A stretch of DNA of 64,000 nucleotides from Clostridium vincentii (GTDB lineage Bacteria > Bacillota > Clostridia > Clostridiales > Clostridiaceae), in assembly GCF_002995745.1 (NCBI RefSeq), contig NZ_PVXQ01000017.1, forward strand, positions 1-64,000, given 5' to 3'. Both the position numbers and the translations under genes were made by a program. Below the pieces are notes generated by a model, which searched no databases, was not told where the DNA came from, and worked only from the letters and a program-made list of their open reading frames with translations. This document shows, in pieces, positions 1-64,000 of the stretch (its first letter is position 1; each line of letters begins with the position of its first letter).

Positions 1-127
1 AGGTTTGCCGCCGACTTCCTTCAGATTCCACCTCACAATGGACACCCTTGTCTTAAGCTAAATGGTTGGCACTATCAGCCTCCATTACGGACTTTCACCG
101 ATTAGTGCACGCCCATGCTGGGCGCAC
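1..127 (-). mobile_element. Group IIC intron, 5' end (domain I), cut by the window edge
   Basis: Read on the minus strand, position 127 begins GTGCGCCCAGCATGGGCG, the 5' boundary type of group II introns. It is followed by blocks that match my memory of the Oceanobacillus iheyensis IIC ribozyme domain I: GTGAAAGTCC, TTAGCTTAAGACAAGGGTGTCC, GGAATCTGAAGGAAG and GGCGGCAAACCT. The rest of the ribozyme and any intron-encoded reverse transcriptase would lie to the left of the window. The 5' exon ends in a terminator hairpin plus T-rich tail, the usual landing site of class C introns. Whether the intron is full length cannot be seen. Confidence 0.85.
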
Positions 128-130
128 CAG

Positions 131-172
131 AATAAAAGAGATTAGAATTTCTTCTAATCTCTTTTTCTTTTG
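131..172. terminator. Bidirectional intrinsic terminator (IIC intron target)
   Basis: A perfect 13-bp stem, AAAGAGATTAGAA (135-147) with its complement at 152-164 and a TTTC loop, is followed by T-rich tails on both strands. On the minus strand it would end the small ORF at 232-588. It lies directly before the intron boundary at 127. Confidence 0.8.
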
Positions 173-231
173 TATTTAGTTATGTCCCCTTAATAAGTCT
201 AAAGTATATCCTTATCTAGGAATAATCAGTA

Positions 232-588
232 TTATTTGTTTTTAGCTAAGTTTAATGCTGTTTGATAAAGTGGTTTCAAACTAGCTCTTATCAGAGCTCT
301 ACTATCAGCTTTTGTTATATATTTATGTAGCCAGAATTTATCTTTATAGTCATATTCTTTATCTGAATTCCGGTACAATTCTTTTTCTGAATCTAATACT
401 TCCTTCACGAACTTAATTTTTTCTTTTTTAGTTAATTGAACATTACTCATAAGCATCGCCACCCTTCTATTAGTATTATACCACAAAATGAAAGGTCTCC
501 TACGATTATTATATAGTCCATGAGTATTTAGAACCAGATGATTCGCGTTCTCCTGACAATACCTCTCTATTATATGCTGCAAGAGCAC
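232..588 (-). CDS. Hypothetical protein, start uncertain
   Basis: An open frame of 118 codons starts at a GTG (588) with no ribosome site. A better start is ATG at 453 or 447, preceded by AGAAGGGTGG, which would give a protein of about 72-74 residues rich in Lys and Glu. The C-terminal half is charged and probably helical; no signal peptide or membrane segment is seen. I do not recognise a family. It lies between decayed sequence and a group II intron, so it may itself be a remnant. Confidence 0.4.
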   Translation of the reverse strand: MLLQHIIERYCQENANHLVLNTHGLYNNRRRPFILWYNTNRRVAMLMSNVQLTKKEKIKFVKEVLDSEKELYRNSDKEYDYKDKFWLHKYITKADSRALIRASLKPLYQTALNLAKNK

Positions 589-638
589 CTAAAAATATAT
601 CCTATTAAAATTGCTCAAAGCCTGATGTTTCCTATAAC

Positions 639-766
639 TTCTTAATTATTTAATTGTTTAATTTCTTAATAAATTAATCGCTTAAGTTATTAATTATGTA
701 ATTTCTTAATTTATTAACTATGTAATCTCTTAATTTATTAATTTCTTAATTTCTTAATTACTTAAC
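639..766. repeat. Degenerate 8-bp tandem repeat, 16 units
   Basis: Sixteen consecutive 8-nt units share the pattern NNNNTAAN with consensus TTCTTAAT; TAA falls at unit positions 5-7 in all 16. The exact unit TTCTTAAT recurs at 639, 663, 703, 743 and 751, and larger 24-bp sub-repeats occur (695-718 against 719-742). The period is not a multiple of three, so it is not coding. Function unknown. Confidence 0.85.
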
Positions 767-794
767 TTCTTGCCACTTTTACCATACATAATTC

Positions 795-831
795 AAGGCT
801 GCAAGATAGTATTTCTCTATCTTACAGCCTT
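795..831. other. Strong inverted repeat
   Basis: AAGGCTGCAAGATAG (795-809) and CTATCTTACAGCCTT (817-831) form a 15-bp stem with one mismatch and a 7-nt loop. Neither strand has a clear T-tract, so it is not a convincing terminator. It lies between the octamer repeat and the helicase remnant. Confidence 0.6.
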
Positions 832-884
832 AAAAAATTATATCCTGTACTCCTATAACAAATCAAAAAATCTTCCCATTTATT

Positions 885-1077
885 TAATCTATTATCATAA
901 CCAACCCCTGTTCTAAAAGCACCTTCCCAGAAAACTTACGACTTATCCCGTCATCAAATTTAATTTTAACCTCATCATCATTAACCTCAGTGATTACACC
1001 ACTTCCAAATGCTCTATGATCAACCTTGAGGCATCCTTGAATTGTCTCTTTCTCATTTTAGGAACAAAAAGATAAAG
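885..1077 (-). pseudogene. Decayed 3' end of a UvrD/PcrA-like helicase
   Basis: This stretch aligns nearly base for base with 6117-6375, the 3' end of the intact helicase gene at 6117-8120, and encodes the same C-terminus (RKFSGKVLLEQGLVMII, then TAG at 889-891). At 1020/1021 the copy lacks the equivalent of about 67 bp (6254-6320), which shifts the frame. Similarity stops near 1077. The remaining 5' part of the gene is absent. It is a fragment of a second copy, not a functional gene. Confidence 0.85.
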
Positions 1078-1085
1078 CTATAATT

Positions 1086-1226
1086 CTATAACCCCAGCTC
1101 TTTATTCTTTTTAATTTCTTTTTCAAAATGTATTTTATAATCTCCATTATTACTTATCTTGCAGAATAAACTCAATGCTTGTCTTAATCTTAATAGTGTT
1201 CTAATATCTTGCCAGTGTGACTCAAA
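1086..1226 (-). pseudogene. Possible coding remnant, unknown
   Basis: A 46-codon open stretch with no start codon reads WQDIRTLLRLRQALSLFCKI and then a Lys/Glu-rich end, finishing in TAG. The composition looks protein-like, and it directly adjoins the helicase fragment. It may be the tail of another broken gene. No family recognised. The rest of the interval to 1402 shows only AT-rich promoter-like DNA ahead of the sucrose regulator. Confidence 0.25.
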
Positions 1227-1402
1227 CTAAGAATATTTTGTTACAAACCTTCGTATTTGTTGCTTTATCGCCCTTGGTATTATGATAATTGTAGTAGGGA
1301 ATAGAATATGATATTATCGAATGTGAAGGATATATTAACATGCTTATACAAGATAGTAAGATTAAAAATAAATATATTAGCCAAGAAAAAGAGGAATAAA
1401 TT

Positions 1403-2386
1403 ATGGTAAATATGAACGATGTGGCAAAACTAGCAAAGGTTTCTAGAGGAACAGTTTCTAATTATATTAATAATGTGAGAATTAAAGAAGAGTCCCGTAT
1501 TAGGGTAGACGAAGCTATTAAAGAATTAGGCTATATTCCCAATGTAGCTGCGCGAGAATTTAAAACAAATAAATCCAGTAATGTAGTATTTATTTTACCA
1601 ACTGTCTGGAACCCATTTTTTTCAGAGTTAACCTATCAACTGCAAATTAAATTAAAACAAAAAGGGATGAAATTGCTATTATGTAATTCCCAAGATGACT
1701 ATCGTGCAGAATTAGAATACCTTGAAATAGCTCAACAAAATAAAGTTTTTGGTATTATTTCAATATCTTACAGTAATATTATGCCTTATCTAACTTCTGA
1801 AACACCATATGTTGCTATTGAGCGTTACTATAATGACGATATTCCCTATGTGACAAGTGACAATGAGGGTGGGGGGAAAATGGCTGTAGACGAACTAATA
1901 AAAAAAGGTTGTCAAAAACTTCTTCACGTAACGAGACAAGTAGACGGTAATAATGCTTTAATAGCTAGAAAAAAAGGCTTTGAAGAAGCTTGTAAAGAAG
2001 AAAAAGTGGATTATGAGATATTTAGTCCAAAGACTTCTTCTGCAGTATTCCACAAAGATATAACTCTATTTCTTAAAGAAGCGTTTGAAAAAGGGCAATA
2101 CTTTGATGGTATTTTCTGTGCTACGGATCGTTATGCAAGTTATTGTCAAGATGCATTGATGGATATGGGAATCGGTATTCCAGAGGATGTTCAGCTCATT
2201 GGTTTTGATGGATCTCGAAGCTATGCAACAGAAGAATTAAAAATCTCAACTATTCGTCAGCCAGTTGAGAAAATTGCAGAAGAAGCAGTGAATCTTCTGA
2301 TTGCTGTTGTTAATAAAGATAAACAAAAAACTAGTAAAGTGCTTCCCGTCACATTTCTTGATCTAAAAACTACCAAATCTAACTAA
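1403..2386 (+). CDS. scrR: LacI-family transcriptional regulator of the sucrose operon
   Basis: The 327-residue protein has an N-terminal LacI helix-turn-helix (residues 4-24, NDVAKLAKVSRGTVSNYINN) and hinge. A periplasmic-binding-protein-like sensor domain with typical segments (FCATDRYA, GIPEDVQLIGFDG) follows. The start is supported by AGAGGA seven bases upstream. It directly precedes the sucrose PTS gene and hydrolase, and a perfect 12-bp palindrome of LacI-operator type sits just after the promoter of those genes. It is therefore inferred to repress sucrose uptake and cleavage; the ligand (sucrose, sucrose-6-phosphate or fructose) cannot be read from the sequence. Confidence 0.85.
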   Translation: MVNMNDVAKLAKVSRGTVSNYINNVRIKEESRIRVDEAIKELGYIPNVAAREFKTNKSSNVVFILPTVWNPFFSELTYQLQIKLKQKGMKLLLCNSQDDYRAELEYLEIAQQNKVFGIISISYSNIMPYLTSETPYVAIERYYNDDIPYVTSDNEGGGKMAVDELIKKGCQKLLHVTRQVDGNNALIARKKGFEEACKEEKVDYEIFSPKTSSAVFHKDITLFLKEAFEKGQYFDGIFCATDRYASYCQDALMDMGIGIPEDVQLIGFDGSRSYATEELKISTIRQPVEKIAEEAVNLLIAVVNKDKQKTSKVLPVTFLDLKTTKSN

Positions 2387-2406
2387 AATATTTAGGAAAA
2401 GTTACG

Positions 2407-2445
2407 AAGATTGTTTGATGATTTTACTATCAGACAATCTTTTTT
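2407..2445 (+). terminator. Intrinsic terminator after scrR
   Basis: The stem AAGATTGTTTGAT (2407-2419) pairs with ATCAGACAATCTT (2429-2441) and runs into a T-tract. It separates the regulator from the structural genes, which have their own promoter. Confidence 0.8.
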
Positions 2446-2483
2446 AAACTATTTTTTAAGCTAAAAGAAAATGTTTTCTAAAA

Positions 2484-2497
2484 AGAAGCCGTTTTCA
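2484..2497. promoter_or_regulatory. Candidate CcpA cre site
   Basis: AGAAGCCGTTTTCA matches the degenerate catabolite-responsive element (WGNWARCGYTTWCA orientation) at 12 of 14 positions and lies just upstream of the -35 box. This is consistent with glucose repression of sucrose use, which is inference. Confidence 0.5.
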
Positions 2498-2505
2498 GAA
2501 AAGCA

Positions 2506-2534
2506 TTGCATTCTAAATAAATTCATATTATAAT
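2506..2534 (+). promoter_or_regulatory. Sigma-A promoter of the scrAB operon
   Basis: TTGCAT (2506-2511), a 17-nt spacer and TATAAT (2529-2534). Transcription should start near 2541, a few bases before the operator. Confidence 0.8.
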
Positions 2535-2548
2535 AAAATCGACAAACA

Positions 2549-2560
2549 TGGAACGTTCCA
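2549..2560. promoter_or_regulatory. LacI-type operator
   Basis: TGGAACGTTCCA is a perfect 12-bp palindrome with the central CG typical of LacI-family operators. It lies about 8-19 bases after the predicted transcription start, so a bound repressor would block transcription. No copy is seen ahead of the regulator gene itself. Confidence 0.75.
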
Positions 2561-2601
2561 AAAAATAGCTTTCTAAATAAATAATATTAAGGAGTGTAGA
2601 T

Positions 2602-4023
2602 ATGGATTATAACAAAATTTCAAAAGAAGTATTAGAGAATGTTGGAGGTAAAGACAATATAATAAGCGCTGCTCATTGTGTTACTAGACTTCGCTTAGTC
2701 TTAAAAGACACATCAAAATATGATAAAGTAGCTCTTGAAAACATTGAAGGAGCAAAAGGTGTTTTCTTTAATAGTGGTCAATTACAAGTCATTTTTGGAA
2801 CAGGTTTAGTCGACCAGGTTTATGCAGCATTTGTTGAAGAAGCAGATATCAAAGAATCTTCTTTAGAGGACGTTAAAACAGAAGGCAGGAAAAGCACTGG
2901 AAAATTACAAGAAATGTTTAAAGCCTTTTCAGATATTTTTGTTGCTCTGATTCCAGGGATTGTTGGTTGTGCCATGATATTAGGCTTTCGTGCAATTCTA
3001 ATAACGAGTGGATTATTTGGATTAGAAGCAACTTTAGCTGACACTTACAAATGGGCTAGCGATTTATCTGCATTTTTAAATGTTATTGCAACAGGTTTAA
3101 AGTTCTTACCAGTATTTATTATGTATTCAGCCACAAAAAGATTTGGTGGAAATCCAGTTTTAGGTATTATTATAGGACTAGTCCTTGTTCACCCCGAATT
3201 AGGAAATCGTTTTGATTATTTACAAGGAAATTTAACTGATATCACTTATTGGAATTTTTTCGGGATCAATATCCCTGAAGTAGCATTTCAAGGTGGTGTT
3301 TTCCCAGCTATTCTAACTTCTCTATTTTTGGCCAAGTTTGAAAAATTTCTTACGAAACGAGTGCCACAAATATTATCCTTTATTCTAGTACCAACTCTAA
3401 CTATTATTGTGTCAGCAGCTGCTCTCTTCTTAGTGTTTGGACCTCTAGGTGACGTAATTGCAACGGGTTTAGGATATGTTATTGAGTTATTATATATGAA
3501 ATCCGGAGTATTTGGCGCGTTTATTTTTGCCGCTGTTTTACAACCATTGGTAATCACAGGGACACACCATGCTATTGGAAGCATAGAAGCTCAATTGATT
3601 GCCAGTACAGGGTTTAATTATATACAACCTTTATGGGCAGTATCAATTACTGCTCAAGGTGCAGCTTGCGTAGGTATGTTTTTATTAGCAAAGAAAAAAT
3701 CGAAAAGAAGAGAAATAGCAATATCTAGTTTTGTGCCAACACTGGTAGGTGTATCAGAACCTGCTATTTTCGCCGTAAACATAAAAGATTCGATTATCCC
3801 ATTTGCTTGTGCTGTAGTCGGTGCAGGTTTTGGAGGAATTTATATGAAAATTCTTGCTGTGAAGGCCCTTGGTTTTGGATTAACGGGTATTCCAGGTGTG
3901 ACTATTGTAAATCCTCCTGTGATGATTCATTACATCATTGGAAATCTAATTACCTTTGGAGTTACTATTCTTTTACTACTAATTTACAATAAATTTAAAA
4001 GAGTACCAGGTTCACATGAATAA
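2602..4023 (+). CDS. scrA: PTS sucrose-type transporter subunit IIBC
   Basis: The 473-residue membrane protein imports and phosphorylates a sugar, probably sucrose to sucrose-6-phosphate. The EIIB domain is N-terminal with the phosphorylated Cys26 (AAHCVTRLRL). A hydrophobic EIIC domain follows (about residue 105 on) with the conserved GTHHAIGSIEAQ segment and the PAIFAVN region. No EIIA domain is attached, so a glucose-type EIIA encoded elsewhere is needed. The start has a good AAGGAG. The stop lies 13 bases before the hydrolase start. Trehalose is a possible alternative substrate, but the GH32 neighbour argues for sucrose. Confidence 0.9.
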   Translation: MDYNKISKEVLENVGGKDNIISAAHCVTRLRLVLKDTSKYDKVALENIEGAKGVFFNSGQLQVIFGTGLVDQVYAAFVEEADIKESSLEDVKTEGRKSTGKLQEMFKAFSDIFVALIPGIVGCAMILGFRAILITSGLFGLEATLADTYKWASDLSAFLNVIATGLKFLPVFIMYSATKRFGGNPVLGIIIGLVLVHPELGNRFDYLQGNLTDITYWNFFGINIPEVAFQGGVFPAILTSLFLAKFEKFLTKRVPQILSFILVPTLTIIVSAAALFLVFGPLGDVIATGLGYVIELLYMKSGVFGAFIFAAVLQPLVITGTHHAIGSIEAQLIASTGFNYIQPLWAVSITAQGAACVGMFLLAKKKSKRREIAISSFVPTLVGVSEPAIFAVNIKDSIIPFACAVVGAGFGGIYMKILAVKALGFGLTGIPGVTIVNPPVMIHYIIGNLITFGVTILLLLIYNKFKRVPGSHE

Positions 4024-4036
4024 AAGGAGTTATAAA

Positions 4037-5470
4037 ATGAAATTTCAAACATTTAATCATTACACATATTTAGAGGACAAGCATATATATTATCTAAAAC
4101 AATTAGAAAATTTTGTGCAAAAAAGTTCTTTTTTGCCTCACTATCATCTTTATCCAAAAACAGGATTGATGAATGATCCCAATGGACTTGCTTATTTTAA
4201 TAATCAATACCATTTTTTCTATCAGTGGTTTCCATTTGAACCAAATCACGGCATGAAACATTGGGGACATGCCAAATCAGCTGATTTAGTTCATTGGGAA
4301 GATAAAGCAATTGCACTTATTCCAAATCAAGAGTATGAAAAGAATGGCTGCTACTCTGGTAACTCCATTGAAAAAGATGGTCTATTGTATCTGTTTTATA
4401 CCGCAAATTATAAAACGCCTCAAGGTAAAATCCCTAAACAGGCAGTGTGCATTATGGATAAATCAGGTATTATTCAAAAGTCAGAAAAAAATCCAATTAT
4501 TGATGGAGCACCAGAAGGAATGTCAGGGGAAATACGAGATCCATTTGTGTTTGAACGAGATGGAAGTTACTATATGTTATTAGGAGCAAAAGACGAGCAT
4601 GATGTAGGTCAGTTACTTCTTTATACTAGTCAGAATTTAATTGATTGGGGATATCAAGGAATCATTTCTCTGCCAATTGATAAGGGTTATATGTTAGAAT
4701 GTCCGAGCCTCATTCAAGTTGAAGGAAAAGATGTTTTAATTATTTCACCAATGGGACTTGAAAAAGAAGAAACTCGTTATCAAAATCAATTTTCTACAGT
4801 GTACTTGGTTGGAAAATTGGATTTATCAGATAAAGTTTTTTATGCGGAATATAGTAATGAAGTAGATTCCGGATTTGATTTTTATGCTCCGCAAGCATTT
4901 TATGGCAAAAATAATGTCCCAATGATGGTGGCTTGGTTTGGATGCGGAGAACAAGAGCTTCCTTCTGATAAAGATATGTGGAAACATGGATTAACTATGC
5001 CATATGAACTGAAATTAAAACAAAATCATTTAACGCATTTCGTTGTTCCTGAGTTACTGGAGCAATTTAAGCAGAAACAACCCTTCCATAATCAAAAGTT
5101 AAGTACAGAGTCCAATTCCTATCATCTTGCTTTTGAAGTTTCTAATCATCAAGATGTGATGTCCATTCAATTTGGTTCTTCAAGAGACTATTGGAAATTG
5201 CAATTCAATTTTAAGCAGAATCAGATTTGTGTTGATCGATCTCATTTGTCACTTCCTGTGGATGTACCAAATGGAGAAATCCGAAAAACCATAGGATTAA
5301 ATAAAAACAGCTACCAAGTTGATGTATTTATTGATAATAGTTTTGTTGAAATCTTTATAAATGAGGGGAGGAAATCATTTGCCTTTCGTACCTTTAATAT
5401 GACAACCAAGCACCATGACATTCTCTTTGACTGGGAAGCTATTGGGGAAATTGGTTACTATCAAAGTTGA
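4037..5470 (+). CDS. scrB: Sucrose-6-phosphate hydrolase (GH32)
   Basis: A cytoplasmic beta-fructofuranosidase that splits sucrose-6-phosphate into glucose-6-phosphate and fructose. GH32 landmarks are clear: the nucleophile motif MNDPNG, the EIRDPFVF (RDP) motif, the acid/base ECPS motif, and a C-terminal beta-sandwich ending in a VEIFINEG segment. I chose the ATG at 4037 because AAAAGGAG lies 7 bases upstream. The in-frame ATG at 4016 overlaps scrA and lacks a site. No signal peptide is present, as expected for the intracellular enzyme. Confidence 0.92.
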   Translation: MKFQTFNHYTYLEDKHIYYLKQLENFVQKSSFLPHYHLYPKTGLMNDPNGLAYFNNQYHFFYQWFPFEPNHGMKHWGHAKSADLVHWEDKAIALIPNQEYEKNGCYSGNSIEKDGLLYLFYTANYKTPQGKIPKQAVCIMDKSGIIQKSEKNPIIDGAPEGMSGEIRDPFVFERDGSYYMLLGAKDEHDVGQLLLYTSQNLIDWGYQGIISLPIDKGYMLECPSLIQVEGKDVLIISPMGLEKEETRYQNQFSTVYLVGKLDLSDKVFYAEYSNEVDSGFDFYAPQAFYGKNNVPMMVAWFGCGEQELPSDKDMWKHGLTMPYELKLKQNHLTHFVVPELLEQFKQKQPFHNQKLSTESNSYHLAFEVSNHQDVMSIQFGSSRDYWKLQFNFKQNQICVDRSHLSLPVDVPNGEIRKTIGLNKNSYQVDVFIDNSFVEIFINEGRKSFAFRTFNMTTKHHDILFDWEAIGEIGYYQS

Positions 5471-5596
5471 GCCTTCAAATTAGAGCGAAAAAATAATATT
5501 TAACACCGCTTTGCGAGTAATTAAAAATCTTATTTTTATCAGTTCCACCTCTCAAAAGATTTAACAACAAGTACAGCCAACATAAGTATAAAAATA

Positions 5597-5631
5597 AGCC
5601 ACATGCTGGAATCAATATCCAACATGTGGCT
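5597..5631. terminator. Strong hairpin downstream of scrB, probable terminator
   Basis: AGCCACATGCTGGA (5597-5610) pairs with TCCAACATGTGGCT (5618-5631), one mismatch. On the minus strand it is followed by TATTTTTATA and could end transcripts from the helicase side; the plus-strand tail is less T-rich. Confidence 0.6.
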
Positions 5632-5683
5632 ATATATAGTTTTATATGTGTTAATCAATCCATTTATATTTGAAACATTTGAT

Positions 5684-5833
5684 CTATCCTTTTATAACCC
5701 TAGTGAAACATATTCTAATAGTGTCATTACATATATCTTTAGGTATTGTATTATAAGCTATAGGAACAAATGAAAATACTAACGGGCTTTTAAGACAGTC
5801 TTTTCCTAATTGATATGATTTTAGTTTGACGAT
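5684..5833 (-). pseudogene. Possible coding remnant, unknown
   Basis: About 49 open codons without a start read KSPLVFSFVPIAYNTIPKD and end in TAG; amino-acid use is protein-like. The surrounding 5471-6116 has no intact gene on either strand, only a hairpin and AT-rich DNA. This is either the tail of a lost gene or chance. Confidence 0.2.
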
Positions 5834-6116
5834 TCAGGGTTTATAAACTATGTTGAATATACAGTCTTCCTCCCCTACGAGTTTCAATAATTCATAGATG
5901 TAAAACCTTGTCTTACTTGTCAAAGTGGCTGGGCGTTACCCTATTGACTTGCAATAGCCCATGTACTATTCGTAACATATTTTAATAGTTATTGTTGATT
6001 CTTAGTGTCTTTAATCGTAGTTTTGCCATCAATATCATTCCATTCATGTCCCTAAATTTAATCATTTCCGTGTATGGAACGAACTACTATTCTAAATCCA
6101 ATTTATCATCTTCATA

Positions 6117-8120
6117 TTAATCTATAATCATAACCAATCCCTGCTCTAAAAGCACCTTTCCAGAAAATTTACGACTTATCCCATCATCAAATTTAATCTT
6201 AACCTCATCATCATTAACCTCAGTAATTACACCACTTCCAAATGCTCTATGATTAATCTGCAGATCAGCCTTTAGCCCATGTTGGGACTTTGTTGCCGCC
6301 ATAAATTCTCCTTCTATAATGAACCTTGAGGCATCCTTAAATTGTCCCTTTCTCATCTTAGGTACAAAAAGATATAGATTGTCTATTGCTCTAGTTATCC
6401 CTACATAAAATAATCTTCTTTCCTCTTCAATGTTTTCTTCCTTACTTGAAGCATGGGGAATTGTATCCTCATTACAGTTAATTATAAAGACGTTTTTAAA
6501 TTCCATTCCCTTAACCCCATGAATGGTACTAAGTAAAACTCTATCCTCGTCCTTGTTTTTCTTACTCTCCTCAAGTTTCCTTGCATACTCATCTATATGA
6601 GCAAAGAATTCAGGAATGCTTCTAAAAGCTGCCGCTGAAGATTTAAATTCCTCTAGTATTTCTTCTAAATCCTCAATACTACTCCCAAACTTTTGAGCAT
6701 AGGACTTAAGATGATCTATGTACCCTAAATCTGATATTATAAATTGAATAACGCTATTTAAAGAGGACTTCTTCATATAATTAAAATCCTTCTTTAGATC
6801 ATGAAGCTTATTTTTTTGAAAGGGTGGAGTATCATTCTTTTCCATCAATATATCAAAGGGATTTATATCATCCCTATATTCTCTTAAATAAACTAGATTA
6901 CTTTTACTTATATATCTAAAGGGTTTATTGATTATTTTCACAAAAGCTTCTCTATCATTTGGATTATAGGCTACTGAAAGATAAGCTATTAAATCTTTGC
7001 AAATAAAATGGTTGAAGAAATTATATTCTTTATCAATCATAGTAAAGGGAATCTTATTCTTTATGAAGGAGTCAATTATACTTATAGACTCCATATTAGT
7101 CCTATATAAAATCATGTTATCTCTATAATCTTTTCCGCCATCTTTAAGGCTTTTAATAACTTTGGCTATATCTTCCCCTTGAATCCTTTCATCATATGGA
7201 GTGCTACAATTTATTATCCCATCCGTTTCCTTATTCCAAAGTATTTCCTTATTATTTCTCTCCTTATTAAAGGCAATAACTTTTTTTGATGATTCTATAA
7301 TATTCTTACTACTTCTATAATTCTTAGAAAGATAATATTTTTTTCCGCCTGAATATATTTTATCGAAGGTAACCATATACTCAGGTTTTGATCCTCTAAA
7401 TGAATAAATGCATTGATCCTCGTCCCCTACAGCAAATAACGAGACATCTGTATCCTCATTCATCATTTTTAGAAAGTCCACTTGAAGCTCATCACAATCT
7501 TGGAATTCATCAACTAAAATATATTTAAACAAGCTTCTGTATCCATCCCTTAGATTCTTATTTTCCCTCATACGATCAATTACTTGGATAGCTAGGTCAT
7601 CAAAGTCCCATAGATTATTCTCTTTTTTATATTCAGAATACTTTTCATAACATTCTATAAAAATATCTTTTCCAAAGGATGGCACAAACTCTTCAAGACT
7701 GACCCTAGAAGTTTTATATAATGAAATGTTATTAATAGCTTCCTTTACTCTATCCTCATTTATTTCATCAGAATACTTTTTAAGTACACTCTCCATAATT
7801 TTATTTGTTATATAACCTTGTATTATATTTATTTTACAGCCTTCCCTTAAAAGCATTTTATAAAACAATCCATGAAATGTTCCAAAAAAAGGGCTTTTTT
7901 GTTTTTTGAAAGCATCTATATATCTATCTTTCATATTTCCCGCAGCAACCTTTGTGAATGTAAGCACTATTATATGCCCTTCATTAACCATAAGCTCATC
8001 CACAAGGTACTTTATTCTATTAACTATAACTGTTGTCTTACCAGAGCCTGGAGCTGCAACCACAAGAAGATTTCTTTCCTTCGCTTTAACAGCGGCTACC
8101 TGATATTTATCTAAATTCAT
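6117..8120 (-). CDS. UvrD/PcrA-like superfamily 1 DNA helicase
   Basis: A 667-residue ATP-dependent 3'-5' DNA helicase. Motifs in order: Walker A AAPGSGKTT (22-30), TFTKVAA, FGTFHG, DExx box LVDEFQD, GDEDQCIYSFRGS, LSKNYRSS, STIHGVKGMEFKNVFI and RRLFYVGITRA. The C-terminal 45 residues (FGSGVITEV...VKIKFDDG) resemble the Tudor/SH3-like barrel at the end of PcrA. It is shorter than typical PcrA (about 720-750 residues), so it may be a paralogue. AAAGGTGGG precedes the start. It stands alone, divergent from pncB. A broken copy of its 3' end lies at 885-1077. Confidence 0.9.
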   Translation of the reverse strand: MNLDKYQVAAVKAKERNLLVVAAPGSGKTTVIVNRIKYLVDELMVNEGHIIVLTFTKVAAGNMKDRYIDAFKKQKSPFFGTFHGLFYKMLLREGCKINIIQGYITNKIMESVLKKYSDEINEDRVKEAINNISLYKTSRVSLEEFVPSFGKDIFIECYEKYSEYKKENNLWDFDDLAIQVIDRMRENKNLRDGYRSLFKYILVDEFQDCDELQVDFLKMMNEDTDVSLFAVGDEDQCIYSFRGSKPEYMVTFDKIYSGGKKYYLSKNYRSSKNIIESSKKVIAFNKERNNKEILWNKETDGIINCSTPYDERIQGEDIAKVIKSLKDGGKDYRDNMILYRTNMESISIIDSFIKNKIPFTMIDKEYNFFNHFICKDLIAYLSVAYNPNDREAFVKIINKPFRYISKSNLVYLREYRDDINPFDILMEKNDTPPFQKNKLHDLKKDFNYMKKSSLNSVIQFIISDLGYIDHLKSYAQKFGSSIEDLEEILEEFKSSAAAFRSIPEFFAHIDEYARKLEESKKNKDEDRVLLSTIHGVKGMEFKNVFIINCNEDTIPHASSKEENIEEERRLFYVGITRAIDNLYLFVPKMRKGQFKDASRFIIEGEFMAATKSQHGLKADLQINHRAFGSGVITEVNDDEVKIKFDDGISRKFSGKVLLEQGLVMIID

Positions 8121-8209
8121 AAACGCAACCCACCTTTACCTATATTGTAATAATTTTCGCCTAGAGGTACAATAGTATTATGCAATTATTTTAATAAGAG
8201 GAGATTATA

Positions 8210-9685
8210 ATGAAGAATAATAATTCATTTGACCTGAGAAATCAAAGAAATTTAACAATGCTAGTGGACTTTTATGAATTGACTATGGGCAATGGGTATT
8301 TAAGCCACGGGCTTGAAGACAAAATTGCCTATTTTGATATGTTTTTTAGAAAAGTTCCTGATGGTGGTGGATATTGTATTATGGCTGGAGTAGAACAGCT
8401 TATAGAATACCTTAGTTCACTTAAATTTACAAAGGATGATATAGATTATTTAAGAAATAAGGAACTATTTACTGAAAGTTTTTTGAATTACTTAGAAAAC
8501 TTTGAATTTTGCTGTGATATTTGGGCTATACCTGAAGGAACCCCAGTATTTGCAAATGAGCCTTTAGTTACTGTAAGAGGTCCTGTTATACAAGCTCAAT
8601 TCATAGAAACTATGCTTCTTTTAACTATAAATCATCAAACCTTAATAGCTACTAAGGCAAATAGAATCTGTAGAGCTGCAAATGGTAGATCTGTTATGGA
8701 ATTTGGTTCAAGACGAGCCCAAGGCTATGATGGTGCCATATATGGAGCAAGAGCGGCTATTATTGGGGGCTGTAGTGCAACAGCATGTACAATATCAGAT
8801 AAAATGTTTAATATACCTGCAATTGGTACCATGGCACATAGTTGGGTACAATTATTTGATACAGAATATGAAGCTTTTAAGTCCTGGGCTGAAATCTATC
8901 CAGAGAACTGTACATTATTAGTTGATACCTACAATGTAATAAAATCAGGTATCCCCAATGCAATAAAGGTATTTGATGAAATATTAAAACCTCAAGGTAT
9001 AAGTAATGTTGGTATTAGAATAGATTCTGGAGACATAACATATTTATCTAACCTTTGTAGGCAGATGCTTGATGAGGCTGGATATGAAGACTGTAAAATT
9101 GTTATTTCTAACTCATTAGATGAATATATAATAAGGGATGTTCTAGAACAAGGCGCATCTATTGATTCATTCGGTGTTGGAGAAAGATTAATAACGGCTA
9201 AGTCTGAACCTGTCTTTGGAGGAGTTTATAAACTCTCTGCAGTTGAAAAGGAAGGTCAAATACTTCCTAAAATTAAGATTAGCGAAAATGATGAAAAAAT
9301 AACTAATCCAGGATTTAAGAAGACTGTACGAATTTTTCACAAAGAGTCACACATGGCTATAGCTGATATTTTAACTCTCCATGACGAGATAATTGATGAG
9401 AATGAATCTTTGGAATTATTTAATCCAATCCATACTTGGAAGAGGAAAAAAATAACTAACTTCTACACTAAAGATTTATTAGTCCCTATTTTTAAAAAAG
9501 GTCAATTAGTTTATACTAGTCCAAGTGTATTAGAAATAAAAAGTTTTGCTCAAGAAGAAATAAAAAAATTATGGCCTGCAGTTCTTAGATTTGAAAATCC
9601 TCATACCTATTTTGTGGATCTTTCAGATAAGCTATGGTCTTTAAAGCAAGACCTTCTTAATCAGTATGGCACTTTTTATAAATAA
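8210..9685 (+). CDS. pncB: Nicotinate phosphoribosyltransferase
   Basis: A 491-residue enzyme of the NAD salvage pathway that joins nicotinate and PRPP into nicotinate mononucleotide, driven by ATP. The family is shown by the N-terminal LVDFYELTMGNGYL, FGSRRAQGYDGAIYGARAA, GTMAHSWVQLF, LLVDTYNV and RIDSGD segments; length is normal. AGAGGAGAT precedes the start. It is monocistronic, with its own terminator, and its promoter region is shared with the divergent helicase. Confidence 0.93.
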   Translation: MKNNNSFDLRNQRNLTMLVDFYELTMGNGYLSHGLEDKIAYFDMFFRKVPDGGGYCIMAGVEQLIEYLSSLKFTKDDIDYLRNKELFTESFLNYLENFEFCCDIWAIPEGTPVFANEPLVTVRGPVIQAQFIETMLLLTINHQTLIATKANRICRAANGRSVMEFGSRRAQGYDGAIYGARAAIIGGCSATACTISDKMFNIPAIGTMAHSWVQLFDTEYEAFKSWAEIYPENCTLLVDTYNVIKSGIPNAIKVFDEILKPQGISNVGIRIDSGDITYLSNLCRQMLDEAGYEDCKIVISNSLDEYIIRDVLEQGASIDSFGVGERLITAKSEPVFGGVYKLSAVEKEGQILPKIKISENDEKITNPGFKKTVRIFHKESHMAIADILTLHDEIIDENESLELFNPIHTWKRKKITNFYTKDLLVPIFKKGQLVYTSPSVLEIKSFAQEEIKKLWPAVLRFENPHTYFVDLSDKLWSLKQDLLNQYGTFYK

Positions 9686-9692
9686 CAAAATA

Positions 9693-9739
9693 AAAAAGGA
9701 TGAATATAAGGCTTTACGCCTTCATTATTCATCCTTTTT
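9693..9739. terminator. Bidirectional terminator after pncB
   Basis: A 14-bp stem (9693-9706 with 9726-9739, AAAAAGGATGAATA) encloses a second small hairpin AAGGC/GCCTT. A and T runs flank it on both sides, so it can serve pncB and the convergent small gene at 9758. Confidence 0.85.
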
Positions 9740-9757
9740 ATTTTATATGAAAACTTA

Positions 9758-9967
9758 CTATTTAGTAAACTCTGATATAAAATCAAATCCTCTTTCTTCA
9801 CTAACTCTATAATCATATTCTTCTATTCCCTTAACTGAAATTTTGTTGTTTAATAAATATTCCTTAAATGGACAGTTTTCTTCAACAGAAAAAAACATAT
9901 TCATGGGACATTCTTTATAGCATTCAACTTTTTCCATACCGGTTGACCAAAACGGACATTTACTCAT
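9758..9967 (-). CDS. Small four-cysteine protein, hypothetical
   Basis: A 69-residue soluble protein with Cys at positions 4, 16, 20 and 32 (CPFW, ECYKECP, NCPF) followed by an acidic helical tail. The cysteine pattern suggests binding of zinc or an iron-sulfur centre, which is inference. The start has a strong GGTGGGGAG. It lies downstream of the EAL-HDOD gene on the same strand, with about 90 bases between them. No function recognised. Confidence 0.7.
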   Translation of the reverse strand: MSKCPFWSTGMEKVECYKECPMNMFFSVEENCPFKEYLLNNKISVKGIEEYDYRVSEERGFDFISEFTK

Positions 9968-10060
9968 CTTCTCCCCACCTTACACCAATGCACTATACTC
10001 TATTTAATTAAAATTAATATAGCAAACTAAAATATATATTAAATATCTACAAATCTAAAT

Positions 10061-11275
10061 TTAGAAATTTTTTGTAAGACAATTTAACCATTCAATTGAT
10101 TCAATATAAATATTAATAAGACCCTTCTTATCAATATTTAATTTATCACTGTATTCCTCTACCTTTTTCATATCCATCTTTTCATATGCCTTAACTAAAT
10201 TTAGAATTCCTGAAAGATCATTTTCACACCCTAGCAAAGCATCTTTTGCCTCTTCCTCTAAAGGAATCTCTACTATAATATCCTTCATACTTCTATTCAT
10301 AAATACATCTAAATTTGAGAATAGCCCTACCATAAAAACTAATGACTCTTTTGATGATTTTGCTTCTTTAGCAATCAGTTCGCAAAAACGCGCTCTAATT
10401 ATAGTATTATTTGTATATTCAGCATTACTATTTTGCATTTCACTAATTACTACTAGGGATAGCCATTTTGCAAGATCTTTCTTCCCAAGCAGCGCTATAG
10501 ATTGCTTTATAGATCTTATTTTTTGAACAAAAGAAAAACTAGCTGAATTTAAAAACTTAATTAATTTATAACTTATTGCAACATCAGACTTTATTGTTTT
10601 TTCAATTTTATCCACATCAAAATCAGGACTTAGCAATTCCACCATAATATTAAAACAGCTAACATTTCTTACAGCTATATCTTTTGCAGATATCATAGTA
10701 GGTTTGCTAAAATAATACCCTTGAAAATATAAATAATTATTTTTCAAAGCTTCTTTATAATCCTCTTTTGTTTCAACTTTTTCGGCCAATAATTGTCCCT
10801 GTGGATTAATTTTTCTAATCTCATTCAAAATTATTACCCGCTCTGACTTTGTCGTTGCCACAAAGTCTATTTTATAAATATCTATTAAAGCACCAAATTC
10901 TTTATATCTGTAATCTATTACAACATCATCTAAAGCAATAATATATTTTCTATTTTTCAATTCCATTAAATAAGTAAGTATTTCATAAGTAGGATTAACA
11001 TTTTCCAATATCTCAACTACTATTTCTTCCCTTTCAAGCAAACAAATTATATCCTTAAGTAAAACCCCTTTTGGAAAATTTATAAAGGCTCTTTTCCCAT
11101 TAGTTAAATTACTTAAACCTATAGTTGCGCAATTTGAGATTAATTTAATTGTAGCCTTTTCCTCATTAACATCCCCAGCAAATGAATTTGAATTGGAGTT
11201 TCTAAATAATAGCTCATAGGCTACGACTTCATTTTCTGTATTATATATTGCTTGCCTAGCTAAAAATATATCCAT
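10061..11275 (-). CDS. EAL-HDOD (YuxH-like) signalling protein
   Basis: The 404-residue protein has an N-terminal EAL-like domain (residues about 1-195) and a C-terminal HDOD domain (about 200-385, with VAISYKLIKFLNSASF). The signature begins ARQAIYNTENEVVAYELLFR, where the catalytic EAL of c-di-GMP phosphodiesterases is replaced by YELLFR. Other metal-ligand motifs are also not conserved, so it is probably not an active phosphodiesterase but may bind a ligand or partner. No membrane segment. Confidence 0.85.
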   Translation of the reverse strand: MDIFLARQAIYNTENEVVAYELLFRNSNSNSFAGDVNEEKATIKLISNCATIGLSNLTNGKRAFINFPKGVLLKDIICLLEREEIVVEILENVNPTYEILTYLMELKNRKYIIALDDVVIDYRYKEFGALIDIYKIDFVATTKSERVIILNEIRKINPQGQLLAEKVETKEDYKEALKNNYLYFQGYYFSKPTMISAKDIAVRNVSCFNIMVELLSPDFDVDKIEKTIKSDVAISYKLIKFLNSASFSFVQKIRSIKQSIALLGKKDLAKWLSLVVISEMQNSNAEYTNNTIIRARFCELIAKEAKSSKESLVFMVGLFSNLDVFMNRSMKDIIVEIPLEEEAKDALLGCENDLSGILNLVKAYEKMDMKKVEEYSDKLNIDKKGLINIYIESIEWLNCLTKNF

Positions 11276-11367
11276 CTTAAGTTCCTCTACACCTTTTTTA
11301 TTTCATTATATATTATATTCTTATAAATTGAAATAAAAATTTCTTTAATTTTCCACATAATTATAAA

Positions 11368-11394
11368 AAAAAGGGTTTAACCCCTTATTTTTCA
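11368..11394 (-). terminator. Terminator overlapping the end of the 11385 gene
   Basis: On the minus strand AAGGGGTTAAACCCTT runs into eight T residues, right after the stop codon. Confidence 0.65.
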
Positions 11395-11714
11395 AGAACA
11401 TTGTTTTTTATAACTGTAAGATCAATTATTTCATTTTGAAAAGCTTTTAAAAGAGCTTTTTCTAATACTTTTTCTTGGTCAAAACTTTCTATCTCAGAAC
11501 ATACTGCAAAAACTTTATTTTTTTGTCCTTTAAAGTTTCTGTATGTTAAAGTAACATTAGGTTGTTCATATTCAACGTTTAGTATTTTAATACCCCAAGA
11601 AAACTGCGCATAATCATCTTCAACAGTTAAATGAGTAAGTTCCTTTAATCTTTTCTTTTCTTTACTTGGATCATTTACTATTACCAATTTATCGCCAACT
11701 TTGTACTTTGCCAT
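11385..11714 (-). CDS. Hypothetical protein, 109 residues
   Basis: A small soluble protein beginning MAKYKVGDKLVIVNDPSK, with beta-rich content (VGDKLVIV, WGIKILNVEY, NVTLTYRNFKGQ) suggesting a small barrel, then a helical C-terminus. TAAGGAGGA lies at ideal distance from the ATG. It is monocistronic with its own terminator. No family recognised; the KVGDKL opening recalls KOW/SH3-like folds, but this is only a resemblance. Confidence 0.6.
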   Translation of the reverse strand: MAKYKVGDKLVIVNDPSKEKKRLKELTHLTVEDDYAQFSWGIKILNVEYEQPNVTLTYRNFKGQKNKVFAVCSEIESFDQEKVLEKALLKAFQNEIIDLTVIKNNVLEK

Positions 11715-11968
11715 TCTACTTTCCTCCTTAAATATTCTGAACTATTCTATTTTATTTCAGTTTATCCCTACTATAAAACAAATGCAATAGCATCTATTTA
11801 AATCTAGTCAAGTTTATAAAATATTTGTTAATAAATTAACAATGCAATTACTTTATCTTATCATAAATCTTATATAAAAACAATATTCGTTGCCTTTAAT
11901 CACAACTGTAAAACTTTCTATAATTGGATAATTGTTATTAGCTAGGTATAGTATTTTACAAATAACAA

Positions 11969-12005
11969 TTGACATTAATTTTATATTTTATTATAATTAA
12001 TTATA
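11969..12005 (+). promoter_or_regulatory. Consensus promoter with overlapping palindrome, perR-like gene
   Basis: TTGACA (11969-11974), a 17-nt spacer and TATAAT (11992-11997) form a perfect sigma-A promoter. A 14-bp palindrome TATAATTAATTATA (11992-12005) covers the -10 box and resembles PerR/Fur boxes. Autoregulation is therefore likely. The rest of 11715-11968 shows only AT-rich DNA. Confidence 0.75.
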
Positions 12006-12028
12006 CTAAAATTGGAGGGATGAAATTT

Positions 12029-12439
12029 ATGAATGCTATAATAAATATCTTTAGAGAGAAGAAGTTAAAGCTTACTCCTCAGAGGTTAGCAGTTTACAAA
12101 TATTTAATGAACACTACTAATCATCCTTCTGCTGAAACAGTTTATACGGCTATACAACCTGAATATCCAACAATGAGTCTTGCAACGGTATATAAAGCAT
12201 TAAAAACTCTCGTTGAAGTTAATCTTATTCAAGAAATAAATGTTTGTGAAGGAAATTTTCGATATGATGGTAATATTAAATCACATCCTCATATTAAATG
12301 TATAAATTGTAAAAAGGTAGAGGATATTTCTTCTTTGGATCTAAATTACTTAAATGAAGATGCAAATAAACATACAGATTTCAGAATTCTATTTAGTCAA
12401 GTATACTTTTATGGTGTATGTAAAGACTGTGATAAATAA
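12029..12439 (+). CDS. perR: Fur-family metal-dependent repressor, PerR-like
   Basis: The 136-residue protein has a winged-helix domain (LTPQRLAVYKYL, TMSLATVYKALKTL as recognition helix) and a C-terminal dimer/metal domain. Zinc CxxC pairs (CINC, CKDC) and the His ligands HPH at SHPHIKC are present. The pattern fits PerR better than Fur, but Zur or Fur cannot be excluded. The start at 12029 has GGAGGG 9 bases upstream; longer in-frame starts would fall inside the promoter. It is monocistronic. Confidence 0.75.
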   Translation: MNAIINIFREKKLKLTPQRLAVYKYLMNTTNHPSAETVYTAIQPEYPTMSLATVYKALKTLVEVNLIQEINVCEGNFRYDGNIKSHPHIKCINCKKVEDISSLDLNYLNEDANKHTDFRILFSQVYFYGVCKDCDK

Positions 12440-12441
12440 AA

Positions 12442-12468
12442 GTTGCTTTTTATAAAGCAACCTTTTTT
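12442..12468 (+). terminator. Terminator after perR-like gene
   Basis: GTTGCTTT (12442-12449) pairs with AAAGCAAC (12454-12461) across a TTAT loop and is followed by a T-tract. Confidence 0.8.
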
Positions 12469-12535
12469 ATGTTCTCATTTATATGAATTATAATGTTTAG
12501 AATCATTTCATATACATAACTGAGGTGATTATTTA

Positions 12536-13459
12536 ATGAAGTTCATTATCTTAAAGAAAAAACAACTTTTCAATGTTTCTGTAGTGATTATTCTAATAAT
12601 ATTACTATTATTACTTATTTTACCCCTAGATACTCCTGAATCTGAAAATGTTTTTAATCCAATAGATATAAACAAAAACTTATCCTCAGATTTTACTGGT
12701 GATGGTAAAGATGATATTCTAGAAGTTATTTCAAAAAATGATAAAAAAGACATCAAAATAACTGTTAATAATAAAGCATTTTTCTTAAGTGAGCTTATCT
12801 TAGATAATATCCTATGTGATGATGTATCTTGGTGGCCATTAAAAGTTTATGTAAAGGAAATATCAAGAAATACCACTCCTGAAATCATGATCCAAGGAAC
12901 AAAAAATAAAAAACCTGTCACCTATTTATTTACTTGGAATGAAGATAACTTTGTTAATATATATGAAGCTTCAAAAAATATCTTTGGAATATTGAACTCT
13001 AGTGGGAACAGAACTCCTCAATGCTATAATATTAATTCCTTCTCAGGAATACCTTCGTTATACTCATTTATGGTCCTAGATAATGAAATCTTGGATATTA
13101 CAAAAGATTGTAAACCTATATTCAATTTAGAAATTATTCAAACTTTTATAGATTTGGTGCAAAAAGATTATGAATTAGAGGAAATTCCAGATATTTTTAA
13201 AGAAAGTATAGATACAAAGGAATTAGCAGCTCTATGGAATCTTGATAAGGAACAAAATTCCTATAGCTTTCAAGATGCGTTCTTCTACGATGAAAATATT
13301 AATGCTAATGGAAATATAACTTCCCTAAAATGGAGGTTAACCTTTGAAAAGTATGTTAAAGATAAAGATGATTCTTCTAAAACAGAGTTAGTAATATATG
13401 TAACATTCGAAAAAATTATTGAAAATTCCTACAAAATTTCATCATTTTATATTCAATAA
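12536..13459 (+). CDS. Membrane-anchored extracellular protein with FG-GAP-like motif, hypothetical
   Basis: The 307-residue protein starts with a Lys-rich N-terminus and one long hydrophobic segment (residues about 12-30), without a lipobox Cys, so it is probably anchored with its bulk outside the cell. Residues near 51-62 (DFTGDGKDDILEV) match the calcium-binding DxDGxxD loop of FG-GAP/VCBS repeats; only one copy is clear. GAGGTGAT precedes the ATG. Codon use matches the neighbours. Function unknown. Confidence 0.65.
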   Translation: MKFIILKKKQLFNVSVVIILIILLLLLILPLDTPESENVFNPIDINKNLSSDFTGDGKDDILEVISKNDKKDIKITVNNKAFFLSELILDNILCDDVSWWPLKVYVKEISRNTTPEIMIQGTKNKKPVTYLFTWNEDNFVNIYEASKNIFGILNSSGNRTPQCYNINSFSGIPSLYSFMVLDNEILDITKDCKPIFNLEIIQTFIDLVQKDYELEEIPDIFKESIDTKELAALWNLDKEQNSYSFQDAFFYDENINANGNITSLKWRLTFEKYVKDKDDSSKTELVIYVTFEKIIENSYKISSFYIQ

Positions 13460-13462
13460 AGC

Positions 13463-13560
13463 AAAAGGCCGCTTACTAGGCGGCCTAAAAGGGGGATTGG
13501 GGGGGATTAGCTTATATGAAGAAAATCTTCACTTAGCTATGGGAGAATATCTTCTCCGGT
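13463..13560 (-). ncRNA. Candidate C-rich structured RNA or 3' UTR
   Basis: Read on the minus strand: hairpin GGAGAA/TTCTCC (13542-13557), a longer hairpin with core GAAGA/TCTTC flanked by TAGCT/AGCTA (13508-13539), an unpaired run CCCCCCCAATCCCCC (13491-13505), and hairpin AGGCCGC/GCGGCCT (13466-13486) followed by TTTTGCTTTATT, a terminator. C-runs in an AT-rich genome beside a terminator resemble Gram-positive small RNAs that pair with ribosome sites; this is inference. It could be the 3' UTR of the gene at 13600, since no separate strong promoter is seen. Confidence 0.45.
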
Positions 13561-13599
13561 ACATTATTATTATTGACTAAACATTCTTAATTTATACAC

Positions 13600-14217
13600 T
13601 TATTCAGAATTATCTTTAAAAGTTCCTTTATCATATAATTCTATTATTTTATCTATAAATTCTATTTTATTTATATCAACTATTTTTCTTAGAGATTTCA
13701 AAAATTCCATATTCTCATCCTCTTCTGAATCTAAGATTTCATTCTCACGGTTTTTTTTCTTATGTTGGGTAGACTTATTAACATTATCATTCTTACTTGC
13801 AGCTTTAGTCTTAACAGTAGCATTATTATTTGCAACATTATTATTATCTGTAGCATTGTTGTTTTGAGTATTATTATTATTGTTGTTGATAGCATTATTA
13901 CCAGTATTATTGTTGTGTGTAGTATTATTACCTGTAGCATTATTATTGAAATTCGCACTATTATTATTGTTTGCATTATTGTTATTGTTTGCATTATTAT
14001 TGTTAGTAGAATTAAAATTATTTAATGAATTTAAATCAAATCCATCCTTATTCATTGATGATAATAAATTTCCTAATCCACTCATATCAATATTTCCACC
14101 TAGCATTGATAAAAGTTGCTGAGGATTAATGCCAAATGGATTGTTATTCATAGAACCAATAGGACGACTACCATGTATATCATTTCCTTCATAAGATTTA
14201 TGTCTATGTTTTGCCAT
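13600..14217 (-). CDS. Asn-rich low-complexity protein, possibly spore-associated
   Basis: The 205-residue protein has a short N-terminal region (MAKHRHKSYEGNDIHG, then Met/Gly/Leu-rich to residue 60). A low-complexity Asn/Ala/Thr tract spans about residues 65-135, and a Lys-rich linker and a charged C-terminal domain (LKSLRKIVDINKIEFIDKII) follow. The tract is encoded by imprecise AAT/AAC repeats and may vary in length between strains. AGGAGGATCG precedes the start. Next to other Cys/Gly-rich small proteins, a coat or exosporium role is plausible but unproven. Confidence 0.7.
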   Translation of the reverse strand: MAKHRHKSYEGNDIHGSRPIGSMNNNPFGINPQQLLSMLGGNIDMSGLGNLLSSMNKDGFDLNSLNNFNSTNNNNANNNNNANNNNSANFNNNATGNNTTHNNNTGNNAINNNNNNTQNNNATDNNNVANNNATVKTKAASKNDNVNKSTQHKKKNRENEILDSEEDENMEFLKSLRKIVDINKIEFIDKIIELYDKGTFKDNSE

Positions 14218-14299
14218 AATCGATCCTCCTATTTACGTATTATATAAATCATTATATGTAGAATCTTCTAATCTGTTAAATATTAATTTATAAATTTTT

Positions 14300-14319
14300 G
14301 GAGGGCATCTCTGCCCTCC
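14300..14319. terminator. GC-rich hairpin, possible terminator
   Basis: GGAGGGCA (14300-14307) pairs with TGCCCTCC (14312-14319) across a 4-nt loop, just downstream of the gene at 14354. The T-tract is weak, so termination is uncertain. Confidence 0.45.
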
Positions 14320-14353
14320 GTTTAACTTTACTACCAACAATACCCTTTAGCAG

Positions 14354-14563
14354 TTATAAAGAATCTTGGCTGCAGCCGTAAAGTAAAAATAGTAATATTA
14401 TCAATATTGAATTATTATTTAATAGGCCAGCTCCACAAGCTATTAACCAAAACAGTATAACTTCCCATATTCCGCCGCCTGATCCGTCTAGTATACCACC
14501 TCCGCCATATCCACTATTTGCTTCGCAGCAGCAATATTCTTCTTTTCTCTTTTTCTTTGACAT
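14354..14563 (-). CDS. Small Gly/Cys-containing membrane protein, possibly sporulation-linked
   Basis: The 69-residue protein has a charged N-terminus (MSKKKRKEEYCCCEANS), a Gly-rich linker (GYGGGGILDGSGGGIW) and a hydrophobic C-terminal half with one or two membrane segments (VILFWLIACGAGLL, ILIILLFLLYG). The plan recalls YjcZ-like small sporulation proteins, though identity is not proven. AGGAGGAGAGA precedes the ATG. It follows the related gene at 14604 in the same direction. Confidence 0.65.
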   Translation of the reverse strand: MSKKKRKEEYCCCEANSGYGGGGILDGSGGGIWEVILFWLIACGAGLLNNNSILIILLFLLYGCSQDSL

Positions 14564-14603
14564 AACTATCTCTCCTCCTTTTGATTAATCAGATAGCTTT
14601 TTA

Positions 14604-14996
14604 TTAGCATCCACAGGTTCCAAAATTATCATTATTTGCAACTGAGTTACATGGTCCACAGCAATCATTACCGCTACCACAAATAAACAATAATACTAAT
14701 AAGAATAACCACCATGATCCACCAAATAACCCACCTTTTTTCTCACAACATGGATCTACATATTCTTTTTTCTTGCAATAGCACTTAGGTTCTGGGCAAC
14801 AACATGCGCCTTGGTTTCCTGCACCAAATCCAGTTCCTCCACTGAAGAATACGAGAATTAAAATAATCCATATCCATGCTCCGCCACCAAATCCGCCACC
14901 GAATCCGCCGCCACCACAAGCATTATTACAATTATTATTAGTGTTGCTACCACTATTATTGGAATTTAAACCGTTAATAATGTCATTGATTTCCAT
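14604..14996 (-). CDS. Gly/Cys/Asn-rich protein with two hydrophobic segments
   Basis: A protein of about 130 residues. It has an Asn-rich start (GLNSNNSGSNTNNNCNNACG), a Gly-rich block followed by a hydrophobic segment (WIWIILILVFF), and a Cys-rich middle (GACCCPEPKCYCKKK, DPCCEKK). A second hydrophobic segment (WWLFLLVLLFIC) and a Cys-rich tail follow. It looks like an expanded version of the gene at 14354. AAGGAGG lies 8 bases before the ATG at 14996, which I prefer to the ATG two codons upstream. Disulfide-linked spore coat protein is a reasonable guess only. Confidence 0.65.
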   Translation of the reverse strand: MEINDIINGLNSNNSGSNTNNNCNNACGGGGFGGGFGGGAWIWIILILVFFSGGTGFGAGNQGACCCPEPKCYCKKKEYVDPCCEKKGGLFGGSWWLFLLVLLFICGSGNDCCGPCNSVANNDNFGTCGC

Positions 14997-15130
14997 AATC
15001 ATTTCCTCCTTGAATCTTATATTTGTATTTCATACTATATACTATTCTCTCTAAATTTATTTGCCACAGCTTTAGCATAAAGATATTTAGAATTATTTTG
15101 TTTGAAATGATTATATAATGTTGAAAAAAA

Positions 15131-15162
15131 AGAGAGTGTAAGAATTTCATCTTACACTCTCT
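15131..15162 (-). terminator. Terminator after engB
   Basis: The 13-bp stem AGAGAGTGTAAGA (15131-15143) with its complement at 15150-15162 is followed on the minus strand by eight T residues. It ends the lon-engB unit. Confidence 0.9.
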
Positions 15163-15171
15163 TCAAACTTT

Positions 15172-15762
15172 TTATTCACTAGCTAAATCTTCAAACAAAT
15201 AATCCACTAACTCATCTCTTCCTCTTTTATTAGCAGAGGAAAATAGGTATAATTTTTTATCATCAGGTATTTTCAACGTTTCTCTAATTAACTTTTCTTG
15301 CTTTCTTAAATCATTGTTTGATATTTTATCTTTTTTAGTGGCTACTACAATAACGTCGTATCCATAATGTTTAATCCATTCATACATAGTAATATCATCA
15401 GCAGTAGGTTTATGTCTTGAATCTACTAATAAAACAACTCTCTTAAGTTCTTCTCTATCATATAAATATGTTTCAATTATTTTTCCCCAACTTGCCTGTT
15501 CTTTCTTAGATACTTTAGCATATCCATATCCAGGTAAATCTACTAAATGAAAGTCATTATTTATAAGAAAAAAATTAATTAATCTTGTCTTTCCTGGAGT
15601 CTTACCAATTTTCGCTAAATGTCTCTTGTTTGTTAAGGCATTGATTATTGAACTTTTACCTACATTTGATCTTCCTACAAAGGCAATTTCTACTCTATTA
15701 TCAATAGGGTACTGAAATTTCTTTACAGCTGAAATAATAAATTCACTCGTTTTAATTATCAT
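15172..15762 (-). CDS. engB: Ribosome-biogenesis GTPase YsxC/EngB
   Basis: A GTPase of 196 residues needed for late 50S subunit assembly. G motifs are clear: G1 [10 protein letters not shown]2 region TPGKTR, G3 DLPGYGYA, G4 TKKDK, G5 SSANKRG. The start at 15762 (MIIKTSEF) is preceded by GGAGATGAT. Its ATG overlaps the last 11 bases of lon, giving translational coupling. The lon-engB pairing is common in Firmicutes. Confidence 0.93.
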
Positions 15763-18079
15763 TCGTATCATCTCCAATTAAAGCATTTTCTAAAACTGTT
15801 CCAACATGTGCAGCTTCTATTATAGTTAACTTACTTCTTATACTAGTTGGTATCTTCTCTATGTCTCTTGCATTTTCCTTAGGAATTATTATAGTATCCA
15901 CTCCAGCTCTAAATGCTGCTAAAGTTTTCTCTTTTAATCCTCCAATAGGCAAAACTCTGCCAGTTAAGGTAACCTCTCCTGTCATAGCAACATTGCCTTT
16001 AACTTTTCTACCAGATAAAGCTGACACTAAAGCTGTAACCATAGTAACTCCAGCTGAAGGGCCATCCTTTGGCACTGCGCCCTCAGGAACATGAATGTGA
16101 ATATCTCTGTTTTTATAAAAATCTTCTTTAACACCATATTTCTGTGCATTTGCTCTAACAAAAGAATATGCTGCCCTTGCTGATTCTTGCATTACATCTC
16201 CAAGTTGTCCTGTTAATTCAAGTTTACCAGCGCCTTTCATAACCATAGCTTCTATAGGTAGAGTATCTCCACCATATGCAGTCCATGCCATTCCAGTTAC
16301 TACTCCCAGCTTATCTTCATTTTCTATTTTATCAAAAGTATATGTTCTAGCCCCTAATAACTCTTCAACTTTTTTTAGGTTAATAGTTATGCTTGCTTTT
16401 TCTTCCTTTGCCAAATTAGCAACAGCTTTTCTAATAAGTTTTCCTAAGGTTCTCTCCAAGCCTCTAACTCCTGATTCTCTTGTATATCCATCTACTACTT
16501 CCCTAATTGCATCATCTTGCAACTTTATTGTTTTTTTATCAATATTATATTCTTTAAGTATCTTAGTCATAAGATGAGATTTAGCAATATGGAACTTTTC
16601 TTCATAAGTATATCCTGAAACTTCAATTATTTCCATTCTATCTAGGAGTGCTATTGGAATTGTATCTAAGCTATTTGCCGTAGTTATAAATAAAGTTTTA
16701 GACAAATCAATAGGTAACTCAATGAAATTATCTCTAAAGGTTTTATTTTGTTCACCATCCAATACTTCTAAAAAAGCATCAGCAGGATTCCCCTTATATT
16801 CAGAACTTAACTTATCAATTTCATCTAAAAGTATTAATGGATTCATGGACCCAGCTTCCTTTAATCCATAAACAATTCTACCAGGAAGTGCTGCTACATA
16901 AGTCCTTCTATGACCTCTAATTTCGGATTCATCTTTTAACCCACCCAAGGACATCCTTACATATTTTCTATTAATGGCTTTAGCTATAGACTTTCCAATA
17001 GAAGTTTTACCTACCCCCGGAGGTCCTACCAAACAAAGAATAGGGCCTTTCATTGATCCACTCATTTTCTTTACTGCAAGGTATTCAATAATTCTTTCTT
17101 TAACATCCTCTAACCCATAATGTTCATCATTTAACACTTTCTCAGCTTTAGCTAAATCTAATCTTTCTTTGGTATATTTACCCCAAGGCACGTCCAGTAA
17201 CCATTCCAAATAAGATTGTACTGTATTTCCTTCTGATGAAGACATATTCATAATTTTCAGTCTACCCAACTCTTTCAAAGCCTTAGTCTTAACTTCATCT
17301 GGTAGCTTATTGTTATTTATCTTTTCTTCAAAGTCTTTTATTATAACTTTTTCCTCATCATCTTCTCCAAGTTCTTCTTGAATAAACTTAAGTTGTTCCC
17401 TAAGATAAAATTGCTTTTGAGAGTCATCAATACTTTTCTTCATTTTATTTGCAATCTTGTTTTGAACTGTAATGACCTTAGACTCATTTTCTAATGTCAC
17501 TAACAGTAGCTCAATTCTTTTTTTAATATCTAAAGTTTTTAACAACTCTTGTTTAGTATCTTCTTGCAATGGAAGATAACTAGACACTATATCAGTAAAA
17601 GCATAAGGATTTTTTTCATATGTTATATTTTTATCCATTTCCTCAGAGTTATCACCAGCCATTTTTACGAATTTCTTAAAAGATTTCCTTAGGCTATTAA
17701 AATACCCTTGAGTCTCTATATCTTCTATACCCTTTTCTTCAATAGTCTCCACAATAACTTCGAAATATTCTTCATTATCTAGATATTCTTTTACTTTTCC
17801 TCTTGCATTACCTTCAACTAGAACTCTCATAATATCTCCAGGTAATTTTATGATCTGCTTTATTTTGCATAAAGTTCCTATATCAGTTAAATCCTCTTTT
17901 GTAGGATCATCCTTTTCAATATCAGTTTGTGCTACTAAAAAAATATCTTCATTATTTAGCATAGCTACTTCTATAGCTTCAATAGATTTTTTTCTACCTA
18001 CATCAAAGTGCAGTATCATATTAGGAAAAATAGTTACTCCTCTTAGAGGAATTAATGGAAGTGTATTCTTTTTATCCAT
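15752..18079 (-). CDS. lon: ATP-dependent protease Lon
   Basis: A 775-residue cytoplasmic AAA+ serine protease for damaged and regulatory proteins. It has an N-terminal substrate domain ([19 protein letters not shown]), Walker [14 protein letters not shown], Walker [10 protein letters not shown], and a C-terminal protease domain. The catalytic Ser lies in [11 protein letters not shown] and the Lys in [23 protein letters not shown] places the start at 18079 (MDKKNTLP). It lies between lonB and engB in the tig-clpPX cluster. Confidence 0.96.
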
Positions 18080-18235
18080 ATTTCTTTCCTCCATCCACAT
18101 ATTATTTATTAGTCTTAAATAGTATACACATAATAATTTTTTTTTTCAATAAATAATAATGAAAAAGTCACTTATGCACATGAAAGAAAATAATAGGCCA
18201 AAGATACGATATATATTTTTTTGATTGTGCTTAAA

Positions 18236-19927
18236 CTAGATAGTACCTTTTATATCATCTCTTAGGCTTGCCGAAAGTATATCTATATTTGCATCATTTT
18301 CAACAAATCTAAGTTCTTCATTTTTATAAAACACTTTATTAAATACTTCTCCTATACTCTCAACTAAATATATCTTAATTCCTTTGATACCATCTAAACT
18401 TGAACTCCAATTCTCTTTAGGAATAATAATAATATTTGCACCTGCTTTCTTAGCCCCCATGATTTTAGCTTTAACTCCACCTATAGGTTTTACTCCACCT
18501 AATACGCCAATTTCACCTGTCATTGCAATATGATTATCTATTTTAATTCCCTTAATAGCACTGTATATGGCAGTAGCAATTGCTATGCCTGCTGAAGGTC
18601 CATCTACCGGTGTACCTCCAGGAAAATTTATATGAATATCATACTTACTACAATTAAGATCATAAATATTATTTAATACAGTAACTACATTCTCTACTGA
18701 AGATATTGCAGTACTTTTTAATTTTATTCTTCTATTAGAATTAGAAATACTCTCTTCTTCAACCATTCCACATACCTTCAAAGTTCCCTTGTTTCCTAGT
18801 ACTTTCTTTGCTGATACCTCAATCTGCATAGTAATTCCTTGATTTGCTCCATAAATAGCTAATCCATTTACAATACCTACCTGTGGTTCTTTGCTAATTT
18901 TTGTTTCTATTCGCTTCGTATATTGTCCATTTTCAATTACCCATTCTACATCTTCAAAAGTAATATTATTTCTTCCTGCATTTAAGGCTATCCCTCCAGA
19001 TAATTGAATTAAATTAACAACTTCTCTACCATTATAGCAATATTCTCCTATAGCTTTCTCTGCCTTTTTCTCTATTTCAAGTCCAAATTTAGCTGTTGCA
19101 TTATTACCAATTTCTATTATTTCATCTGGCATAAGACTTCTAAAAAATATCTCTACACATCTTGATCTAATAGCAGGCAAAATTTCGTCCGGTCTTCGTG
19201 TTGTGGCCCCAATTAATCTAAAATCTGCTGGCAATCCATTATCAAAAATCTCTTTTATATAATCTGGCATATTAGGATCCTCTGAGCTGTAATATGCACT
19301 ATCTAAAAAGACTTTTCTATCCTCTAGAACCTTCAGTAATTTATTTAATTCAATTGGATGAAGTTCACCAATTTCATCAATAAATAACATTCCTCCATGA
19401 GCTTTTGTTACAGCTCCTGGTTTTGGTTGAGGTATTCCTGCAACGCCAAGTGCTCCAGCTCCTTGATATATTGGATCATGAACAGAACCAATTAAAGGAT
19501 CTGCTATTCCTCTTTCATCAAACCTTAATATAGTTGCATCTATCTCAACGAATTTAGCCGCATTTTTAAAAGGTGATTTAGGATTGTTTTTTGCTTCTTG
19601 CAAAACCAATCTAGCTGCTGCAGTTTTCCCAATTCCGGGTGGCCCATATATTAAAACATGTTGTGGGTTAGGACCACAAAGAGCTGCTTTTAATGCAAGT
19701 ATTCCTTTTTCTTGACCAATTACTTCTTCTAATTTTTTTGGTCTACTTTTTTCAGTTAAAGGAATAGTTAACGCTATGCTTCTCATTTTTTTTAATTTAT
19801 CCATCTCTTTTCTATTCTCTTTATTTATTATTATTTTTTTAGTTTTCATTCCTTTATTACTACTGACTATAAAATATATTAACACTGCCATTAACACTAC
19901 TTGTAATATGATTAATATTTCTGCCAT
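18236..19927 (-). CDS. lonB: Lon-like membrane-anchored protease LonB
   Basis: The 563-residue protein has an N-terminal membrane segment (residues 3-23), then a RuvB/Lon-type AAA domain (Walker A YGPPGIGKTAAA, Walker B MLFIDEIGEL) and a Lon protease domain. The catalytic Ser is in VDGPSAGIAIA and the Lys region in PIGGVKAKIMGA. It lacks the long Lon N-domain. In Bacillus subtilis LonB is made in the forespore under sigma-F; a sporulation role here is inferred. GGAGGGGAT precedes the ATG. Confidence 0.9.
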   Translation of the reverse strand: MAEILIILQVVLMAVLIYFIVSSNKGMKTKKIIINKENRKEMDKLKKMRSIALTIPLTEKSRPKKLEEVIGQEKGILALKAALCGPNPQHVLIYGPPGIGKTAAARLVLQEAKNNPKSPFKNAAKFVEIDATILRFDERGIADPLIGSVHDPIYQGAGALGVAGIPQPKPGAVTKAHGGMLFIDEIGELHPIELNKLLKVLEDRKVFLDSAYYSSEDPNMPDYIKEIFDNGLPADFRLIGATTRRPDEILPAIRSRCVEIFFRSLMPDEIIEIGNNATAKFGLEIEKKAEKAIGEYCYNGREVVNLIQLSGGIALNAGRNNITFEDVEWVIENGQYTKRIETKISKEPQVGIVNGLAIYGANQGITMQIEVSAKKVLGNKGTLKVCGMVEEESISNSNRRIKLKSTAISSVENVVTVLNNIYDLNCSKYDIHINFPGGTPVDGPSAGIAIATAIYSAIKGIKIDNHIAMTGEIGVLGGVKPIGGVKAKIMGAKKAGANIIIIPKENWSSSLDGIKGIKIYLVESIGEVFNKVFYKNEELRFVENDANIDILSASLRDDIKGTI

Positions 19928-20023
19928 TATCTATATCCCCTCCATAATTTATAACTTCTTTTGTTATAATTATGAACTTATGAAGGTTGTACTATTCAAT
20001 TACAATTAAATTTTTTTCTATAA

Positions 20024-20056
20024 AAAAAGTACAATAGCTATTGCCATTGTACTTTG
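20024..20056 (-). terminator. Terminator after clpX
   Basis: On the minus strand AAGTACAATGGC pairs with GCTATTGTACTT and is followed by TTTTTTTATA, just after the clpX stop. Confidence 0.8.
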
Positions 20057-20058
20057 AA

Positions 20059-21354
20059 TTAAGCTGTTTCCATACCCTTACTCTTTTTTATCTTTTTAGG
20101 CTTTTGAAGTAGTCTTTCTTCTCCTTCAGGTAGCCTATGAATTTCCGGTTGTTCTCTTTTTGTAATAGTCGGTTCTGTAATAACAATCTTTGTTATTCTT
20201 TCATCAGAAGGAATATCAAACATTATTTCAGTCAGTACATCTTCTATTATAGACCTTAACCCTCTAGCACCAGTTTTTCTTTCTATAGCCTTTTCTGCTA
20301 TAGCCTGTAAAGCTTTCGGAGTAAAATCAAGTTCAACATTATCCATTTCAACTAATTTCTTATATTGCTTTATTAAAGCGTTTTTAGGTTTGCTTAGTAT
20401 ATCAACTAAAGCTGATACATCTAATGAATCAAGAGTCACAACAATTGGTACTCTACCTACAAATTCAGGTATTAATCCAAATTTCAATAAATCTGTTGGA
20501 AGAATTTCTTTGAATAATTTTCCAACATCCTTATTTTCTTTAGATTGTATATCAGCACCAAAACCTATTGAACTAGTTCTAGTTCTCTTTTCAATTATCT
20601 TGTCTACTCCATCAAAAGCTCCACCACATATAAATAATATATTAGCAGTATTTATTTGAATAAATTCTTGATGTGGATGTTTTCTTCCCCCTTGAGGTGG
20701 TACAGATGCTACAGTTCCTTCTAATATTTTTAGTAAGGCTTGTTGAACACCTTCTCCAGATACATCCCTTGTAATAGATGGATTTTCTGATTTTCTAGCA
20801 ATCTTATCTATTTCATCAATATAAATTATTCCCTTTTCAGCTTTTTCTACATCATAATCAGCATTTTGAATAAGTCTTAAAAGAATATTCTCAACATCTT
20901 CTCCAACATATCCTGCTTCAGTTAACGTTGTAGCATCAGCTATTGCAAATGGTACATTTAAATATCTAGCTAAAGTTTGAGCTAAAAATGTTTTACCTGA
21001 ACCTGTAGGTCCTAAGAGTAATATATTACTCTTTTGCAGTTCAATTTCATCATTTACATCCTTAGAATTAACTCTTTTATAATGATTATATACAGATACG
21101 GAGAGAGCTTTTTTTGCTCTTTCTTGCCCAATAACATAATCATCTAGATACTTTTTAATTTCCTGTGGCTTTGGTAATTCTTTTGAATCAAACTCTACAG
21201 TTTCCTCAAATTCATCAGCAATAATATCTGAACATAAATCAATACATTCATCACATATATAGACTCCAGGACCTGCTATTAATCTCTTAACTTGATCCTG
21301 ATTTTTGCCACAAAACGAACATTTTAATTGTTTTTTGTCATCATACTTAGCCAT
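20059..21354 (-). CDS. clpX: Clp protease ATP-binding subunit ClpX
   Basis: A 431-residue AAA+ unfoldase that feeds ClpP. The N-terminal zinc domain has CSFCGK and [11 protein letters not shown] motifs follow: Walker [13 protein letters not shown], Walker [12 protein letters not shown], pore loop region [12 protein letters not shown] loop for ClpP docking (SSIGFGAD), sensor 2 [19 protein letters not shown] lies before the ATG and 29 bases separate it from clpP, so they are likely cotranscribed. Confidence 0.97.
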
Positions 21355-21383
21355 TTATTCACCTCACTTTGAGTAATGTTATA

Positions 21384-21983
21384 TTACTTCTTTTTACCTA
21401 TTTCATTTTTTATCATAACCTTGTCAATTATTCCATATTCAACAGCTTCATCTGCATCTAAATAATAATCTCTTTCTACGTCTTTAGAAAGTACTTCTAT
21501 AGATTTCCCTGTATTTTCACTTAATATTCTATTAAGCTTTTCTTTAGTAACTAATATTCTTTTTGCATGAATATCAATATCTGTTGCTTGCCCTTGGAAA
21601 CCACCTGATGGTTGATGAATCATAATTTCAGCATTTGGAAGAGCTACTCTCTTTCCCTTTGCTCCACTAGATAATAAGAAAGCACCCATTGATGCAGCTA
21701 ATCCTATACAAATAGTTGAAACATCAGCCTTAATATAATTCATTGTATCATATATAGCCATTCCTGCTGTTACAGAACCTCCTGGACTATTTATATATAA
21801 ATAAATGTCCTTATCTGGATCTTCACTCTCTAAAAATAGTAATTGAGAAACGATAAGATTTGAGGAATCATCGTTTACTTCTCCACTTAGCATTACTATT
21901 CTATCTTTTAATAATCTAGAAAATATATCGTATGATCTTTCACCTCTACCAGTTTGTTCTACTACCATAGGTACTAATGCCAT
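21384..21983 (-). CDS. clpP: ATP-dependent Clp protease proteolytic subunit
   Basis: A 199-residue serine protease forming the ClpP barrel. The nucleophile Ser is in [11 protein letters not shown], the His in [10 protein letters not shown], the Asp in the [11 protein letters not shown] region. The Gly-rich heptamer dimerisation strand and N-terminal [19 protein letters not shown] are typical. AGGAGGTAA precedes the ATG. Middle gene of tig-clpP-clpX. Confidence 0.97.
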
Positions 21984-22077
21984 TTTATTACCTCCTATTT
22001 ATATATCTCTATCTTTTAACTTTAGAGTTATATACAATTATACAAGATTTTATAACTTTTGTTAACACTTATATTTG

Positions 22078-22114
22078 AAATAATTGCCAAAAATTAATTT
22101 TGGCAATTATTTTT
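22078..22114. terminator. Hairpin between tig and clpP
   Basis: AAATAATTGCCAAAA pairs with TTTTGGCAATTATTT around 22078-22114, with T-rich flanks. It may attenuate readthrough from tig into clpP. Confidence 0.7.
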
Positions 22115-22124
22115 CAATATTAAA

Positions 22125-23408
22125 CTATTTTACGTTATTAGTTAACACCTTTATTGTTTTCTCTATAATTATATCTTTTTCTATCATAGGTTTTTGTGAC
22201 TTAAGTAGCATTTCAGCCATTTTTTCATGTTCTGAAGCTGAATACATCTTTGCAAGTTCTAAAGCTTTTTCTTTTACTTCTTCTTCAGTAGTTTCAATTT
22301 TTTCTGCCTTACTTATTTCTTCTAAAACCAAATCAGCTTTTACTTTCGCTTCAGCATTTGATTTCATATAATCTCTCATTTTCTCAGTAGAGCTTCCTGT
22401 AAATTCCATGTATTGATCTAAAGTCAATCCTTGTTGCTTTAATCTATTTTCAAGATCTGAAACCATACCATTAATTTCTTTTTCAATCATTATTTGTGGT
22501 AGTTCGATTTCTGACGCTTCAACAGCTGCTGCAATTACTGCATTCTCGAATTCACTAATAGCTTTTTTCTCATTATTTTCTTCCATCTTCTTCTTTATAT
22601 CTGCTTTAACTTCTTCTAAAGTATCAAATTCTGATACTTCTTTAGAAAATTCATCATCTAATTCTGGAAGTTCTTTAACCTTTATTACATTTACTGTTAC
22701 TTCAAAAGAAGCTTCTTTTCCGTTTAATTCTTCTTTGCCATAGTTTTCAGGGAAAGTTACTTTAACTTCTCTCTTTTCTCCAACTGCAGCTCCAACTAAT
22801 TGTTCTTCGAAGTTACCTATAAATGAACCTGAACCTATTTCTAGAGAAAAATCTGTTCCTTCTCCACCCTCGAATAAAACACCATCAACGGATCCTTTAA
22901 AATCTATAATGGCTATATTTCCATTTTCAACAGTTCCTTCTGTTTTAGTTTCAACTCTTGAATTTTTTTCTTGCATAGCCTTTAATTCTTTTTCTATATC
23001 TTCATCTTTTACATCATATACTGGTTTTTTAACATCTAATTTCTTATATTCTCCAAGTTTAACTTCTGGGAATATTGTTATTTCTGCAGTATATACTAAG
23101 TCTTTACCTTCTCCAACTTCAACTACATTAATGTTTGGATAATCTACAGGCTTTATATTGTTTTCATCTAAAACCTTAGCATAAGTATCATCTATAGCAA
23201 AATTAATAGCATCTTCAAATAATACTTCTATTCCATAAAACTTTTTAACCATTGACATTGGTACTTTTCCATTTCTAAATCCTTGAACAGTATAATTTGA
23301 CTTATTCTTATTATAAGATTTCTTTAAAGCCTCACTAAACTTTTCTGCCTCTACTCTTACTTCAATTTTCACTAAGTTTACTTCTATTTTTTCCATTTTA
23401 GCTTCCAT
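22125..23408 (-). CDS. tig: Trigger factor
   Basis: A 427-residue ribosome-bound chaperone and peptidyl-prolyl isomerase. It has an N-terminal ribosome-docking domain with [16 protein letters not shown] (variant of the GFRxGxxP loop), an FKBP-type domain in the middle ([20 protein letters not shown]) and a helical C-terminal chaperone domain. AGGAGG lies ten bases before the ATG at 23408; the ATG four codons later is a possible alternative. First gene of the proteolysis cluster. Confidence 0.95.
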
Positions 23409-23518
23409 CTTTTATATTCCTCCTAAAATAGTCGTCTTTTTTTATTATCCTTTTGATATACTAGGATATTGTAACACATATACCTAATTATTATCAATTT
23501 ATTTGTTATTAATAGATT

Positions 23519-24298
23519 CTATTTTGAAACACTTCCATCAGCTTTCAAGTAAAATACTACCCCATTTACTGTAATAGCAATTCCCTTATCAGGAACTATA
23601 TCCCCTACCACTATCTGATTTCCAACTAAACTCCATAATGGATTTTCATTACCTGTAGCTAAATCATATAGCCATACAAATTGTTTTTGTCCATCATTCC
23701 TGAAATAAGGTAGCTCACTTACATAAATTATTTTAGTATCATCTATGAATTTTCCTTGTGAATGCCATATATAAGTCGGTGTACTGCTTAAAATTCGGTC
23801 TTTCGGGAAACTTTGACCTGCCTGTGATACATATTCCTTTTTAGTCAAGTCTTTAATAACACCTTCATTATTAGCAATTTTTAGATTTTGTGACTTATCT
23901 AAAAATAATATTTGTTCCTTTAAAGGACTTATATTAAAGCTTATTCCATCTATTGGTTCTACCGATACAAATTTTTTCTTACCATCTTCCTCAATATATT
24001 CTGCCTTTGCTACAATTCCTTCAGCAACATTTATATCAATATAGGTTTTTTCTGGAGTCTTAGGAGTTTCAGTTTCTTCAACTTGCTCAACTTCTTCAAC
24101 TTCCTCATTTTGATTACCACTGTCTACCCATGCTTGCATTTTATCTTTCACATTTGTTAAGTTAAAATTTTTAATTTCTGAATTAAAGCTTATAATCACA
24201 GCTACAACTATTGCTAAAATTGCTGTAAATATAATCTTGTTCCTTCTTCTTTTCATTCGTCTTTCATAGTTTTTACTAAAAATACTTGGTTTAGCCAA
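23519..24298 (-). CDS. Single-pass membrane protein, hypothetical
   Basis: A protein of about 259 residues with a basic N-terminus (NYERRMKRRRNK), one membrane helix (IIFTAILAIVVAVIISF), then a Glu-rich linker (NEEVEEVEQVEETETPK) and a C-terminal globular extracellular part with beta-strand repeats (ILFLDKSQNL, FVWLYDLATG). I chose TTG at 24298 as start because AGGAGG lies 8 bases upstream. Conserved position beside tig is likely but not checkable here. Function unknown; the C-terminal half might be a beta-propeller fragment. Confidence 0.65.
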   Translation of the reverse strand: MAKPSIFSKNYERRMKRRRNKIIFTAILAIVVAVIISFNSEIKNFNLTNVKDKMQAWVDSGNQNEEVEEVEQVEETETPKTPEKTYIDINVAEGIVAKAEYIEEDGKKKFVSVEPIDGISFNISPLKEQILFLDKSQNLKIANNEGVIKDLTKKEYVSQAGQSFPKDRILSSTPTYIWHSQGKFIDDTKIIYVSELPYFRNDGQKQFVWLYDLATGNENPLWSLVGNQIVVGDIVPDKGIAITVNGVVFYLKADGSVSK

Positions 24299-24409
24299 TA
24301 CCCTAACCTCCTGTAGAAAGCATCTATTTACAATCATAACTTCCCACTATCTATCTTACATTATAACCTATTCTATCTTATTTTTACATATTTTTTAATT
24401 AAATAATTC

Positions 24410-24985
24410 TTAATTTTTACAACATCCTTTACTACCGCAACCACTGTTGCTACTTCCTTCTTTTATACTGCAACACCCTCCGCACTTTTTATCTGCAACT
24501 ATATTGCTTGAATATTCTTCATATTCTGGTCTATCAGCTAATAAGTCTAAGTGTTTTCGTCCAATTGTAACTAAACCTAGTTTTTCATTATTTTTAGAAC
24601 AAGTAAAATATACTTTAATATCCTCTATTCCTTTTGCATTAATAAAGTCTAATATTTTTTCCTTCACTGAATCCATATGTTCTTTATTAGAAATTATGTG
24701 TCTTATAATTAATAATCCTCCATTATCTAAGGTAGAATTTTCATTTTCTACTTCCCTCTTAAGTTCCTCTAATGTATTTCTCTCGTCTCCTATAATAAAA
24801 ATACCATTACAGTTGCTATTTGTATCTATATTACACTTTATAATTTCATATTCTCCATTTTTAATATTAATTAATAATTTTTTTTCTTGATTAATTTCAT
24901 CTACGATTATACTACCATCAGTAATTCTTTTAAGTATACACATCATAGTTTTATCTATTTCGTTTAATAAATTCTTATCACCCAT
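24410..24985 (-). CDS. Hypothetical protein with Cys-rich tail
   Basis: A 191-residue soluble protein with an alpha/beta body and a C-terminal tail carrying six cysteines in the last 24 residues (KKCGGCC, SGCGSKGCC). The tail suggests metal or iron-sulfur binding, or redox activity. A central segment (GGLLIIRHIISNKEHMDSV) is amphipathic. AGGAGGAG precedes the ATG. No family recognised. Confidence 0.6.
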   Translation of the reverse strand: MGDKNLLNEIDKTMMCILKRITDGSIIVDEINQEKKLLINIKNGEYEIIKCNIDTNSNCNGIFIIGDERNTLEELKREVENENSTLDNGGLLIIRHIISNKEHMDSVKEKILDFINAKGIEDIKVYFTCSKNNEKLGLVTIGRKHLDLLADRPEYEEYSSNIVADKKCGGCCSIKEGSSNSGCGSKGCCKN

Positions 24986-25060
24986 TAATCTACTCCTCCT
25001 AAATCTTTTTATCTGTAATATACTAATATAATTCTAAATTCTACTAAAATTCAAAAAATA

Positions 25061-25089
25061 TTGGTATTTGTTTGTTTCTGTATTATAAT
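25061..25089 (+). promoter_or_regulatory. Promoter of candidate small RNA
   Basis: TTGGTA (25061-25066), a 17-nt spacer and TATAAT (25084-25089), with no ORF downstream on the plus strand. Confidence 0.55.
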
Positions 25090-25095
25090 ATATTT

Positions 25096-25231
25096 ATATA
25101 TATTATTTTTGCCCACACCGCTCAATTAGTTAAACTAATTGAGTTCATATAACCCCTAATTATGTTCATTCATCCCTTTCAAAAGGATGAACATAACCCT
25201 TTGGCCTGTACTTCTTAAGTACAGGCTTTTT
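25096..25231 (+). ncRNA. Candidate small non-coding RNA with three hairpins
   Basis: Starting just after a good promoter, the transcript would contain a perfect 10-bp hairpin CTCAATTAGT/ACTAATTGAG (25121-25143). A hairpin around ATGTTCAT...GGATGAACAT (25162-25194) follows, then a terminator GCCTGTACTT/AAGTACAGGC with a CTT loop and TTTTT tail (25204-25231). No ribosome site or ORF is seen. It is not a class I recognise. This explains most of the 320-base gap between the genes at 24985 and 25306. Confidence 0.55.
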
Positions 25232-25255
25232 AATATGATTTAACTTATTTTAAAA

Positions 25256-25300
25256 AGCACTTAGATATACTATCTATATTATTTAGTATATCTAAGTGCT
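25256..25300 (-). terminator. Terminator after the M23 peptidase gene
   Basis: A 17-bp stem AGCACTTAGATATACTA (25256-25272) and its perfect complement (25284-25300) run into TTTTTAAAA on the minus strand. Confidence 0.9.
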
Positions 25301-25305
25301 GTTTT

Positions 25306-26580
25306 CTATAAATAATTCATAGGGTTTGTATGTTTACCATTAACCCTTACTTCAAAGTGTAAATGGGGCCCTGTGCTATTTCCAGTTGATCCTACCTTTG
25401 CAATAGTTTCACCTCTACTAACTGTCTGTCCATTGGATATTAAAATAGAGCTACAATGAGCATATAGCGTTTGTATTCCATTACCATGATCAAGTATAAC
25501 AACATTACCATACCCACTTTGAACTCCTGCAAATGCTACTGTACCACTCTTTGATGCCAGTATAGCAGAATTATTTGAAGCTGCAAAATCAACGCCAGTA
25601 TGAAATCCACTTACTCCTGTAATCGGATGAACTCTAGCGCCATATGGACTTGATATACTTCCACCAGCTGGTGTTAAAAACCCTTCTCCATTAGCTATAT
25701 CTTGATTAGTATTCCCATTGTTACTATTATTATTAATATTCTCAAAGACTTTATTAATTTGGTCCTGTAGGTCCTGATTGTACGAATTTATATCTCCAAT
25801 TTTATCTTGAATTTCTTTTTCCTGCTGAGATAACGAATTAACAGCGTCTTCCTTTGATTTTTCTAAAGTTGCTAATTCTTGCATTTCTGCTTCATATTTA
25901 TTTTTCTCATCTATAAAGCCCTTTTGAGCATCAACTTGTTCTTGCTGTTTACTCTTTATTTGTTCTTTTTCTTTATTAAGCTTGTCCATCTCTTTTTGTG
26001 ACAATAACTTCTCCTCATCAAGGATTGCTTGTATATCTTTTATTTCATTTATTAAATCTTCATCTAAATTTAATAACTTTGATACATTTATCATATTGCT
26101 AATTAAATCAGTGATACTTTCACTTTCTAATACTACATATAAGGCTTGGCTATTCATGTCATTTTTATAATAACTTCTAAGCCTATTCCCAAGCATAGTT
26201 TGTCTTTCTATACTTTCTTGCTCTTTTTTTTCTATAAGTTCTTGTTTAGAATCTATATCATTTTGAGCCTTATCCGTACTTCCCTGCAATCCATCTATTT
26301 GTCCCTGCAATGCATCAATTTCAGTTTGAAAGGCTTGTACCTTTTCATTAGATGCAGTTAATTCAATATTTTTAGATTCTACTTGTTCTAATATTCCTTG
26401 CAAATCCTTATTAGCACTGTCTCCAAGATTATTAACCTCTTCTTTTCTTTTTTCCAGTTCATTCTTTTGTTGGTTATTGCTATTTATTTGGTCTTCCAAA
26501 TCAGTAGCAAAGGCTTTCAATGGACTCAAAGTTAAACTTAGTACAACTAAGAAAGCTCCAAATTTTATCTTTTTATTCAT
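25306..26580 (-). CDS. Secreted M23-family murein hydrolase with coiled coil (EnvC-like)
   Basis: The 424-residue protein has a signal peptide (residues 1-26, ending AFATD), a long coiled coil (about 30-285) and a C-terminal LytM/peptidase M23 domain (about 305-424). Metal-binding motifs HTGVDFA and HLHFEVRVNG, and the YAHCSS segment, are intact, so it could be an active peptidoglycan endopeptidase. Coiled-coil M23 proteins of this plan act in cell division or wall turnover. GGGAGGTAC precedes the ATG. Confidence 0.9.
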   Translation of the reverse strand: MNKKIKFGAFLVVLSLTLSPLKAFATDLEDQINSNNQQKNELEKRKEEVNNLGDSANKDLQGILEQVESKNIELTASNEKVQAFQTEIDALQGQIDGLQGSTDKAQNDIDSKQELIEKKEQESIERQTMLGNRLRSYYKNDMNSQALYVVLESESITDLISNMINVSKLLNLDEDLINEIKDIQAILDEEKLLSQKEMDKLNKEKEQIKSKQQEQVDAQKGFIDEKNKYEAEMQELATLEKSKEDAVNSLSQQEKEIQDKIGDINSYNQDLQDQINKVFENINNNSNNGNTNQDIANGEGFLTPAGGSISSPYGARVHPITGVSGFHTGVDFAASNNSAILASKSGTVAFAGVQSGYGNVVILDHGNGIQTLYAHCSSILISNGQTVSRGETIAKVGSTGNSTGPHLHFEVRVNGKHTNPMNYL

Positions 26581-26623
26581 GTAGTACCTCCCACTTTAGT
26601 GCTATTAAGATTTTAATCATATG

Positions 26624-27877
26624 TTATAAGCTGAAATTTTCAACATCTTCTATTTTCCAAAGTCCTTCATCATAAATAAGCTTGGTGAAAAACATTTTTG
26701 AATCATTACTTTTACTTAATCCAAGAAACTTCTTTTCTATCTCATAATCAACTTCAACTACAAGAGTTGCCGTGTAAACTCCACCCTCAAAAACATATTG
26801 AGTTTTGTCATCCTTGATACTTACATTAGCAATTGTATACTTATTTTTTAAAAATATATACCTTTTCTCCAATATACTATAAATTTTTTCCTTGGTTTCT
26901 TCAGTTGAATTATTTATACTAGCCTTATTTTCCTCATTTAATGCAGTGAATACACTATTATAAAAACTTATAGTTCTTGTGCTCATATCTGATTTCATCT
27001 CATCATTTTCCATGTTAATACTTAGAATTATATTTGGGGTATCATTGATTGCAACTTTACTACCCTTTAAAGCACCCCAGGGGAAATCTCTTTCTATATG
27101 TACTGATACTGTACCATCGCTTGGAATTGGGCCAATGTTTTTTGCATCCTTAACTTCTATTTCAGTATTATAATCATTAATATATAGCTGTGCATCTTCA
27201 TAAATAGATGATACATTTATTTTAATTGCTAAGAAATCTAGAGTTACCTCCTGTTCATTCATAACTAGAACTTCTTTGGAAGATGTAATTTCTCCAAATT
27301 CACTCTCTAGGCTACCTTCGAGTGTATATACTCCAGGAATAATTCTTTTAATGCTTTGTGAGCCATTTATATAATCTTTTTGGTTTACTGTAAAAGTGGC
27401 CTCATTAAAATTACTACTAACCTTTAATTCATAACTTTTAAGAGCTATATAATATTTGTCTGTAAAAATTCTATCCTCTTTTATTAGCTTAAAAGCCTCA
27501 GTTTCTTCACCTATTTTAAGTTTTTGTATAGTTGAATCTACCTTAGTAGTATCCCCTGTATAATAATCAATTAATGGTTTTAATTCTTCCTTGTTAACCT
27601 TTTCTCCATCTAACCTAACCTGCGTTCTTAGCTTGCTAAGATTTCCATCTTTCAATGCAACTTCCAATTTAGCTAATACCCTACTTTGAGTACTAGTAAT
27701 ACTCCCAATCCAATACCCTCCGCACATAAATATGAATAGGATTAAAACCACAGTTAGCTTTACTCTCCTCTTAAAAAAATCTATGAAATTACTTTTACCT
27801 ATTTGTTTTATATCTATATATAATGTTTTAAAGTAATTCATTATTATTTCTTTTAATGTAGAAATCTTATATTTCAT
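26624..27877 (-). CDS. TcaA-like membrane protein
   Basis: A 417-residue membrane protein with one helix (LTVVLILFIFMCGGYWIGSI) and a large extracellular region. The order of small beta domains (GSQSIKRIIPGVYTLEGSLE, then a SNTF2-like C-terminal domain ending FFTKLIYDEGLWKIEDV) resembles TcaA/YvbJ proteins, but without the N-terminal zinc ribbon. AAGGAGATTTTTG identifies the start at 27877. Related proteins are linked to cell-wall stress and glycopeptide response; that role is inference here. It lies upstream of the M23 gene, same strand. Confidence 0.7.
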   Translation of the reverse strand: MKYKISTLKEIIMNYFKTLYIDIKQIGKSNFIDFFKRRVKLTVVLILFIFMCGGYWIGSITSTQSRVLAKLEVALKDGNLSKLRTQVRLDGEKVNKEELKPLIDYYTGDTTKVDSTIQKLKIGEETEAFKLIKEDRIFTDKYYIALKSYELKVSSNFNEATFTVNQKDYINGSQSIKRIIPGVYTLEGSLESEFGEITSSKEVLVMNEQEVTLDFLAIKINVSSIYEDAQLYINDYNTEIEVKDAKNIGPIPSDGTVSVHIERDFPWGALKGSKVAINDTPNIILSINMENDEMKSDMSTRTISFYNSVFTALNEENKASINNSTEETKEKIYSILEKRYIFLKNKYTIANVSIKDDKTQYVFEGGVYTATLVVEVDYEIEKKFLGLSKSNDSKMFFTKLIYDEGLWKIEDVENFSL

Positions 27878-27952
27878 CAAAAATCTCCTTATATTAAAAA
27901 TACACAATTTTATTTTAGTTGTAATCTTATTAAATAACAAGCCATTTTTAAA

Positions 27953-27982
27953 AAAGGTAACTATTACCAAATAGTTACCTTT
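27953..27982 (-). terminator. Terminator after the 27995 gene
   Basis: AAAGGTAACTAT (27953-27964) pairs with ATAGTTACCTTT (27971-27982), with a T-tract on the minus strand. Confidence 0.8.
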
Positions 27983-27994
27983 AAGCTTAATAAA

Positions 27995-28336
27995 TTATTC
28001 TAATATGTCTATTACCCATTTACCGCAATCAACACATTTATAGATTCTTATTACAAACAAATCTAGGTCTTCTTTGTTAAGGGTACAATTAAAAAGTTCT
28101 AGTTCTTCTTTAGTTATAAATTCATCTTCCTGATCTATGTATCCATATATCTCAACAAAATAATTATTTTTACTTACACCACAGCACTCATTATCCTCTG
28201 CACAACATATTTTTTCATAATTAAGTTTACCTTCTAATTCTTTTATTATAGGAAAAATATCCTCATATTCTGTTATATCATCTAGAAAATCTTCTTCGTA
28301 AAAGGTCAAATCATTTACTTTAAATAATTCTTTCAT
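27995..28336 (-). CDS. Hypothetical Cys-rich small protein
   Basis: A 113-residue acidic protein with Cys clusters KICCAEDNECCG and YKCVDCGKW, a possible zinc or iron-sulfur site. AAAGGAG precedes the ATG. It is monocistronic with a terminator. Not recognised; the CVDCGKW end is similar to zinc-knuckle tails. Confidence 0.6.
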   Translation of the reverse strand: MKELFKVNDLTFYEEDFLDDITEYEDIFPIIKELEGKLNYEKICCAEDNECCGVSKNNYFVEIYGYIDQEDEFITKEELELFNCTLNKEDLDLFVIRIYKCVDCGKWVIDILE

Positions 28337-28456
28337 CTATTACTCCTTTCAAAATCCATTTATAGATATTATACCTAATATTATTTGCTTTTGCACTAAA
28401 AAATATGATATTGTTGAAGAGTTTGAAATAATTAAAAATATGTTTTCTACAAAACT

Positions 28457-28483
28457 ATTGACAAACCCTGTCAAGGTGGTAAT
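28457..28483 (+). promoter_or_regulatory. Promoter with inverted repeat, glutamine amidotransferase 1
   Basis: TTGACAAACCCTGTCAA contains the -35 TTGACA and an inverted repeat TTGACA/TGTCAA; a TAATAT -10 lies 16 bases downstream of the -35. The repeat could be an operator. Confidence 0.5.
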
Positions 28484-28542
28484 ATTAATTCATAGTAAAC
28501 TTATCTATTAAATATGTTTGAATTTAAATTGAGGTGAATTAT

Positions 28543-29310
28543 ATGTGTGAATTATATGGAACAATCGGGGCTAAAAAGATTTCGCTAAATGAAGATTTAA
28601 ACTTATTTTATAAGCACAGTGTTAAGCATTCTCACGGATGGGGTTTAGCCTATTGGAATCAAAATTCTGAGCTTATACTCTACGCTGAGGGTAAATGCGG
28701 TAATGATAGTGACTTATTACAAAATCTTTTAGTTTCTCCTATAGAAAGCCAAGTTTCCATAGGACATATACGTTTTGCAACGGCTGGTGTAATTAGTGAT
28801 AGGAATAGTCACCCCTTTACAAAAACTGATTCTAACGGCCGCGAATGGACTCTTGCGCACAATGGCAACATGTCTGTTGGATTGCAGCTATTTCCTTTTA
28901 GAAAAACGCAAATTGGAGAAACAGATAGCGAACGTATCCTTCTATATTTAGTAGATTGTATAAATAAGAAATCAGAAGAAAAGGGCAGATCATTAAATAG
29001 CCAAGAAAGATGTGGCGTTGTAGATTCAATTGTAGCTGAGCTATCCCTTGGTAATAGACTTAATCTGTTAATATATGATTCTGAACAATATTATGTTCAT
29101 ACAAACATCAAAGACACATTATATTTTTCTCGCCAAGATGGCTACTATTGTTTTTCAACTATGCCTTTAGAAAATATTTATTTGTGGGACAAGGTTCCAT
29201 TAAATAGTCTTCTAGTATATTCTGGTATTAACCAGATATATTCTGGCAAGAATCATGGTAATGAATTTATAAAAGCCACTCTTAGTAACTTTGACAATTT
29301 TAACATTTAG
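28543..29310 (+). CDS. Class II glutamine amidotransferase, copy 1
   Basis: A protein of about 255 residues. The N-terminus MCELYG exposes Cys2 as the Ntn-type nucleophile after Met removal. The RFATAG, NSHPF, TLAHNGN and GETDSE segments are characteristic of YafJ/EgtC-like class II amidotransferases. I chose the ATG at 28543 because TTGAGGTGA lies just before it and Cys must be residue 2. No synthetase domain is attached, so the ammonia acceptor is unknown. A close paralogue follows at 29414. Confidence 0.85.
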   Translation: MCELYGTIGAKKISLNEDLNLFYKHSVKHSHGWGLAYWNQNSELILYAEGKCGNDSDLLQNLLVSPIESQVSIGHIRFATAGVISDRNSHPFTKTDSNGREWTLAHNGNMSVGLQLFPFRKTQIGETDSERILLYLVDCINKKSEEKGRSLNSQERCGVVDSIVAELSLGNRLNLLIYDSEQYYVHTNIKDTLYFSRQDGYYCFSTMPLENIYLWDKVPLNSLLVYSGINQIYSGKNHGNEFIKATLSNFDNFNI

Positions 29311-29413
29311 ATAAAGAGAAAATCTACTACATTCTATAAATATAATATTTAACAATTTATCCAAGTGTTATATCTTAGATAAATATATTGTTGAATATGG
29401 TGAGGTGAATTAT

Positions 29414-30181
29414 ATGTGCGAATTATATGGAATTATCAGCAACAAACCTATTTCTCTAAATGAAAGTTTAAAATTGTTTTACAAACACAGCGCTCAAAAT
29501 CCTAAAGGATGGGGTCTATCTTATTGGAATGATAAATCTGAAATTACAATTTACAATGAGGGTAAATCAGCAAATGACAGTGACCTATTACAAGATATTT
29601 TAAGTCACCCAATAGAAAGCAAAGTTTCTATTGGCCATATACGTACTGCAACAGTTGGATTGATGAGTGATAAAAATAGTCATCCCTTTACAACTAATGA
29701 TTGTACTGGTCGCAGATGGACTCTTGCACACAATGGCAATATTTATACAGGCTCACAGCTACTACCTTTTAGGGACAAGCAACTTGGAGAAACAGATAGC
29801 GAATGTATCCTTCTATATCTAGTCGATTGTATAAACAAAAAAACACAAGAAAAAGGTAACCCATTAAATAGTAAAGAAAGATGTGAAGTTATAGATTCCA
29901 TAACAAAAGACTTATCTCAGGGTAATAAACTTACCCTTTTAATATATGATACTGAACAATTTTACGCTTATACAAATATTCAAGAGCTACTATATGTCTC
30001 AAGTCAAGAGGACTATTATTGCTTTGTAAGTGTTCCTTTAGAAAATAGTTTTTTCTGGAATAAGGTTCCATTAAATATTTTAATAGTATATTCAGGTAAT
30101 GAGCAAATATATCATAGTCAGGATCATGGAAACGAATTTTTAAAAACAACCCCTATGAAATTCCATAACTTCACTCTTTAA
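29414..30181 (+). CDS. Class II glutamine amidotransferase, copy 2
   Basis: A tandem paralogue of the preceding gene with the same length and ends: MCELYG, HIRTATVG, NSHPFTTND, TLAHNGN, GETDSE. GGTGAGGTGA precedes the ATG at 29414. Protein identity to copy 1 is roughly 60-65% by eye, so the duplication is not very recent. It is followed by a bidirectional terminator and the convergent his operon. Confidence 0.85.
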   Translation: MCELYGIISNKPISLNESLKLFYKHSAQNPKGWGLSYWNDKSEITIYNEGKSANDSDLLQDILSHPIESKVSIGHIRTATVGLMSDKNSHPFTTNDCTGRRWTLAHNGNIYTGSQLLPFRDKQLGETDSECILLYLVDCINKKTQEKGNPLNSKERCEVIDSITKDLSQGNKLTLLIYDTEQFYAYTNIQELLYVSSQEDYYCFVSVPLENSFFWNKVPLNILIVYSGNEQIYHSQDHGNEFLKTTPMKFHNFTL

Positions 30182-30196
30182 TTAGGATAAATAGAA

Positions 30197-30234
30197 AGAA
30201 AAACATAGCCTTATTTTATAAGACTATGTTTTTC
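30197..30234. terminator. Bidirectional terminator between amidotransferase and his operon
   Basis: AGAAAAACATAG...CTTAT pairs with ATAAG...CTATGTTTTTCT; T-rich on both strands. Confidence 0.75.
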
Positions 30235-30285
30235 TGTTATATATGGTTAATTTAATATCTTAATTATAGTATTGATTTCAAAAAT

Positions 30286-30612
30286 TTATACATTGTCTAT
30301 TGTAGGTCTTTCACCCTTAAAATTATTTATTTTATTACTTCTCTTAGTTAGTTCTTCCCCAACTAGTTCAATAGGTATATTTAATTCTGCCATCAAAACT
30401 AATAGATGATAAGTTAAATCGCATATTTCACTAACCTGATCTTCTTTATTATCACCCATACTGCTTATTATAACTTCAGTTGCTTCTTCCCCAACTTTCT
30501 TCAAAATCTTTTCTTTCCCTTTTTCAAATAAATATACAGTGTAAGAACCTTCCTCTCCACCATTTTTTCTGTCTATTATTTTTGAGTATAATTCCTTTAT
30601 TACATTATCCAT
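30286..30612 (-). CDS. hisE: Phosphoribosyl-ATP pyrophosphatase
   Basis: A 108-residue all-alpha MazG-like enzyme for step 2 of histidine synthesis (PR-ATP to PR-AMP). The metal-binding helix KVGEEATEVIIS and the CDLTYHLLVLMAE motif are present. Last gene of the his operon, 12 bases after hisI; unlike in many Gram-negatives it is not fused to hisI. Confidence 0.94.
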   Translation of the reverse strand: MDNVIKELYSKIIDRKNGGEEGSYTVYLFEKGKEKILKKVGEEATEVIISSMGDNKEDQVSEICDLTYHLLVLMAELNIPIELVGEELTKRSNKINNFKGERPTIDNV

Positions 30613-30624
30613 TTTAAATTCCTC

Positions 30625-30960
30625 CTATAAATCTTTATAAAAACAAGTTCTGTTACCAGTATGACAAGCTGCTCCAACCTGCTCTACTAAAAGTAATAGT
30701 GTATCATTATCACAATCCAGCTTTATTTCTTTCACATATTGCAGATGTCCTGAGGTTGCACCCTTATTCCAAAGTTCATCTCGACTTCTACTATAATACC
30801 ATGCAGTATCTCCTTCTAAAGTTTTAATTAAACTTTCCTTAGACATATAAGCAAGCATCAAAACTTCTTTTGTTTTAAAATCTTGAGCAATGGCAGGAAT
30901 CAAACCTCCACTCTTTTCAAAATCAACCTGTTCAACTTTTTTTAATATTTCTTCTTTCAT
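30625..30960 (-). CDS. hisI: Phosphoribosyl-AMP cyclohydrolase
   Basis: A 111-residue zinc enzyme for step 3 of histidine synthesis. It has [20 protein letters not shown], the metal-binding [13 protein letters not shown] and the [11 protein letters not shown] segment with the Zn cysteines. Starts 10 bases after hisF. Confidence 0.95.
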
Positions 30961-30970
30961 GTCCTTCTCC

Positions 30971-31732
30971 TTATAACCTTACTGGAATATTTTTCTCTCT
31001 AAGATATTTCTTAACATCATCAACTGTAAGTTCTCCATAATGAAATAGTGAGGCTGCTAAAGCTGCATCTGCTGATGCTTTTTCAAACACCTCATGAAAA
31101 TGCTCAAGACTACCACATCCTCCCGATGCTATAACAGGAACATTTGTAATATTAGATACTGACTTTGTAAGTTCTATATCAAACCCCTGCTTGGTTCCAT
31201 CGGCATCCATGGATGTAAGTAGTATTTCACCAGCTCCAAGATTTGTAGCTTCTTCTATCCACTTTAATGCATCTAGTCCAGTATCAATTCTTCCACCATT
31301 AATAACAACATTCCATCCAGTATTATCTACCCTTTTTTTAGCATCTACTGCAAGTACAATACATTGATTTCCAAATGTAAAAGCTCCATCTCTTATTAAA
31401 TTTTTATCCCTTACTGCAGCTGAATTTAAACTTATCTTATCAGCACCGGCTCTTAATATTGTCTTTATATCATCTATAGATCTTAATCCTCCACCTACAG
31501 TAAAAGGAATAAATATCTTCTCAGCTACCCGTTCAACAACATTTCTCATTATTCCTCTATCTTCATGAGTAGCAGTTATATCTAAAAACACTAATTCATC
31601 CGCACCCTGCTTATAATAATATTCTGCCAAGGCAACTGGATCTCCAACTTCTTTAATATCTACAAAGTTTATTCCTTTAACTACTTTGCCAGCTCTAACA
31701 TCTAAACAAGGTATAATTCTCTTTGTAAGCAT
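30971..31732 (-). CDS. hisF: Imidazole glycerol phosphate synthase, cyclase subunit
   Basis: A 253-residue TIM barrel that uses ammonia from HisH to make imidazole glycerol phosphate and AICAR. Catalytic Asp residues lie in [13 protein letters not shown] and [14 protein letters not shown]; the GGGLRSIDD and ASGGCGS phosphate loops are intact. Start adjoins the hisA stop. Confidence 0.96.
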
Positions 31733-32455
31733 CTATTTCTCCTCCTTTGTTAGCTTAATTGCCTCCTCTAAAGAAAGGGTATCTGCATATATAGCTTTTC
31801 CTGTTATAGCTCCATAAAGCCCCATATCCTTTAGTTCCTGAATATTCTCTATATCTCTAATACCACCAGATGCAGTAATTTTAATATCAACTTCATCCTT
31901 AAGGTTTTTAAGCATTTCTACATTAGGGCCTTGCAACGTGCCATCCTTAGTAATATCAGTAACTATAACATTCGTTATACCCAGTTCCTTTAACTTTTTA
32001 GCAAAATCTATGTAATAAAGAGAACTTCCTTCAAGCCAACCTCGTCCATAAGCATATCCATCCTTACAATCTATACCTACAGCTATTTTTTCTCCAAATG
32101 ATGCTACAGCTTTCTTTACAAGCTCTTCATCCTCCATGGCACTTGTCCCAAGGATAACTCTTGATACTCCGTTATTAATTAAGTATTCTATGGTTTCAAA
32201 GTTTCTAATCCCACCACCAACTTCTACAGGAATATCTAAAGTCTTTGCAACCTTTATAATTATATCTCCATTAACTAATTCACCTTTTTTAGCTCCATCT
32301 AAATCAACTAAATGAAGATACTCTGCTCCAAGGTCTTGAAATGATTTTGCTGTCTCTAAAATATCCTCAGCAACTATTTCCTTTTTATTATAATCTCCTT
32401 GATAAAGTCTAACTGGTTTTCCATCTATAATATCTATAGCAGGTATTATTATCAT
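31733..32455 (-). CDS. hisA: ProFAR isomerase
   Basis: A 240-residue TIM barrel that opens the ribose ring of ProFAR. It is related to HisF by the N-terminal IIPAIDIIDGKPVRLYQGD and VTDITKDGTLQGPN motifs. Its ATG overlaps the hisH stop (ATGA). Confidence 0.95.
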   Translation of the reverse strand: MIIIPAIDIIDGKPVRLYQGDYNKKEIVAEDILETAKSFQDLGAEYLHLVDLDGAKKGELVNGDIIIKVAKTLDIPVEVGGGIRNFETIEYLINNGVSRVILGTSAMEDEELVKKAVASFGEKIAVGIDCKDGYAYGRGWLEGSSLYYIDFAKKLKELGITNVIVTDITKDGTLQGPNVEMLKNLKDEVDIKITASGGIRDIENIQELKDMGLYGAITGKAIYADTLSLEEAIKLTKEEK

Positions 32456-33063
32456 AATATCAGCTCCTTAAAGTTTTTAAGAATTTCAAGTCCGATCGTT
32501 CCACTTTTCTCTGGATGGAATTGCGCTCCCATAACATTGTTTTTTCTAACCAATCCTGGAATTTTCAAAGTTCCGTATCTTGAATATCCTACCAAATCCG
32601 TATCATCGTAGCCTTGTGCATAATATGAATGAACATAATAGACAAAAGCATCTTTCTTTAATCCTACTAATAATTTATCTTCTTTATTTTTTTCAAGATT
32701 ATTCCACCCTATATGAGGAATCTTCACATTAGGATCTACCATCTTAACTATTTCACCCTTTAAGATACCAAGACCTTCCATTGCTTCACCTTCATATCCC
32801 TTTTGGAATAATACCTGCATTCCAAGACAAATTCCAAGTAAGGGTTTTCCCTTCGCTGCCTCTTCCCTTATTACATCTATAAGATTAGCTTTTTTAAGAT
32901 TGTCCATACAATCCTTAAAAGCTCCAACCCCTGGTAATATTAGTCCATCAGCTTTTCTTAATTCTCCTATATCAGAAGATATCTTACATTCACAGCCAAT
33001 TTTTATTAATGCATTATAAACACTTTTTAAATTCCCCATTCCGTAGTCTATTATAACTATCAT
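32452..33063 (-). CDS. hisH: Imidazole glycerol phosphate synthase, glutaminase subunit
   Basis: A class I glutamine amidotransferase of 203 residues; the triad lies at LLGICLGMQVLF (Cys) and FHPEKSG (His, Glu). Start at 33063 is preceded by TAGGAGGTTAGCT. Partner of HisF; the stop overlaps hisA. Confidence 0.95.
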   Translation of the reverse strand: MIVIIDYGMGNLKSVYNALIKIGCECKISSDIGELRKADGLILPGVGAFKDCMDNLKKANLIDVIREEAAKGKPLLGICLGMQVLFQKGYEGEAMEGLGILKGEIVKMVDPNVKIPHIGWNNLEKNKEDKLLVGLKKDAFVYYVHSYYAQGYDDTDLVGYSRYGTLKIPGLVRKNNVMGAQFHPEKSGTIGLEILKNFKELIL

Positions 33064-33073
33064 AGCTAACCTC

Positions 33074-33664
33074 CTATAACTTTCCTTTAGTAGATGGTAA
33101 TTGCATGTTATTTTCATCAATTTCTTTAGCTTCTCTAAGAGCTCTTCCTAATGCCTTAAATAAAGCCTCAACTTTATGATGATCATTTTCTCCATATAAA
33201 ACTCTACCATGTAATGTTATGCCCGAATTAAAAGCAAAAGCTCTAAAAAATTCCTTAACCATCTCGGTTGAAAAACTACCAATACTTTCTCTTGCAAAGC
33301 TACAATCAAATGCTAAAAAGCTTCTTCCACTAATATCTAAAGATACCTGTGCCAAAGTCTCATCCATTGGTATAAAGAATGTTCCATATCTTTTTATTCC
33401 TCTTTTATCTCCTAAAGCCTTTAAAACAGCTTCTCCTAAGGTTATTCCAACATCTTCAACTAAGTGATGATCACAAACTTCTATATCACCCTTAGCCTTT
33501 ACCTCTAAATCAAAACCCCCATGAAAAGCCATTAATGTTAACATATGATCAAAAAATCCTACTCCAGTATTAATATTGCTATTACCTTTTCCATCAAGAT
33601 TAATAGTTAAACTGATTTGGGTTTCCTTTGTTTCTCTAGTTATACTAGCAATTCTTTCTATCAT
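33074..33664 (-). CDS. hisB: Imidazoleglycerol-phosphate dehydratase
   Basis: A 196-residue single-function enzyme with the two metal-binding motifs [13 protein letters not shown] and [10 protein letters not shown], and the repeated [11 protein letters not shown]. There is no fused histidinol-phosphatase. Its ATG overlaps the last base of hisD. Confidence 0.95.
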
Positions 33665-34959
33665 TATTTCAACCTCACCTTGATTGAATTTGCATGAGCT
33701 GTAAGACCTTCTTTATTTGCTATATTTATAATTTTTTCGCCATCAGCCTTTATTGCTTCCTCTGAGTAATATAAAAAGGAGGATTTTTTTACAAAGCTAT
33801 CTACAGATAATGCTGAGAAGAATTTAGCAGTACCACTAGTAGGTAATACATGGTTTGTTCCTCCAAAATAATCTCCGATTGGCTCTGCTGTATTGTATCC
33901 TAAAAATACAGAGCCAGCATGTTTAACCTTTCCTAAAAGTTCCATAGAATTTGCAACCATAAGTTCTAAATGTTCTGGTGCAACCATATTTGAGATCTCT
34001 ATACATTCATCAATACTATTACAAATAATAACTTTTCCATGATTAATGAGAGATTCTTTAATTATTTCCTTTCTCTCCAAGGTTTGTATTTGCTTTTCAA
34101 TCTCTTTTTCTACTTCTTTATAGAGTTTTTCTGATGTAGTAACCAATATTGATGAGGCTAATACATCATGTTCAGCCTGGGACATTAAATCTGCTGCAAC
34201 ATAACTCGCATCTGCATTTTCATCTGCAATTATTAGTATTTCACTAGGTCCTGCGATCATATCAATATCTACTTTTCCAAATACAAGTTTCTTAGCTGTA
34301 GCTACAAAAATATTTCCAGGGCCAACTATCTTATCAACCTTTTTAATTGTTTCTGTTCCATATGCTAAAGCACCTATTGCCTGTGCTCCTCCTACCTTAT
34401 ATATCTTATCTATACCTGAAATTTTCGCAGCAACCCCAATATAAGGATTAATACCGCCATCTTTATCAGGAGGAGTTACCATAATAATTTCTTCAACTCC
34501 TGCAACTTTTGCTGGAATTACATTCATAAGAACTGAAGAGGGATATGCAGCTGTTCCCCCTGGGACATATACTCCCACAGTTTCAAGAGGTAAAACTCTT
34601 TGACCTAAAAACACTCCTCTTTCCTTATTTAATATAAATCCGTTCTTTACTTGTGCCTTATGATAAAATTCTATATTGTCTTTTGCTTCCTTTAAGTTAT
34701 TGATAAATTCCTTATCAACCTTGTTAACCTTGTTAAAGCATTCTTCAATTTCTTCTTTAGTAACCTGAAAGTTTTCTAGCTTAACCTTATCAAATTTTTC
34801 AGTATACTCTCTTAAGGCACTATCACCTCTTAATGAAACATCCCTTAGAACCTTAGAAACAGTTCCAATAATTTGTTCATTTGTGTCTTCTGCTCTATCC
34901 TTTAACTCTTTTAAAAGAAGTTCCATTCCTTCTTCTTCTAAGTTGAAAAGTTTTAACAT
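33664..34959 (-). CDS. hisD: Histidinol dehydrogenase
   Basis: A 431-residue zinc enzyme that oxidises histidinol to histidine with two NAD. It has [57 protein letters not shown] and the metal ligand segments EHLEL and [13 protein letters not shown]. It overlaps hisB by one base and lies 37 bases after hisG. Confidence 0.96.
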
Positions 34960-34996
34960 TTCTCCAACCTCCCATTTTAAATTATTCTGTATTCAT

Positions 34997-35620
34997 CTAT
35001 AAAATTGCTTTTATTCTTTTAATAAAAGACTCTATCTCTTTCTTTTTTAACTTAAAGCTAGCCTTATTTACTATTACTCTTGCGCTTATATCACAAATAG
35101 TATCATATACTATAAGTCCATTTTCTTTTAAAGTTGTCCCAGTTTCCATAATATCCACAATAGCATCACATAAGCCTAGAATAGGTGCAAGCTCTACTGA
35201 ACCCTCTATTTTTATTATTTCAACATCCATACCCTTTTTCTTGAAATATTCTCCTGCAACTGTTGGATATTTTGTACCAATTTTTATATGTCCAATCTTA
35301 TTAAAAAAATCATTTTCAGGTGATGAGGCTACAATAAATTTACACTTTCCAAGACCTAAATCCAAAACTTCATAGTAATCATCGTCAGCTTCAAGCAATG
35401 TATCCTTTCCAACTACTCCAATATCAGCTACTCCGTGCTCCACATAGGTAATTGAATCTGCTGCTTTAACTAAAAAATATCTTATATCTTCTTTAGTATC
35501 ATTAAATACAAGCTTTCTTCCCTTATCCTTTAATTCATCAGTTCCATAATTAGCTTTATCTAGTAGCTTTACTGTTTCCGTCTCTAACCTACCTTTAGTT
35601 AAGGCAATACTTATACTCAT
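34997..35620 (-). CDS. hisG: ATP phosphoribosyltransferase, short form
   Basis: A 207-residue catalytic subunit of the first, feedback-controlled step of histidine synthesis. The short form lacks the C-terminal regulatory domain, so it needs HisZ, encoded directly upstream with a 4-base overlap. It has ALTKGRLETETVKLL and the PRPP loop DAIVDIMETGTTLKENGL. Confidence 0.95.
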   Translation of the reverse strand: MSISIALTKGRLETETVKLLDKANYGTDELKDKGRKLVFNDTKEDIRYFLVKAADSITYVEHGVADIGVVGKDTLLEADDDYYEVLDLGLGKCKFIVASSPENDFFNKIGHIKIGTKYPTVAGEYFKKKGMDVEIIKIEGSVELAPILGLCDAIVDIMETGTTLKENGLIVYDTICDISARVIVNKASFKLKKKEIESFIKRIKAIL

Positions 35621-36762
35621 ATTTTTTTCCCCACTTTCTCTTTTTTAACTCCTCCGATTAAGGTCTCATCAAAAATCATTTCTACAACATAACCTTCTTG
35701 TCTAAGCATTTCACCTTGTTTAAATGCTTCTACCATACTTTCATTTCCATAATATAACTTATAGCTTTCCTTAATATTCATATTTTTATCCTTCATAATA
35801 TCAAGTAAAGAATCTAAATTTATAGAAAAACCAACTGCTGGTCTATCTTCTCCAAAGAGAGCAATTAAATTATCATATCTACCACCACTTAATGCAATTG
35901 CACCAACGCCTTCAACATATCCTCTAAAGGTTATACCTGTATAATAGTTAAGCCTTTGTACCATTCCTAAATCAAAGGATATACAATCTCCATATCCTAA
36001 TTCATCTAATGTAGATGCTAATTTTTCTAAGTATTCTATACTCTCCTTAAGCTCATCATTAAAGGAATATTCCTTAGCTTTTTCTAGAACTTCACGTCCT
36101 CCAAAAAGCCATGGAAGCTTCGTGAAAAATTCTTTATAATCTTCTGTAACTTTAAGTTGAGCTAAAAAGTCTTCTAGTTCCTTCAAACTTTTTTTATCTA
36201 TTAGTTGAGCTAACTTTAATCGTTCCTCTTCTTGCAAATTTAAATTCTTTACTGCTGAATTAAAGAAATTTATATTACCTATTTCAAGTTTTATTTCACT
36301 TTCTTCTAAGATCTTTAATACATCTAATGCTGTGACTAATATTTCTAAATCTGAAGATGAATCCTTAACCCCTATAAGTTCTACTCCGCAATCAGTATAT
36401 TCATTTTTCTTTCCACCTAAACTTTGATTTACTCTAAAAACATCTGCACTATATCTAAACCTGATCGGATCAGCTACATCCTTAAACTTTGTTGCTACAA
36501 CCCTTGCAATTGGAATTGTCATATCTGGTCTTAAGACAAGTATTCTACCTTTATTATCAAAGAACTTATAAACATCCTCTTCCCTAAGATTTTGGAACCC
36601 TGAATTAAAGGTTTCATAAAACTCTATAGTAGGAGTAACAACCTCATTATATCCCCACTTATCTAAAACATTTTCAATTTTATTTTGTAGATTTCTCTTA
36701 ATTTTACACTCCCCAAGTACTAAATCTCTAGTACCCTCTGGTGTTATATATTTTTTGCTCAT
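35617..36762 (-). CDS. hisZ: ATP phosphoribosyltransferase regulatory subunit
   Basis: A 381-residue histidyl-tRNA-synthetase-like protein without tRNA charging. It forms the HisG-HisZ octamer and binds histidine. Class II synthetase motifs remain: the motif 2 region VFRVNQSLGGKKNEY and GGRYDNLIALFG. AAGGGGGTT precedes the ATG. First gene of the operon, after a clear promoter and operator-like repeat. Confidence 0.93.
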   Translation of the reverse strand: MSKKYITPEGTRDLVLGECKIKRNLQNKIENVLDKWGYNEVVTPTIEFYETFNSGFQNLREEDVYKFFDNKGRILVLRPDMTIPIARVVATKFKDVADPIRFRYSADVFRVNQSLGGKKNEYTDCGVELIGVKDSSSDLEILVTALDVLKILEESEIKLEIGNINFFNSAVKNLNLQEEERLKLAQLIDKKSLKELEDFLAQLKVTEDYKEFFTKLPWLFGGREVLEKAKEYSFNDELKESIEYLEKLASTLDELGYGDCISFDLGMVQRLNYYTGITFRGYVEGVGAIALSGGRYDNLIALFGEDRPAVGFSINLDSLLDIMKDKNMNIKESYKLYYGNESMVEAFKQGEMLRQEGYVVEMIFDETLIGGVKKEKVGKKI

Positions 36763-36786
36763 AATAAACCCCCTTATGCTTTATTG

Positions 36787-36802
36787 ATTTAGCACGCTAA
36801 AT
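36787..36802 (-). promoter_or_regulatory. Candidate operator of the his operon
   Basis: ATTTAGC (36787-36793), two bases, and GCTAAAT (36796-36802) form a perfect inverted repeat about 10-25 bases downstream of the predicted start, where a repressor would block transcription. A TrpR-type HisR/YerC regulator is a plausible binder; this is inference. Confidence 0.55.
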
Positions 36803-36819
36803 TATTAAACTATGCTTTT

Positions 36820-36848
36820 ATAATAATATATCCTTATATTGCTGTCAA
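36820..36848 (-). promoter_or_regulatory. Promoter of the his operon
   Basis: On the minus strand TTGACA (36848-36843), a 17-nt spacer and TATTAT (36825-36820). No T-box leader is seen before hisZ. Confidence 0.75.
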
Positions 36849-36891
36849 GATTATTAGTGAATTTTTTAACAAATTTTATCAAATTTATTCC

Positions 36892-36933
36892 ATAAAAAAA
36901 GCTATTTAGTGTTTAACCTAAATAACTTTTTAA
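36892..36933 (-). terminator. Terminator of the thr unit
   Basis: On the minus strand AAAAAGTTATTTAG pairs with CTAAATAGCTTTTT and is followed by T residues. It separates thrC-thrB-ACT from the his promoter. Confidence 0.75.
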
Positions 36934-36964
36934 TATAAAATATTGTATTATGATTATCTTATAA

Positions 36965-37402
36965 CTATTCCATAGCTATAAAATCCACTTTTTCTACTCT
37001 ATCTAATTTGCTTAAGTCTTGAACTAAAGTCTTTATATCACCATTTAGATCACTTATATCAATTGTCAAACTAATATATGCATATCCATTTAAAGGTATT
37101 CCTTGATTTATTGTAAGAATATTCCCCTTAATACTAGAAACATAATTTAGTATATTTGAAAGGACCCCTGTTCCATCTACAATCATTACATTAAATGTGG
37201 CTTTTCTTCCCTTTTGACTCTCTGAAAATTCAAAAACCAAATCCTTGTACTTGTAATATACACTTCTACTAACCCCAGCTATTTTTGTCGCTTCTGTTAT
37301 TTCTTTTGCTTTACCTTCCTGTAATAATTTTTTTGCATTTACAACTTTTTCATATACTTCTGGTAAAGCCCTTTTATCTATTAGAAAAAAATTACCTTCC
37401 AT
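36965..37402 (-). CDS. ACT-domain protein, PheB-like (UPF0735)
   Basis: The 145-residue protein has an N-terminal helix-turn-helix-like part (EATKIAGVSRSVYYKYKDLVF) and a C-terminal ACT domain (residues about 70-143, GTGVLSNILNYVSSIKGNILTINQ). ACT domains bind amino acids. The position after thrB, with a one-base overlap, suggests an amino-acid-responsive regulatory role, but no target is shown by sequence. Confidence 0.85.
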   Translation of the reverse strand: MEGNFFLIDKRALPEVYEKVVNAKKLLQEGKAKEITEATKIAGVSRSVYYKYKDLVFEFSESQKGRKATFNVMIVDGTGVLSNILNYVSSIKGNILTINQGIPLNGYAYISLTIDISDLNGDIKTLVQDLSKLDRVEKVDFIAME

Positions 37403-38298
37403 TACTTTTCACCTTCCATTACAATGGCCCCCACTGCATCAATAGAAAGTTCATGCAAAGTCCAACTTAATCCCTTTGTCTGTAAAAATTCTTTAATCTT
37501 ATTGCTAAAGCCAACCTGATTTTCTGAAATCATAGTCATAATTGTAGGTCCAGCCCCACTTAAATATGAAGCCATAGCCCCAACTCTATAGGCCTCACTT
37601 TTCACCTCTTCAAATCCTTCTATAAGTTCACTTCTATAGTTCTCATGAAAAGCATCTTTGCAAGCGAATTTAAGTAATTCTGTTTTCCCACTTGTCATAG
37701 CTGCTACTAAAAGTGCAGCTCTTCCTACATTATAAACTCCATCCTTTAAGGATATTTTATCTGGCAAGACTTCTCTTGCCTCCTTAGTAGAAAGCCTAAA
37801 GTCAGGTATAATAGGAACAAATTTAATATTCTCATGAACATTTATTGTTTCATAATATACCTTTCCTTCTTCAATAATAGCAACCACTAATCCACCTAAC
37901 AAGGCTGGTGCTACATTATCTGGATGGCCTTCCATCTCTACTGCCATTTCAAGTATTTCATCTTGAGAAAATCTTTTTCCCATTATTTCATTAGCTCCAA
38001 CTAGTCCCCCAACTATACAGGTAGAGCTACTTCCAAGCCCCCTTGAAACTGGTACATCTTGAATAAGTGTTGATATCTCTAAGCCCCTTGGAGAATATCC
38101 ACCGCGATCAAAACATTTCATCATCGCTTCATATACTACGTTATCTTCATTACAAAACTCTTCTGGTACTCCCTTGAAAGTAAGCCCATCTTCCGTTTCT
38201 TTAAATCCAAAAACATTGTAGATATTTAGCGCTATCCCAATTGAATCAAATCCAGGACCCATATTAGCTGACGTAGCAGGCACTCTTACTTTAATCAT
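37402..38298 (-). CDS. thrB: Homoserine kinase
   Basis: A 298-residue GHMP kinase that phosphorylates homoserine. It has PATSANMGPGFDSIGIAL, the ATP loop PVSRGLGSSSTCIVGG and the C-terminal YLSGAGPTIM motif. It lies 11 bases after thrC, so they are cotranscribed. Confidence 0.95.
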   Translation of the reverse strand: MIKVRVPATSANMGPGFDSIGIALNIYNVFGFKETEDGLTFKGVPEEFCNEDNVVYEAMMKCFDRGGYSPRGLEISTLIQDVPVSRGLGSSSTCIVGGLVGANEIMGKRFSQDEILEMAVEMEGHPDNVAPALLGGLVVAIIEEGKVYYETINVHENIKFVPIIPDFRLSTKEAREVLPDKISLKDGVYNVGRAALLVAAMTSGKTELLKFACKDAFHENYRSELIEGFEEVKSEAYRVGAMASYLSGAGPTIMTMISENQVGFSNKIKEFLQTKGLSWTLHELSIDAVGAIVMEGEK

Positions 38299-38309
38299 TT
38301 CATTGCCTC

Positions 38310-39764
38310 CTATTTTAAATAAGATAAAATAGCTTCTTTCATCTCATCTTTATCCCAAACTTCTTCATGTAATATTTGTTTCTTATCCAAGTCCCTAAGG
38401 TTTGTTGGAATTTCAATTTTTGTTTTCTCAAAAAGTTTATTTAATACCTTAAAATCATCTATTCCCTCAACATCAATTTCAAGTGCATTACAAATACTTC
38501 TTGGGAATTTATATGGACTTGCAGTTGATGCTATTAAAACTTGTTTATTGGCCCCAGTTTCTTTTACATACTTCTCATAAACAACCTGGGCAACTGCAGT
38601 ATGTGTATCTATTAGATAGCCCTCTTTATTATACATATCGCTTATTGCTTTAGAAACTTCTTCTTGAGTTGCGAAGTTTCCGTAAAAATCTTTTAAAAAT
38701 TCTTTTAACTTATCAGAAACTTCATAAATTCCCTCTTTAATTAAAGAATCCATAAGCTTCTTTATTTCTTCTCCATCTTTTCCACTACCTTCAAATAATA
38801 ATCTTTCTAAATTTGAAGATACTAAGATATCCATAGATGGTGATTCAGTTAAAATAAGTTCTCGTCTTTTATCATAAACCCCAGTATGGAAAAAATCTGT
38901 TAATACTTTATTATCATTTGAAGCACAAATGAATTTTTCAACTGGTAACCCCATTCTCTTAGCATAATATGCAGCTAAAATATTACCAAAATTCCCTGTA
39001 GGTACAACCACATTAATCTTTTCATCTTCCTTAATCTTGCCTTCTTTAACAAGCTTAAAGTATCCATAGAAATAATATACAATTTGAGGTACAAGTCGTC
39101 CAATATTTATAGAATTTGCAGAAGATAAAAGATAACCCTCTTTCTTTAATTCTTCCTTAAATTTTTCATCACCAAAGATTTCTTTAACTCCATTTTGTGC
39201 ATTATCAAAATTACCTGTAATACCATAAACCTTAACATTTTTACCTTCTTGGGTTGACATTTGTCTTTCTTGTATAGCACTTACACCCTTTTTAGGATAA
39301 TAAACTATAACCTTGAAGCCTTCAACATCTTTAAAACCTTCTAAAGCTGCTTTTCCAGTATCTCCAGATGTTGCAGTTAATATAACTACCTCTTCCTTGA
39401 GTCCTAAAGCTTTTCTTGCTCTTCTCATTACTTGTGGAAGAAATAATAAAGCTGCATCCTTAAATGCACATGTAGGTCCATGATACAATTCTAAAAAATT
39501 CTTATTAACTTCAACATTAAATCGGTCATTATACGCCTCGTTAATTGCATCCATTAATTCTTCTTCTTTAATATCAGTAAAATACTCTTTTATTATCTTA
39601 AAAGCTAATTCCTCATAAGATAAAGTCTTTTCTTTTTTTAAAGAGTCATACAGATTAGGAAAAGATTCTGGAACATATAACCCTCCATCCTTAGCAATTC
39701 CTCTAACTATTGCTTCAGCAGAAGCTACTCCACTTTCTAAGCCTCTTGTACTTTGAAACTTCAT
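38310..39764 (-). CDS. thrC: Threonine synthase
   Basis: A PLP enzyme of 484 residues making threonine from O-phosphohomoserine. It is the long class with N-terminal FQSTRG, the PLP lysine in HGPTCAFKDAALLFLPQ, TATSGDTGKAALEGF and PTGNFGNILAAYYAK. GGGGTGATAAA sets the start at 39764. A promoter-like TTGTTT-17-TATTAT lies upstream on the minus strand. No homoserine dehydrogenase gene in the window. Confidence 0.95.
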   Translation of the reverse strand: MKFQSTRGLESGVASAEAIVRGIAKDGGLYVPESFPNLYDSLKKEKTLSYEELAFKIIKEYFTDIKEEELMDAINEAYNDRFNVEVNKNFLELYHGPTCAFKDAALLFLPQVMRRARKALGLKEEVVILTATSGDTGKAALEGFKDVEGFKVIVYYPKKGVSAIQERQMSTQEGKNVKVYGITGNFDNAQNGVKEIFGDEKFKEELKKEGYLLSSANSINIGRLVPQIVYYFYGYFKLVKEGKIKEDEKINVVVPTGNFGNILAAYYAKRMGLPVEKFICASNDNKVLTDFFHTGVYDKRRELILTESPSMDILVSSNLERLLFEGSGKDGEEIKKLMDSLIKEGIYEVSDKLKEFLKDFYGNFATQEEVSKAISDMYNKEGYLIDTHTAVAQVVYEKYVKETGANKQVLIASTASPYKFPRSICNALEIDVEGIDDFKVLNKLFEKTKIEIPTNLRDLDKKQILHEEVWDKDEMKEAILSYLK

Positions 39765-39921
39765 TTTATCACCCCAAGTATTTATTATGTGCACATTCTT
39801 TTGTATGAATTTTTTGTATTATAATACCGCTATCATAATACCATGTTCTCCTAAGGAAAACAACTGTTTTGTTCTGAAAAACACCATGAAACATCATAAT
39901 ACCTAAACTTAACAATTATTT

Positions 39922-40476
39922 CTACATGCTTAAAAGAACAAGTGCTCCTTTTACTGAAACATGATGATTTTTCACAAAGTCTTTAGCATCGCATTTCTTT
40001 ATCTTAAACACTTCTATTTCCTCATCCTCTTCAGTATTATAATTTGTCATTTCACCCTCAACAACCATTTTTACTATAGCTGTAGTCTCATCAGTTAATC
40101 CTACTGATGAATAACTTGGTTTAAGAATAAGCTCATAGCTTTTCCCTCTTAATCCAGTTTCCTCGTATAATTCTCTTCTTGCAGCCTGTTCTATAGTCTC
40201 ACCCTTATCTATCATTCCAGCTGGAAGTTCATAAAGATAATCTGATATAGCAGGTCTATATTGTTTTAACATTACTATTTCATCATTCTCTGTAACTGGA
40301 ATTATCATAACTCCGTCACAAACGTCATGTTTCTTTGTATTACATGACATCTCTTCTCTTTTCCTCCTACTTGCTACATAGTAATCCTTTGGAGTACCCT
40401 TCTTATTTATTAATTTTAATTTGTACATATTTAAATATTCACTATTAGTTAGTTGAACAACATCTATTAATCTCAT
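39922..40476 (-). CDS. Nudix hydrolase, ADP-ribose pyrophosphatase type
   Basis: A 184-residue enzyme with an intact Nudix box (GMIDKGETIEQAARRELYEETGL, matching Gx5Ex7REUxEExGU). The upstream YRPAISDYLYELPAG segment is typical of ADP-sugar pyrophosphatases (NudF/YqkG). GGAGGAAAA precedes the ATG. Substrate specificity is not certain. Confidence 0.88.
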   Translation of the reverse strand: MRLIDVVQLTNSEYLNMYKLKLINKKGTPKDYYVASRRKREEMSCNTKKHDVCDGVMIIPVTENDEIVMLKQYRPAISDYLYELPAGMIDKGETIEQAARRELYEETGLRGKSYELILKPSYSSVGLTDETTAIVKMVVEGEMTNYNTEEDEEIEVFKIKKCDAKDFVKNHHVSVKGALVLLSM

Positions 40477-40726
40477 CGTAATTTTCCTCCGTGTATATAA
40501 TTTATTTACTATCTACATTATACTATATTATAATCAATTGACAGGAATATATCTAAATTTAAGAATTTGTTAATGTTTAATCGCTAATAAGTATCTTCTT
40601 TGTTCATTTTAACATACTATATTTGATTGAGGTCTAGTAAAGGTGTAAAATAGAACCAGATTAAAATACTGTTAAAAATAAAAACAATATAATTATGATT
40701 TTATATGTAGAAAGGATGATTTTATA

Positions 40727-41311
40727 ATGAATGACATTTTGAATAATATTATAGCTCGTAGAAGTATACGTTCTTATAGCACTAAACAAATACCTGATGT
40801 ATCCCTTGCTGACCTCATCAATGCTGGCATCTATGCACCAAGTGGAGGTAATTCTCAGTCCAGAATTTTTACAGTACTGCAAAAAACTAATCTTCTTGAA
40901 GATCTTAATGAAGCTGTTAAAGAAGCATTTTTAAATATGAATGTTGACAAAATGACTTATAAATCAAAGATATCAGGTAAACAAGCCTCCATAGATCCAA
41001 GATATAGCTTTTACTATTATGCACCTACTTTAATAATCGTATCTAACGACAGGAAATATTCTAATGCCATGGCAGATTGCTCTGTCGCTCTTGAAAATAT
41101 TTTTCTTGTTGCCCATTCATTAGATTTAGGTTCATGTTGGATTAATCAATTAGCTTGGTTTTGTGATGAACCAAAAGTCAGAATGATACTAACTGAACTA
41201 GGTATACCAAAGAATTATATAGTCTGCGGCTCAGCTTCTATTGGATATTCTTCAGGTAATATACCACATGCTAGATCTAAAAAAGAAGGAACTGTGGATA
41301 TCATTAAATAG
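40727..41311 (+). CDS. Nitroreductase-family flavoprotein
   Basis: A 194-residue FMN-dependent oxidoreductase beginning ARRSIRSYSTKQIPD, with the flavin-contact APSGGNSQS motif and a C-terminal GYSSG segment. The substrate cannot be predicted; many such enzymes reduce quinones or nitro compounds. AAAGGATGA precedes the ATG. Its end overlaps the convergent dprA-like gene by 8 bases. Confidence 0.85.
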   Translation: MNDILNNIIARRSIRSYSTKQIPDVSLADLINAGIYAPSGGNSQSRIFTVLQKTNLLEDLNEAVKEAFLNMNVDKMTYKSKISGKQASIDPRYSFYYYAPTLIIVSNDRKYSNAMADCSVALENIFLVAHSLDLGSCWINQLAWFCDEPKVRMILTELGIPKNYIVCGSASIGYSSGNIPHARSKKEGTVDIIK

Positions 41312-42242
41312 TTTGAGTGAAGTCCTTCTCAAAGGACTCCTCAATAAATTTCTTTCCACCTATCTTTATTAATTCTAAATTCCCCTTTGGTACATTTTCA
41401 TCAAATCTAACCAATGTTGGAGTCCATTGATTTTGTAGATTTTCAGCAGCGCCTGTCCAAGTTTCACCTTTATTATAATCTGCTGAAACTACAACCGTAA
41501 GCTCTGACAAACCATAAATATACTTATTTCTATCCATAGCTGAGTATACTGAAATTCCACTTCTAGGATTACTATCACTCATAAGTAAAAGATTTCCTTT
41601 AACTATATCCTCTCTTACTTCTTTCTTTTTTATTCTATTTATCATGCTATCTCCTATAAATTGTACTACTTTACCATTGTTTTTTAACACCTGAACCTGT
41701 GAAACACTGTCCACACCATCTGCATTTCCACATATCAAAGAATATTTATCCTTAACTATTTTGTCAGCTAACTGCTTAGTAAATTCTATATCATATTCAT
41801 CTACAGATTTCAAACCAACTACTCCAACTAAATTATTGCACAAAATTTCTATATTGCCACAATAATATATCATTGGTGGACACTTCTGTTTAAGTCGTTC
41901 TCTTAGAATTTTCGGATAAGTTTTATCTGCTCTTGTAGTTATATTAATACCTAATTTTTTTAGTTCATTTAATTCAAAAGTTAATTGCCCAGCCTTTGAT
42001 AATAACTTTATAATTCTCTCACTTTCCTTTTCTTCAATAAGAAGTTCTTTTTCAATTTGTTCTTTTGATAGATTAAATAAATTTGATGGTTCCTTAATTG
42101 AAGAACTCCATATTATTTTTGCAAGTTTACTCCATTCAACCATAGTAAATGGTTTTATCGTATCAACTTTATGATTTATTGCCAAATTACTACATAATAA
42201 TATTATTGCTAAACTATTATTATTAAATTCCTCGTTATTCAA
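41304..42242 (-). CDS. DprA-like Rossmann-fold (SLOG) protein
   Basis: The 312-residue protein has a helical N-terminal part (1-100) and a DprA/Smf-like Rossmann domain (about 105-290). Family segments are recognisable but altered: YPKILRERLKQKCPPMIYYCG, VGVVGLKSVDEYD in place of VGSRxxSxYG, LICGNADGVDSVSQ in place of SGLARGIDAAAH, and YIYGLSELTVVVSA. It is therefore divergent from housekeeping DprA and lacks its winged-helix tail. A TTG start at 42242 follows GGAGGGG. It adjoins the upstream RecQ-PRTase stop, so the two are coupled. Confidence 0.8.
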   Translation of the reverse strand: MNNEEFNNNSLAIILLCSNLAINHKVDTIKPFTMVEWSKLAKIIWSSSIKEPSNLFNLSKEQIEKELLIEEKESERIIKLLSKAGQLTFELNELKKLGINITTRADKTYPKILRERLKQKCPPMIYYCGNIEILCNNLVGVVGLKSVDEYDIEFTKQLADKIVKDKYSLICGNADGVDSVSQVQVLKNNGKVVQFIGDSMINRIKKKEVREDIVKGNLLLMSDSNPRSGISVYSAMDRNKYIYGLSELTVVVSADYNKGETWTGAAENLQNQWTPTLVRFDENVPKGNLELIKIGGKKFIEESFEKDFTQTI

Positions 42243-44333
42243 TTAGTCATCCCCTCCGCCATTAGTTGTAGCTGCTAGTGCATATGGAAATATTCTGCTT
42301 GCTCCATTTATATTTAATAAAAAGCCACAAACAGTTAATGTCCAACTAGAGTCAACAATATCATCTATTAGCAACACATTTTCATATTTAACTGTTCCAT
42401 TAACCTTAAAGCCATTATAAGCATTTTTGCTCTGCATATTTGTATTTTCCATAGTTTTTTGTTTCGGAGTTTCTATAGGTTTTGTTATCATATCTATGAA
42501 AGGTACTTCTAAAGCTTCCGCGACTCTTATAGCAAAAGATTTAACCACTACAGGTCTTCTTAAGGACGGAACTGCTGCAACACAATCTATATGTTCTAAT
42601 TCCTTCCACCTATTCTTTATCAAGTCTATACTAGCTTTAACTAATTCATCACAAAAATATTCATTTTTATCTCTATTATCTTCAACAAGTTTCCCAAATT
42701 TAGAGCTTCCAAAATACGATAACGCTCTCCCCGGTTCATTTAATTCTTGTTTTAACATATTCTTTGCACTGTTAGCTACAGTTCCTGCTGGCCACTGCTT
42801 TCTAACTTTTATTTTTATTGATCTACTTCTACTAAAGATTTCTGCTTGTTTTAATAGATCCGTATTTACATTACTGTTAAAATACTCTTTTCCTATGCAA
42901 TTACAACACTTTCCGCATTCTTTACAAGTATTATCATCTAGCTCATTAGCAATGAATTTCATGTAACATTTATCTGTATCGGTATATTTCTCCATAAGCT
43001 GGAGCTCTTTATATCTAGTTTCTAGAATTTGTTCTACATTAAAGTCATCGTAATCATATGGATGTAGTGTTCTAATATACTTTGATTTCACCTTTGCAAC
43101 AACATTATGCAAATCAAGTAATTTTAAGCACTTTTCTATACTGCTATTACTTGTATTCATAACTTTTCTTAAGTCATATGAACTCAGTCCCTCTTTAGAG
43201 TTTTCTATAAAATCCAGCACTTTCTCTAATTGTTCTCTCTTAGGCGAACCGTTATTTATAAAATACTCTGCAATTTCTCTATCTTCTTTACCTACTAAAA
43301 GGATAGCATAGGCATCTTTTAGTTTCCTCCCAGCTCTTCCTATTTCTTGATAATATCTTATTATATTTTGAGGCATTTGAAAATGTATAACAAATGATAA
43401 ATCTCCTTTATCAAATCCCATTCCTAATGCTACTGTAGATACCAATGCTTTTACTTTATTTTCTATTAATAACTTTTCCCGTTCTTCTCTTAAAATTCTT
43501 GCTTCATTCCTATCCGAAGATAGCTTTGCATGATATGGCAATGCATTAATATTATTTTCTTGTAACCAATCGGAAATTCTATTACAATCTCTAGTAGTTG
43601 AGCAGTATATAATTCCAGATCCCTCTATCTTAATTATATTTTCTGCAATCCAAGCCATTCGTTCCCCTTGAGTTGGCAATTTTATCACCTGTATATTCAA
43701 AGATTCTCTCATTAATGAGCCTTTAATTATCTTAATATCATCTCCAAGTTGTCTTTTAATATCATCAACAACCCTATTATTAGCAGTTGCCGTTGTAGCT
43801 ATTACAGGTATATTAGGAGGTAATGTTCTTATAATTTCAACTATTCTACTGTAATCTGGTCTAAAGTCATGCCCCCAATCTGATATACAATGAGCCTCAT
43901 CTATAACTATCATATTAGGACCATCCTTTATTGCCGGTATAATCCTATTAATAAATTTTTTATTTGCTAATCTTTCTGGTGCTATTAAAACAATCTCACA
44001 TTCACCGTTAATTAAAGTTGACTCAATTTCTTCCCAATCATCTTCATTTTCACTATTTATAGTAACAGCTCGTATTCCTATTTTTTTCGCAGTTTCTATT
44101 TGATTTCTCATAAGAGATAATAGAGGACTAACTAAAATCGTTATACCCCCACGCCTTTCCTTTAACATTTTAGCTGCAATAAAATATACAATACTTTTGC
44201 CCCATCCAGTTCTTTGTACTACTAAGGTTCGCTTACTATCCAAAGCCGATTCAATTGCCTCATATTGACCATCATGAAAAATGGAATTATGTCCTAGCAT
44301 ATCTTTTAAAAGCTCTTCACATCTATCTCTCAT
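42243..44333 (-). CDS. RecQ-type helicase fused to a phosphoribosyltransferase domain
   Basis: A 696-residue fusion. The RecQ helicase core spans about 1-345: Walker A RTGWGKS (41-47), DEAH at 145-148 with the aromatic loop CISDWGHDFRPDY, ATTATA, and QEIGRAGR (329-336). A zinc-like Cys cluster lies at 456-479. The C-terminal 560-690 is a type I PRTase domain with PRPP loop VLLIDDIVDSSWTL (653-666) and AAVPSLRRPVV, similar to ComF-like domains. Walker A has Trp where RecQ usually has Gly. It is coupled to the dprA-like gene. Function unknown; see findings. Confidence 0.88.
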   Translation of the reverse strand: MRDRCEELLKDMLGHNSIFHDGQYEAIESALDSKRTLVVQRTGWGKSIVYFIAAKMLKERRGGITILVSPLLSLMRNQIETAKKIGIRAVTINSENEDDWEEIESTLINGECEIVLIAPERLANKKFINRIIPAIKDGPNMIVIDEAHCISDWGHDFRPDYSRIVEIIRTLPPNIPVIATTATANNRVVDDIKRQLGDDIKIIKGSLMRESLNIQVIKLPTQGERMAWIAENIIKIEGSGIIYCSTTRDCNRISDWLQENNINALPYHAKLSSDRNEARILREEREKLLIENKVKALVSTVALGMGFDKGDLSFVIHFQMPQNIIRYYQEIGRAGRKLKDAYAILLVGKEDREIAEYFINNGSPKREQLEKVLDFIENSKEGLSSYDLRKVMNTSNSSIEKCLKLLDLHNVVAKVKSKYIRTLHPYDYDDFNVEQILETRYKELQLMEKYTDTDKCYMKFIANELDDNTCKECGKCCNCIGKEYFNSNVNTDLLKQAEIFSRSRSIKIKVRKQWPAGTVANSAKNMLKQELNEPGRALSYFGSSKFGKLVEDNRDKNEYFCDELVKASIDLIKNRWKELEHIDCVAAVPSLRRPVVVKSFAIRVAEALEVPFIDMITKPIETPKQKTMENTNMQSKNAYNGFKVNGTVKYENVLLIDDIVDSSWTLTVCGFLLNINGASRIFPYALAATTNGGGDD

Positions 44334-44499
44334 AAACTATCTCCTTTATTATAAAATGACTTATTGTGTTTTCCTTATTAAATTCTTATTTTTTTATTAT
44401 TATAACCACTAACTGCTATACTTTTTCATTTTATTGATTATAATTATATATAAGAATATTTTTATTATTTATTTAATAAAATTTAGGGGGTCAAATTTC

Positions 44500-44721
44500 A
44501 TGACTACTGGTAAAAAACTATATAAAATTAAGAATGAAGGAAAAATATTAGGTGTTTGTGCAGGTGTTGCTGAATACCTTGGAGCAGATGTCACATTAAT
44601 TAGAATTCTATGGGTTTTAGCTGTTTGTGCTTTAGGTACAGGTATAGCTTTATACATAATTGCTGCATTGATTATGCCTGACAAAAGCGATATATTTAAT
44701 AATCCAAATAATTTTCAATAA
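44500..44721 (+). CDS. PspC-domain membrane protein
   Basis: A 73-residue protein with the PspC signature (KLYKIKNEGKILGVCAGVAE, YLGADVTLIRILWV) and a membrane helix (VLAVCALGTGIALYIIAALIMP). Such proteins are linked to envelope stress in other bacteria. TAGGGGG precedes the ATG at 44500; the open frame upstream has no ribosome site. Confidence 0.85.
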   Translation: MTTGKKLYKIKNEGKILGVCAGVAEYLGADVTLIRILWVLAVCALGTGIALYIIAALIMPDKSDIFNNPNNFQ

Positions 44722-44733
44722 ATTTAACATTTT

Positions 44734-44767
44734 GGAAGCGAATTTATAATTTGCTTCCTTTTTTTTA
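44734..44767 (+). terminator. Terminator after the pspC-like gene
   Basis: GGAAGC (44734-44739) extended into AAATT pairs with GCTTCC (44753-44758), followed by a run of about nine T residues. Confidence 0.85.
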
Positions 44768-44881
44768 TGTTGATACTTATATTTATAATGGTACAATAAA
44801 AAGCGACGATATTTTTTTGCAATTTTTTATTAATTATCCACCAAATTATATTAATTATAAATTAAAAATGGAGGACATATA

Positions 44882-45475
44882 ATGCTAAAAAATCATAACA
44901 AACAAATTTTTGGAGTTAGACAATTAACTACAATTGGAATGTTATCTGGAATATCTATTTTTATGGGACTTACAGGATTAGGATTTATTCCTCTTCCTTT
45001 TATGAAAGCTACTATAATGCATATCCCAGTTATTATTGGTGCTATCATAGAAGGTCCTATAGTAGGTGCTACAGTTGGATTAGTATTTGGTCTTTTTTCA
45101 ATTTACCAAAACATTACTGCCCCAACTCTTTTATCTCCTGTTTTTATGAATCCTATAGTTGCGATTATTCCAAGACTATTAATAGGAATTACTTCATACT
45201 ATATTTATAAATTTATAAAGAATAGATTCAACACTCCAAAAATTGCCTTTGGCTTTGCTGCTGTAGTTGGTACTATTACCAACACTGTCGGAGTTTTAGG
45301 ACTTACTTATTTGGTTTTTGCTGAACAATATGCATCTTTAAAGGATATAAGCTCTAGCTCTGTTGCTGGTATATTAGGAACTATAGCTTTAACTAACGGC
45401 GTTCCTGAATGTATAATATCTGTTATCATAATAGTTCCTGTTGTTACTAGGCTAACAAAATTTTTGAAAAAATAG
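44882..45475 (+). CDS. ECF transporter S component
   Basis: A 197-residue membrane protein with six predicted helices and the N-terminal pattern of vitamin-binding S subunits (TTIGMLSGISIFMGLTG, PVIIGAIIEGPIVGATVGLVFG). It would work with a shared EcfAA'T energising module encoded elsewhere. No riboswitch is seen in the 110 bases upstream, so the vitamin (pantothenate, folate or other) is unknown. GGAGGACATATA precedes the ATG. Confidence 0.82.
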   Translation: MLKNHNKQIFGVRQLTTIGMLSGISIFMGLTGLGFIPLPFMKATIMHIPVIIGAIIEGPIVGATVGLVFGLFSIYQNITAPTLLSPVFMNPIVAIIPRLLIGITSYYIYKFIKNRFNTPKIAFGFAAVVGTITNTVGVLGLTYLVFAEQYASLKDISSSSVAGILGTIALTNGVPECIISVIIIVPVVTRLTKFLKK

Positions 45476-45649
45476 CCTCTATCCATTGAAATTGCTTATA
45501 TTATCAATGTGTTCTCAATTAATAATAGTTTGTACTTTTTTCCTCTATTCCCTATTTAATCATAGGTTATATCTATTATGTTTGCATATAATAATACTGC
45601 AAGCAAGTAATGCTTAGCAAATAAAAAAAAGTTAGAGGAGGAATTTATT

Positions 45650-45832
45650 ATGGCACAAACACTAGTACCAGAAGCAAAAAACGGAATAACAAAATTTAAG
45701 AGTGAGGTAGCTTCAGAAATGGGTGTTCCTTTCACTGATTACAACGGAAATCTTTCTTCAAAACAATGCGGAAGCGTTGGCGGAGAAATGGTTAAGAGAA
45801 TGGTTCAACAGTACGAAACAGGAATTAAGTAA
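45650..45832 (+). CDS. ssp: Small acid-soluble spore protein, alpha/beta type, copy 1
   Basis: A 60-residue DNA-binding protein that coats and protects spore DNA. The GPR protease site SEVASEMGV and the C-terminal GGEMVKRMVQQYE motif are intact. GAGGAGGAA precedes the ATG. Differs from copy 2 at two residues (Asn11/Ser, Thr14/Ser region). Expected under sigma-G; I cannot place a confident promoter. Confidence 0.95.
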   Translation: MAQTLVPEAKNGITKFKSEVASEMGVPFTDYNGNLSSKQCGSVGGEMVKRMVQQYETGIK

Positions 45833-45854
45833 TTACATAATTTAAGAAATGTTT

Positions 45855-45878
45855 AGGTCACGGTTTATACCGTGACCT
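45855..45878 (+). terminator. Terminator after ssp copy 1
   Basis: AGGTCACGG and CCGTGACCT form a perfect 9-bp stem with a T-rich tail; the same hairpin recurs after copy 2. Confidence 0.85.
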
Positions 45879-46082
45879 TTATTCTTTATAAGGATTTAAT
45901 ATGCACAGTATTAACACTTGCACACTTTGATTTATCTATTGATTTTACTTAATTAGAGTTTGTACATTTTTCCTCCATTACCTATATAATCATAGGTTAT
46001 ATATTTTCGGTTTACATATAATAATACTGCAAGCAAGTAATGCTTAGCAAATAAAAATAAATCGTTAGAGGAGGAATTTATT

Positions 46083-46265
46083 ATGGCACAAACACTAGTA
46101 CCAGAAGCAAAAAGCGGAATATCAAAATTTAAAAGTGAGGTAGCTTCAGAAATGGGTGTTCCTTTCACTGACTACAATGGAAATCTTTCTTCAAAACAAT
46201 GCGGAAGTGTTGGTGGAGAAATGGTTAAGAGAATGGTTCAACAGTACGAGACAGGAATTAAGTAG
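46083..46265 (+). CDS. ssp: Small acid-soluble spore protein, alpha/beta type, copy 2
   Basis: A near-identical paralogue of copy 1 with the same GPR site and C-terminus. Nucleotide identity over the coding part is very high, indicating a recent duplication or gene conversion. Confidence 0.95.
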   Translation: MAQTLVPEAKSGISKFKSEVASEMGVPFTDYNGNLSSKQCGSVGGEMVKRMVQQYETGIK

Positions 46266-46280
46266 TACATAAAAAAATTA

Positions 46281-46304
46281 AGGTCACGGTTTATACCGTG
46301 ACCT
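46281..46304. terminator. Terminator after ssp copy 2, shared with the convergent gene
   Basis: Same AGGTCACGG/CCGTGACCT stem as after copy 1; it lies between ssp copy 2 and the convergent gene at 46309. Confidence 0.8.
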
Positions 46305-46308
46305 TTCA

Positions 46309-46596
46309 TTATTTAAAATGTTTTATTGCTTTATCGAGAGATTCCTTAAGATCATTCCAAGCATTTTCAGTTCCCTCTTTAATATCTTCCCATGAACTTT
46401 CGCTAGCTTTACTAATTTCTTTGTATTTTTTCTTCAAATCGTCTCTCTTTTCTTCAAGCTTCTCAACTTGATTAAGATATTCCAACTTCATATCAACATG
46501 AACTACAGTAGCTTTACTACGCATCACTTTTAGCTTAGCGCTATATTCATCTATCTGAGCATCAATTTTTTGTAAATACAAATCACGTTTTTCCAT
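46309..46596 (-). CDS. Coiled-coil stress-type protein (sll1863-like), hypothetical
   Basis: A 95-residue, highly charged all-helical protein (KRDLYLQKIDAQIDEYSAKL, EKLEEKRDDLKKKYKEI). The C-terminal half is amphipathic (SWEDIKEGTENAWNDLKES), as in sll1863 or late-embryogenesis-like stress proteins. It is followed upstream by a tiny membrane gene of a stress-linked type. No enzymatic motif. Confidence 0.65.
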   Translation of the reverse strand: MEKRDLYLQKIDAQIDEYSAKLKVMRSKATVVHVDMKLEYLNQVEKLEEKRDDLKKKYKEISKASESSWEDIKEGTENAWNDLKESLDKAIKHFK

Positions 46597-46638
46597 TGTT
46601 AATCACTCCTCCTAGTTTGTATTACTAATTACTTTCTA

Positions 46639-46788
46639 TTATTTTCTTCTTCCAAAAAGGAAATCAAAAATAAATGCTACCACAGCGACAACAAGCAAAA
46701 TATGTATAACGCCTCCACCAATTCTAAGTAATAACCCCAATAACCAGATGATTATTACTATTCCTCCTAGCCAACGTAAAAATCCCAT
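46639..46788 (-). CDS. Tiny membrane protein, lmo0937/DUF5670-like
   Basis: A 49-residue protein beginning MGFLRWLGGIVIIIWLLGLL and ending FDFLFGRRK. It has two hydrophobic segments separated by RIGGGV. The pattern matches the short lmo0937-type membrane proteins. The ribosome site AAGGTAGTGAT lies before the ATG. It forms a pair with the coiled-coil gene at 46309. Confidence 0.75.
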   Translation of the reverse strand: MGFLRWLGGIVIIIWLLGLLLRIGGGVIHILLVVAVVAFIFDFLFGRRK

Positions 46789-46853
46789 GCATATCACTAC
46801 CTTTCTTATATCAGTTTTATTTATTATAACTCTTAACCCCGCATTCTACTACC

Positions 46854-46869
46854 ATGTTCTGCAGAACAT
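46854..46869. promoter_or_regulatory. Perfect 16-bp palindrome upstream of the tiny membrane gene
   Basis: ATGTTCTGCAGAACAT is fully self-complementary and lies 66 bases upstream of the gene at 46788. It is not a LexA box (GAAC-N4-GTTC would be required). A stress regulator operator is possible. Confidence 0.4.
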
Positions 46870-46891
46870 TTACTCTATATATTGACTTTAG

Positions 46892-46920
46892 TATAAAAAA
46901 AAACACATATCTAAATGTGA
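46892..46920 (-). terminator. Terminator after HicB-like gene 1
   Basis: On the minus strand CACAT pairs with ATGTG across TTAGAT and is followed by nine T residues. Confidence 0.7.
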
Positions 46921-46958
46921 TGTATAATTATATATTTTAATTCATTTAATTATTACAA

Positions 46959-47363
46959 TTATTTTTCTATATTCAACTCTTTTTTCAAAGCTTTTACTAA
47001 CACACTGGAGAAATTTATATTATGATTTTTTGCTAATATATCTAACCAACTTGGAATAGTTAAAGTCTTCTTAACATAAGTGTCTTTTACTCTACCTCTA
47101 AAATATGGCATCCATACATTTAGATACAATAATTTTTCATTATCTTTTAGTTCTATTTTAAAAATCTGAGTTGAACTTGGTAGTTCTATTTTTTTACTTT
47201 CATAACTTATTATTGTTCTAGATAGAATTTCCATTGCATATTCAACAGCATCCTTTTCTTTTTCTACAAAGGAATAACATTCTTCAAAATCTACAGCTCT
47301 TATTTTAACTTCATCCTCTGAATATGTAAAAATCATAGGATAATTATAAGTATCTTTTAACAT
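46959..47363 (-). CDS. HicB-like regulator without a HicA partner
   Basis: A protein of 134 residues. It has an N-terminal degraded-RNase-H-like HicB domain (YNYPMIFTYSEDEVKIRAVDFEEC) and a C-terminal ribbon-helix-helix/HTH part (LYLNVWMPYFRG, LTIPSWLDILAKNHNINFSS). The start at 47363 follows GAGGTGCTAAAA. HicB is normally the antitoxin and autorepressor of HicA, but no HicA-like ORF is found near. An inverted repeat sits in the promoter spacer. Confidence 0.75.
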   Translation of the reverse strand: MLKDTYNYPMIFTYSEDEVKIRAVDFEECYSFVEKEKDAVEYAMEILSRTIISYESKKIELPSSTQIFKIELKDNEKLLYLNVWMPYFRGRVKDTYVKKTLTIPSWLDILAKNHNINFSSVLVKALKKELNIEK

Positions 47364-47398
47364 TTTTAGCACCTCTTATTTTTTATACATTTACCATA

Positions 47399-47417
47399 AC
47401 ACGTACAATGTACGTGT
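47399..47417 (-). promoter_or_regulatory. Operator-like repeat of HicB-like gene 1
   Basis: ACACGT-N7-ACGTGT (with a longer perfect arm ACACGTAC/GTACGTGT) lies between a TTGCAA -35 and a weak -10. The same arms with the same 7-base spacing occur ahead of gene 2. Confidence 0.65.
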
Positions 47418-47453
47418 TGCAATAATTTTCTAAAAATAAGATTTTTGTTTTAC

Positions 47454-47732
47454 CTAATCTCTATTTCTAAAATATGGCATCCAAGCATTTACATACAATA
47501 ATTTTTCATTCTCTTTTAATTCTATATTAGAAATATCAGTTGTGCTTGGTAGTTTTTTCTTTTTCTTTTCATAATCCATTATTGACTCCGATAGTAAATC
47601 CATTGCAGCTTGTATTTGATCCTTTTCTCCCTCTACAGATGTAGAACATTCTTCGAAATCTACAGCTCTTATCTTTACTTCTTTGTCTAAATATGTGAAT
47701 ATCATTGGATAGTTGTAATTGTCTTTTACCAT
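47454..47732 (-). pseudogene. HicB-like gene 2, truncated
   Basis: Strongly similar to the adjacent gene over its first 92 residues (MVKDNYNYPMIFTYLDKEVK, YVNAWMPYFRNR). It stops right after that segment, so the C-terminal DNA-binding part (about 35 residues in the neighbour) is missing. GGAGATGGT precedes the ATG at 47732. The truncation lies where the promoter of the intact copy begins, as expected for a tandem duplication that lost the 3' end. A shortened protein may still be made. Confidence 0.7.
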
Positions 47733-47769
47733 TTGTACCATCTCCTAATTTACTTATACTCTTATTGTA

Positions 47770-47788
47770 ACACGTATTTAACACGTGT
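47770..47788 (-). promoter_or_regulatory. Operator-like repeat and promoter of HicB-like gene 2
   Basis: On the minus strand TTGACA, a 16-nt spacer and TACAAT form a promoter with ACACGT-N7-ACGTGT overlapping its -35 and spacer. Confidence 0.7.
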
Positions 47789-47859
47789 CAAGTAATTCAA
47801 TATAATTAATACCAACTTTTGGAATTTGTTATGTAACTTAAATTCTTTAAAGAAGTTGT

Positions 47860-48243
47860 CTACGACAACTCTACATCCACATCAGATAACAAATCATATA
47901 CTCCATAATCATACACATTTAATTTAATATTTTCCTTAAGTAACTCTGAAATCAGCTCATCTTTTTCTTCTTGAAATATATCTGAATTACGTATTTTATC
48001 CATAAAGTCATCTAAATTATATATCTGACATTCTCCGTCTTCAACTCCAGCAACTATTCCTATATCATTGAAGTCCTCATGCATATCCTGTGAACCTTCT
48101 TCCCCATTATGAATACTACTTAAAGTTTTTTTTAAGTAATATTCTTGAATTAATCCTCTAGCATGATCTACATCTTTAAATCCTCTGATATTACCTGATG
48201 GCATTAAAACTAAATAACTATTCACTGGCGTAATGTAATTCAT
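47860..48243 (-). CDS. Hypothetical protein, acidic
   Basis: A soluble acidic protein of 127 residues (start M at 48243, AGGAGAG upstream). A conserved-looking first part (ITPVNSYLVLMPSGNIRGFK) is followed by a helical acidic C-terminus ending YDLLSDVDVELS. It lies just after the clpB terminator. No family recognised. Confidence 0.6.
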   Translation of the reverse strand: MNYITPVNSYLVLMPSGNIRGFKDVDHARGLIQEYYLKKTLSSIHNGEEGSQDMHEDFNDIGIVAGVEDGECQIYNLDDFMDKIRNSDIFQEEKDELISELLKENIKLNVYDYGVYDLLSDVDVELS

Positions 48244-48277
48244 ATTCATCTCTCCTAAATGTCATAAAATTTAAAGA

Positions 48278-48308
48278 AAAAGGGATACATTAAGATGCAT
48301 CCCTTTTT
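48278..48308 (-). terminator. Terminator after clpB
   Basis: AAAAAGGGAT and ATCCCTTTTT form the stem on the minus strand, followed by TTTTTCTTT. Confidence 0.8.
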
Positions 48309-48357
48309 AATTATATTCTATTTTCTGCACTTTTAGCTCTTCCTATACAAGCTATTT

Positions 48358-50958
48358 TTACCTTGTATAAATTTTTAAATTATCCTCTTCTCCATCCACT
48401 ACTACCTTTGATCCATAATGAACATCACCCTTTATGATTTTTCTAGCCAAATTATTTTCTAGGGTATTTTGGATATATCTCTTAAGAGGTCTTGCTCCAT
48501 ATACAACATCGTAGCCTTCTCTTGCCAAAATATCCTTAGCCTTATCAGTAACCTCAAGTTCAATATTTTTTTCTTTTAATCTATATCTTACTTCATCTAA
48601 GAAAATATCAATTATTTTCTTAATTCCACTTTCTGATAATGGCTTAAACATAATAGTGTCATCTACTCTATTTAAAAATTCTGGTTTAAATTTATTTTTT
48701 AAAGCTCCCATAACCAACTTTTTACTTTCTACACTTACCTCATCTTCATTATCATTATCTAGCAAGTATTGAGATCCTATATTAGAAGTCATTATTATAA
48801 TTGTATTTTTAAAATCAACGGTCTTTCCTTTATTATCTGTTAATCTACCTTCATCTAAAATCTGAAGAAATATATTAAATACATCTTCATGAGCTTTTTC
48901 AATTTCATCAAAAAGTAAAACACAATATGGTTTTCTTCTAACAGCTTCTGTTAATTGGCCGCCCTCCTCATATCCTACATATCCTGGGGGTGCTCCAACT
49001 AATCTTGATACAGAATGCTTTTCCATATATTCTGACATATCAATTCTTATCATAGCTTTCTCACTATCAAATAAAGTTCTTGCTAAAGTTTTCGCAAGCT
49101 CTGTTTTACCTACTCCAGTAGGTCCAAGGAATATAAAAGATCCAATCGGTTTATTCTCATCTTTAAGGCCAGCTCTTGCTCTTAATATAGCACTAGTTAC
49201 TGACTCAACTGCTGCATCTTGACCTATTACTCTCTTTTGCAATTCCTTATCTAATCTTAAAAGCTTATCTCTTTCACCCTCTAATAAATTAGATACTGGA
49301 ATACCAGTCCATTTAGAAAGAACTTTTGAAATTTCTTCCTCAGTAACCTCTTCCTTTAAAAGAGCTCCCTTATAATTTTCTTTAACTTCCTTTTCTTTTT
49401 TCTCAATTTCTTCTTCAAGACCTGGGATTGTTGAATACTTAATCTCTGCTACCTTATTATAATCATAAGCTCTTTCATATATTTCCACATCGCCTCGAGT
49501 ATTATCAAGTTTAGTTTTTAATTCTTTTAATGAAGTAATATGCCCCTTTTCTTTTTCATACTTAGCTGTCATCTCATCATTTTTCTCTTTAAGTTCAGCT
49601 GCTTCCTTTACAATATCTTTAAGTCTTTTTTTAGAACCTTCATCCTTTTCCTTTTCCAAAGCACCCTTTTCAATCTCTAGTTGAAATAATTTTCTTCTAA
49701 TAACATCTAATTCTGCTGGAAGGGAATCTATTTGAGTTCTTATCATAGCTCCAGCTTCATCAATTAAATCTATTGCCTTATCTGGTAAAAATCTATCTTG
49801 AATATATCTATGAGAAAGCTTTGCAGCAGCAACAATTGCATTATCATGAATTCTTATACCATGATGAATTTCAAATTTTTCTTTAAGACCTCTTAAAATT
49901 GATATTGTATCCTCTACAGTTGGTTCATTGATTATTACAGGTTGAAATCTTCTCTCTAAAGCCTTATCCTTCTCAATGTATTGTCTATATTCATCAAAGG
50001 TTGTAGCACCAATACAATGAAGTTCTCCTCTTGCAAGCAAAGGTTTAATTAAATTACCTGCATCCATAGCACCCTCAGTTTTTCCTGCACCTACAATAGT
50101 GTGAATTTCATCTATAAATAATATTATCTTTCCCTCACTACTTTGTACCTCTTTTAAAACAGCTTTTAATCTTTCCTCAAATTCACCTCTATACTTAGCT
50201 CCAGCTATTAATGAACCCATGTCTAAAGAAAATATTATCTTATCCTTTAATCCTTCTGGCACATCGCCCTTTACTATTCTTTCTGCTAAACCTTCAACTA
50301 TAGCTGTTTTACCAACTCCCGGCTCGCCTATTAAAACCGGATTATTTTTTGTTCTTCTAGCTAAAGTTGTAACTATTCTTCTTATTTCTTCATCTCTTCC
50401 TATTACAGGATCAAGTTTGTGCTTCTTAGCTAGATTTACTAGGTTTATACCATACTTACTTAAAGCATCATAGGTTCCTTCTGGATCTTGAGTTTCAACT
50501 CTTTGATTACCACGAACCTCTTCTAAAACCTTCATAAAATCTTTTTTTGTTACATTAAATTTTTTAAGAATTTCTCCAACTGTACCTTTACTGTCAACCT
50601 CCATAATGGCAAGCATTAAATGTTCTACACTCACATATGAGTCTTTAAACTTTGTAGAAATATCTTCTGCTTTTACTAAAACCTCTTCAACTTTCCTTGT
50701 AATATAGACTCCTGAAGAATCTGCGCCTTCACCTAATACTTTAGGCATAGATTTAAGTTTCTGATTTATATTTCCCTTCAAATCTTTAACCTCAATATCC
50801 ATTTTAGTGAAAATATTTGGAATTAATCCATCTTCTTGTTCTATAAGAGCAGAAAAAAGATGAACAATTTCAATTTGTTGATGATTATATTTTACAGCTG
50901 TTAAATTCGCCTCATTTAATGCTTGTTGAACTCTTAAAGTCATTTTATCTACATTCAT
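48358..50958 (-). CDS. clpB: Disaggregase chaperone ClpB
   Basis: An 866-residue AAA+ hexamer that rescues aggregated proteins with DnaK. It has an N-terminal Clp-N domain (1-145), AAA-1 with [13 protein letters not shown] and [14 protein letters not shown], and a coiled-coil M domain (about 400-525) that distinguishes it from ClpC. AAA-2 follows with [21 protein letters not shown] and the C-terminal [11 protein letters not shown] CtsR box lies over its promoter. Length matches ClpB. Confidence 0.96.
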
Positions 50959-51012
50959 AAATAAATCCTCCTTTTAATAAAAATTTTATCTATACTCTTA
51001 TAATAATACTAA

Positions 51013-51029
51013 GGTCAAAGAAAGTCAAA
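51013..51029. promoter_or_regulatory. CtsR box at the clpB promoter
   Basis: The direct heptad repeat GGTCAAA-GAA-AGTCAAA matches the CtsR operator (RGTCAAA-N3-RGTCAAA). It overlaps the -35 (TTGACT) of a minus-strand promoter with TATTAT 17 bases on. Heat-shock repression of clpB by CtsR is expected. Confidence 0.85.
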
Positions 51030-51112
51030 GTATTATTGAATTATTTTTTTCTTTTGTAAAATACTAATAATTGCTATAATTTAAATAGACCAAAAATATT
51101 AGGAGGTACCTT

Positions 51113-53206
51113 ATGAGAAAAGAATATATTTCTTTTAATTCAGAACTGCCTGTAAAAATTTTCTATTCCTCTGTACAGGAATATCCCCTACATTGGCATA
51201 ACTGCATAGAAATAATTTACGTGTTAAAAGGTCGAATTAAAATTTCAAGTAATACTGACAACTTTGAGATTAGTGAAAATCAATTAGAAATAATTAATAT
51301 AGATGAAGCTCATAGTATTAGCTCTGATGATGAAAATAAGCTTTTACTCTTTCATATAGACCCCTTATTTTTCGCTAAATATTATAAGGATGTAGCTAAT
51401 ATATTTTTCTATACTGATTCAAGTAGCATAGACTCACAAACAGGTGATGAATACAATGAATTAAGGATTTTCTTATCAGAGCTTTTGTATGAATATGTTC
51501 AAAAGCAAGAAAACTATGATGAAGAAATTGAAAGTATATTAATTAATCTATTATTCCACTTAATCAATAATTTTCATTATTTGCTCTATGAGCAGGAAGA
51601 ACTAAAAGATAATAAAGCACAACTTGAAAGATATCATAGAATTTCTACATATATTTATACTAACTATAACAAAAATATAACGCTTCAAGAGATTGCTAAA
51701 AAGGAATTTTTGAGTCCTCATTATCTTTCACATGAAATAAAATATGCTACAGGATCTAACTTTACCGATATTCTTAATTTAACTAGGATTGAGGAATCTA
51801 TCAAGCTCTTATTAGCTAGTGACATGAGTATATCGGAAATTTCAGATGAGGTTGGATTTTCTCACGTTAGATATTTAAACAAACATTTTAAAATTCGTTA
51901 TAATTGCACTCCTCTCCAATTTAAGAGAAAAAATAAGGTCTCATTTGAAGAATATGAAAAACTGAAAAGTGTTACCGATCTCCCTTTAGATGAGTCCATT
52001 ACTTTTATCTCCTCATATCTTGAAGATTATGAAAGATATAATTATGAAAACAAACTTTGGAGTATTCATGTTGATATGGCTAATTCTCAAGGTAAATTCA
52101 GAGAAAAATTCAGAGATATAATAAGTCTTGGGGATGCCTTTGATTTGTTGATAGATGATAATCGAGATATTTTAGAAGAGCTTCAGGGAGAAATCCATTT
52201 TATTCATGGAAGATTAGAGAATTTCTTTAATGAAGATATGGGGGTTTTTAAGGGTGGTAACTTTTATAATTGGAATAGAGCCCGAACCGTTTTAGAATTT
52301 CTAGATTTTATTAATATCAATCCTCTAATAGTATTAGATAATAAAAGTTTCTCCATTGAGGATTACAAAAAGGTATTAAACAGCTTTTTCTCTTATTTTT
52401 TAGATATAGAGACAGTAGATCTTTCTTTAATTAAATTCCAAATTGGATCTAATTTAGATGATGAACTTAAGTCAGCTTTAAGAAATCACATTAGTGAAAT
52501 TTTAAATTATGAAGTGTTAATTAATATTTTCACTCAAAACCGAAGACTTAATGCCTTATATGATACTGCCTATATGCTTCCTTATATAATTCACAAGGAA
52601 ATATTTAAGAATGATGATATGAGCTCTCTGCGTGCCTTTGATGTTCTTGAGAGAGAGACCTACTTAAATAACGAAGTCTTTATAGGTTCCTCAGGTTTAA
52701 TTAATGATATGGCAATTAGAAAACCTTCATATTATGCATATTATTTAATGAGCAAGTTATCTGGTGAAGTAGTTTCAAAAGACAATGGGTATATAGTAAC
52801 TAAAAATTCTGAAGGGTTTAACATATTATTATATACCTACGATGAATTGTTAGATAACCTTCTAGATACAGAAAGTATACTAACTAAACGTGGTATTTCT
52901 AAAACTATTGAAAAAAAGATATCCTTAAATCTCACTAATGTTAACAAAGACTCTAGGATAATCTTCTATGAAATAAACGAGAAAACTGGATCCTCCTATA
53001 ATTATTGGCTCTCTATGGGTAAACCTGATAGATTAAGTATAGGGGAAAAGGAGATTTTATCTAAAGCATCTTTTCCTAAAATTGAATTTAAATATGCTAA
53101 GAAAAGTTCTGTTCTAAATATAATTACTCAATTAAAAGGCTTTGGAGCAACATTGATTATAGTACGTCCTATGGGCAAAAAAGTCAAAAATCAAAGGCAT
53201 TCCTGA
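51113..53206 (+). CDS. AraC-family regulator with large C-terminal GH39-like domain
   Basis: A 697-residue protein with an N-terminal cupin (residues 20-110, PLHWHNCIEIIYVLKG) and an AraC HTH pair (about 180-275, ITLQEIAKKEFLSPHYLSHEI and ISEISDEVGFSHVRYLNKHF). A C-terminal region of about 400 residues resembles a degenerate beta-xylosidase-like TIM barrel found in sugar-sensing AraC proteins. That region lacks clear catalytic acids, so it may sense a sugar. AGGAGGTACC precedes the ATG. Divergent from clpB. Confidence 0.8.
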   Translation: MRKEYISFNSELPVKIFYSSVQEYPLHWHNCIEIIYVLKGRIKISSNTDNFEISENQLEIINIDEAHSISSDDENKLLLFHIDPLFFAKYYKDVANIFFYTDSSSIDSQTGDEYNELRIFLSELLYEYVQKQENYDEEIESILINLLFHLINNFHYLLYEQEELKDNKAQLERYHRISTYIYTNYNKNITLQEIAKKEFLSPHYLSHEIKYATGSNFTDILNLTRIEESIKLLLASDMSISEISDEVGFSHVRYLNKHFKIRYNCTPLQFKRKNKVSFEEYEKLKSVTDLPLDESITFISSYLEDYERYNYENKLWSIHVDMANSQGKFREKFRDIISLGDAFDLLIDDNRDILEELQGEIHFIHGRLENFFNEDMGVFKGGNFYNWNRARTVLEFLDFININPLIVLDNKSFSIEDYKKVLNSFFSYFLDIETVDLSLIKFQIGSNLDDELKSALRNHISEILNYEVLINIFTQNRRLNALYDTAYMLPYIIHKEIFKNDDMSSLRAFDVLERETYLNNEVFIGSSGLINDMAIRKPSYYAYYLMSKLSGEVVSKDNGYIVTKNSEGFNILLYTYDELLDNLLDTESILTKRGISKTIEKKISLNLTNVNKDSRIIFYEINEKTGSSYNYWLSMGKPDRLSIGEKEILSKASFPKIEFKYAKKSSVLNIITQLKGFGATLIIVRPMGKKVKNQRHS

Positions 53207-53223
53207 AGGAATGCCCTTTTTTT
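53196..53223 (+). terminator. Terminator overlapping the end of the AraC gene
   Basis: GGCATTCC pairs with GGAATGCC and is followed by TTTTTTT. Confidence 0.85.
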
Positions 53224-54484
53224 ATATTAATTTATCTTTATTCATTGCTAATGAAAAATACTTTATTGAATCCTGAACATCCCCTAAATTATAGTACATA
53301 TTAGCCATATCTAAATATCTTTGATTTCTTTGTTCAGTGGTTCCAAACTTTAATATTGAATCTAAGGAAATATTCATATACATCTCAGCCTCAATATATT
53401 TGCCCTGCTTTTGAAGAATGCTCCCTTTGAAATAATAATCTCTTTCTATAAGCCTTATATCACCAGTTTCAATAGCTAGGTTTAAAGCATGTCCTATTAA
53501 TTCATAAGCTTTATCATATTGCCTATTTTTATATAATGTATATATACATTCATTCAAAAATTCAACATACTTTTCTTTATCGTGTTGAGGAAATATATTT
53601 ATGCCATCTGTAATTTCCATAATAGCTCTATCATATTCACCTGCTGTAAAATACGCTTTACCATATTCCCCCTTAGCAGTAGCTACTAATGTTGGGTCAT
53701 CTTTTTGACATTTAAATGTTTTTTCAATATATTCTTCAGCCTGAGAATTTTTTAACAATATACAAACTAATGCGTATTGTTTAAATATTCTGCCCCGAAT
53801 AGTAATATCATCTATAGCATCTGAATACTTTACAGCTTGTGAAAGTAGCTCATACCCCTTATCTAATTGATTTATTGAACAGTAACAGATTCCTTCATAA
53901 TAAGCTATATTGGAATATGTTGATTTCTCTGCATCACTATTAACCTTAATTACATCCCTTAACCTACTATAGTAAGCTATCGCCTCATTATACTCATTGT
54001 TTTGCAATAAATATTTAGCCATATCGCTAAAATAAATTATAGTATTTTCTTCTTTGTTATCCTTTTGATATAAATCATAATATTGAGATACTATTAATTG
54101 TATCTTTTCATATTTTTCTTCCTTAAGATAATATGAAAATAATATATGTATTAATTCAAATGCTAGTTCATAATATTCATAATCCACAGCATACTCTAGA
54201 TTATGTTTAATATTTTCTTCTATATTCTTATCTTTACTAGTACTATCCTTGATAACAGCTAAATTCGTAGTTATTTGTTCATAAACATCATGAACAATAT
54301 ATTCATACTCAATTCCAATCTTTTCTGCTATAAATTTAATGGTTGCATTATCAGCCTTAACCTTCCCATTCTCAATGCAACTCATTTTTGAAATTGAGAT
54401 TTTATCTCCACATAATTCTTTTAATGTTATGCCATTATAAACTCTTGCTCTTTTAATTTTTTCTCCAGTAGACAATATTTCCAT
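53222..54484 (-). CDS. XRE-TPR (RNPP-type) regulator, copy 2
   Basis: The protein has an N-terminal XRE helix-turn-helix (residues 5-60, GEKIKRARVYNGITLKELCG) and then about ten TPR-like helices over 350 residues. That is the plan of peptide-sensing RNPP regulators (PlcR, Rgg, NprR). GGGTGATT precedes the ATG at 54484, 19 bases after the stop of the upstream paralogue, so they are cotranscribed. No signal-peptide gene seen nearby. Confidence 0.8.
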   Translation of the reverse strand: MEILSTGEKIKRARVYNGITLKELCGDKISISKMSCIENGKVKADNATIKFIAEKIGIEYEYIVHDVYEQITTNLAVIKDSTSKDKNIEENIKHNLEYAVDYEYYELAFELIHILFSYYLKEEKYEKIQLIVSQYYDLYQKDNKEENTIIYFSDMAKYLLQNNEYNEAIAYYSRLRDVIKVNSDAEKSTYSNIAYYEGICYCSINQLDKGYELLSQAVKYSDAIDDITIRGRIFKQYALVCILLKNSQAEEYIEKTFKCQKDDPTLVATAKGEYGKAYFTAGEYDRAIMEITDGINIFPQHDKEKYVEFLNECIYTLYKNRQYDKAYELIGHALNLAIETGDIRLIERDYYFKGSILQKQGKYIEAEMYMNISLDSILKFGTTEQRNQRYLDMANMYYNLGDVQDSIKYFSLAMNKDKLI

Positions 54485-54503
54485 AAAAATCACCCATCTT
54501 ATT

Positions 54504-55805
54504 TTAGTTTTCTATAATTCCAAGTTCTTTGAATATAGCTACACCTTGTTCTAAGTATTCCGTTGCGCTTTCCATTTGTTTCATATCCATAAAATGTTTT
54601 CCAAGCATAATAGCTAATTCACCTGTTCTCTTTGACATATCTTTTTCCTTTGCATACTTATAAGTCTGAATTAAAACACTTTCTGCCTCATCGAATTGTT
54701 GCTCAATCATGTGTACTCTGCTTCTAATCAAGTTATACTCAATCTTTCCTTCAATATTATCTTCTGTAATTTGGTGATATACCTCTTTAAGAAGTGCTTC
54801 ACATTCAACTATATTCTTTAGTTTAATATGATTCTTACAAATATTTAAGATTGTTTCTACTCTTTCATTTTTATCTTTTTTAGAAACAGCTTCTTTTGCT
54901 AAATCATATCTTTTAAAAGATTCTCCTATGTTTTCGAAATTATAAAATAGCTTACCTAAATTATTTTCTATTTTAGAAATATTTTTCAAATGACTTATTT
55001 CTTCATATACCTCTAAGGTCTTATTAGAATACTTTAGAGCATTTACTAAATCATCTTTTTTATTATATTCTTCAGAAATTCGAAGTAATGACTCTGCATA
55101 TTTTTCTTTATCATAAACTCCATTAAATTTATTCTTAGCTAGATTTGTATATTCCTTTGCCTTTGCTTTATTTTCAACTGCAAAAAAAGTTTTTGCCATA
55201 TAATAATATATTTCTCCAATAATATATTCATCCCCTATATTATTATCCAAATAAACCTTCTCTGCTTGCCTTAAATAACTATTGGCTGAATGATAGGCTT
55301 TTAATCTTAAAGTTATAATTCCTAGATTTAAGAAGATTTGTACTATTTCTTCATGCTTATTATTTCTAACAAAAATTACATTAGCTGATAGAAAAAATTG
55401 TTGTGCCAATGCAAATTCTCCATTATAAATATTTATTTTTGCACATAAAAAAAGTATTTTACCTTTCCTATACTCTAAATTATATTTCTCAACATATACT
55501 AAAGATTTTTCTATATACTCTTCTGCCGAATTTAAATTTCCACTTATTATATAAGATTCTGCCATTTGCAAATAATACGTACTTATGGTTTCAGCTTGGC
55601 TTTCTTCTGATTCCATTAAATATTCTACAGTAGTCTTTAAATTTACAGATAAATATTCTAATAAATCCATTGATGGATTGGATCTTCCTGATTCTACTAA
55701 ACTTATCTGCCCAGGGGTAATTCTATTCTTTGCTAAATCCTTCAATGTCATATTTAATTCTTTTCTCTTTGTTTTTATCTTTTCACCTAATGACAGAATT
55801 TCCAT
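54504..55805 (-). CDS. XRE-TPR (RNPP-type) regulator, copy 1
   Basis: A 433-residue paralogue of the next gene. It opens MEILSLGEKIKTKRKELNMT with an HTH (RITPGQISLVESGRSNPSMD), followed by TPR helices (IYNGEFALAQQFF, YHSANSYLRQAEKVY). AAAGGTGAGGGTG precedes the ATG. The pair differ widely, so they may bind different targets or form heterodimers. Targets unknown. Confidence 0.8.
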   Translation of the reverse strand: MEILSLGEKIKTKRKELNMTLKDLAKNRITPGQISLVESGRSNPSMDLLEYLSVNLKTTVEYLMESEESQAETISTYYLQMAESYIISGNLNSAEEYIEKSLVYVEKYNLEYRKGKILFLCAKINIYNGEFALAQQFFLSANVIFVRNNKHEEIVQIFLNLGIITLRLKAYHSANSYLRQAEKVYLDNNIGDEYIIGEIYYYMAKTFFAVENKAKAKEYTNLAKNKFNGVYDKEKYAESLLRISEEYNKKDDLVNALKYSNKTLEVYEEISHLKNISKIENNLGKLFYNFENIGESFKRYDLAKEAVSKKDKNERVETILNICKNHIKLKNIVECEALLKEVYHQITEDNIEGKIEYNLIRSRVHMIEQQFDEAESVLIQTYKYAKEKDMSKRTGELAIMLGKHFMDMKQMESATEYLEQGVAIFKELGIIEN

Positions 55806-55959
55806 TACACCCTCACCTTTTTTTGTATTATTACCAATTAAAATAATTTCTATGTTTAATAACTAAATTATATCATAATTTTGTAAAAGTAAGCAACAAA
55901 ATGTAATAATTTTAGTGAAAAGCCCTTAATAAGTCGTTATAATTACTAATTTATTATAA

Positions 55960-55986
55960 AAAAATAGAGTCTTTCGACTCTATTTT
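55960..55986 (-). terminator. Terminator after the YtxH-like gene
   Basis: AAAATAGAGTC and GACTCTATTTT form an 11-bp stem on both strands; the minus-strand tail is TTTTTTTATA. Confidence 0.85.
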
Positions 55987-55999
55987 ACAATCTCATTGC

Positions 56000-56170
56000 C
56001 TAAATCATTTCACGTACGCTATCATAAGAATCTTCTGCAATATCAATTATTTTTTTCCCTGCTCTTCTTACTGATTTTTGAGTTTTTCTATCTAGTTGGG
56101 GTAAAACCATTATTCCCACGGTAGCTCCAACAACTATTCCAGCAATCATTCCATTAATGTACCTATTCAT
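56000..56170 (-). CDS. YtxH-like small membrane protein
   Basis: A 56-residue protein with a Gly-rich membrane segment (YINGMIAGIVVGATVGIMVL) and a basic then acidic soluble tail (TQKSVRRAGKKIIDIAEDSY), the plan of YtxH/gas-vesicle-like stress proteins. AGAGGTGTC precedes the ATG; a terminator follows. Confidence 0.75.
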   Translation of the reverse strand: MNRYINGMIAGIVVGATVGIMVLPQLDRKTQKSVRRAGKKIIDIAEDSYDSVREMI

Positions 56171-56239
56171 ATACGACACCTCTTAATAATTATTTTTAAA
56201 TATTCTTTATTTATATTGTGCAGTATTAGATTTTTTACC

Positions 56240-56881
56240 CTATGAAATAATTCCCAGAATTCTTTTTGCTAGTTTATCTGCTATATCATTATATTTATCT
56301 CCCGAATGTCCCTTAACCTTTAAGAATGTAATTTTTACTTTTTTCATATTTTCTTGCATTGTTTTATTATAATTTTGTGTGAGTTCCTTATTTCTTTTCC
56401 ATGTTCCAAGAGCCCAACATTCTATCCCTTTATAATCATAAATTATAACAACCTCTTTAAATCCATTTTTAATAGTATATTCAGCTGCTTTTAAAGAGCC
56501 TAATATTTCTCCAGCTACATTGCGTAATAAAACAGCATCTTCATCTTCACCAGCTCCAGATTCTTCATGAATTACCTCTCCATTATTTATAGCAACTAAT
56601 CCATAGGAATAATTGTTTTTTTCTAAAGAAAAGCTCCCATCAACATATATTACTAAACCCATATTTTCCAAATCTAACTCTTCCTCATTGCTACCTTTCT
56701 TTGTAGAGGTAACTTTCCCCTGAGAATTTAAAGATAGAAACTCAATAGCTTCCTTTTCTGTTTTAAAGCTTTTATATATTGCTCCCTTGCATCCTTTTAC
56801 CTCTTCTTTACATTCATCCCAACTTCTAAGGATTTTAGTAACTCCTGACTTCCCTCTATATACTGAATAATATTTTGCCAT
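56240..56881 (-). CDS. rnhA: Ribonuclease H with N-terminal viroplasmin-like domain
   Basis: A 213-residue enzyme that cuts RNA in RNA-DNA hybrids. The N-terminal 45 residues (YYSVYRGKSGVTKILRSWDE) form the hybrid-binding domain also found in eukaryotic RNase H1. The catalytic domain has LVIYVDGSFS, the Glu in GEILGSLKAAEY, Asp in IIYDYKGI and HSGDKYNDIADKLAK. Start 15 bases after the next gene upstream; probably cotranscribed. Confidence 0.92.
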   Translation of the reverse strand: MAKYYSVYRGKSGVTKILRSWDECKEEVKGCKGAIYKSFKTEKEAIEFLSLNSQGKVTSTKKGSNEEELDLENMGLVIYVDGSFSLEKNNYSYGLVAINNGEVIHEESGAGEDEDAVLLRNVAGEILGSLKAAEYTIKNGFKEVVIIYDYKGIECWALGTWKRNKELTQNYNKTMQENMKKVKITFLKVKGHSGDKYNDIADKLAKRILGIIS

Positions 56882-56896
56882 ATTATAAATTCCCTT

Positions 56897-57847
56897 CTAC
56901 AATGTGCTTAGTCCATCTATTAAATTATAAATTTTCTCTACATTTTTTGCTCCAGTAAAGTTCATCAAATAGCTAAGTCCACTTTTTAGTGTTAGTAATA
57001 CTTCATTATTACCTTGCCAATTTTCCATAATTACAGTTATGTCTACATCAGTTGCTATTCTATTTAGTGCAAACAATATTACAGCTACATCATCTATACT
57101 ACCTATTAAAGGTATCCTATCAGGTATTATATCAATAGGTGACACTATATATACAAGTGATGCTGATAAAGCTACCTTTGTTTTAATTGGAACTCTAGGA
57201 TCCTTTAGCATTCTAATTAATAAGGCAATTATATCTGGTACTATGAATATTATATCCTTAGCAAGTTTCGCACTCTTTGGCAGTTTATTCAGAAGGATTT
57301 TTCTTCCACTTGTATAGCTATCCTCTATTTTTTTTATTGGAGGTGCTAAAACTATCTCAGTCTCATCTGGTTTCTCTATTTTTTCTTTAGTAAGTTCACC
57401 CTTAACTGATATATTTAGCTCTTCAACTTCTGCATACAAAAAATTTTCTTTTAAATATACCCCTACAATTTCCAAGCTCACAAAGCAATTTTTATCTAGA
57501 ATCTTATTAACATCTATTATTAGTCTGTCTTTATTAACTTCTACCCCACTACCTTCTAAAAACTTTAGAGCCTGTTTTAGTGCAAAACTTCTTATCATTC
57601 TAAATGCTCCAAGCTTCATAATCTTTAGTCTAGAAAATCTTCCATATATCTTTCCGTCCTTCATCCCATCTAATGATAAAGCGCCTTCAAAATCCAGAGA
57701 TACACCATGAGTAAAGTTTCCTTTTATAATTATTTCTTTATCTATACTTATTTCATCTACTCTTAATCCTTTAACATCTACAAACTCATTTATTATACTT
57801 AAAATATCTCTACCAGTAAGTTGTGCTTGAACCTTTGATATCTTCAT
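56897..57847 (-). CDS. DUF1232 (YkvA-like) protein with extra N-terminal domain
   Basis: A 316-residue protein. Residues about 200-280 carry the DUF1232 signature (VALSASLVYIVSPIDIIPDRIPLIGSIDD) with two hydrophobic segments. The first 170 residues form a beta-rich region (VSLDFEGALSLDGMKDGKIY) that resembles lipid-binding LmeA/DUF2993-like domains. Function unknown; cotranscribed with rnhA. Confidence 0.75.
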   Translation of the reverse strand: MKISKVQAQLTGRDILSIINEFVDVKGLRVDEISIDKEIIIKGNFTHGVSLDFEGALSLDGMKDGKIYGRFSRLKIMKLGAFRMIRSFALKQALKFLEGSGVEVNKDRLIIDVNKILDKNCFVSLEIVGVYLKENFLYAEVEELNISVKGELTKEKIEKPDETEIVLAPPIKKIEDSYTSGRKILLNKLPKSAKLAKDIIFIVPDIIALLIRMLKDPRVPIKTKVALSASLVYIVSPIDIIPDRIPLIGSIDDVAVILFALNRIATDVDITVIMENWQGNNEVLLTLKSGLSYLMNFTGAKNVEKIYNLIDGLSTL

Positions 57848-57933
57848 TATTTATTCCTCCATAACTGCTTAACTATATATTATTTTAACCTTATTTTTAT
57901 AAATTGTAAAATAATTAATGAACTCAAAATAAT

Positions 57934-57967
57934 AATGGAGCTATCACATTTTAGTGACAGCTCCATT
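57934..57967 (-). terminator. Terminator after metQ
   Basis: AATGGAGCT pairs with AGCTCCATT plus GTGA/TCAC inside; the minus-strand tail is TATTATTTT. Confidence 0.75.
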
Positions 57968-57988
57968 AGATCTGTTATAATATTTAAA

Positions 57989-58798
57989 TTAAAATACTGG
58001 AATTACAGTACCTTTATATTTTTCTTCAATAAACTTTTTAACTTCATCAGAAGTAAGTGCCTTAGTTAGAGCCTTAATCTTTTCTGAATCTTCGTTTCCC
58101 TTCTTAACTACTAAAATGTTTCTCATATTTTTAATGGACTCATCATCAACATCTTCTGTAAATATACCATCTACAGTAGCATCTAAGCCTGCTTGTAATG
58201 CATAGTTACCATTAATAACAGCCCCATCTACTTCCTCTAAAGTTCTTGGAAGTTGCGCTGCTTCTAACTCTGTAAATTTGAAATTCTTAGTATTTTCAGT
58301 TATATCCTTGGGAGTAATAAGTTCACCTTCAGCAACTTTAATTAATCCAGCACTTTGAAGAAGTCTTAATGCCCTTGCTTCATTTGATGTGTCATTAGGA
58401 ATGGCTATTGTTGCTCCATCTTTTAAATCAGCTAAATTTTTAACTGTATTTGAATATAAAGCCATTGGCTCAATATGAATTTCAGCTGTATAAGTTAAAT
58501 CATAGTCCTTTTCTGTGTTTGTTGTATTTAAGTAAGCAATATGTTGAAAGAAATTTGCATCAATTTCTCCGTCTTGAACTGCTGTATTTGGTAAATCGTA
58601 ATCATCAAATTCTGTTATTTTAAGTGTATAACCTGCCTTCTCTAATATAGGAACTATTTGATCTACAATTTCTCTATGAGGTACAGGTGATACTCCAATT
58701 GTTATTGTTTTATCATCTGTTTTACTATCTCCACATCCAATAAGCCCTAAAGCCAATGTTCCTGCTAATAATACTGATAATATTTTTGTCTTTTTCAT
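57989..58798 (-). CDS. metQ: Methionine ABC transporter substrate-binding lipoprotein
   Basis: A 269-residue NlpA/MetQ-type lipoprotein. The signal peptide ends in lipobox LIGCGDS with the lipidated Cys at about 22. The binding protein has GVSPVPHREIVDQI, LPNTAVQDGEIDANFFQH and IAIPNDTSNEARALRLLQ. It delivers methionine to MetNI. AAAGGAG precedes the ATG; 20 bases after metI. Confidence 0.93.
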   Translation of the reverse strand: MKKTKILSVLLAGTLALGLIGCGDSKTDDKTITIGVSPVPHREIVDQIVPILEKAGYTLKITEFDDYDLPNTAVQDGEIDANFFQHIAYLNTTNTEKDYDLTYTAEIHIEPMALYSNTVKNLADLKDGATIAIPNDTSNEARALRLLQSAGLIKVAEGELITPKDITENTKNFKFTELEAAQLPRTLEEVDGAVINGNYALQAGLDATVDGIFTEDVDDESIKNMRNILVVKKGNEDSEKIKALTKALTSDEVKKFIEEKYKGTVIPVF

Positions 58799-58818
58799 TA
58801 TAAAATCTCCTTTTAAAT

Positions 58819-59499
58819 TTATTTTGCTAATTTATTATATAAATAATTGCCTAAGCTTTGTAAAAGTTGAACAATAATAATTAATACTATTACTGTGACT
58901 ATCATTACATCTGTTTGAAATCTTTGATATCCATATCTAACAGCTAATGCTCCAAGGCCCCCACCACCTATAGTTCCTGCCATAGCAGAATATCCTATAA
59001 TACTAATTAATGTAAGTGTTATACCTGATACTATTGATGGTATTGCCTCTTTTAGCATTACTTTAAATATAATTTGGTTATTTGTTGCACCAAAGGATTT
59101 TGCCGCTTCTATTACCCCTGGGTCTACTTCCTTTAAAGCTGATTCTACTACCCTTGATACAAAGGGTGCTGCAGCTATTGTTAAAGGTACTATAGTTGCA
59201 AAGGGTCCAAATGAAGTACCCATTATTAATCTTGTAAAAGGTATTATTACTACCATTAATATAATGAATGGAAAACTTCTTAGTGTGTTTACTATAAAAT
59301 CTAATGATTTATATATAGCTTTATTAGGTTTAAGTCCATCTTCATCTGTAATAGTCAATATAATTGCTGGAATAAAGCCTATTATTACGGCTAATATAGT
59401 TGACGAAATAACCATTAATAATGTCTCTAGAATAGCTGGTGCAAGTAATTCCCACATTACTAATATCTCTTTAATGACTGTTGAAAGTAATTCCCACAT
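58819..59499 (-). CDS. metI: Methionine ABC transporter permease
   Basis: A 226-residue inner-membrane protein with five helices and the EAA coupling motif (VIEAAKSFGATNNQIIFKVMLKEAIPS). The N-terminus carries a short internal repeat (MWELLSTVIKEILV then MWELLAPAILETL), mirrored in DNA (AATGTGGGAATTACTT twice). The start at 59499 has GGGAGGTAATC and adjoins the metN stop. Confidence 0.93.
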   Translation of the reverse strand: MWELLSTVIKEILVMWELLAPAILETLLMVISSTILAVIIGFIPAIILTITDEDGLKPNKAIYKSLDFIVNTLRSFPFIILMVVIIPFTRLIMGTSFGPFATIVPLTIAAAPFVSRVVESALKEVDPGVIEAAKSFGATNNQIIFKVMLKEAIPSIVSGITLTLISIIGYSAMAGTIGGGGLGALAVRYGYQRFQTDVMIVTVIVLIIIVQLLQSLGNYLYNKLAK

Positions 59500-60462
59500 T
59501 TAGATTACCTCCCATTCAATGTTTTTATTCCTTAAGTAGTCTAATATTAATTTTTCGTCTTTCTCTTCAATATTAATTACTAGGCTTCCAAGAACATTTT
59601 CTCTAAACTTTTCAAGTTTTCCCCAAGCTATTGAAAAATCTACATTTGTTTCTCTAGCCATCTTTGTAATTAAGGTATTTTCAGAGCAATTCGCTGGGAA
59701 GAATAACTTTATATTAATTCCATCCTTAGGCAATGTCTCATCTTCATTTTCTCCTAGGAACCTTTGAAGAGATAATCCTGGCTTTAAAAATAATTCCTCA
59801 GCCTTTCCTTCAACTTCAATTTTTCCATCATCTATTAAAGCAACTCTCTCACAAATATCTTTAATAACTTCCATTTGGTGAGTTACCATAATAATTGTAA
59901 TTCCTAATTCTCTATTAATTTTTAGTAATAAAGCTAATATATCCTTAGTTATCTTTGGGTCCAAAGCTGATGTAGCCTCATCACATAAAAGTATCTTTGG
60001 TTCTAATGCTAATGCCCTTGCGATGGCTACCCTTTGTTTTTCACCTCCGCTTAAGGCTGCTGGCTTATTATTAACTTTATCTTTAAGACCAACTAACTTT
60101 AATAATTCATTTACTCTACTATCTATTTTCACCCTACTATATCCCCAAATCTCAAGAGGCAGAGAAATATTTTCATAAACTGTTTTTCTTTTAAGTAGAT
60201 TAAAGTTTTGAAATATCATACCTAAATCTTTCCTAAATTCCCTAAGTTCATTTTCGCTTAAGTTAGATACATCCTTTTCCATGACCTCCACTGTTCCTGA
60301 ATCATAGGATTCAAGCCTATTTATACATCTAAGTAGCGTTGATTTCCCCGCCCCACTATGTCCGATTATACCGTATATTTCTCCTTTATTAATGCTTATT
60401 GAAATGTCCTTTAATACTTCTGTTTCACCAAAACTTTTAGATAAATTTTTAATGTTTATCAT
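59500..60462 (-). CDS. metN: Methionine ABC transporter ATP-binding protein
   Basis: A 320-residue ATPase with Walker A GHSGAGKST, Q-loop, signature LSGGEKQRVAIARAL, Walker B ILLCDEATSAL and a C-terminal NIL/ACT-like domain that binds methionine. AAGGAGGAGCAAA places the start at 60462. It follows the SAM riboswitch, as expected for methionine uptake genes. Confidence 0.95.
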   Translation of the reverse strand: MINIKNLSKSFGETEVLKDISISINKGEIYGIIGHSGAGKSTLLRCINRLESYDSGTVEVMEKDVSNLSENELREFRKDLGMIFQNFNLLKRKTVYENISLPLEIWGYSRVKIDSRVNELLKLVGLKDKVNNKPAALSGGEKQRVAIARALALEPKILLCDEATSALDPKITKDILALLLKINRELGITIIMVTHQMEVIKDICERVALIDDGKIEVEGKAEELFLKPGLSLQRFLGENEDETLPKDGINIKLFFPANCSENTLITKMARETNVDFSIAWGKLEKFRENVLGSLVINIEEKDEKLILDYLRNKNIEWEVI

Positions 60463-60490
60463 TTTGCTCCTCCTTAAAAGAATATAGCAA

Positions 60491-60529
60491 GTAAAAATAA
60501 ATACACTAGAGAATAAATCTCTAGTGTAT
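60491..60529 (-). terminator. Riboswitch-controlled terminator ahead of metN
   Basis: ATACACTAGAGA and TCTCTAGTGTAT form a 12-bp stem followed by TTATTTTTAC on the minus strand. It is the expression platform of the SAM riboswitch. Confidence 0.85.
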
Positions 60530-60550
60530 AAAATCACTAACTAATCTATT

Positions 60551-60674
60551 CTCTTATCTTTCAGTAATATACTATTACTGCAGGATTTAGCACCTACTCT
60601 ATAATAGTAAATGAACTATTATATTGGTTGCTGGGTTTCAACGGGCCAGTCCCTCCACCACTCTTAATAAGATA
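60551..60674 (-). ncRNA. SAM-I (S-box) riboswitch
   Basis: On the minus strand the aptamer reads CTTATTAAGAGTGGTGGAGG, GACTGGCCCGTTGAAACCC, AGCAACC, then GGTGCTAAATCCTGCAG and GAAAGATAAGAG. These are the conserved S-box core sequences with the P1 stem CTTAT/ATAAG. It precedes a terminator and metNIQ. When SAM binds, the terminator forms and transport genes are off. Confidence 0.97.
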
Positions 60675-60716
60675 TTTTTATATTAAATTTTTAATCAATT
60701 GCTTCATGTTATATAT

Positions 60717-60745
60717 ATAATAGAACCAAGCTATAAATTTGTCAA
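60717..60745 (-). promoter_or_regulatory. Promoter of the metNIQ unit
   Basis: TTGACA (60745-60740), 17-nt spacer, TATTAT (60722-60717) on the minus strand, about 40 bases ahead of the riboswitch. Confidence 0.8.
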
Positions 60746-60814
60746 TACATTTTATTAAACATATACCAATTCTTTTTTTATTATACTAATTACAATTAAT
60801 TCTATTTTTCCATC

Positions 60815-61303
60815 CTAGCTTTGATTTGCTTTTTGTACTATAGCTGATATTTTATCAATAGCTCCTTTTAAGCTTTCACTTTTTTGGTTAACTACATCTG
60901 CCACCTTATAAATATCAACAATCATTTTAAGCATTTCATTTTGATCTTTAACTGTTGATTCAGCAACTTTACTACTCATGTCAGATAGCTTCTTAACTTC
61001 TGTTGCTACAACAGCAAAGCCTTTACCAGCTTCTCCGGCTCTAGCTGCCTCAATAGATGCATTTAAAGAAAGCATATTTGTTTGTGATGCAATTCCTACT
61101 ATTTGCTTTGTAGAAAGCTTAAAGTTATTAACCTTATCTTTCATAATATCAACCTTTTCATAAAGACTTTCTGCTGTTGTTGTCATTTCCTGTATTTCTG
61201 CACTTATCTTTTCAACATACTCATTAATTATTTTCATTTCTTCCAAAATAATCCCATCCTTTATTGTTTTAATATCCATTACATAATAAATATTATATAT
61301 CAT
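60815..61303 (-). CDS. Short soluble methyl-accepting chemotaxis signalling protein
   Basis: 162 residues or fewer, consisting mostly of an MCP signalling hairpin ([36 protein letters not shown]) with helices on either side. It has no membrane segment and no ligand domain, and is much shorter than normal receptors. No strong ribosome site is seen before the first ATG; later in-frame ATGs (such as residue 23, MKIINEY) are possible. It may be a soluble MCP or the remnant of a larger one. Confidence 0.65.
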
Positions 61304-61349
61304 TTTTTGACTTTTTTGTCCATTTAAATAACTTTTATTTTAGTATAGT

Positions 61350-61970
61350 CTATATAATTTTACTTTTTAGCTTTTTTGTCGCTTCTTTAATGTTTTCTTT
61401 GCCTAAAATAGCCGAAATTATTGCTACCCCATCTATATTTGTCCCTTCTAGCTGCACTAAATTTCTTTCATTAATGCCACCAATTGCAACTACTGGAATT
61501 TTAACCTTAGCTTTAATCTCTTTTAGCTGATCATAACTAACATCTGTAGCATCTTTTTTTGTAGAGGTTGAAAACATAGCTCCACATCCAAGATAATCAG
61601 CACCATCCTTCTCAGCATCTAATGCTTCCTCTAAGGTATGAACTGATACGCCTATAAGTTTATCCTTTCCTAATACCTCTCTAGCTATGTTGCAAGGCAT
61701 ATCACTTTGTCCTATGTGAATTCCAGAAGCGTCAACAGCAAAAGCTATATCTAATCTATCATTTATGATTAAAGGCACATTATGTTTATCAGTTATAGCT
61801 TTGATACTCTGAGCTATTTCATAAAACTCTCTCGAAGTTACATCCTTTTCTCTAAGTTGAACTATAGTTGCCCCACCTAATATGCTATCTTCGACAGCTT
61901 TTCCAAGATTTCTGCCCTTTAATACATCTCTATCTGTAACTAGATATAATTTATAATCAATATTATTCAT
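61350..61970 (-). CDS. thiE: Thiamine-phosphate synthase
   Basis: A 206-residue TIM barrel that joins HMP-PP and HET-P to thiamine phosphate. It has LYLVTDRDVL, VQLREKD, LIINDRLDIAFAVDASGIHIGQ, GCGAMFSTSTKKDA and VAIGGINERN. The start overlaps the thiM end by 8 bases. thiD is not in the window. Confidence 0.95.
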   Translation of the reverse strand: MNNIDYKLYLVTDRDVLKGRNLGKAVEDSILGGATIVQLREKDVTSREFYEIAQSIKAITDKHNVPLIINDRLDIAFAVDASGIHIGQSDMPCNIAREVLGKDKLIGVSVHTLEEALDAEKDGADYLGCGAMFSTSTKKDATDVSYDQLKEIKAKVKIPVVAIGGINERNLVQLEGTNIDGVAIISAILGKENIKEATKKLKSKII

Positions 61971-62781
61971 TTATCTTACCAACATTTTGAAAGTCTGCTT
62001 CCTTCAAATTATACATTCCATCAATTAATGAAACCCTAAAACTTCCACTGCCTTGATTTTCTTTTAGATTATCAAATGCTATTTCACCAACCATGCCCAT
62101 AGTAGCTACTCCAGCAACAGCACAATGCAATGGACTACTTCCCCCACCAAGATATGCTCCAATTAATGCAGTTGTCATACATCCAGTTCCTGTAACTCTT
62201 GTAAGCATTTCATTACCATTTCTAATTGTAATTACTCTTTCTCCATCAGAAATGTAATCTATAACTCCTGTTATAGCAACAACAGTATTTAATTTTTTTG
62301 CTAACTCTCTTGCTATATCCTTTGCTGCATCTTCCTTAACGTCCTCTACTGAGTCAACGCCCTTAGAATTTGATTCCATACCACAAAGAACCTTTATTTC
62401 AGCCATATTCCCTCTTATAACAGAAAATTTAACTTCTTTTAACAATCTAAAGGTAGATTCCTTCCTATAGTTTGTTGCCCCAACTCCAACAGGATCAAAA
62501 ACAACTGGAACTCCTGCTTTATTTGCAGCCTTACCAGCTTTAATCATAGCATCAACAAGTTCATTAGCTATAGTTCCAAGATTTAGAACTAAAGCTTGTG
62601 CTTGAGTTGCCATTTGCTCTACTTCTTCAATAGCATCTGCCATGGCTGGTGATCCACCTACAGCTAAAATAGCATTAGCACAATCATTAGCTGTTATGTA
62701 ATTTGTTATACAATGTACTAAGGGCTTTACCCTCTTAAGATTTATTAATGATTCCTGTACTTCTTTAATAATTTTGCTCAT
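61963..62781 (-). CDS. thiM: Hydroxyethylthiazole kinase
   Basis: A ribokinase-like salvage kinase of 272 residues that phosphorylates thiazole alcohol. It has VHCITNYITANDCANAILA, VVFDPVGVGATNYR and TGTGCMTTALIGAYLG. TTGGAGG sets the start at 62781. No TPP riboswitch is seen before it; the pair is a salvage unit. Confidence 0.94.
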   Translation of the reverse strand: MSKIIKEVQESLINLKRVKPLVHCITNYITANDCANAILAVGGSPAMADAIEEVEQMATQAQALVLNLGTIANELVDAMIKAGKAANKAGVPVVFDPVGVGATNYRKESTFRLLKEVKFSVIRGNMAEIKVLCGMESNSKGVDSVEDVKEDAAKDIARELAKKLNTVVAITGVIDYISDGERVITIRNGNEMLTRVTGTGCMTTALIGAYLGGGSSPLHCAVAGVATMGMVGEIAFDNLKENQGSGSFRVSLIDGMYNLKEADFQNVGKINE

Positions 62782-62807
62782 TTTATTTTCCTCCAAATCT
62801 ATATATT

Positions 62808-62850
62808 AAAAAAGGACTATCCAAAATTAATAAATCATCTCAGACAGTCC
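62808..62850 (-). terminator. Terminator after the CorC-like gene
   Basis: On the minus strand GGACTGTCT pairs with GGATAGTCC (including G-U pairs) and is followed by TTTTTTAA. Confidence 0.7.
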
Positions 62851-62884
62851 AACATTATATACTTCCTTATATTTTAGAATAGTT

Positions 62885-64000
62885 TTAAATAGTTATCATT
62901 ATCGTCTCTATTCGTTTATCCGTCACTTTTTCTACTTTATAGGTTACTTCATTAAGTTCTATAATTTTATTTTCTGTCTCTATTGGAATATTACCTATTA
63001 AATTAATTAAAAATCCACTAATAGTATCTATATCATCAGATTCAATATCAATACCTAGTTTATCTTTTATTTCTTCTAATGGAGTACTACCATGAACTAA
63101 GAAAGTCCTATCAGTAACTTTGATTATTTCTTCATCATCGCTCTGATATTCATCATTAATTTCTCCCATGATTTCCTCAACTACATCCTCTGTTGTTATT
63201 ATCCCTGAGAATCCACCGTATTCATCTATTATTATGGCCATTTTACTTTTAGAGGCCTTCATATCCTTAAATAATTCTTGTATCTTTTTACATTCTGGTA
63301 CAAAATAAGGCTCTATAAGTATGTCTCTAAGAATAACATTATCAAAACCTTTTTTCTTAGCTTCCAATAAAAAATCCTTCATATAAAGAATACCTATAAT
63401 ATTATCAATTTCTTCTTCATATACCGGAACCCTTGTATATCTTTTTTCTAGAAGCTCGTCTATATATGTATCTAAATTAGCTTCAATATCTATACAATAT
63501 ACATCTGTTCTAGGGGTCATTATCTTTTCTGCCTTCTTATCATCGAATTCAAATACTCCCTGGAGCATTTTCATTTCACTTTGTTTTATTGAACCACTTA
63601 TTTCTCCCTCTTGCACAAGAGCTCTTATTTCTTCCTTTGTAACTTTTTCTTCAAGTTCTTTTTTTTGAAGTCCTGATATTTTTACTAATCCAGAAGTAGA
63701 CAAAGATAAAATCTTGATAAAAGGTGTTAAAATCTTTGAAATAAACAAAATTGGTCCTACGACTATCATTGAAATAGATTCAGCATTTGCTAATGCTATC
63801 CGCTTTGGAAATAGCTCTCCAAAAACTAATGTAAAATAAGATAATATTATTGTAACTCCAACAAAAGCTATTTGACTTCCATAGGGAATGTTTAAATTTA
63901 TTAAAACTTGCCCTAATGGATCTGAAAAAGCAGTTGCTGCAGAAGCACTTGCGAAAAATCCTGCTAAAGTTATACCTACTTGAACAGTAGATAGGAACTT
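62885..64000 (-). CDS. CorC/HlyC-type CBS membrane protein, 5' end outside the window
   Basis: The C-terminal 372 residues of a larger protein. The visible part begins in a DUF21/CNNM membrane domain (TVQVGITLAGFFASASAATA, FGELFPKRIALANAES), then two CBS domains (MTPRTDVYCIDIEANL, VPVYEEEIDNIIGILYMKDF, IIDEYGGFSGIITTEDVVEEI) and the CorC/HlyC transporter-associated domain near the end. Related proteins export Mg2+ or other divalent ions. The frame is open to base 64000, so the true start lies beyond the window. Confidence 0.92.
   Translation of the reverse strand, partial: KFLSTVQVGITLAGFFASASAATAFSDPLGQVLINLNIPYGSQIAFVGVTIILSYFTLVFGELFPKRIALANAESISMIVVGPILFISKILTPFIKILSLSTSGLVKISGLQKKELEEKVTKEEIRALVQEGEISGSIKQSEMKMLQGVFEFDDKKAEKIMTPRTDVYCIDIEANLDTYIDELLEKRYTRVPVYEEEIDNIIGILYMKDFLLEAKKKGFDNVILRDILIEPYFVPECKKIQELFKDMKASKSKMAIIIDEYGGFSGIITTEDVVEEIMGEINDEYQSDDEEIIKVTDRTFLVHGSTPLEEIKDKLGIDIESDDIDTISGFLINLIGNIPIETENKIIELNEVTYKVEKVTDKRIETIMITI

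What the first reader, a model, noticed from the sequence alone, without database searches (positions are those of the whole stretch)
41304..44333. Two-gene unit: RecQ helicase fused to a phosphoribosyltransferase, plus a divergent DprA-like protein
The helicase core, a Cys cluster and a C-terminal PRPP-type domain are in one polypeptide. A DprA/SLOG protein with altered signature motifs follows it immediately with coupled translation. In competence, helicase, PRTase-like and DprA functions are separate proteins (ComFA, ComFC, DprA) that handle incoming single-stranded DNA. Joining them here without other competence genes suggests a self-contained module, possibly for defence against foreign DNA or for nucleotide signalling. 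I recall that SLOG and PRTase domains have been proposed as parts of nucleotide-centred conflict systems, but I cannot verify a match. The PRPP loop DDIVDSSWTL is intact, so the domain may bind a nucleotide or PRPP.
Basis: partly seen in the sequence, partly recalled or inferred. Interest (0 to 1): 0.8.

Follow-up and report, generated by a model that had tools for sequence, protein, structure and literature searches.

The report
Known toxin-antitoxin pair, rewritten variant
A Clostridium-type bacterium carries a known two-gene toxin-antitoxin system of the anti-virus kind, but here both proteins have changed at sites that hardly ever change in their relatives, so the pair may be switched off or working in a new way.

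Summary
On the minus strand, 42243-44333 encodes a 696-aa RecQ-type helicase fused to a phosphoribosyltransferase (PRTase); 41304-42242 encodes a 312-aa DprA/SLOG protein starting right after the first stop codon. The pair is not new in kind: it is PsyrTA (= RqlHI), a toxin-antitoxin system filed with anti-phage systems (PADLOC PsyrT 885 bits, PsyrA 289 bits). It is accessory: full-length PsyrT occurs in 3 of 68 same-genus genomes; in the other two it sits inside a type I restriction operon and a BREX locus. The genome has a separate housekeeping DprA.

New here: the 'altered signature motifs' are real and nearly unique. Of 118 PsyrA homologues found, only this one and one 92%-identical relative have a rewritten SLOG pocket (GSR to GLK, SGGA[K/R] to CGNAD, GG to GE). 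The window's toxin has also changed at 6 of 16 near-invariant PRTase N-lobe sites against 1 of 128 in the helicase. I infer an attenuated or re-tuned PsyrTA; decay is the main rival. The predicted antitoxin fold matches DprA and ShosA. No toxin structure and no activity test was obtained.

The parts
42243..44333 (-). psyrT / rqlH-like gene: RecQ-type helicase fused to a C-terminal phosphoribosyltransferase domain (toxin), 696 aa
   Evidence: PADLOC PsyrT 8.5e-267, residues 3-691 on profile 6-686 of 689
41304..42242 (-). psyrA / rqlI-like gene: DprA/SLOG antitoxin, 312 aa, no C-terminal HTH
   Evidence: PADLOC PsyrA 1.7e-86 on profile 2-302 of 398; predicted fold DprA/ShosA
43254..44333 (-). 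helicase core of PsyrT (residues 1-360), including TGWGKS (44193-44210) and DEAH (43890-43901); 1 of 128 near-invariant columns changed
42897..42968 (-). Cys cluster of PsyrT (C456, C473, C476, C479)
   Evidence: invariant in alignment A2 of 50 sequences
42246..42809 (-). PRTase domain of PsyrT (residues 509-696; left boundary approximate, after the numbering of E. coli RqlH)
42669..42713 (-). rewritten PRTase N-lobe loop (residues 541-555): family YGDxGWG...KY, here FGSSKFG...RD
42336..42365 (-). PRPP loop DDIVDSSWTL (residues 657-666), intact
41358..41963 (-). DNA_processg_A (SLOG/Rossmann) domain of PsyrA
41808..41816 (-). rewritten SLOG motif 1: GSR to GLK (residues 143-145), in the loop after predicted strand 138-142
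41718..41732 (-). rewritten SLOG motif 2: SGGA[K/R] to CGNAD (residues 171-175), at the end of and after predicted strand 168-171
41463..41465 (-). rewritten SLOG motif 3: GG to GE (residue 260), at the start of predicted helix 259-271
42251..42257 (-). Shine-Dalgarno-like GGAGGGG in the 3' end of psyrT, ahead of the TTG start of psyrA
40727..41311 (+). nitroreductase-family gene, convergent, overlapping the last bases of psyrA; not at this site in G008, G058 or G038

Best explanation
The unit is a PsyrTA (RqlHI) toxin-antitoxin module in an accessory chromosomal site. Likely mechanism, taken over from characterised relatives: PsyrT is a RecQ-type helicase that engages aberrant or replicating DNA and carries a PRTase effector; PsyrA binds PsyrT and holds the PRTase in check; when the balance is upset, for example by phage replication, the PRTase acts on nucleotide metabolism or DNA, causing DNA damage and growth arrest. 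Shown for relatives: toxicity depends on the PRTase, RqlI counters it, and the two proteins bind. Inferred here: that this pair does the same. In this lineage the antitoxin's SLOG pocket and the toxin's PRTase N-lobe are both rewritten and the antitoxin has no C-terminal HTH; I infer an attenuated or re-tuned toxin whose antitoxin is no longer under the usual pocket constraint (about 0.5 that activity is lowered, about 0.3 that it is changed in kind or in its inhibitory contact).
Against: No assay of this pair was found or made. PsyrTA of E. coli NILS69 gave no detectable protection when expressed in K-12, only a growth defect (PMC12409345, passages; the outcome of its deletion was not in the passages seen); loss of rqlHI gave no fitness defect in the tests of PMC4670107, whose authors also list points that make RqlHI an untypical toxin-antitoxin system. 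Of 9 window neighbours scanned, none matches a named defence system; the Nudix gene matches a candidate family weakly (PDC-S07, 1.6e-8). The joint change is a single case in one lineage; among the other 35 pairs the two regions do not covary (rho 0.03). The partner toxin of P0002 could not be read. The total number of PRTase N-lobe changes since the split from the sister is equal (11 against 10); only the near-invariant ones are skewed. C-terminal loss is common in PsyrA (29 of 118 are 360 aa or shorter).
Confidence: 0.8

Rival explanations
1. A decaying module: the toxin's PRTase lost activity, the antitoxin is drifting, and both are on the way to loss or to a helicase-only remnant.
For: Antitoxin changes since the split from the sister pair are 36 against 14; six near-invariant PRTase N-lobe sites are changed; the antitoxin has no C-terminal HTH; two Rhodococcus plasmid relatives without PsyrA have no alignable PRTase at all.
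Against: Both reading frames are open; the helicase is as conserved as in the sister (18 against 22 changes); the PRPP loop is intact; PsyrA differences between window and P0002 still favour variable columns, weakly (26 differences, mean entropy 1.93 against 1.57 bits, p 0.0255).
Confidence: 0.35
2. A re-tuned module: the toxin's substrate or the toxin-antitoxin contact has shifted, and the SLOG pocket and PRTase N-lobe changed to match each other.
For: Changes sit in loops of both partners that are otherwise near-invariant, and are absent from the sister pair; in the antitoxin model they lie at the strand ends where SLOG proteins bind ligands (inference from the order of elements); P0002 shares the antitoxin changes at 92% identity, so they have persisted.
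Against: Only one lineage; no covariation elsewhere; no structure of the complex or of the toxin; the P0002 partner toxin could not be read.
Confidence: 0.25
3. A housekeeping DNA repair or recombination pair (RecQ and DprA orthologues).
For: RecQ and DprA folds; recQ_fam subfamily cut-off passed.
Against: Separate DprA in the genome and two further RecQ-type genes; dprA and recQ equivalog cut-offs missed; 3 of 68 congeners only.
Confidence: 0.03

Closest known systems
PsyrTA / RqlHI toxin-antitoxin system (RqlHI: Russell and Mulvey 2015, PMC4670107)
   Same: Same domain order in both proteins, same gene order, full-length profile matches.
   Different: SLOG pocket and PRTase N-lobe rewritten; antitoxin 312 aa without the C-terminal HTH of the 400-aa RqlI (its 1-320 truncation was still active).
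ShosTA (PRTase toxin and DprA-like antitoxin, phage defence)
   Different: By the papers' descriptions ShosT is a PRTase, with no fused helicase mentioned; the window's antitoxin is far closer to PsyrA (289 against 79 bits).
Orphan RqlH (actinobacterial type, first described in M. smegmatis)
   Same: Helicase-PRTase fusion.
   Different: No PsyrA within the 3 kb or so held on either side and a divergent PRTase; the window has both genes.
ComFA/ComFC/DprA competence proteins
   Same: Similar domains spread over separate proteins.
   Different: ComF model scores 22.9 bits against a cut-off of 233.55; here the PRTase is fused to a RecQ-type helicase in an accessory operon.

Membership tests
PsyrTA / RqlHI | RecQ-type helicase fused to a C-terminal PRTase over full length | tested here: met
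   PsyrT 8.5e-267, 3-691 of 696 on 6-686 of 689
PsyrTA / RqlHI | DprA-like partner immediately downstream | tested here: met
   PsyrA 1.7e-86; gap 0 nt
PsyrTA / RqlHI | PRPP-binding motif DIVD needed for toxicity | tested here: met
   DDIVDSS present; need shown in RqlH D663A and DIVD663EVME mutants
PsyrTA / RqlHI | conserved PRTase N-lobe YGDxGWG...KY (feature found here, not a published criterion, so not used to exclude membership) | tested here: not met
   FGSSKFG...RD
PsyrTA / RqlHI | SLOG motifs GSR and SGGA[K/R] (general DprA/SLOG motifs, not a published criterion for PsyrA) | tested here: not met
   GLK and CGNAD; in the other homologues aligned S144 in 108 of 114, R145 114 of 114, S171 114 of 115, G173 112 of 115, K/R175 115 of 115
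PsyrTA / RqlHI | toxicity of PsyrT alone and rescue by PsyrA | not testable with these tools
   needs expression in a laboratory strain
ShosTA | best antitoxin profile is ShosA; toxin is a PRTase without helicase | tested here: not met
   PsyrA 289 bits against ShosA 79; toxin has a helicase
Housekeeping DprA | NCBIfam dprA equivalog cut-off 191.15 | tested here: not met
   85.5 bits; another DprA in the genome
Housekeeping RecQ | NCBIfam recQ equivalog cut-off 640.2 | tested here: not met
   324.7 bits
DpdF (Dpd system) | NCBIfam DpdF cut-off 550 | tested here: not met
   173.3 bits
Anti-phage defence system | protection against phage | not testable with these tools
   only genomic association here

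The most novel reading that the evidence does not exclude
This lineage caught a PsyrTA module in transition: the SLOG pocket of the antitoxin and the PRTase N-lobe of the toxin are functionally tied (by contact or by a shared nucleotide or DNA ligand), and when the toxin's loop changed the antitoxin's pocket was released with it. A like step, loss of the conserved lysine (K554) of the PRTase N-lobe, would explain why many actinobacterial RqlH proteins exist without any antitoxin, a puzzle left open in 2015.
Probability: 0.2. Interest if true: 0.6.

Novelty: new variant of a known kind. Interest (0 to 1): 0.42.

Why it matters
The 2015 RqlHI paper reported that nearly all Gram-positive carriers have RqlH alone, and that no major sequence difference set these RqlH proteins apart. 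Here 8 of 8 genomes of the window's phylum found with full-length PsyrT have PsyrA next door; the 8 loci seen without PsyrA are actinobacterial plasmid records (7) and one archaeal plasmid. The lysine K554 of the PRTase N-lobe is kept in 12 of 12 other paired loci (with the following tyrosine in 10 of 12) and in 0 of 6 unpaired loci that still have a PRTase, though these are at most two independent lineages. The window's pair is a natural variant at these sites, so it is a ready test of which parts of the PRTase and of the SLOG pocket make the toxin harmful and the antitoxin work. If it proves to be mere decay, the value is limited to a corrected distribution.

Tried and rejected
Housekeeping DprA/RecQ, DpdF and competence readings were tested and rejected. 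Mobile-element borders: repeats and inverted repeats in 40400-44900 gave only weak AT-rich matches, none of which I take for an att pair; G+C of the segment is like its surroundings. Promoter-like sites were 41 against 28.3 expected (sd 6.4), not informative in this AT-rich DNA. PsyrT in annotated phages: 5 records, helicase part only; in viral contigs, of the 50 loci returned only L056 and L057 matched over essentially the full length; L057 ends right after PsyrT, so a partner could not be seen and it was left out of the paired/unpaired count. The one scan of genome contigs with PsyrT returned 1 locus, matched in the helicase part only. Of five relatives fetched for the site comparison, G008, G058 and G038 kept both flanks; G039 and G035 kept only the ECF side and say nothing about the site. 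Defence genes next to the window's pair: none named among 9 neighbours. A general covariation of SLOG and PRTase N-lobe across pairs was looked for and not found. Structure: the PsyrA model came after many looks and was compared with PDB; the PsyrT job was never accepted, so the toxin and the complex have no model. I saw no coordinates, only secondary structure. The ShosTA mechanism paper (Pu et al. 2025) is not held; I use one review passage.
Full report
Observation. The stop codon of the first is followed directly by the start of the second, and GGAGGGG lies upstream. Pfam finds the helicase domains and the DprA/SLOG domain above their cut-offs and the PRTase below its cut-off (the isolated last 200 residues score 23.6 bits against 26.3). 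The base composition of the segment is like that of its surroundings. The genus is taken to be Clostridium: the contig of G067, a same-genus genome (187,970 bases), has the length of the contig of P0016, named Clostridium weizhouense; the species of the window is not known.

Identity. PADLOC names the pair PsyrT (8.5e-267 over the full length) and PsyrA (1.7e-86); ShosA is second for the antitoxin. The RqlHI paper calls PsyrT and PsyrA of P. syringae the orthologues of RqlH and RqlI and says PsyrT is toxic without PsyrA (passage); a 2022 paper groups shosTA, syrTA and rqlHI as systems with DprA-like antitoxins. In the RqlHI work (abstract, sections 11, 12, 15 and part 1 of section 16) RqlH alone provokes SOS and filamentation, the PRTase domain and its PRPP-binding residues are needed for toxicity but the PRTase domain alone does not suffice, helicase-dead RqlH is still harmful, RqlI counters the toxicity and binds RqlH, and the RqlI HTH is dispensable. 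A DprA plus PRTase pair protects against T7 and lambda (PMC9122126, passages); a review says that ShosT disturbs purine metabolism and ShosA binds DNA (PMC12593503, passage; the original paper was not held). The helicase-PRTase-DprA combination had been noted as a response that invasive DNA could trigger (PMC5512222, passages). Against a defence role: PsyrTA of E. coli NILS69 gave no detectable protection when expressed in K-12, only a growth defect (PMC12409345, passages).

Not the housekeeping genes. The genome (3.5 Mb, 99 contigs) has another DprA with 266 bits to the Pfam model against 113 for the window's. The NCBIfam equivalog cut-offs for dprA, recQ and DpdF are missed. Two other RecQ-type genes are present in the genome.

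Distribution. Of 68 same-genus genomes 66 match the PsyrT profile at 1e-40, but only 3 over the full length (the window's own, G019 and G067, 884-908 bits); the other matches score 381 bits or less and stop at or before profile position 375 of 689. At 1e-140, 5 of 398 genomes of the phylum sample and 3 of 391 of the class sample have it, own genome included, the samples overlapping. That makes 8 distinct genomes with full-length PsyrT; in all 8 PsyrA is directly downstream. This differs from the 2015 statement that 99.6% of Gram-positive carriers have RqlH only, which may reflect the many actinobacteria and the 75% coverage rule; that reason is my inference. In E. coli, DNA near that of the PsyrTA pair of plasmid NZ_OX030731.1 occurs in 53 of 5426 genomes.

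Context. In G067 PsyrTA follows genes matching type I restriction enzyme, Fic, type I methylase and specificity subunit. In G019 it lies between a protein matching PADLOC Orf5/HEC-06 (DUF262-like, recalled) and a Fic protein, within BrxC, PglX, PglZ and BrxL. An E. coli plasmid has it inside a type I restriction operon and an Acinetobacter plasmid between pglX and a DUF262 gene. A viral contig (L056) has it between an oligonucleotide cyclase/phospholipase pair with a WYL protein and a type I methylase. So 5 of 13 paired loci, the window included, are in or beside named defence systems. For the other 8 neighbours were scanned only in part: L109 has a candidate family (PDC-M45B, 1.5e-51), L111 Leo-type matches (1.4e-27), L108 weak ones; the annotations around L045 and L046 name no such system. 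In the window itself the flanks are ordinary: Nudix (with a weak candidate match, PDC-S07, 1.6e-8), nitroreductase, PspC, an ECF transporter component. The stretch between Nudix and PspC/ECF is a variable site: in 3 of 5 relatives fetched both flanks are kept, and of these G008 and G058 have a PD-(D/E)XK nuclease gene there and G038 has no ORF of 60 aa or more between the Nudix and ECF genes; the window's genome gave no match to that nuclease (an empty answer without a positive control).

The altered motifs. A search with PsyrA gave 118 proteins, the window's included. At GSR, SGGA[K/R] and GG the window's GLK, CGNAD and GE are shared only by P0002 (92% identity, same length 312). In the others aligned, S144 is kept in 108 of 114, R145 in 114 of 114, S171 in 114 of 115, G173 in 112 of 115, K/R175 in 115 of 115, F230 in 116 of 116, G260 in 116 of 116. 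On an alignment of 114 of the 118 (four short or distant proteins dropped) the window differs at 6 of 46 columns conserved at 95% or more, all in the SLOG region; P0002 differs at 8, one very distant protein (P0115) at 10, no other at more than 4, and the median is 0. Both P0001 and P0002 stop at ...DFTQTI where most relatives run on into a linker and HTH; 29 of 118 are 360 aa or shorter, so that loss is not special.

The toxin side. Against 119 other listed PsyrT-type proteins (the 120 best of 7943 scored) the window's protein differs at 9 of 187 near-invariant columns, the highest count, tied with P0170. Seven of the nine fall in the PRTase, which has 41 of the 187 (hypergeometric 0.0004); six fall in its N-lobe, which has 16 (1e-5; sub-region chosen after seeing the list); one is in the helicase (128 columns). 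The family loop YGDxGWG...KY reads FGSSKFG...RD; the PRPP loop is intact. Against the sister pair P0003/P0120 (78% and 76% identical, canonical motifs, paired only by equal contig length; P0120 is 809 aa long), unique changes are 36 against 14 in PsyrA and 59 against 50 in PsyrT; in the helicase 18 against 22, in the PRTase 27 against 15 (p 0.09), in its N-lobe 11 against 10, in its C-terminal part 16 against 5 (p 0.03). So in the N-lobe the excess is in near-invariant sites, not in the total.

Paired and unpaired toxins. In 12 other loci with PsyrA next door (L003, L005, L041-L048, L055, L056; in L046 PsyrA is in two reading frames) K554 is present in 12 of 12, D543 in 12, G545 in 11, Y555 in 10. 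In 8 loci without PsyrA in the stretch held (L049-L054, L106, L107) the PRTase is not alignable in 2; in the other 6 K554 is present in 0, D543 in 5 and G545 in 5. The seven actinobacterial ones form one clade (support 1.0) and the archaeon is separate, so this is at most two independent cases. D543 and G545, lost in the window, are mostly kept in the unpaired ones, so the window is not simply of that type.

Interpretation. Membership in PsyrTA is secure by sequence and layout; function as a toxin-antitoxin pair is inferred from relatives; anti-phage function is inferred from genomic company and from ShosTA. The new element is that both partners are rewritten at otherwise near-invariant sites in one lineage, which I read as attenuation or re-tuning; plain decay is the main rival.

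On print: searches for PsyrTA, RqlH/RqlI, ShosTA and their parts listed no paper whose title or shown abstract deals with such a variant; only the passages and sections cited were read.

Noticed in passing
window 33074-34959: The histidine operon has no hisC between hisB-like and hisD-like genes, where the syntenic locus of G008 has an ORF (L035 3476-4528) that I take for hisC; the own genome has only distant relatives of it (best 31% identity). Gene names are from recall and synteny.
   Followed up: partly
window 46959-47741: Two adjacent, related ORFs (137 and 95 aa) that look like HicB-type antitoxins without a HicA partner (resemblance recalled; no Pfam match; no HicA search was made).
   Followed up: no
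L109 3990-8813: In G302 a 1607-aa protein upstream of PsyrTA matches RecQ-type helicase profiles at about 243-640 and UvrD/GajB-type helicase profiles at about 1046-1490, an unusual double-helicase protein.
   Followed up: no
L111 4318-8145: In G117 a 1275-aa protein with LeoA/LeoBC matches (1.4e-27) follows PsyrTA.
   Followed up: no
L049 2914-5049: A plasmid of the archaeon Halanaeroarchaeum sulfurireducens carries a full-length helicase-PRTase without PsyrA in the stretch held, with a changed PPi loop and PRPP loop.
   Followed up: partly
L035 11275-12216, L037 5544-6464: A PD-(D/E)XK nuclease with Cas4-like matches occupies the window's PsyrTA site in two relatives.
   Followed up: partly
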